From: an uncultured Spirochaetaceae bacterium
GTDB lineage: Bacteria > Spirochaetota > Spirochaetia > Sphaerochaetales > Sphaerochaetaceae
Length of the DNA: 64,000 bases
Reading direction: 5' to 3'
Assembly: GCA_944392935.1 (NCBI GenBank)
Contig: CALXYI010000031.1
Span: forward strand, 1-64,000
The position numbers and the translations under genes are program-made. Positions 1 through 64,000 of this stretch are shown here, one piece after another. Numbering within the stretch: the stretch's first letter is position 1; every line of letters starts with the position of its first letter. The notes under the pieces were generated by a model. The model had not been told where the DNA came from and ran no database searches. It saw nothing but the letters and a program-made list of their open reading frames with translations.

Positions 1-76
1 ATCTGCCCGGGCCTGTCTCCTTTTTGTTGCACAAATCCCGGCAAAAGCGCATCCTTGTGCCGTGGAGTGCAGAGAA

Positions 77-1597
77 ATGGGAGCATTGAATGACTACCTT
101 GGAAGCGGTAAGGCGGCAACGCCTGGAATGTGCATGTACGTATCGGCCCTGGAGCTTGTGTCGCAGGTGTCTCCGGCTGCAGCGGGACGCATCGTCAATG
201 AGCTTGCCGACCAGAGGACGCATCTCAAGCTGATAGCGAGCGAGAACTACTCATCGCTTCCGGTGCAGGGCGCCATGGGGAACCTGCTTACCGATAAGTA
301 TTCCGAGGGATTCCCATACCACAGGTTCTATGCGGGATGCGAGAACGTGGATGCCATCGAGGCTGAAGCCGCAGAGAGCGCTGCTCGCCTCTTCGGGGCG
401 GAGCATGCATATGTCCAGCCGCATTCCGGGGCCGACGCCAATCTCTGTGCCTACTGGGCCATCCTCAATACCCGCATAGAGGTTCCTGCCCTTGAGGAGA
501 TGGGGGTGAAGAACCCCTCCGATATGTCCCGGGATGACTGGAACAGGATCCGTGCCGCACTGCATGACCAGAGGCTCCTTGGCCTTGATTACTATTCAGG
601 CGGCCATCTCACCCATGGATACAGGCAGAATATATCGGCACAGATGTTCGATGCCTATTCATATACGGTGGACAGGGAGACCGGCCTCCTCGATTATGAT
701 GAGATCGCGCGCCTTGCTTCCCGGATCAAGCCCCTCATCCTCCTCGCAGGCTACTCGGCATATCCCAGGAAGATCGATTTCCGCAGGATGGCGGAGATCG
801 CGCATTCAAATGGTGCGGTGCTCATGGTGGATATGGCCCATTTCGCCGGGCTTGTGGCAGGGAAGGTCTTCACCGGTGACTATGATCCGGTCAGATGGGC
901 GGATGTAGTGACATCGACTACGCATAAGACGCTCAGGGGTCCGCGTGGCGGCCTTATCCTCTGCAAGGAGGAGTTCGCCGCCTCGGTGGACAAGGGCTGC
1001 CCCCTTGTCATCGGCGGTCCGCTTCCCCATGTCATGGCTGCGAAGGCCGTGGCTTTCGAGGAGGCAGCTAAGCCGGAATTCAGGGAATATGCCCAGGCTA
1101 TAGTGCGCAATTCCTCAGCGCTTGCAGCGGCATGCATCAAGGAAGGGATCCCTGTAGCCACCGGCGGTACCGACAACCATCTCATGCTCCTCGATGTCCG
1201 GCCGTTCGGGCTCAACGGGCGCCAGGCGGAGACGCTCCTCAGGGAGTGCGGAATCACCCTCAACCGCAATGCGCTGCCCTTTGACAGCAACGGGCCATGG
1301 TATACATCAGGACTCCGCCTTGGAACACCGGCTCTCACCACGCTGGGAATGGGGGAGGGCGAGATGGCGGAGATCGCAGAGATCATCGCCGATGTGCTGC
1401 GGCATGCCGAGCCTGTGCGTCTCACCAAGGGCGAGAGGGCAGGGGAGCTTTCAAGGAACAGGGCGAAGGCTCCTCAGAGCGTGATGGACCGTGCCAGGAG
1501 CAGAGTGCAGGATCTCCTCGGGAGATTCCCTCTCTATCCGGAGCTCGATCTCGATTTCCTCACCGCGCATTTCCCCCTCATCGCCGAAGGGAACTGA
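77..1597 (+). CDS. glyA: Serine hydroxymethyltransferase, long form
   Basis: PLP enzyme that interconverts serine and glycine and supplies 5,10-methylene-tetrahydrofolate in the cytosol. The product is 506 aa; the PLP-lysine motif [13 protein letters not shown] lies at about residues 280-292, preceded by a DMAHFAGL segment. Usual bacterial GlyA is about 415-430 aa. The extra length comes from an N-terminal extension and an insert, a form I associate with spirochaetes and chlamydiae. An in-frame GTG exists at 62, but ATG 77 is preferred because GGAG (64-67) sits 9 nt upstream. The 3' end overlaps the convergent macrodomain gene by 20 nt. The identity is secure; the start is fairly secure. Confidence 0.95.
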
Positions 1598-2069
1598 ACA
1601 CCTCCTCGGCCATCTCCCTGTCGCTTTCCGTATAGCAGCAGAGCATGGCTTCGAGGTCCGTCCCCATAAGCTCCTCTATGGCTATCCTGATCGCCTCGCG
1701 CTTGGGATAGCCGTATACACCGGCGCTTATGAGAGGGAATGCTATCGTCCTTATCCCTCTTTCCCGGGCTATCTCCAGCGATCTGGAATAGCATGAGCGC
1801 AGCAGCCTCTCCTCGCCATACCCGCCGCCATGCCATACAGGGCCTACCGTGTGTATGACCCAGCGTGCAGGAAGGCCATAGCCTGAGGTGATCCTTGCAT
1901 CCCCTGTCTGGCAGCCCCCGAGCGCCCTGCATTCCTCCAGAAGCCCCTTTCCGGCTGCCCGATGGATGGCTCCATCCACGCCTCCTCCGCCGAGCAGGGA
2001 ATTATTCGCGGCATTGACTATGGCGTCTGCGCAAATTCTTGTTATGTCTCCTTCGATGATCTTCAGCAT
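1578..2069 (-). CDS. Macrodomain protein, O-acetyl-ADP-ribose deacetylase-like
   Basis: A single-domain macro protein of 163 aa of the YmdB/MacroD type, predicted to bind ADP-ribose and hydrolyse O-acetyl-ADP-ribose or mono-ADP-ribosyl ester bonds. Visible motifs: GDIT near the N-terminus, the [22 protein letters not shown] segment split as NAANN and [10 protein letters not shown], and the phosphate-binding loop ISAGVYGYP near residue 115. The start at 2069 is chosen over an upstream in-frame ATG at 2114 because AAGGAG lies 6 nt before it and homology begins there. The gene is monocistronic, convergent with glyA with a 20-nt overlap. Its cellular substrate cannot be told from the sequence. 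Confidence 0.9.
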
Positions 2070-2351
2070 GGAAAGCTCCTTTTCCTTCCTATTTTCGGTG
2101 CCATTTCCGCTCATGAACAGCCTTTTTTAGACGAATTTGCGAAGATAAGCCAAAATCCGATTGAAACTGTATTGAAAGACTTCCGCTTTTGTGTGATAAC
2201 TATCCGCCGTATTGCACGGAGAGCGATCTTCTTGCTGTGGAGTGGTTCGGATTCCAGTTAGCCAACTTCTTGGATGACTTTTTCCTTGCTAATTCACTGT
2301 CGTGTGATAAACTTCAATTGCACAAGGAAGAATTGACCCAAAAATTTGGCT

Positions 2352-3362
2352 ATGAAAGTACGGTTATCAGAAATTGCAAAGCAGGCGAACGTATCGGTGT
2401 CAACGGTCTCAAGGATCCTCTCCGGGGATACTTCAAGGAGGGCTAGCGCAGAGACGGTCGAGCGTGTATTCGAGGCAGCAAGGACCCTTGGCTGGGTGGA
2501 TAACCGTGCCGAATCGATCCGCAGGACGCAGAAGCTGCTGAGGATAGGGATCATATTCATCTCGGATTACGAGAGCCTTGCCTCGGAATTCTTCCAGTCC
2601 ATCCTCATAGGAGCGGAGCGCGAGCTGGGGAAGAGGGCGAAGGAAGTCAACCTCTCATATTATGCGGTCACGACAGCCGATGCCGATTACGAGAAGAGGC
2701 TCCTGGATTTCGATGCCGCCATAATCCTCGGCCGCGGGAGCTGGGAGACCATAGATAAGATCATCACGTCAGTGCCTGTCGTGGTTTATGCCGGCGTCAA
2801 CAGCATCGGGGATATGGATGAGGTCCTCTGCGATGTGCGGGAAGGCATGAAGGATGCCGTGCGCTATCTGTACAGCAAGGGGCATAGGCGCATCGCGTAT
2901 ATCGGGCCGGCTGAGAGCCAGGGCAACATCTTCAACGAGCACCGCTATCAGGGATATCTCGAAGGGCTTGATGATGTCGGGATCGGGAGAGGCAATGCGA
3001 TCTATGAGGATGTGTATCTCTCTCCTGCCGACGGCTATGCGGGTACCGGAAGGCTTCTGGACAGGGTAACGCCTACCGCGATAGTCGCAGCGAATGACAA
3101 TACGGCCATCGGTGTGCTGAGGAAGCTGAAGGAGAAGGGCATAAAGGTCCCTGAGGATGTATCGCTCATCGGCTTCGACAACTCAGAGGCCTCCGGCTTC
3201 CTTGAGCCTGCTCTGACCACATTCGATGTTCCGAAATCGGAGATAGGCCGGTTCGCCGCCAAGATGCTCGTCGATGCATGCATGAACAAGCGCGATTTCC
3301 CCGTGCGCCTGTCGATTCCCTATACCATAGTGGAGCGCGAATCCGCCGAAGGCATAATGTAG
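2352..3362 (+). CDS. LacI/GalR family transcriptional regulator
   Basis: A 336-aa repressor with an N-terminal LacI helix-turn-helix (residues 2-50, with the SVSTVSRILSG recognition helix region) and a periplasmic-binding-protein-like ligand domain (about 60-336). Motifs include the R-H-RIAYIGP segment, AANDNTAIGVLRKLKEKG, and PEDVSLIGFDN. The ligand is probably a sugar or nucleoside, but no sugar operon adjoins it, so the regulon is unknown. ATG 2352 gives the canonical N-terminus; a TTG two codons upstream (2346) is possible. No good Shine-Dalgarno is seen: AAGGAAG lies about 20 nt upstream. The AT-rich upstream gap (2070-2351) separates it from the divergent macrodomain gene. Confidence 0.9.
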   Translation: MKVRLSEIAKQANVSVSTVSRILSGDTSRRASAETVERVFEAARTLGWVDNRAESIRRTQKLLRIGIIFISDYESLASEFFQSILIGAERELGKRAKEVNLSYYAVTTADADYEKRLLDFDAAIILGRGSWETIDKIITSVPVVVYAGVNSIGDMDEVLCDVREGMKDAVRYLYSKGHRRIAYIGPAESQGNIFNEHRYQGYLEGLDDVGIGRGNAIYEDVYLSPADGYAGTGRLLDRVTPTAIVAANDNTAIGVLRKLKEKGIKVPEDVSLIGFDNSEASGFLEPALTTFDVPKSEIGRFAAKMLVDACMNKRDFPVRLSIPYTIVERESAEGIM

Positions 3363-3365
3363 CCT

Positions 3366-4121
3366 TCACCTCCTGATTGCCTTCATCCGCAGCCTTACGT
3401 AGTCGGCATACCACCTTCCTCCGGCGAGAAGGCTGCTTCTCATTCCATCCACTGCCTCTTCGATCACCGCAGTGCGCTCGTTCTCATCCCTGATCTCTCC
3501 GAGCGGGGTCTTGAGGAACATATTGATCCAGTCCCTGAGGCCATCCTCGCCATTGAGCGGTGTCATGCGGGGGAAAAGCACCGCGTATACCGGCTCCATG
3601 CCGGCTTCCTCGAGGAGGGTGGCGTACTCCCTGATGGAAGGGAAATAGAATGGCATCCTGTACCCATAGCCATGGCGTGCGAATGCCTCGGAGAGCGTGC
3701 TGTGTATGATTGCATTGTTCCCCCTGCCGCCCATCTCGAATACAAGCTGCCCGCCATCCTTCAGCGCTGCAGCCACTGCGGAGAGCATCGCACACTGCCT
3801 GTCTTTATCGATCCAGTGGAATACCGCATTGGAGAAGACAGCATCCACCTTCTCCCTGACCGTGAAGCGCGTGGCATCATCCTCGATGAAGGATATGTCC
3901 GGATATGACTGCCTGGCCTGGGCCAGCATCTCCGGTGATGAATCGATGCCTATGGTTCTGAATCCACGTCTCGCGAGCTCTGCCGTAAGCGCCCCGCTGC
4001 CGCAGCCGAGGTCGATCACCGTCTCTGCCGGCTGCTCGATCATATCGATCATCTGGCTTCCGTATTCATGCACGAAGGAGAATCCGGAGGAATATCTTCC
4101 TGCATCCCAGCTGATGTTCAT
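3366..4121 (-). CDS. SAM-dependent class I methyltransferase, trans-aconitate methyltransferase-like
   Basis: A 251-aa class I methyltransferase. The SAM-binding glycine loop is VIDLGCGSGALTAEL at residues 38-52, followed by the acidic motif II (GIDSSPEML) and DAVFSNAVFHWIDK. The overall layout resembles Tam (trans-aconitate 2-methyltransferase) and related small-molecule carboxyl methyltransferases; the substrate is not predictable. ATG 4121 overlaps the stop of the upstream GNAT gene as ATGA, which implies translational coupling. A longer upstream reading frame to 4394 runs antiparallel through no recognisable homology and is not used. The stop lies 3 nt from the convergent LacI gene end. 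Confidence 0.85.
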   Translation of the reverse strand: MNISWDAGRYSSGFSFVHEYGSQMIDMIEQPAETVIDLGCGSGALTAELARRGFRTIGIDSSPEMLAQARQSYPDISFIEDDATRFTVREKVDAVFSNAVFHWIDKDRQCAMLSAVAAALKDGGQLVFEMGGRGNNAIIHSTLSEAFARHGYGYRMPFYFPSIREYATLLEEAGMEPVYAVLFPRMTPLNGEDGLRDWINMFLKTPLGEIRDENERTAVIEEAVDGMRSSLLAGGRWYADYVRLRMKAIRR

Positions 4122-4813
4122 TCTCCGTCCCTCCATACCCACCATATCGGCTTGGCGCCTCTCTCCATCCCGATCCTCTCCTGGAGCCTGATGCTTGCTG
4201 CATTGCTGAAGAATACATGGCAGTACGGGATCCGGCCTTCGGAAAGAGCCATGCTGATGACATGCTCCTCCATTATCTGCCCATAGCCGTGCCGCCTGTA
4301 TCCTTCGAAGATATGGAGCAGCCCCATGCTGCCTTCGCTGTGGAAGCCGGCGAATCCCGCGAGAGTCCCTTCCATGAAGAGCCCGTAGATCCATCCTTTC
4401 CTCAGAAGCTGCCTGATGGAATCCTCGCTGTCTATTGCGTAGACTGCCGTTATCGTCCCGAGGTAGTCCTCCGTGAGGGGATGGATATCATGCCCGGTGC
4501 TGCCGATGCTGCTTCCCCGCCAGGAGAAGCTCCAGCAGCCTTCCCTGTTGGTGTATCCATGCTTCTCCACGATATGGTCCCTCAGCTCCCTGTCATGCAC
4601 GCAGATCAGCGGCCAGGCTGCATCGAGGCGTTCTTCGATGCTGCTGCGGCTTCCGAGGACCGCGGCGGAGACAAGCCCGTCCCGGGCCCTGATGATGATC
4701 CCGTCATCCCCTGCGTGGAGTATATCCGCTCCCATCCTCAGAAGCGAGATCATATCGACATATGAATACCTGTCTTCCTGCATCAGGATATCAGCTGCTT
4801 CCTCTCTTTCCAT
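4118..4813 (-). CDS. GNAT family N-acetyltransferase
   Basis: A 231-aa protein whose C-terminal half (about 120-225) is a GNAT fold: the acetyl-CoA loop is in the GYRRHGYG segment (R-x-x-G-x-G/A-like), followed by a typical N-A-A-S-I-R-L-Q-E-R-I-G-M motif. The N-terminal half may be a second degenerate GNAT lobe. The substrate is unknown. ATG 4813 has no Shine-Dalgarno, but a TATAGT -10 box ends 7 nt upstream, so a leaderless mRNA is predicted. It forms a two-gene unit with the methyltransferase (4-nt overlap) and diverges from hydA, whose own start shows the same leaderless geometry. Confidence 0.8.
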   Translation of the reverse strand: MEREEAADILMQEDRYSYVDMISLLRMGADILHAGDDGIIIRARDGLVSAAVLGSRSSIEERLDAAWPLICVHDRELRDHIVEKHGYTNREGCWSFSWRGSSIGSTGHDIHPLTEDYLGTITAVYAIDSEDSIRQLLRKGWIYGLFMEGTLAGFAGFHSEGSMGLLHIFEGYRRHGYGQIMEEHVISMALSEGRIPYCHVFFSNAASIRLQERIGMERGAKPIWWVWRDGE

Positions 4814-4820
4814 GCAGCAG

Positions 4821-4849
4821 ACTATAGCAGAAAACGCTGCTTCCTTCAG
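4821..4849 (-). promoter_or_regulatory. Predicted leaderless promoter of the GNAT gene
   Basis: Reading on the minus strand: CTGAAG (4849-4844), 17-bp spacer, TATAGT (4826-4821), then 7 nt to the ATG at 4813. A start site 6-8 nt after the -10 box would fall on or next to the A of the start codon. The -35 match is partial; the -10 match is good (5/6 to TATAAT). Confidence 0.65.
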
Positions 4850-4872
4850 CGGGGCCGATGCACCGATAGAAT

Positions 4873-4901
4873 TTGAAAGCCTGCCTGCGGCGTAGTATGC
4901 T
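4873..4901 (+). promoter_or_regulatory. Predicted leaderless promoter of hydA
   Basis: TTGAAA (4873-4878), exactly 17 bp, TATGCT (4896-4901), then 6 nt to ATG 4908. There is no ribosome binding site in between. Transcription starting at the normal distance from the -10 box would begin at the A of the initiation codon. Confidence 0.75.
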
Positions 4902-4907
4902 TTAGGT

Positions 4908-6281
4908 ATGGGAAACACACTTATAAAGAACGGTCTTCTTGTCGATACGGAATGGACACGCCATTCGGACATATTCATATCAGGGTCGAAGATAGGACGC
5001 ATTGCCCCGTCCATAGATCCGGCTACGCTTCCTGAGGACACTTCCGTTGTCTACGCGGATGGCCTCTGCGTCCTTCCGGGGATAATAGATGCCCATACCC
5101 ATTACCATCTCGTATCACGCGGGACGGTCACTGCGGATTCATTCGAGGAGGGCTCGAAGCTCGCTTCCTATGGCGGTGTGACCACCGTCGTTGATTTCGC
5201 GGATGACGGGAAGGGCATGGCCCTCATCGACTCATTCCACTCAAGACGCAAGGAGATGAGGCCGATGGCCATAGACTATGCACTGCATCAGGGTGTCTAC
5301 AGATACCGCGGCGATATCAGGAAGGAGCTTGAGTCGATAAAGCGTGCAGGTGTCGGGGCGCTCAAGATATTCACGACCTACAGGGATGTGGGGTATCTCG
5401 TCGATGACAGGGATGAGCTCAAGGCCATATTCCAGGCTGCGAAGGAGCTTGGGCTGATGGTATGCGTCCATGCGGAGGATGACAGGATCATCACGGAGAT
5501 CGCAGCATCCTGGAATGGCGGGCATCGCCCTATCGACCATGCATCCCTCAGGCCTTCAGAGGCGGAAGCTGCTGCGGTGATGTATGTCGGTGGGATCGCC
5601 AGGGAGCTCGATATGCCTGTCTATATCGTGCATCTCTCATCAAGGAAGGGCCTTGAGGCCGTACGTTCCCTCCGTGCGGATGGCGTTAAGGTCATCGTAG
5701 AGACGACCCCACATTACCTGTTCCTTGATTCCTCGCTTCTCGAGCGTCCTGACGGACCGCTTTATGTCATGACCCCGCCTCTGAGGACGAAGGATGACAA
5801 CGAGGCCCTGCAGGAAGCGCTTGTCAATGGCGAGATCCAGGTCGTGGCTACGGACCACTGCTCCTTCACGCGCAGCCAGAAGCTGGAGAGCAGCGACTGC
5901 CGCACGATCTATCCTGGGATTCCCGGGACGGAGGAGATGCTTCCGCTCCTGCACACGTTCGGGCTTGCAGGCGGATCGCTTTCGCTCCAGCAGATCGTCA
6001 ATCTCGTCTCGACCGGGCCTGCGAAGTGCTTCGGGCTCTATCCGGAGAAGGGCTCTCTCCTCGAAGGCACCGATGCTGATATCGTGCTCTTCGATCCTGC
6101 TGCCTCCTGGACGATATCGGGTGATACGGTGCATACAGCTGCCGGGTACTCCGCATATGATGGCATGGAGGTCACCGGGAAGGTCCTCATGACGTATCTG
6201 AGGGGAAGGCTTGTCATGGGTGATGGTATCTATCTCGGAATCCCGGGCGACGGCAGGTTCATGAGGGCGCACAGATGCTGA
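4908..6281 (+). CDS. hydA: Dihydropyrimidinase / D-hydantoinase family amidohydrolase
   Basis: A cyclic amidohydrolase of 457 aa, expected to hydrolyse dihydropyrimidines, hydantoins or a related cyclic amide. The binuclear metal site is complete: DAHTHYH (about residue 61), the carboxylated lysine in ALKIFTTY (about 150), VCVHAEDD (about 186), VHLSS (about 242) and the catalytic aspartate in ATDHCSF (about 316). The start has no Shine-Dalgarno and is predicted to be leaderless. It heads an operon and overlaps the next gene by 7 nt; that gene carries a cytidine deaminase domain, which points to pyrimidine breakdown or salvage. Allantoinase-like specificity is possible, but the overall pattern fits hydantoinase better. 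Confidence 0.9.
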   Translation: MGNTLIKNGLLVDTEWTRHSDIFISGSKIGRIAPSIDPATLPEDTSVVYADGLCVLPGIIDAHTHYHLVSRGTVTADSFEEGSKLASYGGVTTVVDFADDGKGMALIDSFHSRRKEMRPMAIDYALHQGVYRYRGDIRKELESIKRAGVGALKIFTTYRDVGYLVDDRDELKAIFQAAKELGLMVCVHAEDDRIITEIAASWNGGHRPIDHASLRPSEAEAAAVMYVGGIARELDMPVYIVHLSSRKGLEAVRSLRADGVKVIVETTPHYLFLDSSLLERPDGPLYVMTPPLRTKDDNEALQEALVNGEIQVVATDHCSFTRSQKLESSDCRTIYPGIPGTEEMLPLLHTFGLAGGSLSLQQIVNLVSTGPAKCFGLYPEKGSLLEGTDADIVLFDPAASWTISGDTVHTAAGYSAYDGMEVTGKVLMTYLRGRLVMGDGIYLGIPGDGRFMRAHRC

Positions 6282-7432
6282 AGGCATTCATCTTCGATAT
6301 GGACGGGGTCCTTGCAGACAGCGAGGATCTGTCGATGAGGATAGGTATCGAGTACTTCGCCTCGATTGGGATCGCTGCCGGACGGGAGGATTTCCGCCCG
6401 TTCCTCGGGATGGGTGAGGAGGGATTCTTCGCAGGCCCTGCGGGAAAGCTCGGTGCGGAAGGCTATTCATACAGCGAGGCTTCAGCATTCTTCCGTTCAC
6501 GCTATCTGGAGATTGTGGGGGATTCCCGCATAGCGCTTCCCGGTGCCGATATCGTCAGGAAGGCACACAGGTGCGGTATCCTTACGGCCCTTGCCTCCTC
6601 GGCCCCGCGCTGGAAGGCGATGGCGAATATAGAGGCTGTGGGGCTGACGGCAGATGATTTCGACTCCATCGCGACAGGAGAGGATATAAAGCGCAACAAG
6701 CCTGAGAAGGATATCTACGAGCTCTCGCTGATCAGGCTTGGCGTGGACGCCTCGGAGGCTGTGGTCTTCGAGGATGCGGCTGCCGGCATAGAGAGCGGGA
6801 AGAGGGCATCATGCCGTGTCATCGCGCTGACGACCACCCTTGATGCCGCTTCTGCGTACGATGCAGGCGCGGATGGGGTCATTCCCGATCTCTCAGCCAT
6901 CAGCGGCTTCTCCTCACGGGAGGAGGCGGTGCGCTTTGCAGAGGAAGCCATGAAGAGGATGCCGGGAGGGAAGGTCCGTTATGGCGCTGTCATGATAGAG
7001 CCTCTGGAACGGAGGATGCCGCGCTCATTCACGCTCAGGAAGGCGATTGAGGCTGCGGCTGCTGCCAGGGAGAATGCCTATGTTCCGTTCTCACGCTATC
7101 GCGTAGGCGCTGCTGTCGTCTCAGCCGCTACCGGACGCATATATCCCGGCTGCAATGTCGAGAACTCCTCCTTTGGAGCGACTATCTGCGCTGAGCGCAA
7201 TGCGATCACGACCGCAGTCGCTGAGGAAGGGGCTATCGGAATAGATATGCTGGTGGTGTTCTCGGAGGATGATCCTCCGGCTCCGCCATGTGCAGCATGC
7301 CTGCAGGTCATTGCCGAGTTCTCACGTCCTGAGACGGAGATCGTGCTTGCCTCTCCGGGGACTGGACCTCGCAGCTATAGGCTTTCGCAGCTGTTGCCGA
7401 TGCCATTCATTTTCCCTACAATCCGAGGATAG
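6275..7432 (+). CDS. HAD phosphatase-cytidine deaminase fusion
   Basis: A single 385-aa reading frame with two enzymes. Residues 1 to about 225 form a beta-phosphoglucomutase-like HAD hydrolase: DMDGV nucleophile motif (residues 8-12), the ASSAP motif, the lysine in KRNKPEKD, and FEDAAAGIESG. Residues about 250-385 form a zinc cytidine deaminase of the small tetrameric class: VENSSFGATICAERNAI (CAE motif, about 295-310) and PCAAC (about 338-342). Both active sites look complete. The HAD domain could dephosphorylate a nucleotide before deamination, but that is inference. It overlaps hydA by 7 nt and abuts the PLD gene. No frameshift is seen at the junction (about codons 225-250). Confidence 0.9.
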   Translation: MLKAFIFDMDGVLADSEDLSMRIGIEYFASIGIAAGREDFRPFLGMGEEGFFAGPAGKLGAEGYSYSEASAFFRSRYLEIVGDSRIALPGADIVRKAHRCGILTALASSAPRWKAMANIEAVGLTADDFDSIATGEDIKRNKPEKDIYELSLIRLGVDASEAVVFEDAAAGIESGKRASCRVIALTTTLDAASAYDAGADGVIPDLSAISGFSSREEAVRFAEEAMKRMPGGKVRYGAVMIEPLERRMPRSFTLRKAIEAAAAARENAYVPFSRYRVGAAVVSAATGRIYPGCNVENSSFGATICAERNAITTAVAEEGAIGIDMLVVFSEDDPPAPPCAACLQVIAEFSRPETEIVLASPGTGPRSYRLSQLLPMPFIFPTIRG

Positions 7433-8704
7433 ATGAGACGATGGCTGCTTATTGCGGCAGCAGCTCTTATGCTGCTGTCGTGTCAGACGACTACAGTTGA
7501 CTATATCTCGCCCGTAGCGCTCTCCGATGCCCCGCTTGAGGATAAGCTGGAATACTTCGGTGGCATCGAGGTCTCCGTCCCGATGCCCGAGATGTTCTTC
7601 GACGGCACGGAATGGCTGGAGCGGATCACTGAGGAATTCAGGAATGCGGAGGACTACATCCTCGTATCCACGTTCCTTGGATCAAGCTCCACGGCCCTGG
7701 AGCCTATGTACAGGGCTCTCATGGATGCCGCGGAGCGCGGCGTTGATGTATATCTCCTGATAGACGGGGTATCCAGCTATGACATGACGGAGACGAGGGA
7801 GCATATGACTCCTCTCTATTTCCTCCGTGACAGCGGGGTGCATCTCACTGAATACGCTCCGGTGTCAGGCATGAGGCTCCTCAATCCTGCCTCGCTTGTG
7901 ATACGCGACCATCGCAAGCTCGTCGTCATAGATGGCATGACCGCGGTCATCGGCGGCATGAACATGAATTTCATATCGATGGGGGCAGGGGAAGGGAAGA
8001 CCCAGCGCGACAGCATGTATCTGTTCCGTTCCCCCTCGCTGTCGGATGCCCTCATGCATGAGTTCGTTGATATCTGGAATGCCGCAAGCGTCGAGAGGGT
8101 GGGCTATGATGACTTCCCGATAGCGGAAGGGGAGGATGGAAGCTTCAGGGCATACCTCTTCAACCGGGGCCGCGGAAGCGATGCAAGCATTTCCGGCATG
8201 TATGCCTCCCTTCTCGGGAGCGCTGAGAGCGATATCCTCATGTTCCCATATCTTCCGGTGCTCGACAGGAACATGAAGAACGGCGTGCGGAATGCCACGG
8301 AGCGCGGTGTCGATGTCACCATGGTGATGCCTGTTGATCTCCGCGGCTATGCGGCAAGCGGGGTGTATTACTTCCTGCCTGAGCTGATCAGGTCAACCGG
8401 TGCTGATATCTATACATCGATCTACGATGAGGAAGGGGAGCTTCTCCCTCTGCTGCACGAGAAGCTCGTCATCGTCGATTCCCGCTATGTGGTGATCGGG
8501 TCATCGAATTTCAATTACCGCTCGATGGAGCTCTCTCATGAGCTTGCCCTTGTCATAGACAGCCCTGAGCTCGCTGCCATCCTGCGCAGCCATGCAGGGG
8601 ACATCATGAAGGGAGCCGAGCACGTGACGATAGAGGATGCAGAGAGGATGAAGAAGGAAGACGGAAGCTTCTTCTCCTATCTCTTCATGTATTTCGGAGG
8701 CTGA
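7433..8704 (+). CDS. Phospholipase D-like lipoprotein
   Basis: A 423-aa protein with an N-terminal lipoprotein signal (MRRWLLIAAAALMLLSC; predicted lipidated Cys17) and two HKD motifs: HRKLVVIDG followed by GGMNMN (about residue 158), and HEKLVIVDS followed by SSNFNYRS (about residue 343). The pair of HKD motifs places it with cardiolipin synthase/PLD family transphosphatidylases, acting at the envelope because of the lipid anchor. A family member of the cardiolipin synthase type would normally have transmembrane helices; here the lipobox replaces them. The start immediately follows the previous stop (TAGATG), so translation is probably coupled. Confidence 0.88.
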   Translation: MRRWLLIAAAALMLLSCQTTTVDYISPVALSDAPLEDKLEYFGGIEVSVPMPEMFFDGTEWLERITEEFRNAEDYILVSTFLGSSSTALEPMYRALMDAAERGVDVYLLIDGVSSYDMTETREHMTPLYFLRDSGVHLTEYAPVSGMRLLNPASLVIRDHRKLVVIDGMTAVIGGMNMNFISMGAGEGKTQRDSMYLFRSPSLSDALMHEFVDIWNAASVERVGYDDFPIAEGEDGSFRAYLFNRGRGSDASISGMYASLLGSAESDILMFPYLPVLDRNMKNGVRNATERGVDVTMVMPVDLRGYAASGVYYFLPELIRSTGADIYTSIYDEEGELLPLLHEKLVIVDSRYVVIGSSNFNYRSMELSHELALVIDSPELAAILRSHAGDIMKGAEHVTIEDAERMKKEDGSFFSYLFMYFGG

Positions 8705-8705
8705 T

Positions 8706-9200
8706 ATGAGAAGAAAAGCCGTGATCCTTCTGCTCCTGGCCGCCTCGCTGGCTGTCCAGGCCGCGCCTTCGGTCGGCTATTCCCTTGCGCCTGTCGGCTC
8801 GTATATGCCTTCCAGGAGCTATGGGGCGCTGACGGTGTCCGTGATATTCTCCCCTGACAGGGATATGCACGTTGGGGATATCGAGATCGCTGCGGATATC
8901 TCTCCTGTTCATCCCTTCTTCGAAGGTGCGCTGCTGCGCCTCTCCACGCCGATGTTCCAGACCACGGAGCATGCATTCGGATGGATGTTCCCGAATACGA
9001 TGCTGTGGGCACCGTCCGTGAATGCGGGTGTCAGGTACAGGCTGTATGATGAGTGGGATGTGATTGCAGGCATCGCTCCGTTCCTCTTCCGCGATAACCA
9101 GTTCTCATACGAGTTCTTCTCTCCATATGTCTCGTACTCGGTGACAGAGGAGAGCTGGGGATGGGGCATGTACGTGCTCAGGTTCTCGTATTTCTTCTAG
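8706..9200 (+). CDS. Exported protein of unknown function, beta-barrel-like
   Basis: I do not recognise this family. The 164-aa product has a clear signal peptide (residues 1-19, cleavage likely after VQA) and a body rich in alternating hydrophobic/aromatic residues typical of beta strands, ending in the aromatic pattern FSYFF. A C-terminal phenylalanine is a common outer-membrane beta-barrel assembly signal, so a small barrel is possible. GGAGG precedes the ATG at 8706. It lies 1 nt after the PLD lipoprotein gene and 12 nt before a second exported gene, which suggests a shared envelope role. Confidence 0.75.
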   Translation: MRRKAVILLLLAASLAVQAAPSVGYSLAPVGSYMPSRSYGALTVSVIFSPDRDMHVGDIEIAADISPVHPFFEGALLRLSTPMFQTTEHAFGWMFPNTMLWAPSVNAGVRYRLYDEWDVIAGIAPFLFRDNQFSYEFFSPYVSYSVTEESWGWGMYVLRFSYFF

Positions 9201-9212
9201 GAGGAGTGTGGA

Positions 9213-9740
9213 ATGAAGAAGATAGTCATCGTGCTTGCGCTCGCTCTCGCCTTTGCCTCCATCCCTCTCTCTGCAGGGGATCATCATGATATATCGCTAT
9301 CGATAGGCCACAGCACATACAGATGGCCTGAGAAGGGCATAAGCTTCTCCTATGGGATCAATATAGGGCTCACAAGCCGCATGGAGCTGGATATCTGGGG
9401 AATCTCCGAGCTTGTCATGAAGCCCTTCGGCTCGAATATGCTCGGTGCTGAGCTGGCATTCGCCGTCATGGGACCGCGCTCAACGGCCTCGAAGGTTGCC
9501 GGAACAGGCATAAACACGCTCCTTTCCGTGGGAGGCTTCTACCGCACGGACAATAATGGAGCCGGCCCGATGCTATCGGTAACCCCGCTTACTGTCGGGA
9601 GCCCGATAACAGGCCGGCGTGAACGGCTGCTGAAGACCAGCGTAGGATATGACGCGGTCAACAGGGAAGTCGTCGTGGCATTCTCCCTGATAGCCCTTGA
9701 TTTCTATGTCAGGGGAAGCTACAGGGATTACATGTTCTGA
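9213..9740 (+). CDS. Exported protein of unknown function, beta-rich
   Basis: The family is not recognised. The 175-aa product has a signal peptide (residues 1-21, cut near LSAG) and a beta-rich, glycine-containing body ending in DYMF with a terminal phenylalanine. AGGAG lies 8 nt before ATG 9213. It is the last gene of the hydA operon; its TGA stop directly abuts the stop codon of convergent rpiB with no room for a terminator. Together with the preceding gene it may be an outer-membrane or periplasmic component; this is inference from composition only. Confidence 0.72.
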   Translation: MKKIVIVLALALAFASIPLSAGDHHDISLSIGHSTYRWPEKGISFSYGINIGLTSRMELDIWGISELVMKPFGSNMLGAELAFAVMGPRSTASKVAGTGINTLLSVGGFYRTDNNGAGPMLSVTPLTVGSPITGRRERLLKTSVGYDAVNREVVVAFSLIALDFYVRGSYRDYMF

Positions 9741-10190
9741 TCACTTTCCCTCAAGGGCCATCATCTTCTCGACCCTGCGGCCATGCCTTCCGCCCTCGAA
9801 CTGGGCATCGATGTAGGCGTCGAGTATATCCGTGACCGGCTCTGGATAATCGATGCGGCCTCCGAATGCGATGAAGTTCGCATTGTTGTGCTGCTTCGTC
9901 TTCTCCGCGGCGTACTTCGTCTGCGGCAGAGCGCATCTGATTCCCTTCATCTTGTTGGCGGAGATCGAGATCCCTATCCCCGTTCCGCAGAGGAGGACTC
10001 CGAACTCATATCCTCCCTTCCTGTATTCGATGACAGCCTCTTCGGCCTTGTCCGGATAATCCACGCTCTCTGCCTTATCCGTTCCAAGATATGTGACTGT
10101 GAAGCCTCTCGCCTCGAGATGCTTCATGACCTCTGCAGCAAGCTCCACTGCTCCATGGTCATTCGCAAGGACAACTTTCCTTTCGCTCAT
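9741..10190 (-). CDS. rpiB: Ribose-5-phosphate isomerase B
   Basis: A 149-aa RpiB/LacA-LacB family sugar-phosphate isomerase, interconverting ribose 5-phosphate and ribulose 5-phosphate in the pentose phosphate pathway. Motifs: ANDHGA at residues 9-14, DYPD at about 45, CGTGIGISISANK at about 68-80 (the active-site cysteine is in LLCGTG), and HNNANFIAFGGR. Length is normal. A purine-rich stretch (GGAGG about 10 nt upstream, AAGG adjacent to the start) precedes the ATG. Allose-6-phosphate isomerase activity is an alternative within the same family. Confidence 0.93.
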   Translation of the reverse strand: MSERKVVLANDHGAVELAAEVMKHLEARGFTVTYLGTDKAESVDYPDKAEEAVIEYRKGGYEFGVLLCGTGIGISISANKMKGIRCALPQTKYAAEKTKQHNNANFIAFGGRIDYPEPVTDILDAYIDAQFEGGRHGRRVEKMMALEGK

Positions 10191-10269
10191 CCTTCTTCAT
10201 CCTCCATAGGCTCAAGTCTACCATAGAGATGGGCCTTTTCACAGAAGGAAGCCTCCGGCCCTGGCTTCA

Positions 10270-10298
10270 TTGACCGCCTGAGGCTATTTACCTACCAT
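10270..10298 (+). promoter_or_regulatory. Predicted leaderless promoter of the NhaC gene
   Basis: TTGACC (10270-10275), 17 bp, TACCAT (10293-10298), then 7 nt to ATG 10306. No Shine-Dalgarno is present between the -10 box and the start codon, so the transcript is predicted to begin at or within a nucleotide of the ATG. Confidence 0.72.
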
Positions 10299-10305
10299 TT
10301 GCCCT

Positions 10306-11592
10306 ATGGAAACCGCGGCTCTCTCCGTATTCGCGCTGATCCTCATCGTCTTCCTTGCCCTGGGCCTGCCGATTGTATGGGTGCTTGCTGCGGGATATGC
10401 AGTATTCTTCCTCTATGCCCGCATGGCGGCAGGAATGGGTGTCCGGGAGATTCTCCGCGTATCATGGAGGGGGATATATGGGGCGAGGCACATACTGGAG
10501 GCCTTCGTCCTTATCGGCATGCTCACGGCTTCATGGCGTGCCTCCGGCACGATTCCCGCGATAATCCACTATGCCCTGCCGTTCATAGAGCCTGGATGGT
10601 TCCTTGGGGCGGTGTTCCTGATAAACTGCCTTGTGTCGTTCCTTACGGGTACATCATTCGGAACCGCCGCTACTGTGGGGGTCATCTGCATGGCACTGTC
10701 GTCAGCATCGGGAATGAGCGCCGTGCTTTCAGGCGGTGCCGTGCTTTCAGGGATATTCTTCGGCGACAGATGCTCCCCGGTATCCACAAGCGCCCTCCTC
10801 GTGGCGGATCTCACAGGGACGGATGTGTCAGGAAATATCCCGGGGATGATGAGGTCGGCTCTCGTTCCTTTCCTCGCCACGCTCCTTGCATATTCCCTCC
10901 TCAGCTCCCTCCCGCCGCATGCCGCCGCAGCCGCATCGCCGGATTCCCTTTTCTCCTTGGAGTTCCGCCTGGGGATCGTCCCTCTCATTCCGGCTTTCCT
11001 GATGCTTCTCCTCTGCCTGCTGCATCTTGGGACGAAGATGACGATGGCACTGAGCGTTGCCGCAGCCATCGCTGTCTGCATCCTATATGAGCGCATCCCT
11101 GTCCTGGCGCTGCCACGCATGCTCTTCATGGGATTCAGCGCCCGGACGGAGGAGCTGAAGCCCATCATCGATGGCGGTGGCATCATGTCGATGGCTGAAG
11201 TAGCGGCCATTGTCGCCATATCCTCATCGTATTCGGGGATATCCGCCTCAACCGGGATGCTCGAGGGTGTGAGGCGCCGCATCGCATCATCCTCGCTGCC
11301 TCACCGCGCCATCATCGCAGCGGTATCGGTCATCACCTCGATGATAGCCTGCAACCAGACGCTTGCGACGATGCTCACGCATCAGCTCTGCTCAGGGCTC
11401 CTGGAGGACAGGTGGGAGATGGCAATCACCCTTGAGAATACAGTGATAGTGATCTCTCCGCTTATCCCGTGGTCGATCGCGGGAAGCGTTCCCCTTGCGG
11501 TGATAGGCACCTCGCCCGCTGCCCTTGCCGCCGCATTCTACCTGTACCTTATCCCGATCTGGTGGATATCATGCGGGATGAGGAGGCATTGA
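10306..11592 (+). CDS. nhaC: NhaC family Na+/H+ antiporter
   Basis: An integral membrane protein of 428 aa with about 10-12 hydrophobic segments. The NhaC-type signatures are visible: a GTSFGTAATVGV segment near residue 113, and FFGDRCSPVSTSALLVADLTGTD near residue 150, which resembles the NhaC GDKMSPLSDTT region. The likely role is sodium or other cation/proton exchange, or amino-acid/Na+ exchange as in malate/lactate relatives. It is monocistronic, with a leaderless start; a longer frame in another register at 10299 is only a shadow. The substrate is uncertain. Confidence 0.85.
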   Translation: METAALSVFALILIVFLALGLPIVWVLAAGYAVFFLYARMAAGMGVREILRVSWRGIYGARHILEAFVLIGMLTASWRASGTIPAIIHYALPFIEPGWFLGAVFLINCLVSFLTGTSFGTAATVGVICMALSSASGMSAVLSGGAVLSGIFFGDRCSPVSTSALLVADLTGTDVSGNIPGMMRSALVPFLATLLAYSLLSSLPPHAAAAASPDSLFSLEFRLGIVPLIPAFLMLLLCLLHLGTKMTMALSVAAAIAVCILYERIPVLALPRMLFMGFSARTEELKPIIDGGGIMSMAEVAAIVAISSSYSGISASTGMLEGVRRRIASSSLPHRAIIAAVSVITSMIACNQTLATMLTHQLCSGLLEDRWEMAITLENTVIVISPLIPWSIAGSVPLAVIGTSPAALAAAFYLYLIPIWWISCGMRRH

Positions 11593-11600
11593 TGCCCTTC

Positions 11601-11629
11601 TGGCTTTATCCCGGCAAACGGGTTACCAT
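11601..11629 (+). promoter_or_regulatory. Predicted leaderless promoter of ppaC
   Basis: TACCAT (11624-11629) lies 6 nt before ATG 11636, the same -10 hexamer as at the NhaC gene. The -35 region at the 17-bp distance (TGGCTT, 11601-11606) is a weak match. No ribosome binding site is present. Confidence 0.55.
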
Positions 11630-11635
11630 ACTGCC

Positions 11636-13270
11636 ATGAAGGTCTATATTACAGGACACAGGAATCCGGATATGGATTCGGTATGCTCTGCATATGCATA
11701 TGCGGTGCTCAAGAACAGCGTGGATCCGGGGAATGAATATATACCGGTGATGCTCGGGACGGCGAACAGGAATACGAAGAAGGTGTTCAGGAATCTCGGC
11801 ATCGAGCTTCCCCAGCTTCTGCATGATGTGAGGACCCGTGCCGGTGAGGTGCAGAAGCGTCCGGTGACTTTCATAAGCTCGTCCGATCCCCTCTATATCC
11901 TGATGGATATCTTCTTCCGCCGCCGCCCGACAGTCGTGCCCGTACTCGATAACGGCGTCTACAGAGGGCTTCTGTCGGCAGATGACATAAATGCATTCTT
12001 CCTCAGGGAGAACAGGGGAGGCAACAGGCAGACATACCTGCTCTCCGAGGACAATATAGAGCGTGTCATAGAAGGCGAGTACATAAAGCGCGGCGATTCG
12101 GAGACGGTGCGTGCTCCTTACATGGTCGGTGCCATGGAGTACAATGTCTACATCTCCCGGCTCGACAGATGCCGCGAGCAGCCCGTGCTCGTCATCGGAT
12201 ACCGCAGGAAGCATCTGCTCTCTGCGATAGAGCGGCAGATACCTGGCATAGTGCTTACCGGTGTCACGGATCCAGGCAAGCTCGATATGGATTTCTCCTC
12301 GTATCATGGTTTCGTATATCTCTCATTCCTCGATACGGCGGAGACGCTGCGCCTGCTGCGGCTTTCCACGCCGGTTTCCGATATCCTCCCGGAGGATGAC
12401 AGCGATTCATCCATAGACAGCGATATGCTCTTCGATGATGCGAAGAAGCGGCTCCAGGAAAGCGACAGGCGTGGCCTTTCAGTGTTCCGCGATGGCATGT
12501 GGACAGGATTCGTCACCAGGAGATGCTTTCTGGATAAGCCGAGGCAGAAGATCATACTCGTCGATCACAATGAGGCAGAGCAGAGCGTGCAGGGAATAGA
12601 GGATGCGGAGATCCTGGAGATACTCGATCATCATCGCCTTGCAGCTCCCAGGATGCGCAGTCCCATCTATATCTGCTCCGAGCCCCTTGGCTCTACATGC
12701 ACCATAGTCTATGAGCAGTTCCGGAAATGGGGCGTGGATATAGATCCGCTGACGGCGAAGGTGCTCCTCTCGGGGCTTGTCGCCGATACCGTCATGCTCA
12801 AGAGCCCGACTTCGACAGAGTATGATGAGCATGTTGCCCGCCGTCTTGCCGAGATCAGCGGGGTGGAGGACTTCAATGCATTCTGCAGCGACCTCTTCTC
12901 TGACGAAACCTCCCTTGCCGAGCAGGATCCCAAGGCCGTCATCGAGAGCGACATGAAGAGCTATAGCGAAGGCGGCGTCAAGGTCGCGATAGGCCAGGTC
13001 GAGGTCATGAGCCTCGAGGAGGTGAAGGATATAGCGGAGAAGTACCTCAAGGCACTGGAGGAGGTGAAGGCAGCGCGTTCGCTCGACTGGTGCATGCTGC
13101 TGATCACGGACGTGCTTGCAGAGAGCTCAGTGCTGCTGATGACATCCTTCGATAAGGAGAGGAAGCTGCCGTATGAGAGGATCGCTCCCGGGTGCTATAG
13201 CCTTCCAGGAGTACTCTCAAGGAAGAAGCAGCTCCTGCCTGAGATCCTCAATGTGATATCAGAGGAGTAA
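11636..13270 (+). CDS. ppaC: Manganese-dependent inorganic pyrophosphatase with CBS and DRTGG domains
   Basis: A family II (DHH/DHHA2) soluble pyrophosphatase of 544 aa. The N-terminal metal ligands are in GHRNPDMDSV (residues 7-16); the DHH-type motif LDHHR is near residue 330, after VDHNE. Between them is a long regulatory insert: a CBS motif (about 74-125), a DRTGG-like domain (about 130-245) and a second CBS half. In characterised CBS-pyrophosphatases this insert binds adenine nucleotides and diadenosine polyphosphates to adjust activity. The C-terminal DHHA2 domain contains SLPGVLSRKKQ. The start is leaderless by prediction. It converges on rel with a 30-nt gap. Confidence 0.93.
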   Translation: MKVYITGHRNPDMDSVCSAYAYAVLKNSVDPGNEYIPVMLGTANRNTKKVFRNLGIELPQLLHDVRTRAGEVQKRPVTFISSSDPLYILMDIFFRRRPTVVPVLDNGVYRGLLSADDINAFFLRENRGGNRQTYLLSEDNIERVIEGEYIKRGDSETVRAPYMVGAMEYNVYISRLDRCREQPVLVIGYRRKHLLSAIERQIPGIVLTGVTDPGKLDMDFSSYHGFVYLSFLDTAETLRLLRLSTPVSDILPEDDSDSSIDSDMLFDDAKKRLQESDRRGLSVFRDGMWTGFVTRRCFLDKPRQKIILVDHNEAEQSVQGIEDAEILEILDHHRLAAPRMRSPIYICSEPLGSTCTIVYEQFRKWGVDIDPLTAKVLLSGLVADTVMLKSPTSTEYDEHVARRLAEISGVEDFNAFCSDLFSDETSLAEQDPKAVIESDMKSYSEGGVKVAIGQVEVMSLEEVKDIAEKYLKALEEVKAARSLDWCMLLITDVLAESSVLLMTSFDKERKLPYERIAPGCYSLPGVLSRKKQLLPEILNVISEE

Positions 13271-13300
13271 GCGCCATTTTCCGTGCGGCGGTGCGTGATA

Positions 13301-15337
13301 TCACACACCCTGGACCTTTATTATCGAAGGCACGGCCCTGATCGCAGCCGTTGTCTTCTTCATCGCCTCCTCGTTGTCAGCGCTTATCGTGAATGTTCCC
13401 ACCAGGCCCTCCGGAGCTACATCAAGCGCCCCCTGTATCAGGTGGCTGTTGTGCTTGCGCACAGCATTGTCTATCTCGCTGAAGAGCTCGGAGTTGAACT
13501 TCGCCACCACCGAGAAGCGGCGCACAAGCTCCTGGCTGTCCCATTCGACGGGGACTATCCTGTCCTCGGCTTCCGGCATGTTCGCAAGGTTCGGGCAGTC
13601 CTTGCGGTGTATGACATACCCGCGGCCGCGTGTTATATATGCAACGATCTCATCGCCATGCACAGGATTGCAGCATCTGGCGAAGTCGAAGAGGATGTTG
13701 CTGTTCTCCCCGATTATGACAGTGCCTTTCTTCTCATGCGATGTGAACCTGAGCCCCTGAAGCGTCGGGATGCGCTTCTTGGCGCTTTCCATTGCCTGCG
13801 CCTGGTTCTGCTGTTGCTGCTGCACAGCCTTCCTCTGTCCCTGCGGGGCGGCTATCGGCAGGTTCGTGGACTCGTTCTTGTTCAGCCAGGCCCTGATCTT
13901 CTTCCTCGCGGATGCCGTCTGGGCGTATTCAAGCCACTGCTGGTTCGGATGCGCGTTCGGGCTTGTCATTATCTCGACGATCTGCGTATTCCCGAGCGCC
14001 TTGTTCAGCGGGATTATAGAGCCATCCGCACGCGCTCCGGAGCAGTGGTTCCCGATCTCCGTATGGACCTTGTATGCGAAGTCGAGGGCAGTGGATCCTA
14101 CAGGAAGCTCGATGACATGCCCCTGCGGGGTGAAGACGACGATCGAATCCTTCAGCAGCTCGTTCTTGATCTCGTCCATGAAGTCCTCGCTCTGCGCGAT
14201 CTCCTTGGACCATGTCTTTATCTTCCTGATGATCTTCTGGTAGTTGATGGAATCGACAGTCTTCCAGATTCCCGACTCCGATCCTGAGGCGGCCTTGTAG
14301 GCCCAGTGGGCAGCGACACCTTCCTCTGCCGTCTTGTGCATCTCGAAGGTGCGGATCTGTATCTCGAGATGCCTGTTCTGCGGGCCGAGCACCGTCGTAT
14401 GGAGCGACTGGTAGTTGTTGGCCTTCGGCATCGCTATGTAGTCCTTGAAGCGTCCTTCGATAGGTATCCACATCGAATGGATGACGCCGAGTATCGTGTA
14501 GCATTCCACTGTCGTCTGGCATATCACGCGTATGCCCAGGATGTCATAGATCTCATCTATCTCCTTCTTCCTCTTCTTTATCTTCTGGTAGATGGAGTAG
14601 GCGTGCTTGACGCGTCCTGTTATCTCTATGTCCTTTATCCCTGCCTTGCCGCAGGCCTCGGCTATGGCCTTCGATACCTGCTTTATGTATGCGGTGTACT
14701 CTCCCTTCTTCTCAAGCAGGTAGCCGTTTATGTAGTCATACGATTCTGGTTTGAGCGCCTTGAGCGACAGATCCTCGAGCTCGCTCTTTATGGTCTGCAT
14801 TCCCAGGCTGTCGGCGATGGGGGCGAAGATATCAAGGCAGTCTTCCGCGAATGCCCTGCGCCTTTCGGGGGACAGCCCGCTTATGGTGCGCATGTTGTGC
14901 AGCTTGTCCGCGAGCTTTATGAGTATCACCCTGAGGTCCTTTGACATGGCGAAGAACATCTTCTTGATCGTCTCCGCTTCCTGGATCGACTTCTCATCGG
15001 TGATCCGTGATATCTTCGTTACGGCCTGCACCATCTCCCCGACCTCACGGCCGAAGTATGTGGCAAGCTCCTCCTCCGTTGTCTCCGTGTCCTCGAGCGT
15101 ATCATGCAGAAGCCCTGCGGAGACGGTATCGGCATCCATGCCGATCTGCATCAGTATCTCGGCGACTGCTATCGGGTGGGTGATGTATGGCTCTCCGGTC
15201 TTCCTCTTCTGGTCGCCGTGCCTCTTCGCAGCGAATACCGCTGCTGCCGCGATCTTGTCCTTGTCATCCTCGGAGTACCTGATGATCTTCTTGACGAATC
15301 TGTCTATCAGATCCTTATTCGGGAAATCTTCTGCCAT
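13301..15337 (-). CDS. rel: Bifunctional (p)ppGpp synthetase/hydrolase Rel
   Basis: A full-length RelA/SpoT homologue of 678 aa that makes and degrades the stringent-response alarmone. Order: HD hydrolase domain with THPIAVAEIL and LLHDTLEDTE (about 45-90), synthetase domain with YDILGIRVI and NYQSLHTTV (about 240-330), TGS domain (about 395-460, IVVFTPQG), a CC-containing RIS/zinc-finger segment (DFARCCNPV) and a C-terminal ACT domain. The hydrolase HD motif is intact, so it is likely bifunctional. It is the last gene of the minus-strand operon and its start overlaps the end of prmC by 23 nt. Confidence 0.96.
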   Translation of the reverse strand: MAEDFPNKDLIDRFVKKIIRYSEDDKDKIAAAAVFAAKRHGDQKRKTGEPYITHPIAVAEILMQIGMDADTVSAGLLHDTLEDTETTEEELATYFGREVGEMVQAVTKISRITDEKSIQEAETIKKMFFAMSKDLRVILIKLADKLHNMRTISGLSPERRRAFAEDCLDIFAPIADSLGMQTIKSELEDLSLKALKPESYDYINGYLLEKKGEYTAYIKQVSKAIAEACGKAGIKDIEITGRVKHAYSIYQKIKKRKKEIDEIYDILGIRVICQTTVECYTILGVIHSMWIPIEGRFKDYIAMPKANNYQSLHTTVLGPQNRHLEIQIRTFEMHKTAEEGVAAHWAYKAASGSESGIWKTVDSINYQKIIRKIKTWSKEIAQSEDFMDEIKNELLKDSIVVFTPQGHVIELPVGSTALDFAYKVHTEIGNHCSGARADGSIIPLNKALGNTQIVEIMTSPNAHPNQQWLEYAQTASARKKIRAWLNKNESTNLPIAAPQGQRKAVQQQQQNQAQAMESAKKRIPTLQGLRFTSHEKKGTVIIGENSNILFDFARCCNPVHGDEIVAYITRGRGYVIHRKDCPNLANMPEAEDRIVPVEWDSQELVRRFSVVAKFNSELFSEIDNAVRKHNSHLIQGALDVAPEGLVGTFTISADNEEAMKKTTAAIRAVPSIIKVQGV

Positions 15338-16139
15338 ATACCACCCGTTCCAGGCCTGCGAGATCCTTCAGGACCGTGATGCTGCCGAAGCCTGCCTTTC
15401 TGAGAAGAGTACCACACATTCCAGTCTGCCGATAGTCGCATTCAAGCATCAGGAAGCCTCCTGGAGACAGGTATGATGGAGCCTGGGCTATGATGCGGCG
15501 TATGATGCCGAGCCCGTCCTCGTCTCCGCCTATGAACGCAGCTTCCGGCTCGGCCTTCACATCCTTGTCCGTCTCCCTGTACCAGTCCTCCGTAAGATAC
15601 GGCGGATTGGAGGCTATTATATCGAATACGGATCCCTTCCATGGTTCAAGGAGATCCCCTTCCTTCCACACAGGATCGCTGCCGGTTATGCTTCTGTAGT
15701 TCTCCCTTGCAATGGCAAGGGCCGCAGGAGAGATGTCCGACATGGCGACGGGAAGGCCCAGCTCACAGGCAATGGAGGCGGCTATGGCACCGCTGCCTGT
15801 GCACAGGTCGAGTATCGCGGGTGATGTGAAGCATGCTGCCGCTTCCAGGGCTGCATCAACCAGAGTCTCCGTATCGGGACGCGGTATGAGGGTATCCTCC
15901 GTCACGCGGAAGGTATGGCCATGGAATTCCTTCTCGCCTGTCATGTAGGCCATGGGAATCCCTGAAAGCCTTCCTGCGAGAAGGGCGAATGCCTTCTCTG
16001 CAGCCTCATCCGCGATTTCCGTGCTGCTCTCTGTTATCTGGTGGATATCATCCAGCCCCGTTGCCATCCTTATGATGAGACGGGCATCCGTGGCTTCCGT
16101 ACGTTCCAGTAGCCTTCGTCTGAGATCGGAGAGCCTCAC
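15315..16139 (-). CDS. prmC: Release factor glutamine methyltransferase PrmC
   Basis: Methylates the glutamine of the GGQ loop in release factors RF1 and RF2. The 274-aa product has the N-terminal helical domain, the SAM loop [15 protein letters not shown] (about residue 115) and the diagnostic catalytic motif [10 protein letters not shown] (about 185-194). Its GTG start (16139) overlaps the prfA stop codon as GTGA, so enzyme and substrate are translationally coupled. Its 3' end overlaps rel by 23 nt. Confidence 0.95.
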
Positions 16140-17206
16140 GCGTCCTTGAGCGCCTCCTCGCCGGCTGCCAGGCGCAGCGCATCTATGAGTTCGCCAAGCT
16201 CTCCTTCCATTATCGAGTCGAGCTTGTAGAGCGTGAGGTTTATGCGATGGTCCGTGACCCTGTTCTGCGGGAAGTTGTAGGTGCGTATGCGCTCTGAGCG
16301 GTCTCCGCTCCCTACCTGGCTGCGCCGGGCGTCGGCCCTTTCCTTCTGCTTCTTCGCCTCTTCCATCTCATAGAGCCTTGCCCTGAGCACCCTCAGAGCC
16401 TTCGCCCTGTTCTTTATCTGAGACTTCTCATCCTGGCATATGACGACAAGTCCTGTGGGGATATGCGTAAGGCGCACAGCTGAATCAGTGGTGTTGACGC
16501 ACTGGCCGCCGGGGCCTCCAGCCCTCATGACATCGACCCTGAGATCCTCAGGCCTTATCTCTATGTCGGTCTCCTCAGCCTCCGGAAGGACTGCCACCGT
16601 GATCGCGGATGTGTGTATCCGTCCCCCTGATTCGGTTTCAGGCACACGCTGCACGCGATGCACTCCGGACTCGAACCTGAGGTATCCGTATACATCCTTG
16701 CCGGATATGGAGAGGACTATCTCCTTGTAGCCTCCGATGCCTGTCTCGTTCGAGGACATTATCTCTATCTTCCAGCGCATCTTCTCCGCGTAGTGCGAGT
16801 ACATCCTGAAGATGTCGGCTGCGAAGAGCGCGGCCTCATCCCCGCCTGTTCCGGCCCTGATCTCCATGATTATGTTCTTGCCTTCCAGCGGATCGGGCGG
16901 GATCAGCAGGAGGCGGCATTCCTTCTCATAGCCGGCAAGCTTCTCCTCAAGCGAGGCAAGCTCCTCCTTCGCCATCTCGACAAGCTCGGCATCCTCCTCG
17001 CTGCGGATCATCTCCTTCGATTCCTCTATCTCCCTCTCCGCTTCCGACATCTCCTCGAGCTTGGAGACGACAGGCGCGAGATGGGAGCGCTCCTGCATCA
17101 ATGCCTTGTATAGCTTCATATCGTTCAGGGCCTCGCCTGCAAGCTTCCTGTCAAGCTCCTCCAGCTGTGTCCTGAACTGCGGCAGTCTGTCTGTTAATCC
17201 GGGCAT
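16136..17206 (-). CDS. prfA: Peptide chain release factor 1
   Basis: Class I release factor that recognises UAA and UAG and triggers peptide release. It is 356 aa, normal for RF1. The GGQ catalytic loop (GGPGGQCVN) is at about residues 228-236 and the [14 protein letters not shown] segment at about 300-313. GAAGGA lies about 7 nt before the ATG, and the gene follows sbcB by 13 nt. The prfA-prmC pairing is a widely conserved arrangement. Confidence 0.97.
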
Positions 17207-17219
17207 GGCTATCCTTCTA

Positions 17220-18614
17220 TCACTTTATGACCTTATCGTGAAGCTCCCTGCCGTATGCTTCGAGCTTCAGCAGTATCTCCTTCTGATGGTAGTCGGTGTC
17301 GACGCTCTCTATCCTTTCCCGTATCGTCCTCATATAGAGCTCATATGACGGAGTGCCTTCGACGGGAGGGTTTATGAGGCGGAGAGCGCAGAAGTTCCTC
17401 CAGCTTTCCCTGTCCTTCGCGCTCAGCGTCTCAGGCCAGTTGCGCGCAACCTGCCTCCAGAGGAGCTTGTGGTACTTGTCATCCTCGAAGAGATGCTCGC
17501 CCTTCGAGAGCTTCTCCTCCGGCTTCATGGCCCTTATGCTGGCCATAACGCCCTTGTCATGGTCGGAAGGGAATGAGGAGTACATCGTGAGATCCGGATC
17601 CTGCGGGCCTTCCTCGAAAGGCTCCCTTGCCTTGAGTATCGATTCCCGGGACAGGACAGGCGAGGCTATTGCCTTGCTCGCCTTGTCCAGTATCTGCGCC
17701 CTCGTGAACCCGAGACGCTTCTCGCATCCGGGCGTAAGCACCGATATCGGGGCAATGAAAGGGGAACGGTTTATCATCAGCCGCATTATCCCATTGTCAT
17801 GATAGCTTCCCTCGGCGCTTTCCGGGATATCGAATGTGAGGTCGAAGCAGTAGAGCGCAGATGATTTCTCCGCCTCATAGAACAATGGCAGCAGGGGATG
17901 CGTGTTGCCGTTCTCTGAAACGAAGAGCGGGCATGTGTGCAGGAATGGGATATGGCCCAGCACGTTTATCGCAGCTGCTATCTCCCTCTTGGACCTGTGG
18001 TTCAGCGCCCATGAGAAGAGCTTGGGCTGCTTCTCCTTTATGAGCCTTGCCACATCGATCGTCGCCCGCACGTCGACAAGGGCATCATGAGCCCCTTCCT
18101 GCGATATCCCGTTCTCCTCGGTGAGGTCCGTCAGCCTGAAGGACCGCGTGTTGGTCTCGGGATTCCTCTTCTCGAATACGATTCCCTCCGGCCTCAGGTC
18201 GCAGGTGGCACGCACGAGGTTTATTATGTCCCATCTGGAGCACCTGTTGCGGTATTCGCGCTCAAAAGGATCGTATAGGTTCCTGTAGAGCGTCGTGCGT
18301 ATCACCTCATCATCGAAGTTGATGCTGTTGTATCCCACTACGATGGTATCGGGCTGCATGAACTCATCCCTCAGGGCCGCTATCATATCCGCCTCCCGCA
18401 TGCCTTTGCTCTGCACTATATCAGGGGTGATCCCCGTCACAAGGCATGAGTCGGGAGAGGGCAGGTAGTCAGGCGAGAGCCTGGAATACAGCACCGCAGG
18501 CTCCCCTACGATGCGGAGATCCATGTCGGTGCGTATGTATGCGGCCTGGGCGATCCTGTCATAATGCGGATTGAGGCCGAATGTCTCGAGGTCGTACCAG
18601 AGGAATGTCTTCAT
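17220..18614 (-). CDS. sbcB: Exodeoxyribonuclease I
   Basis: A 3'-5' single-strand DNA exonuclease used in mismatch repair and recombination. The 464-aa sequence starts with the DEDD exonuclease motif [13 protein letters not shown] (Asp/Glu metal ligands), followed by [11 protein letters not shown] and [11 protein letters not shown] (third motif with the conserved His/Asp). The SH3-like and C-terminal helical regions follow, matching the size of E. coli ExoI. Its ATG overlaps the upstream gene's stop by 4 nt (ATGA), so it belongs to the operon with the CoA-disulfide reductase. Confidence 0.93.
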
Positions 18615-20296
18615 AGGGAGAATATAGCACTTTCCCCCTGTTTCTTCTTCCGGTCTTCCGACACGAGGCTGTAGAAAAGATATCCTCCGGAAAGGCTCCT
18701 CGCACGGAACCCGTGCCCCTGGAGTATCCTCGCCCCGATATAGCTCCTGAGCCCGCTGCGGCAGTAGACGTATATCGTCTTCGACCTGTCGAGCATGCTG
18801 AGGCTGCCGCGGATGGAATCGAGAGGTATGTTCACAGCCCCTTCGATCATCCCCCGCTCAGCCTCCTTCACCGTCCGCAGGTCCACGAGCATCGTGCTTT
18901 CCGGATCGAGCGACGGGATGTCACGCCAGCTGAACTCATCAAGGATCCCCTTCTCCTTGTTGGAGATTATGTATCCCATGATGTTCACGGGATCCTTGGC
19001 TGACGAGTATGGCGGGGCATAGGCCGGATCCAGGGCCGCGAGATCATCTGCAGTGAGGCCGAGGGACACTGCCATGGAGAGCTTCTCCATCATCTTGTCC
19101 GTCCCCTCCCTTCCGACAGCCTGCGCGCCTATTATCCTCCCGCTTCCCTTCTCGTAGAGCACCTTGATGAGTATTCCCTCCGAACCGGGGTAGTACGAGG
19201 CATGGCTGTTGGGGTAGGCGACTGCTGTGCCGCAGTCGATGCCTTCCCTTGCGGCCGCTTCCTCGCTGATGCCTGCGGAGGCGGCTGTGAGCGAGAAGCA
19301 CTTGAGTATGGAAGCCCCGCTTGCTCCGCGGAATGAGCTTCTGATCCCCGCGATATTATCCGCTGCGACACGGCCTTCGCGGTTCGCAGGTCCCGCAAGG
19401 GCTATCATGCCCATCCTTCCTGTGGCTGCATTGCGTATCGCCACCGCATCCCCTGCGGCATAGATGTCCGGATCCGATGTCTGCATCGAGGCCGAGACGA
19501 CTATGGACCCTTTCGGATCGAGCTCAAGCCCTGCATCGCGTGCAAGCGATGAATCCGGGCGCACTCCGATTGCCATCACGGCGAAATCGGCGGCGATGCT
19601 GCCCTTGTCGGTAATCACTCCGAGCCTGCCGCCTTCTTCATCCCTGAAGCCCTGTACCGCTGTTCCGAGACGAAGGTCGATGCCATTGTCCCTCAGTTCC
19701 CTGTGGAGAGGAGCGGCCATATCGCTGTCGAAGGTTGGCATGACATGGTCCAGAAGCTGCACGAGCGTGACTTCCAGGCCGAGATGCGTGAGATTCTCCG
19801 CAGTCTCAAGCCCTATGAACCCGCCTCCGATCACCACGGCCTTCCCGCCTCTGTGCGCTTCGGCATATTCCCTTATCCTGAAGGCATCCTCAGTATGCCG
19901 GAGGGTGAATATCCTCCTGTCATCCACGCCGGGAAATGGAGGGATGATGGCCTCTGCCCCGGGAGCGAGGATCAGCTTGTCATAGCCTTCGGTATATTCC
20001 TCTCCTGTCCTGAGGTTCCGGATCCGCACTTCCTTCCTGGCCCTGTCTATCCCCAGCGCCTCGCTTCCTGTCCTCGCCTCTATGCGGAACCGGCTCCAGA
20101 AGCTCTCCGGCGTCTGCAGCGTCAGCGCGGATTTCCTCTCGATGATACCCCCGATGTAATAGGGCAGCCCGCAGTTCGCATATGAGATGTACCCGCTCCT
20201 CTCGATGATGATGATCTCGGCATCCTCATCAAGCCTCCTGAGCCTTGCAGCTGCTGTCGCACCGCCTGCGACACCGCCTATTATGATTACCTTCAA
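18611..20296 (-). CDS. CoA-disulfide reductase with C-terminal rhodanese domain
   Basis: An FAD pyridine-nucleotide disulfide oxidoreductase of 561 aa. The N-terminal FAD loop is IIIGGVAGGATAAARLRR; the single redox cysteine is in YANCGLPYY (Cys43), typical of CoA-disulfide reductases and NADH oxidases/NADH-dependent polysulfide reductases. A second GxGxxG-like loop (VVIGGGFIGLETAENL) binds NAD(P)H. Residues about 455-550 are a rhodanese domain with the active cysteine in VYCRSGLRSY. The fused form is known to act on CoA-disulfide, persulfide or polysulfide. The start is TTG 20296, with AGGAG 8 nt upstream. It follows a NifX-like gene by 11 nt. Confidence 0.92.
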   Translation of the reverse strand: MKVIIIGGVAGGATAAARLRRLDEDAEIIIIERSGYISYANCGLPYYIGGIIERKSALTLQTPESFWSRFRIEARTGSEALGIDRARKEVRIRNLRTGEEYTEGYDKLILAPGAEAIIPPFPGVDDRRIFTLRHTEDAFRIREYAEAHRGGKAVVIGGGFIGLETAENLTHLGLEVTLVQLLDHVMPTFDSDMAAPLHRELRDNGIDLRLGTAVQGFRDEEGGRLGVITDKGSIAADFAVMAIGVRPDSSLARDAGLELDPKGSIVVSASMQTSDPDIYAAGDAVAIRNAATGRMGMIALAGPANREGRVAADNIAGIRSSFRGASGASILKCFSLTAASAGISEEAAAREGIDCGTAVAYPNSHASYYPGSEGILIKVLYEKGSGRIIGAQAVGREGTDKMMEKLSMAVSLGLTADDLAALDPAYAPPYSSAKDPVNIMGYIISNKEKGILDEFSWRDIPSLDPESTMLVDLRTVKEAERGMIEGAVNIPLDSIRGSLSMLDRSKTIYVYCRSGLRSYIGARILQGHGFRARSLSGGYLFYSLVSEDRKKKQGESAIFSL

Positions 20297-20307
20297 CTCA
20301 TTTCTCC

Positions 20308-20703
20308 TCAGCAGCAGCTATGTCCGCCATCATGGTGACCGCATGAGTGCCCCTCACCATGGTCATGGTGATGGCATTCTGCATCCGGATCGAATGAAAG
20401 CCGTCCTTCCGCGAATGCCGCCGCCGCTTCATCGGCGCTTCCCGATACTCCCGGATACACCTCGATGCCGCATGCGGCGAGAGCTGCGCGCGCACCTCCT
20501 CCGATACCTCCTGCGATGAGGACGTCCACTCCGTGCTCCTTCAGGAACGGCGCAAGGGCTCCATGCCCGCCGGTCTCTGCCGCGCTTACGTCTTCCTTCG
20601 CCGTCACCTTGCCATCCTCTATGGTGTAGATCCTGAATATCTCCGTCCTTCCGAAATGCTGGAATACAGACCCGTTTCCGTCATAGGTCACTGCTGCCTT
20701 CAT
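20308..20703 (-). CDS. NifX/NifB-like (dinitrogenase Fe-Mo cofactor) family protein with His/Cys-rich tail
   Basis: A small 131-aa protein. Residues 1 to about 105 match the dinitrogenase iron-molybdenum-cofactor family fold: FQHFGRTEIFRIY near the N-terminus and VLIAGGIGGGARAAL near residue 62. These proteins bind metal clusters. Residues 110-131 form a metal-binding tail with clustered histidines and cysteines (CHHHDHGEGHSC, then a terminal Cys-Cys). AAGGAGG precedes ATG 20703; an upstream in-frame ATG at 20793 is not supported. No nitrogenase genes are present. It probably handles iron or Fe-S clusters with the adjacent sulfur-disulfide reductase; that is inference. Confidence 0.88.
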   Translation of the reverse strand: MKAAVTYDGNGSVFQHFGRTEIFRIYTIEDGKVTAKEDVSAAETGGHGALAPFLKEHGVDVLIAGGIGGGARAALAACGIEVYPGVSGSADEAAAAFAEGRLSFDPDAECHHHDHGEGHSCGHHDGGHSCC

Positions 20704-20826
20704 CCTTATCCTCCTTGGCTGCCATTGATTCCGTTTCCTATAAATATATCCCTCGTTGCGGGAGAAGGAAAGGATTGGAAGGCATCGCTGCATGGATGAT
20801 ATGGGAATCCGGAGGGCGGATTGCGG

Positions 20827-20855
20827 TTGCAGAGCGGTTGAGGCATTGCTAGAAT
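20827..20855 (+). promoter_or_regulatory. Predicted promoter of the hexokinase operon
   Basis: TTGCAG (20827-20832), 17 bp, TAGAAT (20850-20855). The start site would be near 20862, giving a short leader with GGAGG before ATG 20879. Here the leader carries a normal ribosome binding site, unlike the leaderless promoters elsewhere in the window. Confidence 0.65.
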
Positions 20856-20878
20856 CTCATTGAGTTGGAGGACGAGCA

Positions 20879-21517
20879 ATGAGAAAAGCACTGGCTTCCG
20901 TCTTGGTGTTCCTTGTCTTCTGCTGCTCTGTCTCTGCTGTGCCAGAGAGTGCCGTATACGCCATAGAAGGGGTATATGATGGCGTTATATCGGCAATGGC
21001 ATCGCATCTTTCGGTGCCGCGCGTTGCTTTGCAGGGGGTTACTGTCGTACGCGGAGAGGGGCTTCTGCCCGTCCGTGTCTCGTTCGTGCGTTCCGATGTC
21101 TCCACCTATGCTGATTCCCTCTCGTTCTTCTCCGATGGCGTGGCATTCGGATCCGATGGCAGAAGCGTTGAGGAGCTTCCTGTCAAGGATGTATCCGAAA
21201 TGGTGATCCGGAGGCTCTGGCGTGCCGGGTTCCTGCCGGGGGAGATGATCCTTGACGGATCCGTGCGCGTAATCGATTCGGAAGACCTTGATGCGCATTC
21301 CCTGATGTCCGATGATGACTGGAGTGACGATATCCATGCCCGCTGTTCGGTATCAGTGCTTGCCACAGGCACCCTCGCATCGTCCGGCCAGGTCGTCGAA
21401 GGTACGTTCATCGTCAGGGGAGGCGAGGGACGGACGCTGACTATCGAGGCTGAGGAGCTTGCAGTCAATGGCGAGGAAGTCGAGGCTGAGCCGGTGCATC
21501 TGGTGTTCGGCATTTAG
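20879..21517 (+). CDS. Exported protein of unknown function
   Basis: The family is not recognised. The 212-aa product has an N-terminal signal peptide (residues 1-20, MRKALASVLVFLVFCCSVSA), so it is exported; a cysteine pair lies inside the hydrophobic core rather than in a clean lipobox. The mature part is acidic, with alternating beta-like segments and no transmembrane helix. GGAGG precedes the start, and the gene is 9 nt upstream of hexokinase with its own promoter in front, so it is the first gene of that operon. Its link to sugar phosphorylation is unknown. Confidence 0.78.
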   Translation: MRKALASVLVFLVFCCSVSAVPESAVYAIEGVYDGVISAMASHLSVPRVALQGVTVVRGEGLLPVRVSFVRSDVSTYADSLSFFSDGVAFGSDGRSVEELPVKDVSEMVIRRLWRAGFLPGEMILDGSVRVIDSEDLDAHSLMSDDDWSDDIHARCSVSVLATGTLASSGQVVEGTFIVRGGEGRTLTIEAEELAVNGEEVEAEPVHLVFGI

Positions 21518-21526
21518 GAGGATCAT

Positions 21527-22819
21527 ATGGATAGGACTGAGGATTTCCTCGTCAGGCATGCTCTTGCGGCATCCTGCATCGATGAGGATAAGGTGCTTGG
21601 ATTCATGCTTTCGGAGATGGAGAAGGGGCTGCAGGCGGAGAACGGTGCCTCGATGGAGATGATCCCTACTTATGTCTCTCCTGATGCAGCTGCGGTTCCG
21701 GGAGAATCCGTCATAGTGCTTGATGCCGGCGGGACGAATTTCCGTACATGCCTCGTGACATTCACGGAGGGCGGCAAGCCGGAGATCTCCAACTTCCGCA
21801 AGACGAGGATGCCCGGCGTAGGCAGCGAAGTCAGCGCTTCCCGGTTCTTCTCCGTCCTCGCTGACGGTATCGAGCATCTCGTGGATAGGAGCGACAGGAT
21901 AGGCTTCTGCTTCTCATATTCCGCCAGGATAACAAAGGAGCATGACGGCATCCCCCTTTCGTTCTCGAAGGAGATAAAGGCTCCGGAGGTCGTGGGGATG
22001 AATCTCGGGGAGAACCTCCTGAAGGAACTCGGGCGGAGAGGCCACGATGTATCCAGGAAGAAGGTCTCTGTCGTGAATGATACGGTTGCGACCCTCCTTG
22101 CGGCGAAGGCCGTATGTCCCGAAGCCGCATCATCGTATATCGGATTCATCCTCGGCACAGGCACCAATACCGCCTATATAGAGAAGAACAGCGGGATAGG
22201 GAAGATCGGAGGAGGAGAGGGAAGGCAGATCATCAATACGGAGTCCGGCAACCTCGCCCTGGAGCTCGGGGATATCGACAGGGCATTCATCGCATCGACT
22301 GAGAATCCGTCGATCCACTGGCTTGAGAAGGAGACCAGCGGCGCTTATCTCGGTCCGTTCTCGGCACGGGTGATAGAGGAAGCCATCAAGGAGGGAATCC
22401 TCAGCTCCGCATTCGCTGAGCGCTATCAGGCGATCGCGCCTCTCGATACTGCAAGGATGAGCCATTATCTTGAGATGTGCCACAATACCGATTACGATCT
22501 AGTCAGATGCGTCGGCAGCTCGGAAGAGGATGCCACTGCTCTCTACAGGATACTGAAGAGCATAGTCGAGAGAGCCGGAAAGCTCGCTGCCCTCAATCTC
22601 ACCGCAGCTGTCCTCCGCTCCGGAGAGGGGCTGCAGCCACGCTATCCTGTGGTGATCAATGCGGATGGGACGACGTTCTACAAGACCGCATTCCTGGAGT
22701 TCTATACGAAGCTGTATCTCGACAGGATCCTCTGGGCGAAGCATGGCAGGAGCTATGAGGTGATCCAGATAGAGAACTCCCCGACGCTCGGGGCTGCCAT
22801 CGCAGGGCTCGGTGCCTGA
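21527..22819 (+). CDS. Hexokinase, eukaryotic-type family
   Basis: An ATP-dependent hexose kinase of 430 aa with the two-domain hexokinase architecture, rather than the ROK/glucokinase type. Motifs: VLDAGGTNFRTCLV phosphate-1 (about 65-78), GFCFSYSAR sugar-binding region (about 126), VNDTVATLLA (catalytic Asp, about 183), and LGTGTN (phosphate-2, about 210). This family in bacteria is mostly seen in spirochaetes and a few others. AGGAGG precedes ATG 21527. It overlaps the pyridoxal kinase gene by 1 nt (TGATG). Confidence 0.92.
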   Translation: MDRTEDFLVRHALAASCIDEDKVLGFMLSEMEKGLQAENGASMEMIPTYVSPDAAAVPGESVIVLDAGGTNFRTCLVTFTEGGKPEISNFRKTRMPGVGSEVSASRFFSVLADGIEHLVDRSDRIGFCFSYSARITKEHDGIPLSFSKEIKAPEVVGMNLGENLLKELGRRGHDVSRKKVSVVNDTVATLLAAKAVCPEAASSYIGFILGTGTNTAYIEKNSGIGKIGGGEGRQIINTESGNLALELGDIDRAFIASTENPSIHWLEKETSGAYLGPFSARVIEEAIKEGILSSAFAERYQAIAPLDTARMSHYLEMCHNTDYDLVRCVGSSEEDATALYRILKSIVERAGKLAALNLTAAVLRSGEGLQPRYPVVINADGTTFYKTAFLEFYTKLYLDRILWAKHGRSYEVIQIENSPTLGAAIAGLGA

Positions 22820-23637
22820 TGGCTGTCCTCGCTATCCATGACCTCTCATGCTACTCGAAGTCCTCGCTGACTGTCGTTGTGCCGGTGCTGGAGTCGCTCT
22901 TTGTCGAGACTGCTGTGCTTCCTACCGCGATCCTGTCGACGCAGACTGATGGCTTTGATGATATATACGTCGAGGACAAGAGCCGCGCGATGGCAGGGAT
23001 ACTCAGCCGCTTCGCCTCCCTTGGCCTCCATTTCGATGGCATCTACTCCGGCTTCCTGGGCTCTGCGGAGCAGATAGGTATCGTATCCGGCGTGATAGCA
23101 TCATCGGATGCGCTGGTGCTTGTCGATCCCGTCCTCGGAGATAACGGCGAGCTCTATCAGACAGTCACGGAGGAGATGGTCATGGCCATGACCCGTCTCG
23201 TTAGGAAGGCTGGGATGATAACCCCCAACATCACGGAATCGATGCTGCTGACAGGGATCGATGACGGCCTGGGCAGATTCGGGCAGAGGGCGATCAGGGA
23301 GCAGATAGATGTGCTGCGCTCCTTCGGTCCTCAGCGCGGCGTCATCACCGGTATCCCGCTGGAGGCAGGCGGGCTGGGGAACGCCGCCTGGGACGGACGG
23401 GAGATAAGGCTCTTCCAGTATGAGGATCAGGGAGTCTCCTATCCGGGTTCCGGCGATCTCTTCGCATCGGTCCTCTTCGGCCTCGCAGCAAGGGGAGAGA
23501 GCTTCTTCGGCTCTGTAGGGCACGCTACGGCTGTCTCCACATATGCTGTGGCGGAATCGAAGAGGGAGGGCCGCGAGCGCCGTCTCGGCATATCCCTTGC
23601 CCCTGCGCTCCGCGAGATGCGGCGGAGGATGCTTTGA
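22819..23637 (+). CDS. pdxK: Pyridoxal/pyridoxamine kinase
   Basis: A 272-aa ribokinase-fold vitamin B6 kinase that makes PLP or PMP. Motifs: HDLSCYSKSSLT near the N-terminus, LVDPVLGDNGELY (about 97), TPNITESMLLTG (about 134), and GSGDLFASVLFG (about 212), which holds the anion hole and catalytic aspartate. The S-C-Y-G/S pattern and DPVMGD-like motif mark the PdxY/PdxK branch. It overlaps the hexokinase stop by 1 nt and the next gene start by 4 nt, so the set is translationally coupled. Confidence 0.9.
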   Translation: MAVLAIHDLSCYSKSSLTVVVPVLESLFVETAVLPTAILSTQTDGFDDIYVEDKSRAMAGILSRFASLGLHFDGIYSGFLGSAEQIGIVSGVIASSDALVLVDPVLGDNGELYQTVTEEMVMAMTRLVRKAGMITPNITESMLLTGIDDGLGRFGQRAIREQIDVLRSFGPQRGVITGIPLEAGGLGNAAWDGREIRLFQYEDQGVSYPGSGDLFASVLFGLAARGESFFGSVGHATAVSTYAVAESKREGRERRLGISLAPALREMRRRML

Positions 23638-24197
23638 AGGTCCTCGTTGTCGCTTCGTCGGATCAGGAGCTGAAGCCCTTCAGCGACGCGTTCATCAGGA
23701 CCGTATCAGGAGTGGGGCCTATCCTTGCAGCTGCTGCCACGGCCTCCGCGATCCTGGAGCATAAGCCGGATGCGGTATTCTCTGTCGGCAGTGCGGGAAG
23801 CTATGGCAGCCTTTCCGTCGGGGACTGCGTATCATTTGGCAGCGTGGTGACTCCCGATCAGGATCTGTCGCTGTTCCATATGAAGCGTGGCTGCACGCTC
23901 CTGCCATCAGGTGCCCAGATCGGTGAGATCAGGCTTGACATGTCATCATCGCTGGTGCTTGCCACTTCCGGGACATTCGCCTCATCGCCATCGCTGATAG
24001 CAGGGGCAGATGCCGCAGATATGGAGGCCTATGGCGTCGCGCTCTCCGCATTCATTGCCCATATCCCATGCTTCGCGGTGAAGATCATCACGGATATTGT
24101 CGGTGATGGCATGCGTCTCTCCGAATACGGTTTCCGCCTCCGGGATCTCAGGGAGCGTATGCCTGCGGTGGTGGAGGAAGCGCTTCGGCGCCTCTGA
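23634..24197 (+). CDS. Nucleosidase, MTA/SAH nucleosidase-like (phosphorylase superfamily)
   Basis: A short member (187 aa) of the purine nucleoside phosphorylase/MTAN fold. It keeps the GVGP-type first loop, a GSAGS segment (about 50), the DMEAYGVAL motif (about 125, with the ribose-binding Met-Glu) and KIITDIVGD with the catalytic aspartate. It is 40-50 residues shorter than typical MTA/SAH nucleosidases, lacking part of the middle, so substrate assignment (methylthioadenosine, SAH, futalosine) is uncertain. TTG 23634 overlaps the upstream TGA as TTGA. The 3' end overlaps the convergent patatin gene by 50 nt. Confidence 0.8.
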   Translation: MKVLVVASSDQELKPFSDAFIRTVSGVGPILAAAATASAILEHKPDAVFSVGSAGSYGSLSVGDCVSFGSVVTPDQDLSLFHMKRGCTLLPSGAQIGEIRLDMSSSLVLATSGTFASSPSLIAGADAADMEAYGVALSAFIAHIPCFAVKIITDIVGDGMRLSEYGFRLRDLRERMPAVVEEALRRL

Positions 24198-25296
24198 GCC
24201 TGATGCTGTCCGGCGTTTCCGCCGCTGCCATCCTGCGGCAGAATGCCGCTATCCGCTCCTTCTCCTCCTCATAGAGCTTCTCTCCGGCCTCCTCGAGCCT
24301 GTCCATCGATGATGGTGAGGTGTCATCGAGCTTTATCCTGCTTTCAAGCACAGGGGCCCATATCCTCGTGTATTCCGCATCCCTTATCGCCTCTGCCGTG
24401 ATGTCAGCTGTCCTGAGCGCGGCATCCTGGAGTATCCCGGAAATCGAGGCGGCCCATCCCGTGAGCCCTCCAAGGGAGGCACCGTCATTCGTGTGGGGAC
24501 GCTGTGCTGTCGAGAGGCTGAGTATATGGAACCGGTCGGCATCCGGGTAGAGCCTGCGTGCCAGCGCATAGGCTATCAGCGATGGATTGTTGGCGGCGAC
24601 ACCTCCATCGATGAGAGTCATTTCCCTTCCTTCCGCATCCGTATGCCGGAATGGAGGGAAGTACATCGGTGCAGCCGAGCTTGCACGTGCGGCTTCCCAT
24701 ATCCTGAAACCCTGATTCCCCCAGCTTGTTATCGGATATATCATTCCGGTTCTGGTATCATATGATATAAATGCAGTTGGGGCGAGGAGATCATGCATTT
24801 CCCCCTTCCCGAACAGCGAGCGAAGGAGATCCTCATATGGCTTCGAGGGGTACTTGTCTGTGAATATAGGCCCCAGAAGCGCTGATACGCTGTTCTGGGG
24901 GAATATCCTGCGGCCATGCATCCTGTACAGCGATGCGAATGCTGACGGATCTGCCGTGCGCTCTATCCTTCCGCGGAAGATCCTTGATGTCCGCTTCCAG
25001 AGGAGGAACCCCCTGGTCTCCTCCTCCCACTCTTCAGGGTCTTCCCCCGCTTCGCGTTCCAGCCCTGTTCCCTCTGTAGGTACCGAGAGGGCGGCAGCCA
25101 TGAGGGCACCCGTGCTTGTTCCGGCTATGAGGTCGAAGTGCGAGTACAGCGGTCTTGCGTCCCCCAGATTCCTGAGATCGGAGGCGATATGCCCGAGCAG
25201 CACGGACGGTATGATCCCCCGCATCCCTCCGCCATCTATGGCGAGGATGAACCGTTCCTCTTTCTTCCTTCTGCCTTCCTTCCAGGAAATACCCAT
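24148..25296 (-). CDS. Patatin-like phospholipase
   Basis: A patatin/cPLA2-type lipid acyl hydrolase of 382 aa. Motifs: oxyanion-hole GGGMRG (about 22-27), nucleophile elbow GTSTG (about 61-65), and the catalytic-dyad aspartate in LIDGGV (about 230). It is cytoplasmic (no signal peptide). The frame opens earlier, at GTG 25323/ATG 25320, but ATG 25296 is preferred: a GAGGAGG stretch lies about 9 nt upstream. Its 3' end overlaps the nucleosidase gene on the other strand by 50 nt. It diverges from the radical SAM gene, whose promoter occupies the gap. Confidence 0.9.
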   Translation of the reverse strand: MGISWKEGRRKKEERFILAIDGGGMRGIIPSVLLGHIASDLRNLGDARPLYSHFDLIAGTSTGALMAAALSVPTEGTGLEREAGEDPEEWEEETRGFLLWKRTSRIFRGRIERTADPSAFASLYRMHGRRIFPQNSVSALLGPIFTDKYPSKPYEDLLRSLFGKGEMHDLLAPTAFISYDTRTGMIYPITSWGNQGFRIWEAARASSAAPMYFPPFRHTDAEGREMTLIDGGVAANNPSLIAYALARRLYPDADRFHILSLSTAQRPHTNDGASLGGLTGWAASISGILQDAALRTADITAEAIRDAEYTRIWAPVLESRIKLDDTSPSSMDRLEEAGEKLYEEEKERIAAFCRRMAAAETPDSIRLRGAEALPPPPQAYAP

Positions 25297-25323
25297 GCGA
25301 TGATTCTCCTCCTCGTCCATCAC

Positions 25324-25352
25324 TTGGTCAACAAGCGATACTGAGCTATCAT
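25324..25352 (+). promoter_or_regulatory. Predicted leaderless promoter of the radical SAM gene
   Basis: TTGGTC (25324-25329), exactly 17 bp, TATCAT (25347-25352), then 6 nt to ATG 25359. No Shine-Dalgarno precedes the start codon. Confidence 0.7.
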
Positions 25353-25358
25353 CGGCTT

Positions 25359-26288
25359 ATGGATTACAGGGAATGCGTGCTCTGCCCGAATATGTGCAGG
25401 GCGGACAGGACAAGGAGCAGGGGGATATGCCGCCAGGGCGATGCCGTCAGGATCGCCTGGGCAGGACTGCACAGAGGTGAGGAGCCGCCTGTATCCGGGA
25501 AGAATGGATCCGGGATGATATTCTTCACAGGCTGCCCGCTGCACTGCCAGTACTGCCAGAACAGGCAGATATCAGGGTCGGACGGCCTTGACTACGGTGC
25601 TGATATCACTGTCGATGAGCTGGCATCCATAATGCTTTCGCTGCAGGGCGACGGGGCTGCTACGCTCAACCTCGTCACCGGCACCCATTTCATCCCCTCG
25701 ATCATCGAGGCCCTCGATATGGCCAGGGGAAGGGGTTTCTCGCTGCCTGTGGTATGGAACAGCTCAGGCTATGAGCGTGTTGAGGCGCTTGCCGGGATCG
25801 ATCCGTATATCGATATCTATCTCCTTGACTGCAAGACGCTTTCCCGGGATACCGCAAGCCGCTTCTGCGGCAGGGCGGGGTATGCCGATGCGGTCATCCC
25901 GGTGCTTGAGGCCGTGAAGGCCTGGCATCCATATACGGACATGGATGCGATGAAGGGAACGATACTCCGGCATCTTGTCTTCCCTGGCGAGCTTGAGTCC
26001 ACATATGCCTTCCTCCGCTTCTTCGCGGAGAACTACAGGGACAGCTTCTACCTCTCGCTCATGACGCAGTTCGTACCGCCTCTCGGTGACCCCGGATTCC
26101 CTCCGCTCACTGAGGCTGAGTACGATAGCCTTGTCGACATGATGGAGGAGCTCGGGATAGATGACGGCTTCATGCAGGATCCATCGGATGACGATGTTCT
26201 GTGGATTCCGGATTTCACCCGCGACGTGCCGTTCCCTGCCTCGTTCGCGGATGCGGATCCGTTCTTCCTGTCGCTCAAGCACCGATGA
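25359..26288 (+). CDS. Radical SAM Fe-S protein, PflX-like
   Basis: A 309-aa radical SAM protein of the PflX type (COG1313), related to pyruvate formate-lyase activating enzymes. The N-terminal CxxCxxxC-like cluster (ECVLCPNMC) and GIC are followed by the glycine-rich GSGMIFFTGC; the radical SAM motif is CPLHCQYCQN (three cysteines, CxxxCxxC, about residues 60-67). Downstream WNSSGYE and DIYLLDCKT fit the partial TIM barrel. The partner substrate protein is not evident nearby. The start is leaderless by prediction. It overlaps the convergent UMP kinase gene by 14 nt. Confidence 0.87.
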   Translation: MDYRECVLCPNMCRADRTRSRGICRQGDAVRIAWAGLHRGEEPPVSGKNGSGMIFFTGCPLHCQYCQNRQISGSDGLDYGADITVDELASIMLSLQGDGAATLNLVTGTHFIPSIIEALDMARGRGFSLPVVWNSSGYERVEALAGIDPYIDIYLLDCKTLSRDTASRFCGRAGYADAVIPVLEAVKAWHPYTDMDAMKGTILRHLVFPGELESTYAFLRFFAENYRDSFYLSLMTQFVPPLGDPGFPPLTEAEYDSLVDMMEELGIDDGFMQDPSDDDVLWIPDFTRDVPFPASFADADPFFLSLKHR

Positions 26289-26967
26289 CGGTGCCCGTGA
26301 ATTCCCTTCCTTCGAGGATCGCCAGCGTATTCGCGATATCGCGGCCGTCTGCGCAGATGACCTTCATCCCTTCCTTCTCAGCGATCGCAGAGGCGATCGG
26401 ATCGAACGGAGCGTTCAGGCCGGGGTTCCATTCCGATCCCACCATGGCCCTGAAGCTACGCCAGGATATGCTGTCCAGCGGCTTCGCATCAGGATCCTTC
26501 TTCGGATCCGCTGTATAGACCTTCCTGATGTTCGAGAGGTTGATGATCGTCTTTCCGCCGAAGCGGCGGGCGAGGTATACGGCATCGGTGTCTGTGGAGA
26601 ATCCCGGCTTCCATCCTCCGGCTGTGAGTATGCGGCCTGTGAATGAGACATCCTCCGATTCCGGATCGGTCACGAGGTCATCGGTGGCATATCCATCGAA
26701 GACGGCCCTGAGCAGCATCCCGTTGAGATGCGTTGCCTTTATGCCCAGCCAGTCCTGAAGCTCCGGTGCTGCATCATCCCGGACTTGGCGGAGGGCATCC
26801 TGGTATACACGTGCCGGGGCACCGCCTCCTGCGACGAATACGAGCTTCCTGCCGCTGTCTGCATCAAGATACTCCGTGATCATCTTCCTGAATGCGCTGA
26901 GGAATGCGTAATCAGGCCTGTCTGGGGCTATTATGGAGCCGCCTACCGAAATGACGGTGAGTTTCAT
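26275..26967 (-). CDS. pyrH: UMP kinase, archaeal-type amino-acid-kinase family
   Basis: A 230-aa amino-acid kinase-fold enzyme that phosphorylates UMP. The sequence begins KLTVISVGGSIIAP, with the glycine-rich GGS loop; VFVAGGGAPAR (about 44) and the NLSNIRKVYTADPKKDPDA segment (about 143-160) follow. The length and the short spacing match the archaeal-type UMP kinases, which also occur in spirochaetes, rather than the E. coli-type PyrH. The start at 26967 has GGAGG 5 nt upstream; the longer frame to 27060 is discarded. The nearest alternative is another kinase of the same superfamily. Confidence 0.82.
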   Translation of the reverse strand: MKLTVISVGGSIIAPDRPDYAFLSAFRKMITEYLDADSGRKLVFVAGGGAPARVYQDALRQVRDDAAPELQDWLGIKATHLNGMLLRAVFDGYATDDLVTDPESEDVSFTGRILTAGGWKPGFSTDTDAVYLARRFGGKTIINLSNIRKVYTADPKKDPDAKPLDSISWRSFRAMVGSEWNPGLNAPFDPIASAIAEKEGMKVICADGRDIANTLAILEGREFTGTVIGA

Positions 26968-27048
26968 ATCATCCTCCCTCCGGATCCATACTACCAGAAG
27001 TTGGCAGGAACCTCCAATGGAAGCGTATATATTCCAGGAGGTTGTATT

Positions 27049-27489
27049 ATGATTCAGCATCTGAATAGCGTTCTCCTTGAAGGAGTCATCGTCGATGATC
27101 CGCGCCTTATACAGCTTGCGGATCCAGCTGGCAGCGCGAAGCTCGTTAAGTTCGATGTCGCCAGTGACCGTTTCTACATGGATAAGGAAGGGAACAAGGC
27201 CGTGGAGACGGTCTTCATACCTGTCCAGTGCTGGGGCACTCTTGGGGAGAAATGCCTGGAGAAGCTCAGCAAGGGGATGCGATGCCGCACTGTGGGACGC
27301 CTGAGGCTATGCAGGTGGAAGGGAGCCGATGGATCATCGCGCCGTTCGATCGAGATCGTCGCCCAGCATCTCGAGTTCAGGCTGCCTAAGGGCAGGGAGC
27401 AGAAGTCTGCCATGGAGATCCTCGAAGGCAAGGAAGGGGAGAGCGACAGCACTGCGGGGGAGTGCGAGGTCCTCTACACCTTCGCATAG
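27049..27489 (+). CDS. ssb: Single-stranded DNA-binding protein
   Basis: An OB-fold SSB of 146 aa. The N-terminal core (residues 1-110) has LNSVLLEGVIVDDPRL, ETVFIPVQCWGTLGEKC and GRLRLCRW, the usual strand pattern and aromatic DNA contacts. The C-terminus is short and ends ECEVLYTFA rather than the canonical acidic DDDIPF tip, so partner binding may differ. AGGAGG lies 7 nt before ATG 27049. An open frame extends upstream to 26728, antisense to the UMP kinase gene, but has no support. The gene diverges from pyrH. Confidence 0.83.
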   Translation: MIQHLNSVLLEGVIVDDPRLIQLADPAGSAKLVKFDVASDRFYMDKEGNKAVETVFIPVQCWGTLGEKCLEKLSKGMRCRTVGRLRLCRWKGADGSSRRSIEIVAQHLEFRLPKGREQKSAMEILEGKEGESDSTAGECEVLYTFA

Positions 27490-27603
27490 CGGGAATGGGG
27501 GGAATCCTCCATCCTGCAGGGCCTTTTCCTGGCAGATGGGGGATGCAGTGAGCACTGGAGACGGACCTCTGCATCTCCCGGTCATGCCTGCCGGTGGGAA
27601 TGC

Positions 27604-27998
27604 TCAGGCGTGTTCCCGGGCTTTTGCAAATGCCATCCCGATGAATTCCGCTTTTCCTGCCGTATAGGCCCTGCGGTCATCGGGATGGGAAGCAGCGAGC
27701 TGCTTCTCCAGCGTCTCGCATTCATTGTCTTCCCCAGGATCGGACTCCATATGATCGCGGAACAGGATATGGTCTTCCCATGCCGTACCCTGCCATCTCA
27801 CGATATGGATATGATGCATGCATATATTCCCGTCATCCATGATGAAGAGGAAATGGCAGGCGCATCGCAGCCCCTGCATATCATTCCGCATGCAGCCGTT
27901 GAGCATGCAGGCTGAACACCATCAAGCGCCACGGCTATGTCCATCATCGGCCTGGCCGCGATCTTCATCGCGGCGGGATCCGGAAGCAGGACCCGTTC
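27604..27998 (-). pseudogene. GrpB/UPF0157 family protein, truncated and frameshifted
   Basis: Two pieces in different frames together resemble a GrpB (nucleotidyltransferase-like) protein. About 27998-27910 encodes a segment with KIAARPMMDIAVAL, matching the family's AAKPIIDI motif. About 27906-27604 (100 codons) encodes HHIHIV, LFRDHM, DDRRAYTAGKAEFIG, matching the family's C-terminal half. The N-terminal 50-60 residues expected for the family are absent, a stop codon precedes the first piece, and a frameshift separates the two. It lies 9 nt downstream of the lamin-tail lipoprotein gene. A sequencing error could explain one defect but not the missing N-terminus. Confidence 0.7.
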
Positions 27999-28007
27999 AT
28001 CCTGCTG

Positions 28008-28958
28008 TCAGTCACCTTCATAAGGTATGTACTCATTCGGCAGTCCGAATGTGGAATGCCTTGCAGCTGTTATGAAGAAGTCTTCGGCTGAGTCCGTATC
28101 CTGTCCGCCAGGGAGCCGTGCTATGACCCTTGATGATGTCACGTCCTCGGAAGGGATTGCATCGCCATGCCAGTGGCCATAGGCCATCATGTGGAGGGCT
28201 GCGTTGCGTGTCCTGCTGTTCCCCCATCCATCCGCAGCCTCCGCAGAGCCTGTCGAATAGAGGATCCCATCGAGGATCCTGCCGCCGCTCTCGGCATATA
28301 GCAGGATCGCCCCGTTCGTTCCTGAAAGCGTCGTGCTGCTTCCTCCATCCACGATGTAGCAGAAGCTCCCTTCATTGAATACCGGATCCTTGCTCTCCGC
28401 CTCGCTGTCCCAGTAGATCAGGATCATATCATATGGCTTCACGGCTATGTCGGGTAGGATCAGGCTATGCTGGGCATCCTCAGGCAGCCCGTCCGAGACG
28501 ATCATCCCTGCAGCGTTCCCTTCTTCGAGGAACAGCAGCTCTATCCGGTCAGGGGAGGCTCCTGTGCCCTTTATCGATACCTCGTTTATCACAGCATCCG
28601 GGATGTCGGTGTTCTTCCCGATCAGCGTCATGGCTGCGCGGGAGGAATTGCCTGCCGCATCCTCGGCGGTTATGTATACCTTGATGCTCTCGCCGCGCCC
28701 TATCACACGCCCGACCGGAAGGGAGAAGAGAGTTCCCCTCGGTGCATTGCGGTATTCCACGCCGTCTATGACTATATCGATGAGGGTCACATCCTCGTCG
28801 TATGCGAGCTCCACCATCCTGTTGTCCTCCAGCTTGTACGAGAGGAGGCACGGAATGGTCTTGTCCTTGCCTTCGAATGCATCATATATCCTGCCGCCAG
28901 GAGCAGGGCAGGATGAGATGATGAGCACCGCAAGTGCCATTGCTGCCAATGCTTTCAT
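28008..28958 (-). CDS. Lipoprotein with lamin-tail-like (LTD) domain
   Basis: A 316-aa exported lipoprotein. The signal has a lipobox ending ISSC (Cys17). A lamin-tail-like domain spans about residues 115-270: INEVSIKG...DRIELL, followed by QHSLILPDIAVKPYDMILIYWD and a STTLSGTNGAILLY segment, the beta-sandwich pattern of LTD domains found in many bacterial surface proteins and nucleases. The N-terminal part (20-110) is Ig-like. No enzymatic domain is seen. The ATG has no Shine-Dalgarno; a TATAGA -10 box lies 5 nt upstream, so a leaderless start is possible. It diverges from argH. Confidence 0.8.
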   Translation of the reverse strand: MKALAAMALAVLIISSCPAPGGRIYDAFEGKDKTIPCLLSYKLEDNRMVELAYDEDVTLIDIVIDGVEYRNAPRGTLFSLPVGRVIGRGESIKVYITAEDAAGNSSRAAMTLIGKNTDIPDAVINEVSIKGTGASPDRIELLFLEEGNAAGMIVSDGLPEDAQHSLILPDIAVKPYDMILIYWDSEAESKDPVFNEGSFCYIVDGGSSTTLSGTNGAILLYAESGGRILDGILYSTGSAEAADGWGNSRTRNAALHMMAYGHWHGDAIPSEDVTSSRVIARLPGGQDTDSAEDFFITAARHSTFGLPNEYIPYEGD

Positions 28959-28963
28959 GCATA

Positions 28964-28969
28964 TCTATA
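28964..28969 (-). promoter_or_regulatory. Possible leaderless -10 element of the LTD lipoprotein gene
   Basis: On the minus strand TATAGA (28969-28964) is followed by 5 nt and the ATG at 28958. No -35 box of TTG type is seen at 16-18 bp, so this is the weakest of the series. Confidence 0.4.
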
Positions 28970-28998
28970 CGTGCTTTCCCGCTTTTCCTGCCGGCTTC

Positions 28999-29027
28999 TG
29001 GAAATTCATCGCGCTCTGGGTTAGATT
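28999..29027 (+). promoter_or_regulatory. Predicted leaderless promoter of argH
   Basis: TAGATT (29022-29027) ends 6 nt before ATG 29034; TGGAAA (28999-29004) lies 17 bp upstream of it as a moderate -35 box. There is no ribosome binding site. Confidence 0.6.
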
Positions 29028-29033
29028 ATCGCT

Positions 29034-30401
29034 ATGGCGAAACTCTGGCAGAAGAACTATACGCTTGACTCCATGATGGAGCATTTCACGGTACGCAACG
29101 ACTATGTGTATGACGAGGAGCTCGTGCTCTCCGATGTCCTTGGCTCCGCAGCCCATGCAAAGGGACTGCACAGGATAGGGATACTGACTGGCGAGGAGAC
29201 GGAGTCCCTCCTGCAGGGGCTTGGGGAGATAGCCGCCCTCCGCCTGGAGGGCAGATTCCCGATAACCGTCTCTGACGAGGACTGCCATACTGCCATAGAA
29301 GGCTATCTGACGAAGCGCTTCGGTGATGCGGGCAAGAAGATACATACAGGCAGGAGCCGCAATGACCAGGTGCAGACCGCGCTGCGTATCTACATGCGCG
29401 AGGCTCTGCTGAAGCTCTCTTCCGCCGCCCTCTCTTTCGCCTCTTCCCTGATAGACCTCGCCGAGAGGAATCAGGATGTCCCGATGCCGGGACGCACGCA
29501 TATGCAGATAGCGATGCCTTCCTCCGTCGCTCTATGGGCGCTGTCGTTTGCGGAGGAGATCCTTGAGGAGGCGGGCATGCTCCTCGATCTTTACGGGGTC
29601 CTTGACCAGAGCCCGCTCGGCTCTGCTGCTTCCTACGGGGTCACGCTTCCGCTGGACAGGGAGTATACGGCTCTCCTGATGGGATTCTCCCGGGTACAGA
29701 ACAATGTCCTCTACGCGAATAACTCACGCGGGAAGTTCGAGGCATTCTTCCTCGACCATGCCGAGTATCTTGCCCTGACGGCCTCCAAGCTTGCCCAGGA
29801 CCTGATGCTCTTCACGCTTCCTGAGTTCGGCTATTTCTCGCTTCCCCGCGAGCTCTGCACCGGCTCATCGATCATGCCGCAGAAGAAGAATCCCGATGGC
29901 CTTGAGCTTGCGCGTTCCCGCACTGCGCTGATCGGATCATGCTCGATGAGGGTGAAATCGATCATAAAGGCGCTTCCGTCAGGATACAACAGGGATTTCC
30001 AGGATACCAAGGAGCCTCTCATCGAGGGCTTCAGGGCCACGGAGGAGCTTCTCATGATAATGGACGAGATGGTCCGGAAGCTCAGCGTCCATCCGGATGC
30101 CCTCGCCTCTGCATGCACACCTGAGCTCTATGCCACGGACCGGGTCATGGAGCGTGTCGTCGCAGGCGGCAATTTCCGCGACAGCTACAGGAATGTCGGG
30201 CTGAATCTCGACAAGGTGGAAAGCGAGGATCCTGTGGCATCGCTTAGGAAGAGGACCTCCCTGGGCACTGCGGGCAACCTCGGGCTGGACAGGGACCGCG
30301 CATGGCTTTCCGAGCTGTCCGGAAGGACAGGGAAGGAGGCGGAGAGGCTCTCCGGTGTATATGCCCGCCTTGTTCCCGGGATAGCTGAGGCCGTGCGCTG
30401 A
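29034..30401 (+). CDS. argH: Argininosuccinate lyase
   Basis: A fumarase/aspartase-superfamily enzyme of 455 aa that splits argininosuccinate into arginine and fumarate. Motifs: HTGRSRNDQV (about residues 102-111), the PGRTHMQIAMP segment (about 154), and the signature loop GSSIMPQKKNPD (about 279-290, catalytic serine). Length is standard. The start has a -10 box 6 nt upstream and no Shine-Dalgarno. No argG or other arginine genes are adjacent; the next gene has its own promoter. Confidence 0.96.
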   Translation: MAKLWQKNYTLDSMMEHFTVRNDYVYDEELVLSDVLGSAAHAKGLHRIGILTGEETESLLQGLGEIAALRLEGRFPITVSDEDCHTAIEGYLTKRFGDAGKKIHTGRSRNDQVQTALRIYMREALLKLSSAALSFASSLIDLAERNQDVPMPGRTHMQIAMPSSVALWALSFAEEILEEAGMLLDLYGVLDQSPLGSAASYGVTLPLDREYTALLMGFSRVQNNVLYANNSRGKFEAFFLDHAEYLALTASKLAQDLMLFTLPEFGYFSLPRELCTGSSIMPQKKNPDGLELARSRTALIGSCSMRVKSIIKALPSGYNRDFQDTKEPLIEGFRATEELLMIMDEMVRKLSVHPDALASACTPELYATDRVMERVVAGGNFRDSYRNVGLNLDKVESEDPVASLRKRTSLGTAGNLGLDRDRAWLSELSGRTGKEAERLSGVYARLVPGIAEAVR

Positions 30402-30448
30402 GGCCTTCCGCATCCGGCTGCGGGCAGCCTGCAAATGATGATACAGCC

Positions 30449-30477
30449 TTGAAAAGGCAACATTATTGTAATAGAGT
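30449..30477 (+). promoter_or_regulatory. Predicted leaderless promoter of prs
   Basis: TTGAAA (30449-30454), 17 bp, TAGAGT (30472-30477), then 6 nt to ATG 30484. There is no Shine-Dalgarno. An alternative -10 (TAATAG, 30469-30474) would give a leader of only a few nucleotides. Confidence 0.68.
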
Positions 30478-30483
30478 GACGAT

Positions 30484-31767
30484 ATGAGTATCGTCAAACC
30501 ACATAAGCTCGGCGTCATTGCCGGACCGGGCTCCGAATATTTCACAGGCAAGGTCGTAAAGCACCTCAGGCGTCTCTACATCGACAGGTACGAGAAGCTT
30601 TCGGAGGCCCTTACGAAACGGCACGGCATGACGGATGAGGAGCTTCTGAAGGTCGTTACGCTTATGGACGATCTCGATAGCAGGAAGATCCCTACAGGGA
30701 AGCTTCCTACTTCATTCCACTGCCCGGATTTCACGATAAACGTCAAGTATACGAGATTCGCGAACGGAGAGGAGAAGGCAGAGATCATAGATCCTGTCCG
30801 CGGCCTGAACGTGTATATCATCCATGATGTGTCCAACTCCGCTCCGATAAAGGTCGCTGGCCTTGATGATCCGCAGCCGATGAGCATAAACGATCATCTC
30901 ATGTTCCTCTTCACGACGATCAACGCGGTGAAGCTCGCCGGCGCGCTTTCCGTGACGCTTGTCCTTCCTACATACCCCTATGCCAGGCAGCACAAGAAGG
31001 CGGGAAGGGAGGCTCTGACGGCCTCTCTCTTCGCGCGCTTCTGCGAGGAGCTCGGCGTCGAGCGCATCATCACCCTCGATATCCATTCACGTGAGATAGA
31101 GAATGCGTTCACCACATGCCATCTGGAGAATCTCCATGGCTCGTACCAGACGCTCATCGCGCTCCGCAAGCTCATAGACTTCTCCGATCCCGATATCGTT
31201 GTCGTATCGCCGGATACCGGTGCGGTCTCACGCAACAAGTTCTATGCCCAGGGCCTGCACAGGCCTCTTGCCATGCTCTACAAGGAGCGTGATTACTCAA
31301 TCGTCTCAAAGGATGCGAAGAACTCCAACATCAAGAGCATCAACCTCCTGGGCGATGTGAAGGGCAAGACCGTCCTCATGGCTGATGACATGATCGCCAC
31401 AGGCGGCACGATGATCATCGCGATGCGCGAGCTGATGAACAGAGGCGCCAAGAGGATCATCTGCATAGTCTCCCTGCCGTTCTTCAATGGCAATGCCATC
31501 GAGAACTTCGATGCCGCTTACAGGGAAGGCGTCTTCTGGCGCATAATCGGCACCAATGCCGTGTATCAGGGGAAGGGACTGCTGGAGAAGGAATGGTTCG
31601 TGCAGGCTGATGTCACGGAGCTCTTCGCACGCGTCATATCCCGCCTGCACCATGGTCGCTCGATCTCCCCGCTCCTGGATAACAGGCGCTTCATCCAGAA
31701 GCTCATCGATATGTCCCAGGCCAACCCGAGCGCTCCCCTGATCCAGGAAGAGACGAACCAGGACTGA
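30484..31767 (+). CDS. prs: Ribose-phosphate pyrophosphokinase, long form
   Basis: PRPP synthetase of 427 aa, about 100 residues longer than typical Prs (about 315). The extra sequence lies in the N-terminal part (about 30-95) and at the C-terminus. The PRPP-binding loop VLMADDMIATGGTM is at about residues 297-310; the DIHS segment near 200 and the RQHKKAGREALTASLFA flexible-loop region near 165 are present. The enzyme supplies PRPP for nucleotide, histidine and NAD synthesis. The start is leaderless by prediction; it is followed after 10 nt by an aminotransferase gene with AGGAGG. Confidence 0.9.
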   Translation: MSIVKPHKLGVIAGPGSEYFTGKVVKHLRRLYIDRYEKLSEALTKRHGMTDEELLKVVTLMDDLDSRKIPTGKLPTSFHCPDFTINVKYTRFANGEEKAEIIDPVRGLNVYIIHDVSNSAPIKVAGLDDPQPMSINDHLMFLFTTINAVKLAGALSVTLVLPTYPYARQHKKAGREALTASLFARFCEELGVERIITLDIHSREIENAFTTCHLENLHGSYQTLIALRKLIDFSDPDIVVVSPDTGAVSRNKFYAQGLHRPLAMLYKERDYSIVSKDAKNSNIKSINLLGDVKGKTVLMADDMIATGGTMIIAMRELMNRGAKRIICIVSLPFFNGNAIENFDAAYREGVFWRIIGTNAVYQGKGLLEKEWFVQADVTELFARVISRLHHGRSISPLLDNRRFIQKLIDMSQANPSAPLIQEETNQD

Positions 31768-31777
31768 GGAGGCGCAT

Positions 31778-32986
31778 ATGCAGATGTCAAACAGGATAAC
31801 TGGCTTCCAGTGCTCTCCGATACGCCGTCTTGTCCCTTATTCGCGCCTTGCAGGCGAGAAAGGCATCCATGTCATACACCTGAATATCGGGCAGCCCGAC
31901 ATAAAGACGCCGAAGGAGGCCATCGATGCGATCCATAGCTACGACAAGGACATAATCGAGTACGGGATATCCGAAGGCGAGGTGCCTCTCAGGCGCGGCC
32001 TTGTCCATTACTACAGCAAGTATGGCCTCTCTGTGAATGAGGAGGACATAATGATAACGACAGGGGGTTCGGAGGCCATCCAGTTCGTGCTGATGACGCT
32101 CTGCGATCCCTTCGATGAGTTCATCATCCCTGAGCCTTTCTATACGAACGTCTCCACCTTCGCGAACATAGCGATGGTGACTCTCCGCCCTGTCACATCA
32201 TCATCCGAGGACAATTTCGTCCTGCCGTCGATCGACGAGTTCGAGAAGTGCATCAACAAGAAGACGATGGGCATCCTCCTCTGCTCCCCGAACAATCCTA
32301 CAGGGCATGTATACACCCGTGAGGAGCTGAGGGCGCTCCTGGAGCTCTGCCGCCGCCATGATATCTTCCTTGTCGTCGATGAGGTCTACAGGGAATTCTG
32401 CTATGACGGCAAGAGCTTCACATCGGTGCTCTCCTTCCCTGAGTACCAGGACAGGGTGATCTGCATCGATTCATTCTCCAAGCGCTTCTCGATGTGCGGC
32501 GCCCGCGTAGGAGCCATAGTCTCCCGCAACCGCGAAGTCATCGATTCCGCGATGAAGCTTGCCCAGGCACGCCTCTGTCCCCCTGCAGTGGAGCAGGTGG
32601 CGGCAGCCGCGGCGCTCACTGCTCCCGATGAGTATGTCGAGAAGGTGAGGGAGGAGTATGAGCACAGGCGCAATGTGCTCATCCACCATATGCAGAGGAT
32701 CCCCGGGGTCAGATGCAGCCTTCCCAAAGGAGCCTTCTACTTCGTCGTTGACCTTCCTGTCGATGATGCCGAGAAGTTCGCCATCTTCATGCTCCGTGAC
32801 TTCTCCTACGATGGCTGCACTGTGATGATAGCCCCTGCCGAAGGCTTCTATGTCACTCCCGGACTCGGGCACAACCAGGCCCGCATCGCCTATGTGCTGA
32901 AGGAGAGCGAGCTCATAAAGGCCGCGAAATGCCTCGAGGAGGGACTGAAGGTATACAGACGTGAGGTGATGGGCATCAGGAACTGA
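31778..32986 (+). CDS. Class I aminotransferase, aspartate aminotransferase-like
   Basis: A PLP fold-type I aminotransferase of 402 aa. Motifs: LNIGQPDIKTP (about 35), TTGGSEAI (about 92), NNPTGHVY (about 172), VDEVYREF (about 195), and the Schiff-base lysine in SFSKRFSMCGARVG (about 233). It fits the broad AspC/aromatic aminotransferase subgroup, so the amino acid cannot be fixed. AGGAGG lies 5 nt before ATG 31778. It is co-transcribed with prs (10-nt gap). Confidence 0.9.
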   Translation: MQMSNRITGFQCSPIRRLVPYSRLAGEKGIHVIHLNIGQPDIKTPKEAIDAIHSYDKDIIEYGISEGEVPLRRGLVHYYSKYGLSVNEEDIMITTGGSEAIQFVLMTLCDPFDEFIIPEPFYTNVSTFANIAMVTLRPVTSSSEDNFVLPSIDEFEKCINKKTMGILLCSPNNPTGHVYTREELRALLELCRRHDIFLVVDEVYREFCYDGKSFTSVLSFPEYQDRVICIDSFSKRFSMCGARVGAIVSRNREVIDSAMKLAQARLCPPAVEQVAAAAALTAPDEYVEKVREEYEHRRNVLIHHMQRIPGVRCSLPKGAFYFVVDLPVDDAEKFAIFMLRDFSYDGCTVMIAPAEGFYVTPGLGHNQARIAYVLKESELIKAAKCLEEGLKVYRREVMGIRN

Positions 32987-33028
32987 TGCGTCCATGCATC
33001 CCATCCCACGCTCCTTCACTGCCGGTGC

Positions 33029-33060
33029 ATCCGCCATTGAGAAGGGCGGATTCCCTGCTT
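33029..33060 (+). terminator. Possible terminator after the prs-aminotransferase unit
   Basis: ATCCGCC (33029-33035) pairs with GGCGGAT (33045-33051), followed by a weak pyrimidine-rich stretch (TCCCTGCTT). The T-run is poor, so efficiency is doubtful. Confidence 0.35.
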
Positions 33061-33424
33061 CATTGATTCCATATCCCCTCAGCAAGGCATCGGCTCCTCC
33101 GCTGCGCCTGCTGTGGCAGGGCATGAATGCACATGACACCTTTCGGAACACGCAGAACGCTGTTCTCAGGCTTGCAGGTTTTGATGCTCTCCTGCGGAAT
33201 GCGGAAGGCGCTGCAGTATTGGAGGCTCTTCAGATTCCATCGCTCAGGAGGGGGATCTTCAGTCCGGGGCTGCCGGAAACCTTGCTGCGGAAAGCATATA
33301 TCAGAATCGATGCGCTGGAGCGGCTCTATAGAGTGCCCCTGCAGCGATGCATGCTCTGCCCGATTCCGCACTGGGACAGATGAGGGATGGATCCGCTATC
33401 GATTGCCTTGATGAGAGAATCCTG
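33061..33424. other. Intergenic stretch without a supported gene
   Basis: This part of the 515-nt gap between the aminotransferase and tctC holds short open frames on both strands (for example 32994-33383 plus), but none has a ribosome binding site, recognisable family motifs or a leaderless promoter. It may contain eroded coding sequence. Nothing RNA-like was seen. Confidence 0.5.
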
Positions 33425-33452
33425 TTGACAACGGAGGATTTCATGGTATCAT
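33425..33452 (+). promoter_or_regulatory. Predicted promoter of the tct operon
   Basis: A perfect TTGACA (33425-33430), 16 bp, and TATCAT (33447-33452). The start site would be near 33459, inside an inverted repeat, about 43 nt before the tctC start. Confidence 0.75.
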
Positions 33453-33453
33453 G

Positions 33454-33491
33454 CAAACATAATATGTCAAACGTATGATGTTTTATGTTTG
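33454..33491 (+). promoter_or_regulatory. Inverted repeat over the tct transcription start, probable operator
   Basis: CAAACATAA (33454-33462) is repeated in perfect inverted form as TTATGTTTG (33483-33491), with a second, nested pair AAACAT/ATGTTT (33455-33460, 33478-33483). It begins right after the -10 box and ends at the ribosome binding site. The GntR/FCD gene at the end of the operon is the obvious candidate binder; that is inference. A leader-RNA hairpin is the alternative. Confidence 0.6.
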
Positions 33492-33501
33492 GAGGTTGAA
33501 T

Positions 33502-34467
33502 ATGAAGAAAGGACTGTCTGTTCTCATCGTTGGGCTTCTTGTCGTCTCATCCCTGTTCGCTCAGGGAGGGAAGGAGGATGTGTATCCTTCCCAGACCGTC
33601 AATATCATCGTCCCTGTTTCCGCTGGCGGTGGAACCGATCTTCTCGTCAGGGCCATGCAGAATGCCCTTCAGGAGAATCTCGATACGACCGTGACCGTGA
33701 CTAACGTAACAGGTGCAGGTGGTGCGATCGGATTCGCACAGGGAGCATCATCCAGGCCTGATGGATACAATGTGACAGCCCTTGTCGCAGAGCTCCTCAC
33801 TGTCCCGCAGGTCGCTGATGTGAACTTCTCCTATGAGAGCTTCGAGCCTGTCTGCAATGTCAATTCAGAGTATGGCACCATCACGGTAGCGGCGGATGCT
33901 CCGTATGACACGCTTCCTGAGTTCATCGAGTACTGCAAGGCGCATCCTGGTGAGGTATCCTTCGGCAACAGCGGTATCGGCGGTATCTGGCATTTCGTAG
34001 CGGCTGCGTTCGCGCAGGAGGCCGGCATTGAGATCACGCACGTTCCGTTCGAAGGCGGCGGCACGGCAGTCACGGCACTCGCAGGCGGGCATGTCGATGC
34101 GGTACCTGTCACATACACAGAGGTCGAGGTGCAGGTTGAGGCTGGCAGGGCAAAGGTCCTTGCGGTCCTTGCTCCGGAGAGGCTTCCGAACCTTCCTGAT
34201 GTCCCGACTGCTGCAGAGTATGGCCTGGATAATCTCGTGTTCACGATCTGGAGAGGTTTCGGTGTTCCTCTCGAGACTCCGCAGGAGATCGTCGACAGGC
34301 TTGCAGAGGCCTTCCAGGCTGCGCTCGATGACGAGGAAGTCACGGCATTCATGGAGCAGAGGGGCTATACCAAGGATTACAGGGATGGCCAGGGCCTCTA
34401 TGATCTGATGGCCAGGGAAGAGGCTTCCTACGCAGAGCAGGCTGTCGCCCTCGGACTCAAGAACTGA
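33502..34467 (+). CDS. tctC: Tripartite tricarboxylate transporter substrate-binding protein
   Basis: A periplasmic solute-binding protein of the TctC/Bug family, 321 aa. Signal peptide at residues 1-20 (MKKGLSVLIVGLLVVSSLFA). The mature part has PSQTVNIIVPVSAGGGTDLLVRAM, GAGGAIG and FGNSGIGGIWHF segments typical of TctC ligand contacts. GGAGG lies 7 nt before ATG 33502; an earlier in-frame ATG at 33475 lies in the operator region. It is the first gene of the transporter-catabolic operon. Family ligands include carboxylates; the adjacent dehydrogenase and isomerase hint at a sugar acid or hydroxy acid. Confidence 0.92.
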   Translation: MKKGLSVLIVGLLVVSSLFAQGGKEDVYPSQTVNIIVPVSAGGGTDLLVRAMQNALQENLDTTVTVTNVTGAGGAIGFAQGASSRPDGYNVTALVAELLTVPQVADVNFSYESFEPVCNVNSEYGTITVAADAPYDTLPEFIEYCKAHPGEVSFGNSGIGGIWHFVAAAFAQEAGIEITHVPFEGGGTAVTALAGGHVDAVPVTYTEVEVQVEAGRAKVLAVLAPERLPNLPDVPTAAEYGLDNLVFTIWRGFGVPLETPQEIVDRLAEAFQAALDDEEVTAFMEQRGYTKDYRDGQGLYDLMAREEASYAEQAVALGLKN

Positions 34468-34491
34468 TAGCTGGATCATCAAGAAGGGAGG

Positions 34492-34530
34492 AGAGCTGCT
34501 GCCCAGGGATGCCGAAGCGGCAGCTCTTTC
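34492..34530 (+). terminator. Hairpin between tctC and tctB
   Basis: AGAGCTGC (34492-34499) pairs with GCAGCTCT (34520-34527), followed by TTTCC. It probably causes partial termination or protects the tctC mRNA 3' end, so that binding protein exceeds membrane components. Confidence 0.6.
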
Positions 34531-34548
34531 CATGAATAGGACGAGAAA

Positions 34549-34995
34549 ATGAGAAAAGTAAGCATTTGGATTTCGATTGTCATGATAGCGATAAGCTGCT
34601 ATGTGCTCTTCGCTACCATGTCCTTCCCGGGGGAGAGCAGCGGAGCTCCGGGACCTGGATTCTTCCCGAGGATCCTCGCAGTTATCATAATAGGCCTCTC
34701 CATAGGCAATCTGGTGTCCGAGAACGGCAGGAACCGCGACAGCGATGAGCCGGTGTTCCGGAACAATTTCGGCAAGGTGGTCATCTGTGCCGTCATCCTG
34801 TTCGCATACCTGCTGCTGATGAACCTCATCAGCTATGTATATATCACTCCGATCGCAATAGCGGCGATGATGCTTGATTTCGACTGCAGGAAGCCGCTTC
34901 CGATAATCCTCACATCGATCGGCACTACGGTCTTCATCTATCTGATCTTCGGAGTGGTGCTCGGCGTACGTCTTCCAATGGGAAGCATCATCTAA
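34549..34995 (+). CDS. tctB: Tripartite tricarboxylate transporter small membrane subunit
   Basis: A 148-aa membrane protein with about four hydrophobic helices (about 5-25, 40-58, 77-100, 108-140), the small subunit of a TctABC transporter. The motif SSGAPGPGFFPRILAVII is characteristic of TctB. The start follows a purine-rich GGACGAG stretch. It lies between tctC and tctA, spaced 81 and 11 nt from them. Confidence 0.9.
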   Translation: MRKVSIWISIVMIAISCYVLFATMSFPGESSGAPGPGFFPRILAVIIIGLSIGNLVSENGRNRDSDEPVFRNNFGKVVICAVILFAYLLLMNLISYVYITPIAIAAMMLDFDCRKPLPIILTSIGTTVFIYLIFGVVLGVRLPMGSII

Positions 34996-35006
34996 GGAGG
35001 TCATGG

Positions 35007-36485
35007 ATGATTGATGTTCTTCTCAATGTCTTCTCGCCATCCGTGCTGGTTTCCATAATCGGCGGCGTGCTGGCAGGTATCGCCATCGGCGCGATGCCGG
35101 GTCTTACATCGACGATGGGCATTGCCCTTCTCATGCCGCTCACATTCCGCATGCCTCCTACAGAGGGGCTGATGATGCTCATCGGCGAGTTCTGCGGAGC
35201 CATATACGGCGGCTCGATCACCGCAATACTGATCAACACCCCGGGAACACCTTCCGCTGCGGCAACTCTCATCGGAGGCTACCAGTTCACCAAGCGCGGC
35301 GAATCGGCAAGAGCCCTCGGGATATCTACGGTAGCGAGCTTCTGCGGCGGCATCATAAGCGGCGTGTGCCTTATACTCATCGCACCTAGGCTTGCCCAGA
35401 TAGCCCTGAAGTTCAGCGCTCCGGAGCAGTTCGCCCTCGCTCTTTTCGGTATCTCCATAATCTCATCCATAAGCGGCAAGAACATGGTCAAGGGACTCAT
35501 GGCAGGTATGATCGGACTCCTGCTGTCGCTCATCGGTATGGACAACATCTCAGGCTACACGCGCTTCGCATTCGGTTCGGTATTCCTGATGAACGGCCTT
35601 TCGTTCATCCCCGTCCTGGTCGGACTCTTCGCCATGAGCCAGTGCTTCCTCTCGATCGAGGAGCTCATGGTGCGCAACAGGATCACGGAGAAGATCAAGA
35701 GGGTCCTTCCCACGAAGCAGGATCTCCTGACCATACTCCCGACCGTGATCCGTGAAAGCCTTGTAGGCACATTCATCGGAATCATCCCCGGCGCCGGCGG
35801 CGATATCTCGGCATTCGTGTCATACGATCTCGAGAAGAAGCTCTCGAAGCATCCGGAGAAGTTCGGTACAGGTATCCCTGAGGAAGTCGCGGCTCCTGAG
35901 TCCAGCAACAACGGAACCACCGGCGGCGCGCTCATTCCTCTTCTCACTCTCGGAATCCCCGGCGATGCCAATACTGCCGTCATGCTCGGAGCGCTTATGA
36001 TCCATAATCTCACACCGGGCCCGATGCTCTTCGTCGAGCAGTCATTCATCGTCAACAGCCTCTTCGTGGGATTCATGCTGGCCAATGTCGTGATGCTCAT
36101 CGCAGGGCTTTCAGGGATAAGGGCATTCACGAAGATCGTCTCGATCCCGAAGCCGATACTCAACCCGATAATCGTCATGATGTGCGTCATCGGCGCCTAT
36201 GCCGTCAATGGCAACTACCTTGATATCGTGGTGATGTTCGTAGCAGGGATCGTCGGGTACTTCCTCGTCAAGGGCGGTTTCCCGCTTTCCCCGATAGTCC
36301 TTGCCCTGATCCTCGGACCTATGGCTGAAGGCAATCTCCGCAGGAGCCTCGTGATGAGCCATGGCTCATGGTCCATCTTCTTCACAAGGCCTGTAGCGGC
36401 TGCGTTCATCCTGATCTCGGTCTTCTCGTTCTTCCTTCCGATTGTCAGGAACCTGCTCGCGAAGCGCAAGGAGGCAAAGGCATGA
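35007..36485 (+). CDS. tctA: Tripartite tricarboxylate transporter large membrane subunit
   Basis: The main permease subunit (492 aa, about 11-12 transmembrane segments). Family signatures: GAMPGLTSTMGIALLMPLTF (about 28) and NTPGTPSAAATLIGGYQ (about 77), plus the second-repeat GIIPGAGGDISAFVSYDLEKK (about 257). AAGGAGG precedes ATG 35007. The stop overlaps the next start as ATGA, coupling uptake to the downstream dehydrogenase. Confidence 0.94.
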   Translation: MIDVLLNVFSPSVLVSIIGGVLAGIAIGAMPGLTSTMGIALLMPLTFRMPPTEGLMMLIGEFCGAIYGGSITAILINTPGTPSAAATLIGGYQFTKRGESARALGISTVASFCGGIISGVCLILIAPRLAQIALKFSAPEQFALALFGISIISSISGKNMVKGLMAGMIGLLLSLIGMDNISGYTRFAFGSVFLMNGLSFIPVLVGLFAMSQCFLSIEELMVRNRITEKIKRVLPTKQDLLTILPTVIRESLVGTFIGIIPGAGGDISAFVSYDLEKKLSKHPEKFGTGIPEEVAAPESSNNGTTGGALIPLLTLGIPGDANTAVMLGALMIHNLTPGPMLFVEQSFIVNSLFVGFMLANVVMLIAGLSGIRAFTKIVSIPKPILNPIIVMMCVIGAYAVNGNYLDIVVMFVAGIVGYFLVKGGFPLSPIVLALILGPMAEGNLRRSLVMSHGSWSIFFTRPVAAAFILISVFSFFLPIVRNLLAKRKEAKA

Positions 36486-37456
36486 GGATAGGGATGTCAC
36501 ACAACTTCCCGCTTGACCGCTATGGCGGCATCGCAGGGAGGTTCGGGATAGCTGCTCCCGCGGAGCCGCTGGCTTCATTCTCACGGCAGGAGATCCTGGA
36601 TCTCATCCCTTCGTGCGATGCATTCATCTTCATCGCCGATACAAGGTGCGACAGGGAGATCATCGAGGCCGGCAAGGCTCTGAAGGCCATCGGCAATCTT
36701 GGCTCCGGCTTTGACAACATCGATGTAGCGGCAGCTACTGAGAGGGGGATCCCCGTGCTGAATACCCCGTCAGCAGTGGTTGCGCCGACGGCTGAGATGA
36801 CCATGGCCCTCATACTCAGCATCTCGAGGAGCGTTGTGAGGTATGACAGGAATCTCCGCAAGAGCCTCCACTGCAAGGGCGATCTCCTCCTTGAGAGGGA
36901 TATGTGCCTTCAGGGCAAGACGCTCGGGATCATCGGCTTCGGGCGGATCGGAAGGAGGCTTGCTCATCTCGCTTCCGCCTTCGATATGCGTATCATATAC
37001 TATGATCCTTTCCGCAGCGAGGAGGCTGAGAAGGCTATCGGAGCAGTCTACTGCAGCACTCCTGAGGAGCTTCTCCGCACGGCGGATGTCGTCTCGCTGC
37101 ATCTCCCGTATTCGAAGGAGAACCATCACTTCATGAACAGGGAGCGCTTCTCCCTCATGAAGAGGACCGCATACCTCGTGAATGCATCGCGCGGCCCGAT
37201 CGTAGAGGAGGAGGCCCTGATCTGGGCACTCGAGAATGATGTCATCAGGGGTGCTGCCCTTGATGTACATGAGCATGAGCCTGATCTCAACAAGCGCATG
37301 ACTGAGTTCGAGAACGTGGTTCTCACGCCCCATATCTGCACGAACATGGCAGAGATAAGGCTCAATATGCTCGGAGAGCTTCTGGAGGGAATCGATTCGC
37401 TCCTCATGCGGGATACCGTTCCCAGGAACGTGGTCAACAGGGGGATCTATGCTTGA
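36482..37456 (+). CDS. D-2-hydroxyacid dehydrogenase
   Basis: An NAD-dependent D-isomer 2-hydroxyacid dehydrogenase of 324 aa. Motifs: NLGSGFDNIDVAAATERGIPV (about 78), the dinucleotide loop TLGIIGFGRIGRRLA (about 147), the arginine in NASRGPIVEEEAL (about 235), the acidic residue in ALDVHEHEPD (about 264) and the catalytic histidine in LTPHICTN (about 285). It could be a phosphoglycerate-, glyoxylate- or sugar-acid dehydrogenase. ATG 36482 overlaps the tctA stop; the gene overlaps the next by 8 nt. The context suggests it oxidises or reduces the transported hydroxy acid. Confidence 0.88.
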   Translation: MRIGMSHNFPLDRYGGIAGRFGIAAPAEPLASFSRQEILDLIPSCDAFIFIADTRCDREIIEAGKALKAIGNLGSGFDNIDVAAATERGIPVLNTPSAVVAPTAEMTMALILSISRSVVRYDRNLRKSLHCKGDLLLERDMCLQGKTLGIIGFGRIGRRLAHLASAFDMRIIYYDPFRSEEAEKAIGAVYCSTPEELLRTADVVSLHLPYSKENHHFMNRERFSLMKRTAYLVNASRGPIVEEEALIWALENDVIRGAALDVHEHEPDLNKRMTEFENVVLTPHICTNMAEIRLNMLGELLEGIDSLLMRDTVPRNVVNRGIYA

Positions 37457-38378
37457 GAGATACATAAGATTCGGGATCAGCCCTACGGTGCTATTCCCTG
37501 AATGCACCCAGGGGCCGCTGCAGCATCTTGCGGCTTTCACCAAGGCTGCAGTCTTCCCCGGATACGAGATGCTCGAGACATTCCTTCCCGATGATGACAA
37601 GGTCCGGGCAGAGGAGATAAGGATCGCCCGTGAGGAAGGAAAGGGCATAAACTACAACTTCCCGATTGATTTCCAGGTACCTGGCAGGTACAACCCATGC
37701 TCCTTCTCCGATGAGGAGCTCAGGTCCGCCATAGACTATGCCTGTCTCCATATCGAGCACGCCGCGGAAGCCGGGAGCCATATCATCGCGATAACAAGCG
37801 GTCCTGACTATATGCCCGGGGAAAGGGAGAAGGAGTATGCCCGCTTCGCCGAGTATCTCAGGGCGATCAGCAGCAAGTGCAGGGAGCATGGAATCGGAAT
37901 CGCGATCGAGACGGCAGAGAGGCACAGATTCAAGAAGCTCCTGATGGGACCTAGCCTTGAATCGGCCATGTTCATCAGGGGCCTCCGTGATGAAGGCCTG
38001 GACAATGTCTACCTGATGGTCGATACCGCCCATTGCCCCCTGATGGAGGAGGATCCCATCGATGTGCTCCATAACTCCCTTATAGCCGGCATCAACCACA
38101 TACATATAGGGAATGCCGTCGTGTCCAATGAACGGAGCATCTTCTATGGGCATACGCATCCGGCTATCGGGATACCTGATGGCTGCTATGATGTCAGCGA
38201 TGTCGCTATCTTCCTCAAGGAGCTCTTCAGATGTGGATATCTGAGGAAAAATACCGAATATAGTGAAAGACCCTGTCTTTCCTATGAGATGAGATGCTAT
38301 GATGGGACATCTCCTATGCTGTCAGCGAAAGTCGCACATGATAAGATGGATGCGGCTTTCATGGAGGCATTGGGCTGA
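37449..38378 (+). CDS. Sugar phosphate isomerase/epimerase-like TIM-barrel protein
   Basis: A xylose-isomerase-like/AP-endonuclease 2-fold TIM barrel of 309 aa. Metal-ligand positions are recognisable: a glutamate in AIETAE (about 155), VDTAHCP (about 193), the histidine in NHIHIGNA (about 217), and a C-terminal YEMR glutamate (about 280). The family includes hexulose/tagatose epimerases and inosose isomerases, so the exact sugar is undetermined. It overlaps the upstream dehydrogenase gene by 8 nt and is followed by the regulator gene after 14 nt. Confidence 0.83.
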   Translation: MLERYIRFGISPTVLFPECTQGPLQHLAAFTKAAVFPGYEMLETFLPDDDKVRAEEIRIAREEGKGINYNFPIDFQVPGRYNPCSFSDEELRSAIDYACLHIEHAAEAGSHIIAITSGPDYMPGEREKEYARFAEYLRAISSKCREHGIGIAIETAERHRFKKLLMGPSLESAMFIRGLRDEGLDNVYLMVDTAHCPLMEEDPIDVLHNSLIAGINHIHIGNAVVSNERSIFYGHTHPAIGIPDGCYDVSDVAIFLKELFRCGYLRKNTEYSERPCLSYEMRCYDGTSPMLSAKVAHDKMDAAFMEALG

Positions 38379-38392
38379 TAACTGGAGCTCTG

Positions 38393-39097
38393 ATGATCGA
38401 AAGCGCAGTAGACCGGGTTATAAAACTCGTTCAGACAGGAATATGGGAAGGCAGGTTCAAGAGCGGCGACAAGCTGCCCTCTGAAGCTGAGCTATGCAGT
38501 CTTGCCGGAGTGAGCCGCGGTCCGGTCAGGGAGGCTATGAAAGTGCTGTCCGCAACCGGGATCGTGGAGATCCGGAGAGGGGATGGCACATACCTTGCCA
38601 ATGATGGCAGCGAGTCGATGATAGATTCGATGGTGCTGCGTTTCCAGAAGAGCTCCTGGAGCCTTGCGGATCTCGCGGAGTTCCGTGGTGATATCGAGCA
38701 TATAATCGTGACGAATATCATCGATAAGGCGACCGATGAGGAAATCGACGGGCTTGCCGTGAAGAACAGCATGCTGCGCCAGGCAGTGGAGAACAACCTC
38801 TCCCTCGATGCCCAGGTCGCCATGGACCTCGAGTTCCACAGGGCGATGAGCTCCATCACCCATAATGTCCTTGAAACCATCCTCTATGATAAGATCCTCG
38901 ATTTCTGCTTCCACGATGTCGGGAGGATGTATAACGAATCCACATTCCTCGGGATCGTTTCGTATGAGCTCCACGAGGAGATAATCGCAGCTCTGAGGAA
39001 AAGGGACAAGGAAGCTGCGATCAAGGCAATAGATATGGCGATGGACAATCATATCCTGACCCCGGATGAACTCAGCGAGAGATACCGCAGAAGCTGA
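38393..39097 (+). CDS. GntR family regulator, FadR/FCD subfamily
   Basis: A 234-aa repressor with an N-terminal winged helix (residues 1-75; GDKLPSEAELCSLAGVSRGPVREAMKVLSATGIVEIRRGDGTYL pattern seen in pieces) and a C-terminal all-helical FCD ligand domain with the expected metal/ligand histidines (DLEFHRAM, about 142). GGAG lies 5 nt before ATG 38393. As the last gene of the tct operon it probably senses the transported compound and binds the inverted repeat upstream of tctC. Confidence 0.9.
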   Translation: MIESAVDRVIKLVQTGIWEGRFKSGDKLPSEAELCSLAGVSRGPVREAMKVLSATGIVEIRRGDGTYLANDGSESMIDSMVLRFQKSSWSLADLAEFRGDIEHIIVTNIIDKATDEEIDGLAVKNSMLRQAVENNLSLDAQVAMDLEFHRAMSSITHNVLETILYDKILDFCFHDVGRMYNESTFLGIVSYELHEEIIAALRKRDKEAAIKAIDMAMDNHILTPDELSERYRRS

Positions 39098-39111
39098 GCT
39101 GCAATCGTATG

Positions 39112-39146
39112 CAGCCCATGTCTCCAAGGCTGGGCTGTTCTATTCC
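39112..39146 (+). terminator. Terminator of the tct operon
   Basis: CAGCCC (39112-39117) pairs with GGGCTG (39132-39137) and is followed by the T-rich TTCTATTCCT. It lies 14 nt after the regulator stop and before the insertion element. Confidence 0.6.
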
Positions 39147-39191
39147 TCATTTGAGAAGAACATGATGCTGTATATCGGCATATAGATGAGG

Positions 39192-39216
39192 TGATCCCTC
39201 AAAGTTGGACTTGAAA
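39192..39216 (+). repeat. Left terminal inverted repeat of the IS element
   Basis: 25 bp starting TGATCCCTC, matching the complement of the right end at 19 positions; contains AGTTGGAC. It lies 6 nt before the OrfB stop codon. Confidence 0.75.
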
Positions 39217-39221
39217 TAATG

Positions 39222-40004
39222 CTAGGCTATCTTCTCTCTGAAAATCAACGGAGAAAGGTAGCCTAGTTTCATCTGCATCCTCTCCCTGTTGTAGTAGTCG
39301 ATGTATTCTTCTATCGCAGCTTTTAGCTGCTCCCTAGTTCTGAATTCCTTCTCATGCCCATAGTACATCTCTCTTTTAAGGGTGGAGAAGAACGTCTCCA
39401 TCTTCCCGTTATCCAGGCAGTTGCCCTTTCTGGACATGCTCTGGACGATCCCGTTCTCCCTGAGGCAGTTCACGAAAGCGCGATGCTGGTACTGGAAGCC
39501 TTGGTCTGAATGCATCATCAGCCCGTCATGATCAGGATGCGCGAGGAGTGCAGCATTGAGCATTCCCATGACCATCTCCATGTTTGGTGATGGTGAGATG
39601 GAATAGCTTATTATCTCGCCGGTACAGAGATCCTTTATCGGGGAAAGATAAAGCTTGCCTTCATCTGTCTGGAACTCCGTGACGTCTGTTGCCCATACAG
39701 TGTCTGGCACCTTAACATCGAAGGCCCGTTTCAGGATGTTCGGCGCTGTCTTCCCGACTTCGCCCTTGTAGGATGAATAACGCGAACGCTTATATGCGGC
39801 AGGATACAGCCTAAGCTCCCTCATCAGGCGCTTTACCTTCTTGTGGTTCACTATGAGACCCTCCTGATGGAGCTCAGCTGTTATCCTCCTGTATCCGTAT
39901 CTTCTTCTGTGATATTCGAATATCTCCTCTATACGCTTCTTTATTCCAGCATCCACGTCTTCCCTGTGATGCGCCTTCCAGCTCAGATAAGAGCTCTTTG
40001 GCAC
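39222..40004 (-). CDS. IS150-like transposase OrfB (catalytic part)
   Basis: An rve-type DDE integrase core of 260 aa in this frame. The catalytic triad is complete: Asp in WATDVTEF (about residue 92), Asp in HSDQGFQY (about 153), Glu in GKMETFFSTLKREM (about 190). An HTH_21-like domain precedes it (YHRRRYGYRRITAELH). The GTG at 40004 is not a likely independent start: the frame stays open upstream to the slippery site, so the natural product is an OrfAB fusion made by -1 frameshifting. Confidence 0.9.
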   Translation of the reverse strand: MPKSSYLSWKAHHREDVDAGIKKRIEEIFEYHRRRYGYRRITAELHQEGLIVNHKKVKRLMRELRLYPAAYKRSRYSSYKGEVGKTAPNILKRAFDVKVPDTVWATDVTEFQTDEGKLYLSPIKDLCTGEIISYSISPSPNMEMVMGMLNAALLAHPDHDGLMMHSDQGFQYQHRAFVNCLRENGIVQSMSRKGNCLDNGKMETFFSTLKREMYYGHEKEFRTREQLKAAIEEYIDYYNRERMQMKLGYLSPLIFREKIA

Positions 40005-40045
40005 ATTGAAGAATCCTGTCAGCTCATATAGGTGGAATTCGCCGC

Positions 40046-40579
40046 TTAGTTCTCTGATGAGCTGGTACCGCTCTCTGCGCGTGAGCGACTCCTTATCTTT
40101 TCCCGAACTAAGGGCAAAGCTTTTTTTAACAGCAGATTCTCCCTCTTCAATAGCTCATTCTCGAGCTTCAGATACTCAATTGATCCAGACTCATAATCCT
40201 CAAGCCTAGGTTTCCTCTTCCGTCCCATTCCCCGTCTTCCTCTGCCATCCTCAAGAAGAAGGGCTTCGCCTCCTTCCTGGTATTTCCTCACCCATGTCTT
40301 GACAGTGCTTTCGTTCAGATTGTATCGTGCGCCGGCTGTGCTAAGCGTGAGTGATTCGTTCAGGACGGAGTTTACCACATCCAGCTTGAATGAATCTGCG
40401 TATGCTTTCGGCATATTGCTGTGAAGGACTGCGCTTACTCCATGCATCCTTGCCCGTCGCAGTAACTGCTTGAATTTGCTCAATCGCATTCCTAGCCGCA
40501 CGGCACAGCTGGGCTGGCTATCTTTCCTTGACAGCGCAATCTCAAGCTCTCTTCTAAGGTCTTCTTCCCTTACCTTCAT
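40046..40579 (-). CDS. IS150-like transposase OrfA (DNA-binding part)
   Basis: 177 aa. Two helix-turn-helix regions (about 10-45 and 70-110, the latter with LSTAGARYNLNESTVKTWVRKYQEGG) and a C-terminal leucine-zipper-like stretch (YLKLENELLKRENLLLKKAL), as in IS3 OrfA. ATG 40579 is chosen because GGAGGG lies 7 nt upstream; an earlier codon at 40594 overlaps this site. The slippery heptamer lies near codon 150 inside the zipper. Confidence 0.88.
   Translation of the reverse strand: MKVREEDLRRELEIALSRKDSQPSCAVRLGMRLSKFKQLLRRARMHGVSAVLHSNMPKAYADSFKLDVVNSVLNESLTLSTAGARYNLNESTVKTWVRKYQEGGEALLLEDGRGRRGMGRKRKPRLEDYESGSIEYLKLENELLKRENLLLKKALPLVREKIRSRSRAESGTSSSEN
40120..40129 (-). other. A7G programmed -1 frameshift site joining OrfA and OrfB
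   Basis: On the minus strand TTAAAAAAAGC: seven A residues (40127-40121) followed by G (40120). Slipping back by one moves translation from the OrfA frame into the OrfB frame, which is open from here to 39222 and encodes a sensible linker before the integrase domain. A-run slippery sites at this position are standard in IS3-family elements. Confidence 0.8.
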
Positions 40580-40599
40580 GACAAAACCCTCCAAATTGG

Positions 40600-40624
40600 T
40601 TTTTGGTCCAACTTGAAGGGTTCA
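40600..40624 (-). repeat. Right terminal inverted repeat of the IS element
   Basis: 25 bp, complement reading TGAACCCTTCAAGTTGGAC; partner of the left end at 39192-39216. Confidence 0.75.
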
Positions 40625-40657
40625 CTGCATCCAGGCGATGGTCCCGTTCCATTGTTG

Positions 40658-41650
40658 TCATTCAGGCAGCTCGGAGGCGAGCTTTATGCCCCAGGCAGAG
40701 CGCATCGAGTCACAGATACGGAGCACTCTGAGTGTTTCCCTCCATGGCATGGCCTCAGGTTCGAGACGGCCTTGCTCTATTGCTTCAGCTGCAGCCTCGA
40801 TCTCGTATTCATAGCCATTGACCTTGTGCATTATGGGAATGGTTTCGAGAAGGACAGGATACTTGTCACCGGAATAGATGTTGATCCTCTCCGGATTGTT
40901 GACGTTGATCACCTCGATGGTGCCTTCTGTGCCGTAGATCATTCCGCGCCTGTCGGATGTGCACTGCGTGTCGGAGAAGATTGTGGCAGAGGCTCCGGAG
41001 GCGAATGTCATGCTGATGATATTCCTTATATCCACATTCCTCTCGCTCTTGACGGCAAGGCCGGAGAGTGAGGAGAGCGGATCATTGCCAGCTGCCATCA
41101 GGACGAAGTTCAGAGGGTATACTCCGACATCGAGAAGGGCGCCCCCTCCTAGCTCAGGATCCTGTATCCTTTCCTTCCAGAGGATATCGTAGCCGAGATT
41201 GGCAGTCATTGTCGTTATCTTCCCGATGCGGCCAGAGGCTATGATCTCATCGATTCTCTTACGTGCCGGCATATAGCGTGTCCAGATTGCCTCTGCGACA
41301 TAGAGATGCTTCTCGGCAGCGAGGGCGAACACCTCCTCGGCTTCCGCTGCGTTTATGCAGAAAGCCTTCTCGCATAGGATGTGCTTGCCATGGCTGAGGG
41401 CTTCCAGCATCTCGCTTTTATGGAAGGCATGGGGAGTGGCTATGTAGACAAGATCCACGTCATTGTCCTCAAAAAGCAATTCATACGAACCGTATGCCTT
41501 GCCTATCCCGAAGCGGGCGGCGAACTCCTCCGCCTTGCTGATGCTGCGGCTTGCTGCTGCCTCTATCCTTACGGTCTCCGGCATCGCATTCATCGTCTCG
41601 GCGAGTATCTCCGCGATGTGGCCGCATCCGATTATCCCTATTCTGAGCAT
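40658..41650 (-). CDS. Gfo/Idh/MocA family oxidoreductase
   Basis: An NAD(P)-dependent dehydrogenase of 330 aa. The N-terminal Rossmann loop is RIGIIGCGHIAEIL; the CEKAF segment (about 95) holds the catalytic lysine of the family, and GGGALLDVGVYPLNF (about 165-179) matches the dihydrodiol-dehydrogenase-like subgroup. The substrate is probably a sugar or cyclic diol. GGAGG lies 8-9 nt before ATG 41650. It is monocistronic, diverges from the large acidic protein gene, and ends 33 nt from the IS element. Confidence 0.9.
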   Translation of the reverse strand: MLRIGIIGCGHIAEILAETMNAMPETVRIEAAASRSISKAEEFAARFGIGKAYGSYELLFEDNDVDLVYIATPHAFHKSEMLEALSHGKHILCEKAFCINAAEAEEVFALAAEKHLYVAEAIWTRYMPARKRIDEIIASGRIGKITTMTANLGYDILWKERIQDPELGGGALLDVGVYPLNFVLMAAGNDPLSSLSGLAVKSERNVDIRNIISMTFASGASATIFSDTQCTSDRRGMIYGTEGTIEVINVNNPERINIYSGDKYPVLLETIPIMHKVNGYEYEIEAAAEAIEQGRLEPEAMPWRETLRVLRICDSMRSAWGIKLASELPE

Positions 41651-41710
41651 TGTCTTCTCCTCCTTCCCCCGATTATATCCCAACTCTGTGCAGAATCCCT
41701 GTTTTTCTTA

Positions 41711-41716
41711 TATACT
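41711..41716 (+). promoter_or_regulatory. Possible -10 box for the large acidic protein operon
   Basis: TATACT (41711-41716), a 5/6 match. The -35 region is weak (TGTGCA, 41687-41692, 18-bp spacer). A start near 41723 would leave a leader containing AGGAG (41726-41730). Confidence 0.45.
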
Positions 41717-41736
41717 CCTATGATGAGGAGATAGCT

Positions 41737-44700
41737 GTGGAGCCTCTTTTTGCAGGATTTTCCTCTCTTTCGTCCATGTCGAAGGAGAAGGCGGACAAGA
41801 ACATCCATGAAGCGCTGAATTATCTCAGGCTTGATTTCCGTAACCTTGGAGAGCTTCTGGGGCTCTACCATCCGCTGGAGGTGCTGAAGCTCGCAGCCTG
41901 GGAAGAGCGGCGGATAGTCCGTACCCGTTCCCGCGATCCTCTTGCATCTGCCTCCGGAAGGCTGCTGCCTGTACTCCTGCAGTCGATAATCCAGAGCACC
42001 TATTTCAAGGTCGAGAACGGTATCTCCTCGAACAGGAATATCAGGGAGAAGGACTGGCATAGGATACTTGGCCTTGTGGATGATGTCTCCAAGCGCCTCC
42101 TGCGCTTCATAGAATGCTATACGGTATCAGTCGTGAGGTCATGCTTCATAGCCGAGGAGGATGCAGAGCTCTACCGCGATACGCTCTTCGATGAGGTATT
42201 CCCCCCGGTTGAGGATGATGAGCGCATAAGGAAGCTGTCATACCTCCTGTATGGTGTGCTGGAAGCATCCGAAGGGGTTTCGGAGAAGCGCTTCGGTGTC
42301 CCTGCAGAGGCCCTTGTCCATGGCATATACAGCATTGCCCGGCGCGGCGTGAACGGTATAGACAAGCTGACTGATGATATCGCGATCTACAAGGCTGAGA
42401 TGGAGACGAAGATGGCCGAGAAGCGGGCAATGGATCCATCCAGAAGCATCTCCGACGATGCCATGCGCGATGAGATAGTCAAGGAGAACGGATGGAGGGA
42501 ACGTGTCGAGCGGATGGCAGGAGAGCGTGATGGCTATGATCTCTACCGCCCTGATTTCGCATCTGACCTGCCCAGCGCTTCCTATGAGGCCATGTCCGCA
42601 TATCCAGGCACGATCGATCTGGACCAGATGCTCCTCCGGGGGCTTTTCCCCGCCACTGTCTATCCCTTCCTCCATTTCGGTGATATGTACTTCTCTTTTG
42701 CCGCAAGCCATATCCCGACATATACGCTCCGCATGCTTCAGGAGCTTGCAGGGCTTACGCTCCGCTATACAGCCGCAGCGGATGCAGCCTGCCTCATGCT
42801 CTTCAGGGAAACCGATGAGGATGAGGTCTATTCATTCGACGGCAACAAGATCGATGTATCTGTCCTTTCATCCCTTACGGAGGTCAATGCATTCATCACC
42901 CCGGCTCTCTTCCAGGCACGCCTGCGGAGAAGGGATGAGGAGCGGGCCAGGAAGCCTAGGACAGGGCATAAGGGGCTCATCCTTGATCCTGATACGTTCT
43001 CGGAGCTTGAGGAAGCCGGTGACGGGATATACTCATCCTCCCTTTATGCGCTGATAAAGTCCGCTGAGGATGCCGGCAGCCGCAGGGATTTCCTACGGAC
43101 GATCTTCGGGCAGCTCGAGATGCCCGTCAAGTCGGAGTTCGATGAGATCATCGATCCGGAGGATGAGACTCCCGCCGAGATCAATGATGATGATATCCCA
43201 GACGGCACTACCGATGAATATGAGTATGATCCTCTCGATGATGATGAGAAGGAACGGGAGATAGAGGAGAAGGAGAAGGCGCTTGAGGAGGATATCCCAC
43301 CTGAGTATCCCGATTACGGGAGAAGCGCCGAGATAGAGAAGCTCTGTGATAAATATGCCCTGACGCCGGAGATCATCGAGAAGGATGCGGAGATCGAGTC
43401 CGAGATGGACGAGTATGAGCGGGAGCTCGATGATGATGACTACATCGATGAGGACTATGCTCCGGATGATGATCCCGGCTACGATGAGCCGAGGAGCGAG
43501 GATGAGGAGCTTTACGAGGAAGCCGAGAAGGAGGATGAGTACGAGGATGACAGCGATGATCCGGATCAGCTGACATTCCTTGATGAGCTTTTCTCCGATA
43601 AGGATGACGAGGAAGGCGACAAGCTCCAGGAAGAGGATTTCGTGGAGGAGGAAGAGGAGGAGTTCGAGGACGAGGAGAAGGAGGCAGAGGCTTTCGCCGT
43701 CTCATCCCGCGAGCATATCCATGTTCCTTCTGTCTATGCAGCCTCCGAGGAGGATGAGACTGATGATGCCTCTGATGACAGGAGCGATGCGGCCTTCCCT
43801 GCCCATGATGAGCCGGTACATGGCTCAGAGGCGGATGATGATACGGCAGACCGAATCGCGCTGGATGCACAGGATCCTGGGGTTCCTGCAGATGATGAGG
43901 ATATCGTTACTGATGGATCAGGACAGTCGGCAGCTGCTGTTCCTGCGGAAGATGACGGGCCGGCAGCGATTTCGCTGATGGTGCAGGAAGAAGCAGGAGG
44001 CGCCCTTGATGATTCCTCTCCGGAGAGTGAGGCGGATCATAAGAATGAAGAGCCGGATGCTGCGCCTTGTGCGTATCCATTGCCTGATGGCAGGCTCCCT
44101 GAAGAGAGCTGCGCAGAGGCGGAAGAAGCTGCGCTGGTTGCCGCTTCTGAGGAAGGCGAGGCCGGAGAGAGCACCGAGCCAGGTGATGAGGATATACAGG
44201 CTTCTGCCATAGCGCCGGAAGCATCCGCTGAAGCTGCATCTTCCTCTGATGTCCAGGATGATCATCCCGCAGAAGATGATACAGCCGGGATATGCACCGC
44301 TTCGTACGATGCTTCACATCTTCCGGAAGCTGAAGCCGAGGCTGTGGATGAAGCTTCTCCTGAAGAGCCTCTTGATGCAGACTCCAAGGCGGAGGCAATC
44401 GCAGAAGTTCCCGATTCCAGGGAAGCTGAAGCTCCGGAGGAAGATTCAGGAGCTGTCAGGCTTCCGGAGAGCGCAGGGATTCCCGCAGGGGAGACGGAGC
44501 CTGATGCGGTTCCTCCTGCCGATACCACAGGAGATCTCTTCAGCATGCTGGATGAGGATGGGGAGGAGCCTTCACCGTCAGTGCCTGATGAAGGAGATGA
44601 TGAAGCCTCCATCATGGGTGGGGCAGCCGCTGGGGAGAAGCTTCCGGCTGAAGGGAATCTTCCTGTCCATGCGGAATCCTCTGAGCCTATTCCGTCTCCA

Positions 44701-45321
44701 GAGCCGGAGGCAGCAGCAGAGGCAGCGGGAGTGGAGCAGGACGAAGAGGAAAGGGAAACTGCTGAATCGCTGATAGAGAAGGGCATAGTGCGCCCTGTCG
44801 AGCTCGCTGGCGGGGAGAAGGTCTTCGTGATGTCGAATTCATCAGAGCCGTTCCCTGAGATGATCGAAGAGGACGAGGATGAGCCTGTGATTCCGGAGCT
44901 TGATGGGATACTCGGGGAGATATCGCGCAGGATGGATCCTTCCGGTGCGTTCATGAGCTTCGTATCGTCGGCGGATGGCGAGATGCTGGATTATCTCGGC
45001 CGTGTCATCCGCTCCAGCTGGGAGCGGCAGAGAGCTGACGGCAAGGACAAGATGTTCTCTATATACGATTATTCGATTTCCGTGCTCATCGCAGCAGACA
45101 AGGTGAACGATGATCTCAGGAAGGAGGAGCTCCTGAACAATGCCGGTGCCGTCATGTATTCCAGGCACAGGAAGGAGTGGAATGCGCTCGTGCTGTCGAT
45201 CGATGATGATTTCCATATCGCGGATGCCTATGAGAGGACCATCACGCCAGCATCATTCTCCGCATCCAACTGGAAGATCTGCACGATAATCGGCGAGCAG
45301 CTCATCGCAAGGGGGAAGTGA
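41737..45321 (+). CDS. Large protein with two globular ends and a very long acidic linker, unknown function
   Basis: I do not recognise this protein. It has 1194 aa. Residues 1 to about 465 look globular and mostly helical. Residues about 466-1010 are low-complexity and highly acidic: first D/E/Y-rich, then A/E/S/P/D-rich. Residues about 1050-1194 are again globular (ELDGILGEISRR, IYDYSISVLIAADKV, NNAGAVMYSRHRKEW). No signal peptide or membrane helix. The GTG start at 41737 is chosen because AGGAG lies 6 nt upstream; the open frame continues upstream to 41650. It heads an operon with the IMPase-like and HAD-RidA genes (1-nt and 8-nt overlaps). The linker must be disordered in solution. Confidence 0.85.
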   Translation: MEPLFAGFSSLSSMSKEKADKNIHEALNYLRLDFRNLGELLGLYHPLEVLKLAAWEERRIVRTRSRDPLASASGRLLPVLLQSIIQSTYFKVENGISSNRNIREKDWHRILGLVDDVSKRLLRFIECYTVSVVRSCFIAEEDAELYRDTLFDEVFPPVEDDERIRKLSYLLYGVLEASEGVSEKRFGVPAEALVHGIYSIARRGVNGIDKLTDDIAIYKAEMETKMAEKRAMDPSRSISDDAMRDEIVKENGWRERVERMAGERDGYDLYRPDFASDLPSASYEAMSAYPGTIDLDQMLLRGLFPATVYPFLHFGDMYFSFAASHIPTYTLRMLQELAGLTLRYTAAADAACLMLFRETDEDEVYSFDGNKIDVSVLSSLTEVNAFITPALFQARLRRRDEERARKPRTGHKGLILDPDTFSELEEAGDGIYSSSLYALIKSAEDAGSRRDFLRTIFGQLEMPVKSEFDEIIDPEDETPAEINDDDIPDGTTDEYEYDPLDDDEKEREIEEKEKALEEDIPPEYPDYGRSAEIEKLCDKYALTPEIIEKDAEIESEMDEYERELDDDDYIDEDYAPDDDPGYDEPRSEDEELYEEAEKEDEYEDDSDDPDQLTFLDELFSDKDDEEGDKLQEEDFVEEEEEEFEDEEKEAEAFAVSSREHIHVPSVYAASEEDETDDASDDRSDAAFPAHDEPVHGSEADDDTADRIALDAQDPGVPADDEDIVTDGSGQSAAAVPAEDDGPAAISLMVQEEAGGALDDSSPESEADHKNEEPDAAPCAYPLPDGRLPEESCAEAEEAALVAASEEGEAGESTEPGDEDIQASAIAPEASAEAASSSDVQDDHPAEDDTAGICTASYDASHLPEAEAEAVDEASPEEPLDADSKAEAIAEVPDSREAEAPEEDSGAVRLPESAGIPAGETEPDAVPPADTTGDLFSMLDEDGEEPSPSVPDEGDDEASIMGGAAAGEKLPAEGNLPVHAESSEPIPSPEPEAAAEAAGVEQDEEERETAESLIEKGIVRPVELAGGEKVFVMSNSSEPFPEMIEEDEDEPVIPELDGILGEISRRMDPSGAFMSFVSSADGEMLDYLGRVIRSSWERQRADGKDKMFSIYDYSISVLIAADKVNDDLRKEELLNNAGAVMYSRHRKEWNALVLSIDDDFHIADAYERTITPASFSASNWKICTIIGEQLIARGK

Positions 45322-46097
45322 TGGACAGAGCCGGGCTTGCAGCAAGACTCGAAGCTGCGAAGAGGATCGCGGATGAGGCATCCGCATTCCTCCTTTCCCA
45401 TGAAAGCCTCCGGGCAGAGTATGCCGCGAAGGCTGAGAATGATTATGTCACAGCTGCCGACAGGGAGTGCGAGCGTCTCATAATATCCTCGATAGCCAGG
45501 GCCTTTCCTGATGATGCCATCTACGGGGAGGAAAGCGGCGAGAGCGGGAGCGGAAGCTGCAGGTGGATCATCGATCCCATAGACGGCACCGTTGATTTCA
45601 TGTCCTCGTTCCCCGACTATACGGTCTCCATCGCATTCGAGGATGAGGATGGGCCTGCAGTGGGCGTCGTGGCCGTTCCCCGGCAGGGGGAGGTGTTCAG
45701 CGCCATGCGCTCTTCCGGGGCATTCCTCAATGGCCGCCCGATACATACCGACGAGGCGACGCCGCTCGGGCGTGCATTGGCGATACTGGTGCCTCCCCAC
45801 CGTCACCACAGGTATCTCAGGGACTATATGATCCGCATGGAACGTTTCTACCGTACGTTCACGGATACTCGGTCCATAGGTTCGGCAGCCCTTTCGCTCT
45901 GCTATGTGGCAGCCGGAAGATGCGCGGCTTACTACGAGATATCCCTGCATCTGTATGATATCGCGGCAGGGCTGGTCATCCTCAGCGAGGCGGGAGGGAA
46001 GATGACATTCCTCGACGGCCATGGCGAGGACTGGATCGAGCTTGCTGCATCCTCGGCCTCCGCTCATGAGGCGGTACTGGAGTGCATCAATGGTTAA
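45321..46097 (+). CDS. Inositol monophosphatase family protein
   Basis: A Mg-dependent sugar/inositol phosphatase of 258 aa. Metal-binding motifs: GEES (about residue 72), WIIDPIDGTVDF (about 83-94, catalytic Asp-Pro-Ile-Asp-Gly-Thr) and a C-terminal LYDIAAG (WDxAA-like, about 213) aspartate. It may act on inositol phosphates, fructose-1,6-bisphosphate, or 3'-phosphoadenosine phosphates. The ATG overlaps the upstream stop by 1 nt (TGATG); its own stop overlaps the next start by 8 nt. Confidence 0.88.
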   Translation: MDRAGLAARLEAAKRIADEASAFLLSHESLRAEYAAKAENDYVTAADRECERLIISSIARAFPDDAIYGEESGESGSGSCRWIIDPIDGTVDFMSSFPDYTVSIAFEDEDGPAVGVVAVPRQGEVFSAMRSSGAFLNGRPIHTDEATPLGRALAILVPPHRHHRYLRDYMIRMERFYRTFTDTRSIGSAALSLCYVAAGRCAAYYEISLHLYDIAAGLVILSEAGGKMTFLDGHGEDWIELAASSASAHEAVLECING

Positions 46098-47127
46098 GGC
46101 AGTCCTTTTCGATTTCGACGGAACCCTTGCGGATTCATCCGAGGGTATCTTCCATACAGCGCTCTACACAGCACGCCGGCTTGGTGTGGAGAGGGAATAC
46201 AGCGATGAGGAGCTCAGGCGCTTCGTGGGACCGCCGCTCCGCAGATGCTTCGTCATAGCATTCGGATTCGACGAATCGCTCCTGGACGATGCCGTTGATA
46301 TCTACAGGGAGGAGTATGCGGCGCGTGGGATGCATATGATGCACCTCTATCCTGGCATGAAGGAGCTTGTGGAGGAGCTGGGAAGGCTTGGGATACGCGC
46401 AGGTGTTGCCTCATTCAAGGCTGATCCGCTGCTGCGCGGCTGCCTCGAGGGGCTGGGTGTGCTTGATCTCTTCTCGACAGTCCATGGATCCGATCTTTCC
46501 GGCAATATGACCAAAGGTGATATAATAGAGCTTGCAATCAGGGATCTCGGTGTCGAGCGCAGCGAGGTCCTGATGATAGGGGACACCGAGAATGACCGCA
46601 TCGGCGCGGAGAGCGCGGGCGTCGGCTTCCTTGGCGTGACCTATGGATTCGGCTACCGCACGGCAGCCGAGCTTGATGGATATATGTCAGCATCTTCAGC
46701 GGAGGGGATACTCCCTCTCATAATGAAGATGAATGGAGGATATATGATCGAGAAGATCGAGACAAAGGCGGCACCTGCCGCAATCGGGCCGTACAGCCAG
46801 GCTGTAAAGGCAAATGGAATGGTTTTCGCATCGGGCCAGATCCCCATCGATCCGGCAACCGGAGCAGTTGTAGAGGGAAGCGCTGCCGATCAGGCAAAGC
46901 AGGTGTTCGCCAATGTGAAGGCCGTGCTTGCCGCAGCAGGCACTGATATGACCAAGGTCGTGAAGGCTACCGTATTCCTCGCTGATATGGCTGATTTCGG
47001 ATCCGTCAATGAAGTCTATGCTGACGCATTCAGGGATTCTGCCGTCCTTCCTGCGCGTTCCGCAGTGGCCGTGAAGACGCTGCCCAAGAACGTGCAGGTC
47101 GAGGTAGAGGTCATCGCGCTGGTATGA
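46090..47127 (+). CDS. HAD phosphatase-RidA (enamine/imine deaminase) fusion
   Basis: One open frame of 345 aa. Residues 1 to about 210 are a phosphoglycolate-phosphatase-like HAD hydrolase: LFDFDGTLADS (nucleophile Asp), VASFKAD, and MIGDTENDRIGAE. Residues about 219-345 are a complete RidA/YjgF protein: KAAPAAIGPYSQAVKANG, FASGQIPIDP, and the substrate arginine in LPARSAVAVKTLP. RidA clears reactive imines made by PLP enzymes. An internal ATG at 46744 with GGAGG (46735-46739) could also give free RidA. The start at 46090 overlaps the IMPase-like gene by 8 nt. No stop separates the domains. Confidence 0.87.
   Translation: MVKAVLFDFDGTLADSSEGIFHTALYTARRLGVEREYSDEELRRFVGPPLRRCFVIAFGFDESLLDDAVDIYREEYAARGMHMMHLYPGMKELVEELGRLGIRAGVASFKADPLLRGCLEGLGVLDLFSTVHGSDLSGNMTKGDIIELAIRDLGVERSEVLMIGDTENDRIGAESAGVGFLGVTYGFGYRTAAELDGYMSASSAEGILPLIMKMNGGYMIEKIETKAAPAAIGPYSQAVKANGMVFASGQIPIDPATGAVVEGSAADQAKQVFANVKAVLAAAGTDMTKVVKATVFLADMADFGSVNEVYADAFRDSAVLPARSAVAVKTLPKNVQVEVEVIALV
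46735..46746 (+). promoter_or_regulatory. Internal ribosome binding site and start for free RidA
   Basis: GGAGG (46735-46739), 4 nt, ATG 46744, exactly where RidA homology begins. This predicts that the fused RidA domain is also made as a separate 127-aa protein. Confidence 0.5.
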
Positions 47128-47135
47128 TCTGCCAT

Positions 47136-47170
47136 GGAAAGCCGGGAATCCGGCTTTCCTTATGGCTGTT
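47136..47170 (+). terminator. Terminator of the acidic protein-IMPase-HAD/RidA operon
   Basis: A perfect 10-bp stem, GGAAAGCCGG (47136-47145) with CCGGCTTTCC (47150-47159), and a 4-nt GAAT loop, 9 nt after the stop codon. The following sequence (TTATGGCTGTTTT) is only moderately T-rich. Confidence 0.7.
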
Positions 47171-47214
47171 TTCCGCTATTTCTGATAGCATTCACGGGTA
47201 ATCGCGAGGACAGA

Positions 47215-47919
47215 GTGGAAAACGGAGATAGAAAGGACTGGATAAAGCCGGTAGGCAAGTCTTCCTTGTCCAAGATAGTCATGGATTCGGTCCGGAACGG
47301 AATCATAGGCGGGGAGGTGGCTCCCGGTGATTTCCTTCCATCCGAGAGCGAGCTTGCCTCCCGCTTCGGTGTCGGCAAGTCCAGCGTGCGCGAAGCCATG
47401 AAGATGCTTGAGGCCCAGGGCTACATCGAGGTCTGCAAGGGCAATGGCTATAAGGTGCGTACCGCAGTCGATCCCGAGATAATAAACCCGTTCGTCTTCC
47501 AGCTCGTCCTCCAGAGCAGCAAGAGCCGCGATGATCTGCTGGAGTTCCGAGGAGCCATTGAGAGAGCGGCATCGCTGCTGGCTCTCGAGAAGGCAACCGG
47601 TGAGGATATAAGGGCGATCAGGGAGAACATAGATGCCACTGTATCCCATGCGGCTGAAGGGAAGAGCACCCTCGATGATGATATCGCATTCCATCATCTG
47701 ATCTACCAGAGCACGCATAATCCCTATCTCGTCATAATAGGGAAGGCCATAATGGAGCTCTTCAGGGAGTCCCTGAGGAAATCGAATACGCAGCATCAGG
47801 ATTTCGTGATATCCGATCATGAGGCGATATACAGGGCAATCGTCGGCAATGACAGGAGCGCTGTCATTGCTGCAGTCGATTCATCGCTTGAGAGCTGGTA
47901 CAGGCTCTCCCTTTCATAG
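47215..47919 (+). CDS. GntR family regulator, FadR/FCD subfamily
   Basis: A 234-aa repressor: winged helix at residues 10-85 (SLSKIVMDSVRNGIIGGE, then LPSESELASRFGVGKSSVREAMKML) and a helical FCD domain at 95-225 (DIAFHHLIYQSTHN contains ligand/metal histidines). GTG 47215 is chosen because GAGG lies 5 nt upstream and homology starts just after; the frame is open further up through a terminator hairpin. It sits 130 nt upstream of the KARI-like gene and probably controls the palindromic operator there. Confidence 0.88.
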   Translation: MENGDRKDWIKPVGKSSLSKIVMDSVRNGIIGGEVAPGDFLPSESELASRFGVGKSSVREAMKMLEAQGYIEVCKGNGYKVRTAVDPEIINPFVFQLVLQSSKSRDDLLEFRGAIERAASLLALEKATGEDIRAIRENIDATVSHAAEGKSTLDDDIAFHHLIYQSTHNPYLVIIGKAIMELFRESLRKSNTQHQDFVISDHEAIYRAIVGNDRSAVIAAVDSSLESWYRLSLS

Positions 47920-47971
47920 CAGAGGCAATAGCTCATCATCTGAAGCCGCAAAAGGCAGCCAAAGATTTTCC

Positions 47972-47999
47972 TTGACAGGTCGGAAACCCGATTTATGAT
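47972..47999 (+). promoter_or_regulatory. Predicted promoter of the KARI-like/GntP operon
   Basis: A perfect TTGACA (47972-47977), 16 bp, TATGAT (47994-47999). The start site falls near 48006, at the first base of a palindrome. Confidence 0.78.
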
Positions 48000-48004
48000 T
48001 AAGT

Positions 48005-48034
48005 CATCAGATATCTGATATCTCATATCTGATG
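48005..48034 (+). promoter_or_regulatory. Nested palindromic operator over the KARI-like operon start site
   Basis: A perfect 14-bp palindrome ATCAGATATCTGAT (48006-48019) sits inside a second perfect inverted repeat, CATCAGATAT (48005-48014) with ATATCTGATG (48025-48034). It overlaps the transcription start and ends 5 nt before the ribosome binding site. The adjacent GntR/FCD protein is the likely binder. Confidence 0.72.
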
Positions 48035-48049
48035 AAAAAGGAGGAAATC

Positions 48050-49039
48050 ATGGCTACGAAAATCTATTACGACGACGATGCGGATCTCTCGCTTGTGCAG
48101 GACAAGGTCGTCGCTATTCTCGGGTATGGCAATCAGGGAAGGGCCCAGGCCCTGAACATGAGGGATTCCGGCCTCAAGGAGATAATCGTAGGCTCAAGGC
48201 ACGATGAGTCATACGATAAGGCCAATGAGGACGGCTTCATGGTCTATTCCATCGCAGAGGCCAGCGCCAAGGCTGATATCATCTTCATGCTGCTTCCCGA
48301 TGAGGTCGCTCCGGAGATCTACGAGAAGGACATCGCTCCGAACCTCAAGCCCGGTACGGTCGTCAACTTCGCATCCGCATACAACATCACGTTCAACAGG
48401 ATCAAGCCGGCTGCGGACCTCGATGTCGTCATGGCAGCTCCGAGGATGATTGGCGAAGGCGTCAGGGAGCTTTACGAGAAGGGCGAAGGCGCTCCGGCTT
48501 TCGTGGGCGTCCATCAGGATTACTCAGGAAAGGCCCTTGAGTATGGCAAGGCCCTCTGCAAGGCGATAGGGGCGACAAGGAAGGGTGCCATCGAAGTCAG
48601 CTTCCTCGATGAGACATGCCTTGACCTCATGGCAGAGCAGGGTACATGGCCGATCATCTACAACGTATTCGTCGAGGCATTCAAGCTTGAGGTCGAGATG
48701 GGGCATCCGGAGGAGGCGGTCCTCATGGAGATGTATCTCTCGAAGGAGCCAGCCGTCATGATGGAGAAGGCCGCTGAGGTCGGATTCTTCAAGCAGCTTC
48801 CATTCCATTCCCATACAAGCCAGTACGGCCAGCTCATCGGCTTCAATGCTGTCGACAGGAAGGCCATCAGGGATTTCCTGAAGAACCGCTATGACAGGAT
48901 AAGGAACGGCGAGTTCGCCAAGGAGTGGGATGAGGAGCAGAAGGTCGACCATCTCAAGACATTCGAGCGCCTCAGGGAAGAGGCATTCGAGTGCGATTTC
49001 TCGAAGGCTGAGGCCGAGCTCAAGAGCCGCCTCAAGTGA
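48050..49039 (+). CDS. Ketol-acid reductoisomerase-like protein, diverged
   Basis: A 329-aa class I KARI fold. The Rossmann loop ILGYGNQGRAQALNMRDSG (about 23-41) and the metal-ligand stretch DETCLDLMAEQ (Asp192, Glu196) are kept. Other expected catalytic sites differ: the conserved FAHGF segment reads FASAYN, the second glutamate of the FECLHEL motif aligns with Ser231 in MEMYLSKEP, and the substrate serine region reads SHTSQYG. It may therefore act on a different substrate. AAGGAGG lies just before ATG 48050; the in-frame codon at 48032 is in the operator. No other branched-chain synthesis genes are nearby; it sits with a GntP permease. Confidence 0.82.
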   Translation: MATKIYYDDDADLSLVQDKVVAILGYGNQGRAQALNMRDSGLKEIIVGSRHDESYDKANEDGFMVYSIAEASAKADIIFMLLPDEVAPEIYEKDIAPNLKPGTVVNFASAYNITFNRIKPAADLDVVMAAPRMIGEGVRELYEKGEGAPAFVGVHQDYSGKALEYGKALCKAIGATRKGAIEVSFLDETCLDLMAEQGTWPIIYNVFVEAFKLEVEMGHPEEAVLMEMYLSKEPAVMMEKAAEVGFFKQLPFHSHTSQYGQLIGFNAVDRKAIRDFLKNRYDRIRNGEFAKEWDEEQKVDHLKTFERLREEAFECDFSKAEAELKSRLK

Positions 49040-49063
49040 TCATGGCATAAGGAGGTCTGCTGG

Positions 49064-50392
49064 ATGATCATCTTTCTTCATCTCATCATCGCCATTGCGA
49101 TAATCCTGGTCTGCATACTGGCCCTGAAGCTCAATACGGCTATCGCGCTTGTGCTCGGAAGCCTCTACATGGGCGTGGCCTGCGGCCTTGATCCGATAAC
49201 GTCAGTCAACACCGTCGCGTCCGGGTTCGGCAACCTGATGACCAGCCTCGGTCTTTCCGTAGGCTTCGGTGTCATCCTCGGCCAGCTCCTCTCTGATTCC
49301 GGAGCTGCCAAGAAGATAGCCCGCACCATGGTCCACGTGACGTCCTCGAAGTATGCCATGTACGCGCTCGGCGCCACTGCGTTCCTGCTCTCCGTACCGG
49401 TGTTCTACGATGTCACGTTCGTCATCCTCGTTCCTCTTGCCATAGCCATGTCAAGGGAGACGAAGAAGCCGATCCACTATACAGTCGGTGCGATCATCAT
49501 CGGTGCAGGGGCTGCCCATACGCTTGTCCCGCCGACACCGAATCCGCTTGCTGCGGCTGAGATCCTCCATTTCGATCTCGGCATCATGGTGGGCGTAGGC
49601 CTTATTGTCGGAGGCATCTCGGCTTTCCTTGCCATGAAGCTCTACTTCCTCATCATGGACAAGGGCTTCTGGAACAAGGCAACCGATGAGACTGGTGTCG
49701 AGGTATATGAGGAGGCAGAGAACTCCGATGAGAAGACTCCTTCATTCATCGCATCCCTCTTCCCCGTTATCCTTCCTGTGATCCTGATCCTCATCGGAAC
49801 GATCTGGGGTGCAGTGAGCTCCGATGTGCCGATGATAATCAACTTCATCGCCAACAAGAACATCGCGCTTCTCCTTGGTGTCATCGCAGCCTATGCCATA
49901 AGCTCTGCGACAATGACCAAGGACGAGATGGACAAGTCGGCCACAGAGGCTCTGAAGAGCTGCGGCATAGTGCTCCTCATAACCGGAGCCGGCGGTTCGT
50001 TCGGTGCCATCATCAGCGCAACCGGAATGGCGGATTTCATCGCGGAGTCGATCTCGAACATCTCCGCTTCCCCGATCGTGGCGCTCCTCTTCGCGTTCTT
50101 CGTCGCTGCGGTCTTCCGCATCGCGCTCGGATCCGGTACGGTTGCTTCCATCACGACCATGACGATCATGTCATCGGTTGCCGGAACGATGGGTATCCAT
50201 CCTGTATGGATCGCTATCGCATGCCTCTCCGGATCCCTCAGCTGCGGGCATGTCAACGACAGCGGCTTCTGGGTATCCACGAATCTCTCAGGATTCACCA
50301 TCAAGGGAGGACTCAAGACATATACCCTTGGCAATGCATTCACTGCTGTGTTCGCCATGGTATTCGCAATGATAGGATCGTTCATCTTCTGA
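49064..50392 (+). CDS. GntP family permease
   Basis: A proton symporter of the gluconate permease family: 442 aa, about 12 hydrophobic segments. Signature stretches: GFGNLMTSLGLSVGFGVILGQLLSDSGAAKKIA in pieces (about 47-80), PVFYDVTFVILVPLA (about 111), HTLVPPTPNPLAAAE (about 153), and the C-terminal GHVNDSGFW (about 392). Substrates of the family include gluconate, other sugar acids and hydroxy acids. AAGGAGG lies 8 nt before ATG 49064. It is co-transcribed with the KARI-like gene (24-nt gap) and followed by a strong terminator. Confidence 0.92.
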   Translation: MIIFLHLIIAIAIILVCILALKLNTAIALVLGSLYMGVACGLDPITSVNTVASGFGNLMTSLGLSVGFGVILGQLLSDSGAAKKIARTMVHVTSSKYAMYALGATAFLLSVPVFYDVTFVILVPLAIAMSRETKKPIHYTVGAIIIGAGAAHTLVPPTPNPLAAAEILHFDLGIMVGVGLIVGGISAFLAMKLYFLIMDKGFWNKATDETGVEVYEEAENSDEKTPSFIASLFPVILPVILILIGTIWGAVSSDVPMIINFIANKNIALLLGVIAAYAISSATMTKDEMDKSATEALKSCGIVLLITGAGGSFGAIISATGMADFIAESISNISASPIVALLFAFFVAAVFRIALGSGTVASITTMTIMSSVAGTMGIHPVWIAIACLSGSLSCGHVNDSGFWVSTNLSGFTIKGGLKTYTLGNAFTAVFAMVFAMIGSFIF

Positions 50393-50411
50393 TCAGCGAT
50401 GCAGTGCTGCT

Positions 50412-50451
50412 GGCTGCCTGCGGCTTCGGCTGGAGGCAGCCTTGTCTTTTT
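50412..50451 (+). terminator. Rho-independent terminator of the KARI-like/GntP operon
   Basis: GGCTGCCT (50412-50419) pairs with AGGCAGCC (50434-50441), followed directly by TTGTCTTTTT. It is 20 nt after the GntP stop. Confidence 0.88.
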
Positions 50452-50570
50452 CATTGGATCATGCTCCATCCCGCCGTATCCTGAACTGAGGATGGGAAGA
50501 TTCATTTCCGATATGGCAGATCCCGCAATATGGAAGTGCCATATCCGTTCTCACGGACCATCGGTCTCTT

Positions 50571-50900
50571 ATGGCATCCGATGCCGTGGCTGACAGGCTT
50601 GTTTCCCCGGTGCATATCACTGAGTGGGCTCCATGTACCGAAGCCGATAACCATAAGCATGATGCGACCGAGATGATGTTCTGCCTCTCCGGACAGGGGA
50701 AGGCAAGCGTTGATGGCGTTGAGGATGATTCCCGCCCCGATTCCATGATCGCGGCGCTTCCCGGGCAGATGCATCAGATACGGAATACAGGAAGCAGGCT
50801 TCTCAGGGCCCTGTGCGTATTCTCCCCTCATGTCTCCGCCGCAGATCTGAAGGAGAGGGCAGAGCGGACAGTGGCTGCCAGCAGGGAAGGGGAGCGATGA
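50571..50900 (+). CDS. Small cupin-domain protein
   Basis: A single-domain cupin of 109 aa. Motif 1 is visible as HKHDATEMMFCLSGQG (two His, one Glu, glycines; about 26-42) and motif 2 as PGQMHQIRNTG (about 64-74), so a metal site with three His and one Glu is plausible. The ligand or reaction is unknown; many such proteins are isomerases or sensors. No Shine-Dalgarno or convincing -10 box precedes ATG 50571, and an in-frame stop at 50487 limits extension. It is monocistronic, convergent with efp. Confidence 0.75.
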   Translation: MASDAVADRLVSPVHITEWAPCTEADNHKHDATEMMFCLSGQGKASVDGVEDDSRPDSMIAALPGQMHQIRNTGSRLLRALCVFSPHVSAADLKERAERTVAASREGER

Positions 50901-50902
50901 GA

Positions 50903-50934
50903 AAGGCCATCAGCGTATCATTGCCGATGGCCTT
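50903..50934. terminator. Bidirectional hairpin between cupin gene and efp
   Basis: AAGGCCATC (50903-50911) pairs with GATGGCCTT (50926-50934). The gap between the two convergent stops is 57 nt; the hairpin is placed to end both transcripts. T-runs are short on both sides. Confidence 0.6.
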
Positions 50935-50957
50935 CATCTCATCATCCGGGGGATCCT

Positions 50958-51521
50958 TTAGCTGTTGACCCTCTCGAGATACTCCTTGGTCTCTGTATTG
51001 ACCCTGATCTTCTCACCCTGCTTGATGAAGATAGGAACCCTTACGCGGAGGCCTGTCTCCGTCGTGACATACTTCGTGGCGCCCTGTACCGTATCGCCCT
51101 TCACGGCTTCCTCTGCCTCTGCGACAGTGAAGACGATCTTCGACGGGATCACGATATCGAGCACCTGATCCTCCCAGAATGTAGCCCTGTATGTCTCGCC
51201 TTCCTTCATGAAGTACTCATAGTCTGTGAAGGACTTCATCGGGACATCGATCTGGTCGAATGTCTCGGCATTCTGGAAGTAGAAGTTCTCGCCATCGTTG
51301 TAGAGGTACTGGAGATCCCTGTCCTCGACTGTGATATCCTCTGCGTTATCCTGGCTCTTCATCGTCTCTGAGAGAACCTGTCCTGTCGATGGGCTCTTGA
51401 GCTTAAGGCGCACGAAAGCCGAACCCTTTCCCGGGTTCACGAATTCGCGTTCAATGCACACAAACGGCTGTCCCTTGATCAGGAGAGCTGTTCCCTTGTC
51501 GATCTGACCAGCTTTAATCAT
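50958..51521 (-). CDS. efp: Elongation factor P
   Basis: Translation factor that relieves stalling at polyproline. 187 aa, three beta-barrel domains (KOW-like 1-65, OB 68-130, C-terminal 132-187). The tip of domain I reads NPGKGSAF, keeping the lysine that is modified in E. coli (PGKG, about residue 34). The modifying enzyme gene epmA lies immediately upstream (15-nt gap), so the pathway is lysyl-type. GAGG lies about 8 nt before the ATG. Confidence 0.96.
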   Translation of the reverse strand: MIKAGQIDKGTALLIKGQPFVCIEREFVNPGKGSAFVRLKLKSPSTGQVLSETMKSQDNAEDITVEDRDLQYLYNDGENFYFQNAETFDQIDVPMKSFTDYEYFMKEGETYRATFWEDQVLDIVIPSKIVFTVAEAEEAVKGDTVQGATKYVTTETGLRVRVPIFIKQGEKIRVNTETKEYLERVNS

Positions 51522-51536
51522 AGTATCTACCTCAAT

Positions 51537-52538
51537 TTATTCAGACTCTTTCGGTTTTCCGGACGTAAGCATATCAGAAAGGGGGAATAAAAGTAAAGGT
51601 GCTATGCAATTAAGTCCGAGATGCGCTGCCAGCAGCCTGTCCAGTCCCATCGCTGCCCCCGATGACTGCGGGATAGCAAGCTGCGGGAATGACGGATCGG
51701 CTGGGGGGATCACGTCCCCCGTTCCCTTCCTTTCATCGCACAGCCTCCGCTCCTCTTCCTCGAAATAGCTCCTGGTCTCCTCCCTGTCCGTCTCCTCATC
51801 ATAGCAGTTCGCGATCTCGATTCCGCCGATGTACATCTCCCATCGCTTCCTGCAGGGCCGTCCGTCGGCTTTCTTCGCAAGGCACCTTATCCTGTCTGGA
51901 TAATCAGTGAGGTATACCCTCCTGTCCTTCGGGAGGGAAGGCTCGGTATATGTGAGGAAGATCCTGTTGAACGTATCATCCCAGCTTTCATCCTCTCCAG
52001 GCTCCAGCGACAGCCTCCTGGCCTCTGACCGCAGATACGATATGTCCTCTGCCTTGTCCATGTCGACGCCGGCATACCGCAGCATCGCCTCGTGCATCGT
52101 GATCACCAGCGGCCTGCTGTCCATCCATCCAGCCCTTATCCCCTTCAGCGCTGTTGCTGCTATCATGTCCTCCGTGATGGCGATCGAGTCCCTGTCATCG
52201 GCATCCACGGTATAGTATTCGAGCATCGTGAACTCCGGGTTGTGCACATCGCCAAGCTGCTCGGAATTGCGGAAGCACTGCGATATCTGGAATATGGAGC
52301 CTGAGCCTGCAGCCAGGAGTTTCTTCATGAATATCTCCGGGGATGGGATGAGGTAGAGGTCAAGATTGCCGGTGAATTCGTTCCTGAACTCAGTGCCGAA
52401 TACCTTTATGGTCGGCTCCGGGATGAGATAGGGCGACAGTGCCGGAGTAGAGACCTCAAGATAGCCGTGCGATATGAAATACTGCCTTATGTTCATCAGA
52501 AGCTCTGACCGCTTCCTTGCTGCCTGGAAATCGTACAT
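51537..52538 (-). CDS. epmA: EF-P (R)-beta-lysine ligase
   Basis: A truncated class II lysyl-tRNA synthetase paralogue (333 aa) that lacks the anticodon-binding domain and attaches beta-lysine or lysine to EF-P. Motifs: motif 2-like FQISQCFRNSEQLGDVHNPEFTMLEYY (pieces, about 95-120), GGIEIANCYDEETD (about 255), and motif 3 GAAMGLDRLLAAHLG (about 305). ATG 52538 is preferred over 52595: it gives the family N-terminus and lies 6 nt after a TACAAT -10 box (leaderless). It forms an operon with efp and shares a divergent promoter region with mnmE. The aminomutase epmB is not in this window. Confidence 0.93.
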   Translation of the reverse strand: MYDFQAARKRSELLMNIRQYFISHGYLEVSTPALSPYLIPEPTIKVFGTEFRNEFTGNLDLYLIPSPEIFMKKLLAAGSGSIFQISQCFRNSEQLGDVHNPEFTMLEYYTVDADDRDSIAITEDMIAATALKGIRAGWMDSRPLVITMHEAMLRYAGVDMDKAEDISYLRSEARRLSLEPGEDESWDDTFNRIFLTYTEPSLPKDRRVYLTDYPDRIRCLAKKADGRPCRKRWEMYIGGIEIANCYDEETDREETRSYFEEEERRLCDERKGTGDVIPPADPSFPQLAIPQSSGAAMGLDRLLAAHLGLNCIAPLLLFPLSDMLTSGKPKESE

Positions 52539-52544
52539 GCCGCG

Positions 52545-52573
52545 ATTGTATTGCCCCTGCGGGTCAGTTGCAA
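52545..52573 (-). promoter_or_regulatory. Predicted leaderless promoter of epmA-efp
   Basis: On the minus strand TTGCAA (52573-52568), 17 bp, TACAAT (52550-52545), then 6 nt to ATG 52538. It overlaps, in opposite orientation, the mnmE promoter. Confidence 0.75.
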
Positions 52574-52579
52574 TACTAT
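52551..52579 (+). promoter_or_regulatory. Predicted leaderless promoter of mnmE
   Basis: TTGCCC (52551-52556), 17 bp, TACTAT (52574-52579), then 7 nt to ATG 52587. Both promoters occupy the same 48-nt gap, so RNA polymerase could occupy only one at a time. Confidence 0.72.
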
Positions 52580-52586
52580 CCACGGT

Positions 52587-53897
52587 ATGGCACATTACGC
52601 AACCGGTGAGCCGATATATGCGCTCGCGACACCATATTCGCCTTCGGCACTTGCTGTCATAAGGGCATCCGGGGATGAGGCCATCTCCCTTCTCGCCCCT
52701 TATTTCTCTTCTCCGATCAGCCCCTCATTGTCAGGGAGGGCGGTGCATGGATATGTGCATGACGGCAGCGGAAGGCGCATAGACGAGGTCATGGCCATCA
52801 TCTATTCCAAGGGGCATGGGTACACATCGGAAGAGGCCTTCGAGATAATGTGCCATGGTTCCCTGCCTGTCATAAGGGCGATCTCCTCGCTGCTGGAGGA
52901 TGCCGGTTTCAGGGAAGCGGAGAGAGGGGAGTTCACATACAGGGCCTTCATGCATGGCCGCATGGATCTCACTGAGGCTGAGGCTGTGGAGGAGATAGTG
53001 AAGGCCAGGACCAGCCGTGCGGGCTCTGATGCCCTTTCCCGCCTTGCCGGATCGATATACCGGGAAGCGGAGCGCATGAAGGAATCGGTGCTTGATATCC
53101 TTGCCTCCCTTGAGGTCCAGCTTGATTACGGCGAGGACGAGATTCCCGAGGACTGGGTGTTTCCCGAGGAGGAGGTTTCCCGGATCATCGGACGCCTCCG
53201 GGCAATCGCAGCTACATTCTCCTCATCACGCCTCTACAGCGAAGGCGCGCTGGTCGTCATCGCAGGACGCACCAATGCAGGCAAGAGCTCGCTGTACAAT
53301 GCTCTTCTCAAGGAGAACCGGGCGATAGTCTCTTCCGAGGAAGGAACGACACGTGATTATATCGAAGCGGATGCAGTCATCGCCGGCATCCCCGTGAGGC
53401 TCTTCGATACCGCAGGGCTGAGGGAATCGGAGGATGCTGTGGAGCAGGAAGGGATAAGGCGCACGGAATCCCTGATGGACAAGGCGGATCTGATCGTCTA
53501 TGTCGTCGATCCCTCCTCGGATGATGCGCCTCCGCAGTATGAGAGGGTGCTGTGCGTCATCTCCAAGCGGGATGTCTCCGCCCTCGATGCGCCGCTCTCG
53601 TTCTCCTCTGTCACAGGTGAAGGGCTGGCGGATGTGATCGATGCGATCGCCTCGCGGCTCTCAGCTTCAGCCTCGGCTCCTTCCGATGTGCCCAGGATCG
53701 ACTCGGAGAGGCAGAAGGAGAAGCTCGAGGAGGCAGCGGCAGCGCTTGAGGAGGCCCGCCTTTCATCTTCTGCCGGTTACGATATAATAGCGCTGTATCT
53801 CCAGAGCGCGCTCTCTTCGCTGGGCGAGCTGACGGGAGAGATCACAGGGGAGGATGTGCTTGACCGCCTTTTCTCCTCATTCTGCCTAGGGAAATGA
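52587..53897 (+). CDS. mnmE: tRNA modification GTPase MnmE
   Basis: GTPase that, with MnmG, installs the cmnm5 group at wobble uridine of tRNA. 436 aa: N-terminal tetrahydrofolate-binding domain (1-115), helical domain, and a G domain inserted about 215-365 with AGRTNAGKSSLYNALL (G1), EGTTRDYI (G2) and DTAGLRESED (G3). The C-terminus ends FCLGK, matching the C-(I/L/V)-G-K tail. ATG 52587 gives the canonical start; the frame opens at TTG 52551 inside the promoter. Leaderless by prediction. Next gene mnmG is 1 nt away. Confidence 0.97.
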   Translation: MAHYATGEPIYALATPYSPSALAVIRASGDEAISLLAPYFSSPISPSLSGRAVHGYVHDGSGRRIDEVMAIIYSKGHGYTSEEAFEIMCHGSLPVIRAISSLLEDAGFREAERGEFTYRAFMHGRMDLTEAEAVEEIVKARTSRAGSDALSRLAGSIYREAERMKESVLDILASLEVQLDYGEDEIPEDWVFPEEEVSRIIGRLRAIAATFSSSRLYSEGALVVIAGRTNAGKSSLYNALLKENRAIVSSEEGTTRDYIEADAVIAGIPVRLFDTAGLRESEDAVEQEGIRRTESLMDKADLIVYVVDPSSDDAPPQYERVLCVISKRDVSALDAPLSFSSVTGEGLADVIDAIASRLSASASAPSDVPRIDSERQKEKLEEAAAALEEARLSSSAGYDIIALYLQSALSSLGELTGEITGEDVLDRLFSSFCLGK

Positions 53898-53898
53898 T

Positions 53899-55698
53899 AT
53901 GCGTGATTACGATGCGATAGTCATAGGAGGGGGACATGCCGGAATCGAGGCATCCCTTGCCCTCTCGCGTGAGGGATTCGACACCCTCCTCATAACGCAG
54001 TCGCTGGATGCGATAGGGCGCATGAGCTGCAACCCATCCATCGGAGGGCTTGCGAAGGGAAACCTCGTGCGTGAGATAGATGCCCTCGGAGGGGAGATGG
54101 GGCATCTGATAGACAGTACGATGATACAGATGCGCATCCTCAACCGGCGCCGCGGACCGGCAGTGCAGGCACCTCGTGCGCAGGCTGACAAGTTCAGCTA
54201 CTCACGGCTTGCGAAGGAGACGCTGGAGAAGGAGCGCCACCTGTCGCTCTTCATGGATACCGTCGTGGATATAATCACGGAGGATGGCAGGGCCGCAGGC
54301 GTCGTGACGGAGAGGGGCTGGCGGATATCATCACGCACTGTCGTCCTCACCACCGGCACCTTCATGGATGGCCGTATCTTCATAGGCGAATATGATGCCC
54401 CTTGCGGAAGGCTTGGCGAGAGCGCCGCGGCAGGGCTTGGCGGCAAGCTGAGGGAGAAGGGCTTCAGGGTAGGCCGCATGAAGACGGGCACGCCTGCGCG
54501 TGTGCGCCTGTCATCGCTTGATCTGGGTGAGATGGAAGTGCAGGAAGGTGATGATCCCATGGAGCCATTCTCATTCGGAACCGAGGCTTTGGACCGCCCG
54601 TCACTGCCATGCTATGTCACATATACCAATGCGGAGACGCACAGGATAATAAGGGAGAACATCTCCCGCTCTCCTCTCTATGGAGGGAAGATAGTCGGCC
54701 GCGGGCCGCGCTACTGCCCTTCCATCGAGGATAAGGTGGTTCGCTTCCCGGACAGGGAACGGCACCAGATATTCGTTGAGCCGGAGGGGCTGGGAACGGA
54801 GGAGATGTACCTCAACGGCCTTTCCTCCTCGCTTCCGGAGGACGTACAGCACAGCTTCATACATTCCATCCCCGGTCTCAGGCATGCCGAGATAATGAGG
54901 CCTGCGTATGCCGTCGAATACGATTATCTCAACCCGCTTGACCTCATGCCGTCACTGGAGAGCAAGCTCGTGGCAGGGCTCTTCATCGCAGGCCAGACGA
55001 ACGGCACATCAGGCTATGAGGAAGCTGCGGCACAGGGGCTCATGGCAGGGATCAATGCCGCACAGCTTCTGAAGGGCGGCAGGCCTCTTGTCCTGTCGCG
55101 CACGGAGGCGTATATCGGCGTGCTGATCGATGATCTCGTCACGAAAGGCACCGAGGAGCCGTACAGGATGTTCACATCGCGTGCGGAGTACAGGCTGTCG
55201 CTGAGGCATGATACAGCAGATCAGAGGCTCACTCCGAAGGGATTCGCAGCAGGTCTTGCCACTGAGGAGAGGATGGAGCGCCTCAGGGCGAAGATGGCTG
55301 GTATCGAGGGAGCGAAGGCTGTGCTGAGGTCCTGCAGGATAGATGGCAAGAGCGCATACGATGCCCTGAAGGAGCCTGAGACGAGCATCTTCATGCTCGG
55401 CATCGAAGCATTGGGAAGCTATTCCCGGTCCATACTGCGTGAGGTGGAGCTTGATATAAAGTACTCCGGATACCTGATGCGTCAGGAGCGGGAGATCGAG
55501 AAGGCGAAAAAGCTCGATAATATGGAGATTCCCGCGGATTTCGATTATGATACGGTAGATGGGATTTCCTCGGAGTCTAGGGAGAAGTTCAAGGCTGTGA
55601 GGCCGATTTCCATCGGGCAGGCCAGAAGGATATCAGGTGTCAGGGTTTCTGATATCGCAGTGCTGGGCGTTGCCGTAAGGAGCAGGGAGCGTGGATAG
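53899..55698 (+). CDS. mnmG: tRNA uridine-5-carboxymethylaminomethyl modification enzyme MnmG
   Basis: FAD-dependent partner of MnmE. 599 aa. The FAD loop is VIGGGHAGIEASLAL (about 7-21); CNPSIGGLAKGNLVREIDALGG and the PRAQADKFSYS signature (about 94) follow; AGQTNGTSGYEEAAAQGL (about 360) is the second family signature. Length is a little under E. coli's 629. AGGGA precedes ATG 53899. It overlaps rsmG by 8 nt. Confidence 0.97.
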   Translation: MRDYDAIVIGGGHAGIEASLALSREGFDTLLITQSLDAIGRMSCNPSIGGLAKGNLVREIDALGGEMGHLIDSTMIQMRILNRRRGPAVQAPRAQADKFSYSRLAKETLEKERHLSLFMDTVVDIITEDGRAAGVVTERGWRISSRTVVLTTGTFMDGRIFIGEYDAPCGRLGESAAAGLGGKLREKGFRVGRMKTGTPARVRLSSLDLGEMEVQEGDDPMEPFSFGTEALDRPSLPCYVTYTNAETHRIIRENISRSPLYGGKIVGRGPRYCPSIEDKVVRFPDRERHQIFVEPEGLGTEEMYLNGLSSSLPEDVQHSFIHSIPGLRHAEIMRPAYAVEYDYLNPLDLMPSLESKLVAGLFIAGQTNGTSGYEEAAAQGLMAGINAAQLLKGGRPLVLSRTEAYIGVLIDDLVTKGTEEPYRMFTSRAEYRLSLRHDTADQRLTPKGFAAGLATEERMERLRAKMAGIEGAKAVLRSCRIDGKSAYDALKEPETSIFMLGIEALGSYSRSILREVELDIKYSGYLMRQEREIEKAKKLDNMEIPADFDYDTVDGISSESREKFKAVRPISIGQARRISGVRVSDIAVLGVAVRSRERG

Positions 55699-56341
55699 GG
55701 ATCTCCTTATTTCAGGGATGGAAAGGATAGGTGCACCGCATGGGGATGCGGAGATCGGATCGCTTTCCACCTTCATCGAGGAGATCCTCCTCTTCAATCC
55801 TGTGCTCAAGCTCGTCGGGGACAAGGACCCTGATGAGATAATCATAAGGCATGTACTGGATTGCGCTGCCGCATATCCCGTATTTGCCGGGGAGACGAAG
55901 GCTTCGGATACGATTGCCGATCTCGGATCGGGGGCTGGGCTGCCTGGGGTGGTCCTGGCCGTTCTCTTCCCAGACAGGCATTTCGTGCTCGTGGAGCGCA
56001 TGCAGAGGCGTTCGCAGTTCCTCAAGGGAGTCCTTCTTAGGACGGGACTGCGGAATGCGGAGGTCGATCAGAGCGATCTCAGGGCGGAGCGGAGGAGATT
56101 CGATGCCGTCACATGCAGGGCTTTCCACCCGGTCTTCAGCATCGCGGAGGATGCAATACGCATCCTGTCAGATGATGCACCCCTCATTCTCTATAAAGGG
56201 CAGCGTGGCAATGCGCTCTCGGAGCTTGATGTCCTCGAAGGCGGGGGATACAGCTTCGGAAGCAGGATAGAGGATCTCAGGGTTCCCTATCTCGATGAAC
56301 AGAGGACGGCCGTCGTGATACGCGGCCTTAGGAAGGAGTGA
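55691..56341 (+). CDS. rsmG: 16S rRNA (guanine-N7) methyltransferase RsmG
   Basis: Methylates G527 (E. coli numbering) of 16S rRNA. 216 aa; the SAM loop is ADLGSGAGLPGVVLAV (about 75-90), followed by VERMQRRSQFLKGV and TCRAFHPV. GTG 55691 has GGAGC just upstream and overlaps the mnmG stop. mnmE-mnmG-rsmG is a conserved bacterial neighbourhood, often near the replication origin, though no parAB or dnaA is seen here. Confidence 0.94.
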   Translation: MDRDLLISGMERIGAPHGDAEIGSLSTFIEEILLFNPVLKLVGDKDPDEIIIRHVLDCAAAYPVFAGETKASDTIADLGSGAGLPGVVLAVLFPDRHFVLVERMQRRSQFLKGVLLRTGLRNAEVDQSDLRAERRRFDAVTCRAFHPVFSIAEDAIRILSDDAPLILYKGQRGNALSELDVLEGGGYSFGSRIEDLRVPYLDEQRTAVVIRGLRKE

Positions 56342-56361
56342 GGAACTCCTCCGGAGCTCTA

Positions 56362-59300
56362 ATGAAGATAAGAAGACACAGGCTTTCCCTGGCGGTGGGT
56401 ATTATCGTTATGCTTTCCGGCGCTGCGGCCGGATCAGCTTCATTCATGGCCCTGAAGGGCATCGGCGGGGAATCGCTTTCATCAGCTGTATCGGCAATCG
56501 GCAGCTATGCAGGATTCCCTGCGGGAACCGGTTCACTCATTGTCCTTTCCGCATTCCTCCTCATAGGAGGCATGCTCATACTCGCATTCAGAAGGCGGAA
56601 GCGGATCTCGATGGTCCTTGCCGTCATCTTCCTTGCCGTCATCTATCTGACGATGCTCAGCTATGCGCATATCAGGAGCGGCAATCCCCATCCTGGATTC
56701 ATAGTCAGCAGGGTATCGGAGGACAGGGCAGGCCTTCTTGTCGTATGCACAGCCCTTGAGGCCATGCTTGCGACCCTCTTCCTCTCCCTTTCAGGGAAGC
56801 TCGATGCGCATCTCGCGGAGCGCGAGGAGAAGAAGAGGAAGAGAGCGGAGCTTGCAGCGGCGCGGCTCAGGGCTGAGGCAGAAGAGGCCGGGGAGAACGC
56901 GGAGGAGAGTGCTTCCGAGGAGGCCGTGCCGGCTCCCGGAAAGGACGAGAGACGCTATCAGAGGATGAACGAGAAGGCAGAGCGCAGGCAGCGCCGTCTC
57001 GAGGAGCGTCTGGCGAGGAAGGAGGAGAAGGAAGCCGAGAGGCTCCAGAGGAAGATAGACAGGAAGGCGGCTGCCGAGGAGGCGAAGGCCCTGAAGCGGA
57101 AGGAGAAGGAAAGCCGCAGGGCGGCAGCATCCGCGGCTCCGGAGGAAGGAGAGGCCGAGAATGCGTTCGTCACGGCCGGGGCGAGGACTGGGAAGAGGGA
57201 TATCGACCCATCTGCTCCTGTGGATATCCCTGAAGTCGGGGAGCTGCCGCATCTCAAGCGCATCAGGACTCCTGATGGCAGCGAGAGACCGTCAAGGGCT
57301 GTCCAGTCCCACGATGAGGCAGAGGAAAAGCCCGTGCGCAGCAGGATGGATGGCTATCAGATGCCGCCGGAATCCGATGTCTTCTCCGCTATCAAGGATG
57401 AGATAGAGCGGGAGCAGCAGGAAGATACAAGGAAGGCGGATGAGCGCATCGCATTCGATCCGTCACGTACAGAGCCGTTCAGCAAGGGCGGGATGCTCGA
57501 GGCTACTCTCGAATCCATGATGAATGCCCCGGGAAATGGTTCCGGCAGCGGTGAGGAAAGGAACCGCCGCCCCATAATAGGGTATGAGGACAGGAATGCG
57601 AAGAAGGAGCGCAGGACCTCTTCGTCATTCGCTCCTTCAGGACTCTCTCCGGATCATCCCAGATACAGGATGTTCGAGTCGCTTGCACGTGGCAGCAATG
57701 TCTCATCATTCCCCTCCAGGGGATTCGAGCCGGCAGAGGAATCCGCAAGTGCGGAACCTTCCGTCCATGTCCCTGGGGAGAAGCCGAAGGAGCGCAGGAT
57801 ACCCGGGCTTTCAGGATTCCTGAAGAAAGACGCGGAGGAAAGCGTTCCTGCGGAAGAAGGTCCGGAAGAGACTGCTCCTGTGCTTCCTGCGGAGCCGAAG
57901 GCGGAGGAGAAGCCCGCTGCTCCATCGTTCGAGGAGGTCTCACCGAAGAGGCCGAAGGCGCAGCATGCGGCTGAAGAGGTGGAAGAGGAAGCGGATGAGC
58001 CGGACGAAGGAACAAGCGTTCCCAGGCAGGAGAATGAGCTTTCGCTCTCCGTCGGCATCGGAGGGCTGCAGAGCAATGACCTCGGCTATGCAGGCATTTC
58101 CCAGAGGGCGAAAAAGAAGTACAGGGCTCCATCGATGGATATCCTCGTGGATTATCCCCAGGCTTCCAGCGAGATAGATGACTTCACCAGGCAGCGTGGC
58201 GGGATAATAGTCGATACGCTTGCTTCCTATCATGTGTCCGTGACCCTTTCGAATATCATCAAGGGACCTACTGTGACACTCTATGAGCTGAAGCTCGGCG
58301 ACGGGGTGCTTGTCCAGCGCATCCGTGCAAGGGTGGAGGAGCTCTCATACAATCTCGGAGGCGATTCGATAAGGTTCCTTGCATCGATTCCCGGCCGCCA
58401 GGCTGTAGGCATAGAGGTCCCGAACAGGAAGAGGGCCACCATCGGATTCAAGGATATGCTCATGTCCGTGAAGAAGGATCATGACAGCCAGAAGCTCCGG
58501 GTGCCGATGATCCTCGGCCGTACGATAACAGGCAGTCCTGTTACGATCGATGTCGCGAAGATGCCGCATATGCTTATCGCGGGTTCCACAGGATCGGGAA
58601 AGTCGGTGTGCATCAACTCCTTCATCTGCTCCCTGATCTATCTGAAGAGCCCCCAGGAAGTCCGCCTGATCATGGTTGACCCGAAAGTCGTCGAGCTGAC
58701 TGTCTACAACGGGATCCCGCACCTGCTGACACCTGTCATAACGGAGGCGAAGAAGGTGGTGAAGGCGCTTGGCTGGCTATGCGAGGAGATGGACAGGCGA
58801 TACAGGATGCTCGCGGCATTCGGCGTGAGGAACATCGAAGGCCTGAACACCAAGATACGCGATGAGAGCATCCCTGCGGAGAAGCTTCCGTACATCGTGC
58901 TCATCATGGATGAGTTCGCTGATCTCATGTCCGTGGTCGGCAAGGATATAGAGACCTATGTCGCACGCCTTGCAGCAAAGGCGAGGGCTGCTGGCATACA
59001 TCTCATACTCGCGACGCAGCGTCCGTCCTCGGAGGTCGTCACCGGCACGATAAAGAACAATTTCCCGGCGCGCATCGCATTCGCGGTATCCTCCGGAACG
59101 AATTCGCGCATCATCCTCGATGAGAACGGCGCTGAGGATCTGCTTGGCAAGGGGGATATGCTCCTGATGAATCCCGCTGAATCGGGTTTCCAGCGTATCC
59201 AGGGAGCGTTCCTCTCCGATGACGAGGTCTACGAGGTCGTGGGCCAGGCGAAGAAGAACGGCGAGCCTGATTATCTTGCCGAGGATATCTTCGAGGAAGC

Positions 59301-59550
59301 ACCGGAGGCGGATGATGACGCAGGGGATGATATCGATGTCTCCGAGGAGGATTCTGACGAGGTCCTGTATGAGAAGGCAAAGCAGATCGTATTCGAACGC
59401 AAGTGCGCATCGGCATCCTTCCTGCAGCGCCGCATGAAGATAGGCTACAACAGGGCGGCGCGCCTGATAGAGATGATGGAGGACAACGGGATAGTAGGTC
59501 CTGCGAACGGATCGAAGCCCAGGGAGATACTGAAGTACTTCGATGACTGA
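56362..59550 (+). CDS. ftsK: DNA translocase FtsK/SpoIIIE
   Basis: Chromosome-segregation motor of the division site. 1062 aa: four N-terminal transmembrane segments (about 7-30, 52-75, 82-104, 118-145), a long charged linker (about 150-590, with Lys/Glu/Arg-rich coiled-coil-like stretches then acidic Pro/Ser parts), the RecA-like motor with Walker A AGSTGSGKSV (about 738) and Walker B LIMDEFADLM (about 846), and a C-terminal winged-helix gamma domain (about 990-1060; SASFLQRRMKIGYNRAARLIEMMEDNGIVG in pieces) that reads KOPS-type sites. GGAG lies 5 nt before ATG 56362, preferred over 56338. Confidence 0.96.
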   Translation: MKIRRHRLSLAVGIIVMLSGAAAGSASFMALKGIGGESLSSAVSAIGSYAGFPAGTGSLIVLSAFLLIGGMLILAFRRRKRISMVLAVIFLAVIYLTMLSYAHIRSGNPHPGFIVSRVSEDRAGLLVVCTALEAMLATLFLSLSGKLDAHLAEREEKKRKRAELAAARLRAEAEEAGENAEESASEEAVPAPGKDERRYQRMNEKAERRQRRLEERLARKEEKEAERLQRKIDRKAAAEEAKALKRKEKESRRAAASAAPEEGEAENAFVTAGARTGKRDIDPSAPVDIPEVGELPHLKRIRTPDGSERPSRAVQSHDEAEEKPVRSRMDGYQMPPESDVFSAIKDEIEREQQEDTRKADERIAFDPSRTEPFSKGGMLEATLESMMNAPGNGSGSGEERNRRPIIGYEDRNAKKERRTSSSFAPSGLSPDHPRYRMFESLARGSNVSSFPSRGFEPAEESASAEPSVHVPGEKPKERRIPGLSGFLKKDAEESVPAEEGPEETAPVLPAEPKAEEKPAAPSFEEVSPKRPKAQHAAEEVEEEADEPDEGTSVPRQENELSLSVGIGGLQSNDLGYAGISQRAKKKYRAPSMDILVDYPQASSEIDDFTRQRGGIIVDTLASYHVSVTLSNIIKGPTVTLYELKLGDGVLVQRIRARVEELSYNLGGDSIRFLASIPGRQAVGIEVPNRKRATIGFKDMLMSVKKDHDSQKLRVPMILGRTITGSPVTIDVAKMPHMLIAGSTGSGKSVCINSFICSLIYLKSPQEVRLIMVDPKVVELTVYNGIPHLLTPVITEAKKVVKALGWLCEEMDRRYRMLAAFGVRNIEGLNTKIRDESIPAEKLPYIVLIMDEFADLMSVVGKDIETYVARLAAKARAAGIHLILATQRPSSEVVTGTIKNNFPARIAFAVSSGTNSRIILDENGAEDLLGKGDMLLMNPAESGFQRIQGAFLSDDEVYEVVGQAKKNGEPDYLAEDIFEEAPEADDDAGDDIDVSEEDSDEVLYEKAKQIVFERKCASASFLQRRMKIGYNRAARLIEMMEDNGIVGPANGSKPREILKYFDD

Positions 59551-59592
59551 GGGCTTCTCCCGAACTGTCCTCTGATGTATCATCCCTGCTGT

Positions 59593-60387
59593 ATGAGAAG
59601 CGCTATAAGGAATGGGAAGGTGGTAGGCGAGGATCAGGCAGTGCTGCCTGTTGCCTGCCGTGAGGTTCAGTATTCGTTCTCGGTCTATGAGGCTCTGCGC
59701 ATAGTCGGCGGCCATATCGTGCATCTCGAGGATCATCTCAGGCGCCTCCATGCATCCTGCCGTGATATATCCCTCGGGCATCCATTCAGCGATGCAATGA
59801 TAGAGTCCTCGCTGAAGGACCTTATCGAGGCGGATGGCATCTCGGATGCAAGCGCCCGCATACTCATAGTCGGCGGCCCATCCCCGCTCTTCTTCATAAC
59901 CTACACCGAACTCCTCTCATATCCGGAGAGCTTCTACTCGGAAGGAGTGGCAGTATCGCTCTACCGCGGAGAGAGGTTCCTGCCGCAGGCGAAGACATCC
60001 AATCTCCTCATGCAGTACATCGCGCTTGAGGAGGCGAAGAGGAAGGGCTGCTTCGAGGCGCTCCTCGTGAACCGCCGGGGCATGGTGCTTGAAGGGACCA
60101 GAAGCAATTTCTATGGCATTTCCGGGAAGCGCCTCTATACAGCTCCGGATGAGCTTGTGCTTTCCGGGATAACGCGCATCAGCGTGCTCCGGGCTGCTGT
60201 CGAGCTGGGATATGAAGTCAGCTTCGTGCCTCCGACCCTGGCCAATCTCCATATGTTCGATGCCCTTTTCATCTCCTCCACATCGATGGGCGCGATGCCC
60301 GTCGCTGCCGTTGACGGGCGTGCCATGAAGCATGATGCATGGCCTGCCGTATCACAGATATGCTCACTCGAGCGGAAATGGGAATGA
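59593..60387 (+). CDS. Class IV aminotransferase (branched-chain/D-amino acid type)
   Basis: A PLP fold-type IV protein of 264 aa. Motifs: YSFSVYEALRIVGG (about 29), LEDHLRRLHAS (about 46), the PLP lysine in AKTSNLLMQYIAL (about 132-144), LEGTRSNFYGI (about 165) and SGITRISVL (about 193). It could be a BCAT, D-amino acid aminotransferase or aminodeoxychorismate lyase; the sequence does not decide. ATG 59593 is preferred over 59575 because homology begins there. A TATCAT box (59578-59583) lies 9 nt upstream without Shine-Dalgarno, so the leader is very short. It is 42 nt downstream of ftsK. Confidence 0.85.
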   Translation: MRSAIRNGKVVGEDQAVLPVACREVQYSFSVYEALRIVGGHIVHLEDHLRRLHASCRDISLGHPFSDAMIESSLKDLIEADGISDASARILIVGGPSPLFFITYTELLSYPESFYSEGVAVSLYRGERFLPQAKTSNLLMQYIALEEAKRKGCFEALLVNRRGMVLEGTRSNFYGISGKRLYTAPDELVLSGITRISVLRAAVELGYEVSFVPPTLANLHMFDALFISSTSMGAMPVAAVDGRAMKHDAWPAVSQICSLERKWE

Positions 60388-60432
60388 TTTGTATTTCACG
60401 GGTCAGATGGCTTGGAATATCCAGATCAGCTT

Positions 60433-60460
60433 CGGCATTGTCGATGCCGGTCCTTCTTGT
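60433..60460 (+). terminator. Possible terminator after the class IV aminotransferase
   Basis: CGGCAT (60433-60438) pairs with ATGCCG (60444-60449), followed by a pyrimidine-rich GTCCTTCTTGTT. Confidence 0.45.
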
Positions 60461-60509
60461 TGGGTATGAGGCTATGTGAAGCCTCCGGAGAAATCCCTAT
60501 GTGGCATCT

Positions 60510-60538
60510 GGGCCGTAGAATCGGGAATCCTACGGCCC
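60510..60538 (-). terminator. Hairpin at the end of the TRAP-peptidase operon
   Basis: GGGCCGTAG (60510-60518) pairs perfectly with CTACGGCCC (60530-60538), 7 nt past the peptidase stop on the minus strand. No clear T-run on that strand, so it may protect the mRNA end rather than terminate alone. Confidence 0.55.
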
Positions 60539-60544
60539 TAGGCG

Positions 60545-61819
60545 TTATTCCTTATGGTATCCGCACCAATCGAGCATTGTAGCGGCGATGATCTTGACGC
60601 TGTCAATCAGATCATCTTCCATGACATACTCATTCGTGGAATGCATCTGCTCTGTCAGTCCGGGACCGAAGATCACAGTGGGTACATCTGCATAATTGAT
60701 GAGATACCTTGTATCGGCTGCACCCTGCCTTCCGCTGATTACCGGATCGTATCCTCTCAAAGCCTTGAAGTTCTCAGCTATGGCAGTCACGATTGGACTG
60801 TCTGCAGGAATCGAGGCAGATTCTCCACGGTAGCCATCGAATGCTATTTCTGGAAGGTGGTTCCTCATCCATGGATCCATTTCTGCCTTCCTGTGCAGAT
60901 ACGAGACGAAATCATCCATCACATCATCTATCGTCTCTCCCGGAACAGTGGCGAAGCTTCCCTTCAGCGTCGCGGAATCGGGGAAGGAGGAGCAGAATGA
61001 ACCCGATTCCATGCATGTCACCATGCACGGAATCGAGCTTCTTATATCGGGGTAGAGCGGACTTCTCACATCCTCCATCCTGATTTCCTCGAATTCCTTC
61101 ACCCATTCAACGATCCTGTAGGCGAGATCTATCCCGCTTACGCCTTCCGCATGCTTCTGGATGCCTGCAGGCTTCCCTTCAATGTATATCCTCCACCAGA
61201 CACGTCCCAGGCAGCCCGGCTGTACGTTCATGCTGCTTGTTTCGCAGCATATTCCTGCATCTGCTTTGTACCCTTTCTGGACGAATGAGAGCGTTCCGTT
61301 ACCGGTATCCTCCTCGTCGACTACATATTCGAAGATCATATCGCCATCTGGCCGATATCCTTCGCAGAGAAGTATCTTCAGTGCCATTGTCATGGCGACG
61401 GCACCGCTCTTCATATCGGAGGCACCGCGACCATAGATCCTGCCATCCTCACGGTCTCCTGACCATGGACCATGCACCCACACGTTCTCATCACCAGGAG
61501 GAACGACATCGACATGCCCATTCAGAAGCAGGGATCTTCCATTGCCGCCGCTACGGTAGATGCCGCAGACATTAGGCCTATCCTTGTATGGCTTCGATTC
61601 CCTGACATATGCAGGATGCTTCGATAGTTCTCCGCTGTCGAGATCCCAGCAGCTTACCTCAAGCCCCATATCGCTGAGTATTGCCATCAGCTTCTCCTGG
61701 ATCGGCTTCTCGTTGCCGGTGACGCTGGGGGTACGGATGGCTTCCTGCATGAAAGCTACGATTTCCTCCCTGTGCTTCTCGACTATGGAAGCAAGCTTAT
61801 TCATTTCCTCTTTCTTCAT
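60545..61819 (-). CDS. M20 family metallopeptidase (ArgE/DapE/ACY1-like)
   Basis: A zinc amidohydrolase of 424 aa. Metal and catalytic residues: LLLNGHVDVVPPGD (His, Asp; about 93), GRGASDMKSG (Asp; about 130), VVDEEDTGNG (Glu-Glu; about 165), and the C-terminal MHSTNEYV histidine (about 396). A dimerisation lid domain lies about 205-325. The family removes N-acyl groups or cleaves dipeptides. AGGAGG lies 5 nt before the ATG. It is the last gene of the TRAP operon (12-nt gap), so it probably processes the imported N-acyl amino acid or peptide-like compound. Confidence 0.9.
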   Translation of the reverse strand: MKKEEMNKLASIVEKHREEIVAFMQEAIRTPSVTGNEKPIQEKLMAILSDMGLEVSCWDLDSGELSKHPAYVRESKPYKDRPNVCGIYRSGGNGRSLLLNGHVDVVPPGDENVWVHGPWSGDREDGRIYGRGASDMKSGAVAMTMALKILLCEGYRPDGDMIFEYVVDEEDTGNGTLSFVQKGYKADAGICCETSSMNVQPGCLGRVWWRIYIEGKPAGIQKHAEGVSGIDLAYRIVEWVKEFEEIRMEDVRSPLYPDIRSSIPCMVTCMESGSFCSSFPDSATLKGSFATVPGETIDDVMDDFVSYLHRKAEMDPWMRNHLPEIAFDGYRGESASIPADSPIVTAIAENFKALRGYDPVISGRQGAADTRYLINYADVPTVIFGPGLTEQMHSTNEYVMEDDLIDSVKIIAATMLDWCGYHKE

Positions 61820-61831
61820 GCCATCCTCCTG

Positions 61832-63109
61832 TCAGCGATAAGCCAGATGAGGCAGCCACATGTACAGCTGCGGGAAGTACGTTATGACCACAAGCGCAAA
61901 GAGGCTTAGGCCTATGAACGGCCATATTCCCTTTACGATTTCGGAATACGAGGACTTGCATATATTCGTTCCAATGAAGAGGTTCAAGCCGAAAGGCGGA
62001 GTATACATCCCTATGCAGCCGTTTGTCACCATTATTATGCCAAGTGCCACGAGATCGATTCCCACCTGCTGGGCGATGGGCATGAAGAGTGGTCCCAGTA
62101 TCAGTATGAATGCTGATCCGTCAACGAACATGCCTGCAATGAGCATGATTATGTTCATCATCAGCAGTATTCCGATCTTGTTCGTTGTTATGCCGAGCAT
62201 GGCGGATGAGAGCATCTGCGGTATCTGTCCGACAACCAGGATCCAGGAAAGGACCTGCGCCGCTGCCATGAGTATCATGAGCTGCGCCGTAGACTTCGCT
62301 GTCTGCAGGCCCAGGGGTATGAGCTCGCTTGGCTTCAGTTCCTTGTATATGAAAAGCCCGACGAATATAGCATATACAGCTGAGACAGCAGCGGATTCGG
62401 TCGGAGTGAAAAGCCCGGTGTATATTCCTCCTATTATTATGATAGGAACACCAAGCGCCCATGCAGCTTCCTTCAGGGCCTTTGCCTTCTCTTGCCTTGA
62501 TTGTCTTTCCTCCACGACGACATCATGCTTCTTGGCATATATGATGCTGTAGATGATGACGGGTATGGCGAAGATTATGCCAGCTGCGAATCCCGCTATG
62601 AAAAGCTCTCCGACGGATGTTCCCGTTACCGAGCCATAGACTATCATGGTCAGGCTCGGCGGTATCAGAAGCGCTACCGAGGCCGTGGAGCACAGCAGCC
62701 CGGATGAGAATTCCCTGCTGTATTTCTTCTCGACCATCGTAGGATACAGAAGCCCTCCAAGGGCTACGATCGTGGCTGGTGCGCTTCCGCAGAGTGCTCC
62801 GAAGAAGAGACAGCCTACTATCGTAGTGAGCGCGACACCGCTCCTGTGGCTTCCAACGCAGGCGTTGGCAAGATTGACTATGCGTTTAGCCATCCCGCCC
62901 CTCTCCATCGCATTTGCTGCGAGGATGAAGAACGGGATAGCCATGAGGGAGAATTTATCAACACCCGCGAACATCTTCTGCGCTACGCCTATGAGCGGCA
63001 TGTCGGTGAAGACCGCGAATGTGAACATCGTCGATCCTGCAAGGCATACATAGAGCGGCACTCCGATTGCCATCAGACCGAAGAGTATTATGAAAAGACC
63101 AGCTACCAT
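61832..63109 (-). CDS. dctM: TRAP transporter large permease DctM
   Basis: A 425-aa integral membrane protein with about 12 helices, the ion-coupled permease of a TRAP transporter. The DctM pattern is clear: GVPLYVCLAGSTMFTF, PFFILAANAMERGGMAKRIVNLA (about 57), GALCGSAPATIVALGG (about 107), and TPPFGLNLFIG near the C-terminus. AGGAGG lies 5 nt before the ATG, whose position directly follows the dctQ stop (TAAATG). It works with DctQ and the DctP binding protein at the window edge. Confidence 0.95.
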   Translation of the reverse strand: MVAGLFIILFGLMAIGVPLYVCLAGSTMFTFAVFTDMPLIGVAQKMFAGVDKFSLMAIPFFILAANAMERGGMAKRIVNLANACVGSHRSGVALTTIVGCLFFGALCGSAPATIVALGGLLYPTMVEKKYSREFSSGLLCSTASVALLIPPSLTMIVYGSVTGTSVGELFIAGFAAGIIFAIPVIIYSIIYAKKHDVVVEERQSRQEKAKALKEAAWALGVPIIIIGGIYTGLFTPTESAAVSAVYAIFVGLFIYKELKPSELIPLGLQTAKSTAQLMILMAAAQVLSWILVVGQIPQMLSSAMLGITTNKIGILLMMNIIMLIAGMFVDGSAFILILGPLFMPIAQQVGIDLVALGIIMVTNGCIGMYTPPFGLNLFIGTNICKSSYSEIVKGIWPFIGLSLFALVVITYFPQLYMWLPHLAYR

Positions 63110-63595
63110 TTATGCCTCCTTCCTTCCTAGCGCCTTTATGGATAGGTGGATCTGCTGGATGTACCTGATTGACATCAGGGCACATCCTACCGGAACGCCG
63201 AGGTAGGGGACGGCCATCGGAATCATCATCGCAGCTGTTATCTGCCTGAATCTTATGGCCTGCATCACCATCTCGACACCCAGATATGCCATTACGGCTA
63301 CGAATGCCAGCGAGATCAGGTTTATGATGATGCTGAGGATGAGCTTCCCTTTAGGGCCGAGCCGGGATGGAAGGACATCGATTCCGACGTGCGTACCATC
63401 CTGTATGCACATCGAGCCTCCGATGAAAGTCACCCAGACAATGATATAGCGGGTAAGCTCCTCAGCCCATTTGAGCGAATATCCCAAAGCCCTGAGGACG
63501 ACATTTACGAATAGAACGAAACATGCGATGAGGATCAGGGCACCGATGAAACCTCCGATGATCCTATCCAGAATGCTTTTATCAGACTGACTCAT
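63110..63595 (-). CDS. dctQ: TRAP transporter small permease DctQ
   Basis: A 161-aa membrane protein with four hydrophobic helices (about 12-33, 43-63, 84-107, 127-148). The WAEELTRYIIVWVTFIGG segment is typical of DctQ. GGAGG lies 5 nt before the ATG at 63595. It is separated from dctP by a GC-rich hairpin and abuts dctM. Confidence 0.93.
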   Translation of the reverse strand: MSQSDKSILDRIIGGFIGALILIACFVLFVNVVLRALGYSLKWAEELTRYIIVWVTFIGGSMCIQDGTHVGIDVLPSRLGPKGKLILSIIINLISLAFVAVMAYLGVEMVMQAIRFRQITAAMMIPMAVPYLGVPVGCALMSIRYIQQIHLSIKALGRKEA

Positions 63596-63608
63596 TATTC
63601 CTCCAGAA

Positions 63609-63626
63609 GCCGGGGTTTCCCCCGGC
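63609..63626 (-). terminator. Hairpin between dctP and dctQ
   Basis: GCCGGGG (minus strand, 63626-63620) pairs with CCCCGGC (63615-63609) around a GAAA tetraloop. No T-run follows, so it is more likely an mRNA-stability element that favours binding-protein expression. Confidence 0.65.
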
Positions 63627-63639
63627 AGAAAACAGCAGC

Positions 63640-64000
63640 TTATTCCAGTGCAGCCACAGCGTCCTGCACTTCCTTGAGAAGTGCCCTTCCGCTATCATCA
63701 AGCATTCCTGCGAACACATCATAAGCAGGGGCAGTGACTTCCCTGAAGAGTGCACGCTGCTCTTCCGTGAGTTCCGTCACAACGCAGCCGAAATCGATGA
63801 TGGTCGGCAGGTACCGCTCTGTCTCAAGCTCTGCGATCAGCTCCCTTTCATAAGGTGCTGCTTCCTTTGCTGCCTCTATGATGATCTCCTGATACTCCTC
63901 AGGAAGAGAGGAAAGCCAGTTTGAACTGAATGCCACTATGTATCCGAGCATCCCATGATTGGAAATCGGTATATATTCCTGTACTTCATAGAATCTCATG
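63640..64000 (-). CDS. dctP: TRAP transporter substrate-binding protein DctP, partial
   Basis: Only the C-terminal 120 or so residues are inside the window; the gene continues past the right edge. The segment FYEVQEYIPISNHGMLGYIVAFSSNWLSSLPEE and the following amphipathic helices (KEAAPYERELI, LTEEQRALFREVTAPAYD) match the last lobe of DctP-type binding proteins. It is the upstream gene of the operon dctP-dctQ-dctM-M20 peptidase. The ligand cannot be read from this part. Confidence 0.88.
   Translation of the reverse strand, partial: MRFYEVQEYIPISNHGMLGYIVAFSSNWLSSLPEEYQEIIIEAAKEAAPYERELIAELETERYLPTIIDFGCVVTELTEEQRALFREVTAPAYDVFAGMLDDSGRALLKEVQDAVAALE

Follow-up and report, generated by a model that had tools for sequence, protein, structure and literature searches.

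A KARI-like clade with changed active-site residues and a probable role in sugar-acid catabolism

What does a homologue of ketol-acid reductoisomerase (KARI) do beside a regulator and a permease? The question arises in a 64,000-nucleotide stretch of DNA (hereafter the window) on contig C31 of G000, a 1.8-Mb spirochaete draft genome that is 94% complete. Profile searches bear out the setting given in a preliminary description of the sequence: GntR/FCD regulator and GntP permease genes stand beside the KARI-like gene, and no ilv genes lie nearby (Table 1). That description had proposed a paralogue acting on an imported hydroxy or sugar acid and not on acetolactate. The paralogy and the catabolic setting hold up, but the residues alone are no argument against acetolactate, because Sso-KARI of Saccharolobus solfataricus, which has the same Ser, Arg and E-x3-S-x-E, has been solved in structures that contain Mg2+, the KARI inhibitor CPD and either NADH or NADPH. 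We consider it moderately probable that the gene, under GntR repression, encodes an NAD-linked oxidoreductase with a KARI fold that belongs to a catabolic clade and acts on an imported polyhydroxy acid. The enzyme is probably there to degrade or interconvert a sugar acid taken up by the cell, and not to make branched-chain amino acids.

The open reading frame at 48032–49039 encodes a KARI-family protein of 335 amino acids, in which Pfam KARI_N (PF07991, 205 bits) and KARI_C (PF01450, 73 bits) both score over their cut-offs. The TIGR00465 (ilvC) cut-off of 226 is also exceeded, at 238.5; the stricter NCBIfam KARI model PRK05479 scores 272 against a cut-off of 336. In structure comparison, an AlphaFold model (pLDDT 90) matches solved class I KARIs with Z scores of about 27–34. 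Translation probably starts at 48050, since a ribosome-binding site precedes that position and the predicted operator overlies the upstream ATG at 48032. Comparison with spirochaete relatives indicates strong purifying selection on the gene (dN 0.035–0.06, with synonymous sites near saturation).

Residues are numbered here from 48032, and those of the preliminary description from 48050, so that its first metal ligands, 192 and 196, are D198 and E202. Both are present and conserved in the clade by alignment, as it had stated; the corresponding D191 and E195 of class I KARI are Mg2+ ligands (PMC5940873). The dinucleotide-binding GYG motif is present, and E194, E233 and S260 are also kept. The loss of the FAHGF histidine is confirmed: the motif reads FASAYN, with S115 in place of the catalytic His, and this position is Ser in 29 of 31 clade members and His only in two haloarchaeal ones. 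A further change, absent from the earlier account, affects the catalytic Lys of APKGPG, which is Arg in all 31 (R138, in APRMIG). The second acidic ligand had been aligned with a serine, and the E-x3-S reading stands: E-x3-E (E227/E231 in class I KARI) is replaced by E233-M-Y-L-S237-K-E239. However, E233 is kept and a Glu stands two residues beyond S237, with S237 and E239 both conserved in the clade. Judged from the alignment, the second Glu may be either lost or shifted by two residues, as E239 after a two-residue insertion; the model has a helix break at 237–238. To equate loss of this Glu with loss of the second Mg2+ would be unsafe: Mg2+ is present in structures of Sso-KARI, which has this pattern too.

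The substrate-serine region was likewise read correctly as SHTSQYG, but the substrate Ser itself, S260, is retained. It lies in H259-S260-H-T-S263-Q264-Y-G, where, compared with the canonical S-x-T-A-E-Y-G, I/C is replaced by H259, A by S263 and E by Q264. Positions 259 and 263, which we take to line the KARI substrate pocket, thus change from non-polar to polar across the clade, the change one would expect if the substrate carries more hydroxyl groups. The claim that did not survive concerns the NADP loop, described as intact. In the clade rows inspected it is of a non-canonical type, [S/N]55-x-x-D58, spaced as Asn48 and Asp51 of BurG, which exclude the NADP phosphate (PMC9359912). Because the loop is analogous to these NADP-excluding residues, NAD is the likely cofactor.

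These residues mark a separate clade. In a maximum-likelihood tree, 31 clade sequences, Sso-KARI (6jcv) among them, split from 13 canonical KARIs with support of 100/100. About 16 differences are fixed between the two groups, several of them in the active site: H to S115, F to Y117, H to T120, K to R138, G to M139, P to I140, deletion of one Cys, G to P207, the insertion with S237, M to Q255, A to S263, E to Q264, and H259 where canonical sequences have mainly Ile. R138, M139, Y117, S237, Q255 and S263 occur in all 31 members (S115, as noted, in 29), and none of the seven in any canonical KARI (0/13). This clade-wide pattern, together with the purifying selection, argues that the altered residues are not chance differences. 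On whether true KARIs conserve them, the canonical sequences give a clear no, and Sso-KARI, within the clade, does have them.

The clade spans Spirochaetota, Clostridia/Bacillota, haloarchaea, Sulfitobacter and S. solfataricus, and its distribution is patchy. In 84,980 species genomes we found 17 relatives at 60–95% identity, and the gene occurs in 5 of 299 Lachnospiraceae, 3 of 296 Spirochaetota (canonical matches at 40–42% excluded) and 3 of 391 Clostridia genomes. Weak matches of 40–42% from other spirochaetes (L071–L073) have canonical residues and were dropped from the clade. The Haladaptatus, Halomarina and Sulfitobacter members come from plasmid records, and many hosts are gut or rumen metagenome-assembled genomes (MAGs) or isolates. 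Our literature search found no paper describing this clade. Going by the sequences, it is a so far unnoticed branch of bacterial and archaeal KARI-like proteins within a known family, with a changed residue set and a putative substrate.

The KARI-like gene is an extra copy, since a second, canonical ilvC lies on contig C11 of the same genome. There it forms part of a complete ilv/leu operon in the order ilvN, ilvC, leuA, further leu genes with leuB among them, ilvD and ilvB; profiles identify ilvN and ilvD, and leuA, leuB and ilvB were assigned by visual reading of the sequence. In G013 (the same genome as G076), a close relative of the same genus that is 99% complete, the KARI-like gene is the sole KARI-family gene; neither a canonical ilvC nor ilvN was found in that genome. 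The gene for its single IlvD-family protein is clustered with those for an SDR, a KDG-type kinase and a KDPG aldolase. G013 is a probable branched-chain amino-acid auxotroph, and no other observation speaks as strongly against a role of the KARI-like gene in branched-chain amino-acid synthesis.

The KARI-like and GntP genes belong to one transcription unit, which should end at the hairpin, before a cupin gene at 50571. We rejected the cupin as a member of the unit; the hairpin intervenes, and the gene is absent there in close relatives. Upstream, the GntR/FCD frame probably starts some 80 bases later than predicted, where its relatives start. The full operator stretch, TCATCAGATATCTGATATCTCATATCTGATGA, lies between promoter and ribosome-binding site, over the transcription start region, and therefore fits repression. 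Its motif, ATCAGATRTCTGAT, recurs in the promoter-to-ribosome-binding-site interval of 15 of 16 GntR-linked loci, from Spirochaetota and Clostridia, and at none of five unlinked loci. If up to one mismatch is allowed, the 14-bp core occurs just once in the whole G000 genome (reversed-pattern control, 0). In a regulon search of ten genomes, other operator sites were mostly weaker and revealed no further pathway gene; those that we opened lay mostly inside coding regions or were unrelated.

Table 1 Features of the KARI-like locus in the window
Feature	Position	Strand	Evidence
GntR/FCD regulator gene	47134–47919	+	Pfam GntR 64 bits, FCD 65 bits; orthologue adjoins 16 KARI-like loci
Sigma-70-type promoter, TTGACA-16-TATGAT	47972–47999	+	11/12 matches; similar hexamers 5′ of relatives
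Predicted operator	48004–48035	+	14-bp palindrome ATCAGATATCTGAT (48006–48019) and more half-sites every 7 bp
Ribosome-binding site, AAGGAGG	48038–48044	+	Sequence, 5′ of start 48050
KARI-like oxidoreductase gene	48050–49039	+	Pfam and NCBIfam profiles, tree, alignment, model; ORF tool start 48032
GntP-family permease gene	49064–50392	+	Pfam GntP_permease 307 bits; 24-bp gap with ribosome-binding site after KARI-like gene
Intrinsic-terminator-like hairpin	50428–50451	+	Such sites: 4 found, 2.4 expected in shuffles

Other features of the window deserve record. The frame at 46021–47127 combines a HAD-type phosphatase domain (residues 28–206) with a complete RidA domain (244–367), and may be a HAD–RidA fusion or reflect a lost stop in the draft genome. 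At 50958–52595, on the minus strand, EF-P lies beside an EpmA/GenX-like lysyl ligase that scores below the EpmA cut-off, an order kept in L004. A 1,223-residue protein encoded on the plus strand at 41650–45321 contains a very long low-complexity stretch rich in Asp and Glu. On the same contig, 4–7 kb past the end of the window and about 20 kb from the KARI-like gene, a tetronate catabolism cluster (C31:67794–70640, L128) encodes a 3-oxo-tetronate kinase (over cut-off), a 3-oxo-tetronate-4-phosphate decarboxylase-like protein and a D-2-hydroxyacid dehydrogenase.

Across the clade, the neighbourhoods share a common theme, import and degradation of sugar or hydroxy acids, and no ilv genes adjoin the KARI-like gene in those that we read. 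The clade is not always linked to GntP, as had been asked at the outset: GntR/FCD, KARI-like gene and GntP occur together at 12 of about 28 loci (the window, L003–L009, L011, L012, L069 and L070, the last two with a gluconate-5-dehydrogenase-type SDR in addition), and the rest have TRAP, TctABC or ABC transporters or none. At four loci (L010, L068, L077 and L078) GntR and the KARI-like gene lack GntP, and an imported substrate is therefore not evident everywhere. L066 holds TctABC, a galactonate-dehydratase relative and an Fe-ADH; L067 a TRAP transporter, IclR, a 2-hydroxyacid dehydrogenase, HpaI aldolase, a nickel-pincer isomerase, a PF01261 TIM-barrel protein and DhaK/L; L052 a TRAP transporter, GntR, two aldehyde dehydrogenases and glycerate kinase; and L053 and L054 a sugar ABC transporter, several sugar-acid dehydratases, SDRs and an aldolase. 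Pyruvate:ferredoxin oxidoreductase is encoded beside the gene in separate lineages (upstream in L015 and L016, beyond GntR near L006), which may hint at a 2-keto acid as product. In L017–L019 (L017:4654–10004, L018:2496–9726) the gene sits in an anaerobic module: directly 5′ of it are genes for a glycyl radical enzyme, which scores under every NCBIfam cut-off, and for the activase of that enzyme, and 3′ of it is a gene for a DMSO/selenate-reductase-type subunit. No single pathway is common to the loci, and the candidate downstream partners DhaK, DUF1537 kinase and true OiaK show no consistent co-occurrence. The DUF1537 kinase was set aside as not diagnostic because it is also found in genomes of the same genus that lack the KARI-like gene.

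We infer from these observations that the GntR/FCD repressor, on an operator between the −10 box and the ribosome-binding site, would keep the KARI-like/GntP unit off until released, presumably by the sugar or hydroxy acid itself. GntP would import that acid, and the KARI-like enzyme, using NAD(H) and Mg2+, would oxidise (or reduce) it at C2, with NAD as preferred cofactor and a polyhydroxylated compound as both substrate and effector. As to chemistry, we tentatively suggest a plain C2 hydroxy/keto-acid redox step, which is somewhat likelier than the full reverse-KARI oxidation and 1,2-shift on a branched dihydroxy acid, itself unlikely in our estimate. We lean this way because KARIs reduce many 2-keto acids, because their isomerase and reductase are separable and because mutation of conserved polar residues in E. 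coli KARI can reportedly abolish isomerase activity and leave the reductase (Tyagi, 2005). Various 2-keto acids are reduced by KARIs and hydroxypyruvate by BurG (PMC5940873, PMC9359912), and KARI isomerase and reductase can be measured separately (PMC5940873, PMC4353338). Isomerisation may also survive, since the Sso-KARI structures with metal, cofactor and inhibitor carry the same replacements.

Several points speak against the NAD-linked catabolic enzyme. GntP is missing at some GntR-linked loci, and no one downstream pathway is shared. Sso-KARI, itself a clade member, is regarded as a KARI and was solved inhibitor-bound; members of the clade may turn over acetolactate. The window gene could then encode a second, NADH-using KARI isoenzyme for acetolactate or acetohydroxybutyrate, with its own regulation and a permease for something else. 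The shared fold, the TIGR00465 score, the retention of D198, E202, E233, S260 and E194, and Sso-KARI, for which a 2019 J Am Chem Soc study is said to have found KARI activity, all favour such an isoenzyme. We nonetheless judge it improbable: the genome already has a canonical ilv/leu operon, in G013 the gene is kept although ilvC and ilvN are missing, its neighbours are sugar-acid genes and never ilv genes, and the stricter KARI cut-off is missed.

An NAD+-dependent oxidoisomerase would instead run the exact KARI reaction backwards on a hydroxylated substrate: a branched dihydroxy acid would be oxidised at C2 and undergo a 1,2-shift. The natural candidate is D-apionate, which is dihydroxyisovalerate with both methyls hydroxylated and would give an acetolactate-like 3-oxo acid able to decarboxylate. 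The polar pocket residues suit it, as do the many gut or rumen hosts, and in L067 the TRAP transporter, TIM barrel and DhaK/DhaL are compatible with decarboxylation to erythrulose followed by phosphorylation. We nevertheless think it unlikely, as true OiaK (3-oxo-isoapionate kinase), the pathway partner of the D-apionate oxidoisomerase ApnO, is over the NF042436 cut-off in none of 25 clade genomes, DhaK is not universal, the L067 TIM barrel is closer to D-psicose epimerase, and we found no mention of a KARI-like family in the papers on apionate or apiose catabolism that we consulted. Slightly more doubtful still is its extended form, in which the activity, with D-apionate or another branched sugar acid as substrate, is a second invention convergent with ApnO, the GntR–operator/GntP module has spread horizontally and Sso-KARI is mis-assigned. 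The KARI fold is also capable of redox-neutral chemistry with transient NAD use, as BurG illustrates, and an epimerisation or elimination of the imported acid would fit the nickel-pincer isomerase that adjoins the gene in L067 and the glycyl radical enzymes of L017–L019. This we hold to be very unlikely; the gonydiol/malleicyprol-type (BurG) cluster is absent from the neighbourhoods read, which hold transport and sugar-acid genes only.

A catabolic role for the clade bears on annotation. The database records that we read label its proteins ilvC, so that automatic annotation assigns catabolic genes a branched-chain amino-acid role, and prototrophy predictions could therefore mislead: G013 would look ilvC-positive. 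Because the structurally characterised Sso-KARI lies inside the clade, what it does in the cell calls for a second look. The family is small, includes proteins from cultured hosts, among them Faecalicatena orotica and Mediterraneibacter massiliensis, and offers solved structures as templates; the regulator–operator pair is clear, and the ligand of GntR would reveal the substrate of the enzyme.

Compared with class I KARI (IlvC, EC 1.1.1.86), the window protein shares the fold, GYG, the Mg2+ ligands D198/E202 and E233 and the substrate Ser S260. It differs in His to Ser, Lys to Arg, E-x3-E to E-x3-S-x-E, GP to MI and an NAD-type cofactor loop, and its gene, unlike ilvC, sits in a catabolic operon and is redundant with a true ilvC. 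BurG, a cyclopropanol synthase (PMC9359912), is likewise a KARI fold recruited to another acid, with an N48/D51-type NAD loop, but it belongs to a natural-product cluster, performs other chemistry and shows about 36% identity, as ordinary KARIs do. One paper names SacsKARI as a structurally characterised KARI. Closest in signature is Sso-KARI ('putative ketol-acid reductoisomerase 2'; PDB 6jcv, 6jcz, 6jd1, 6jd2), a member of the same clade with the motifs FASGYN, APRMVG, EFYASGE, HSTTSQYG and GNVKD and 44% identity over the structurally aligned part; unlike the window protein, it is archaeal, sits on a long branch and has been studied as a KARI. ApnO comes from a protein family different from KARI, and if the branched-acid reading is right, the KARI-like enzyme would catalyse the same type of reaction.
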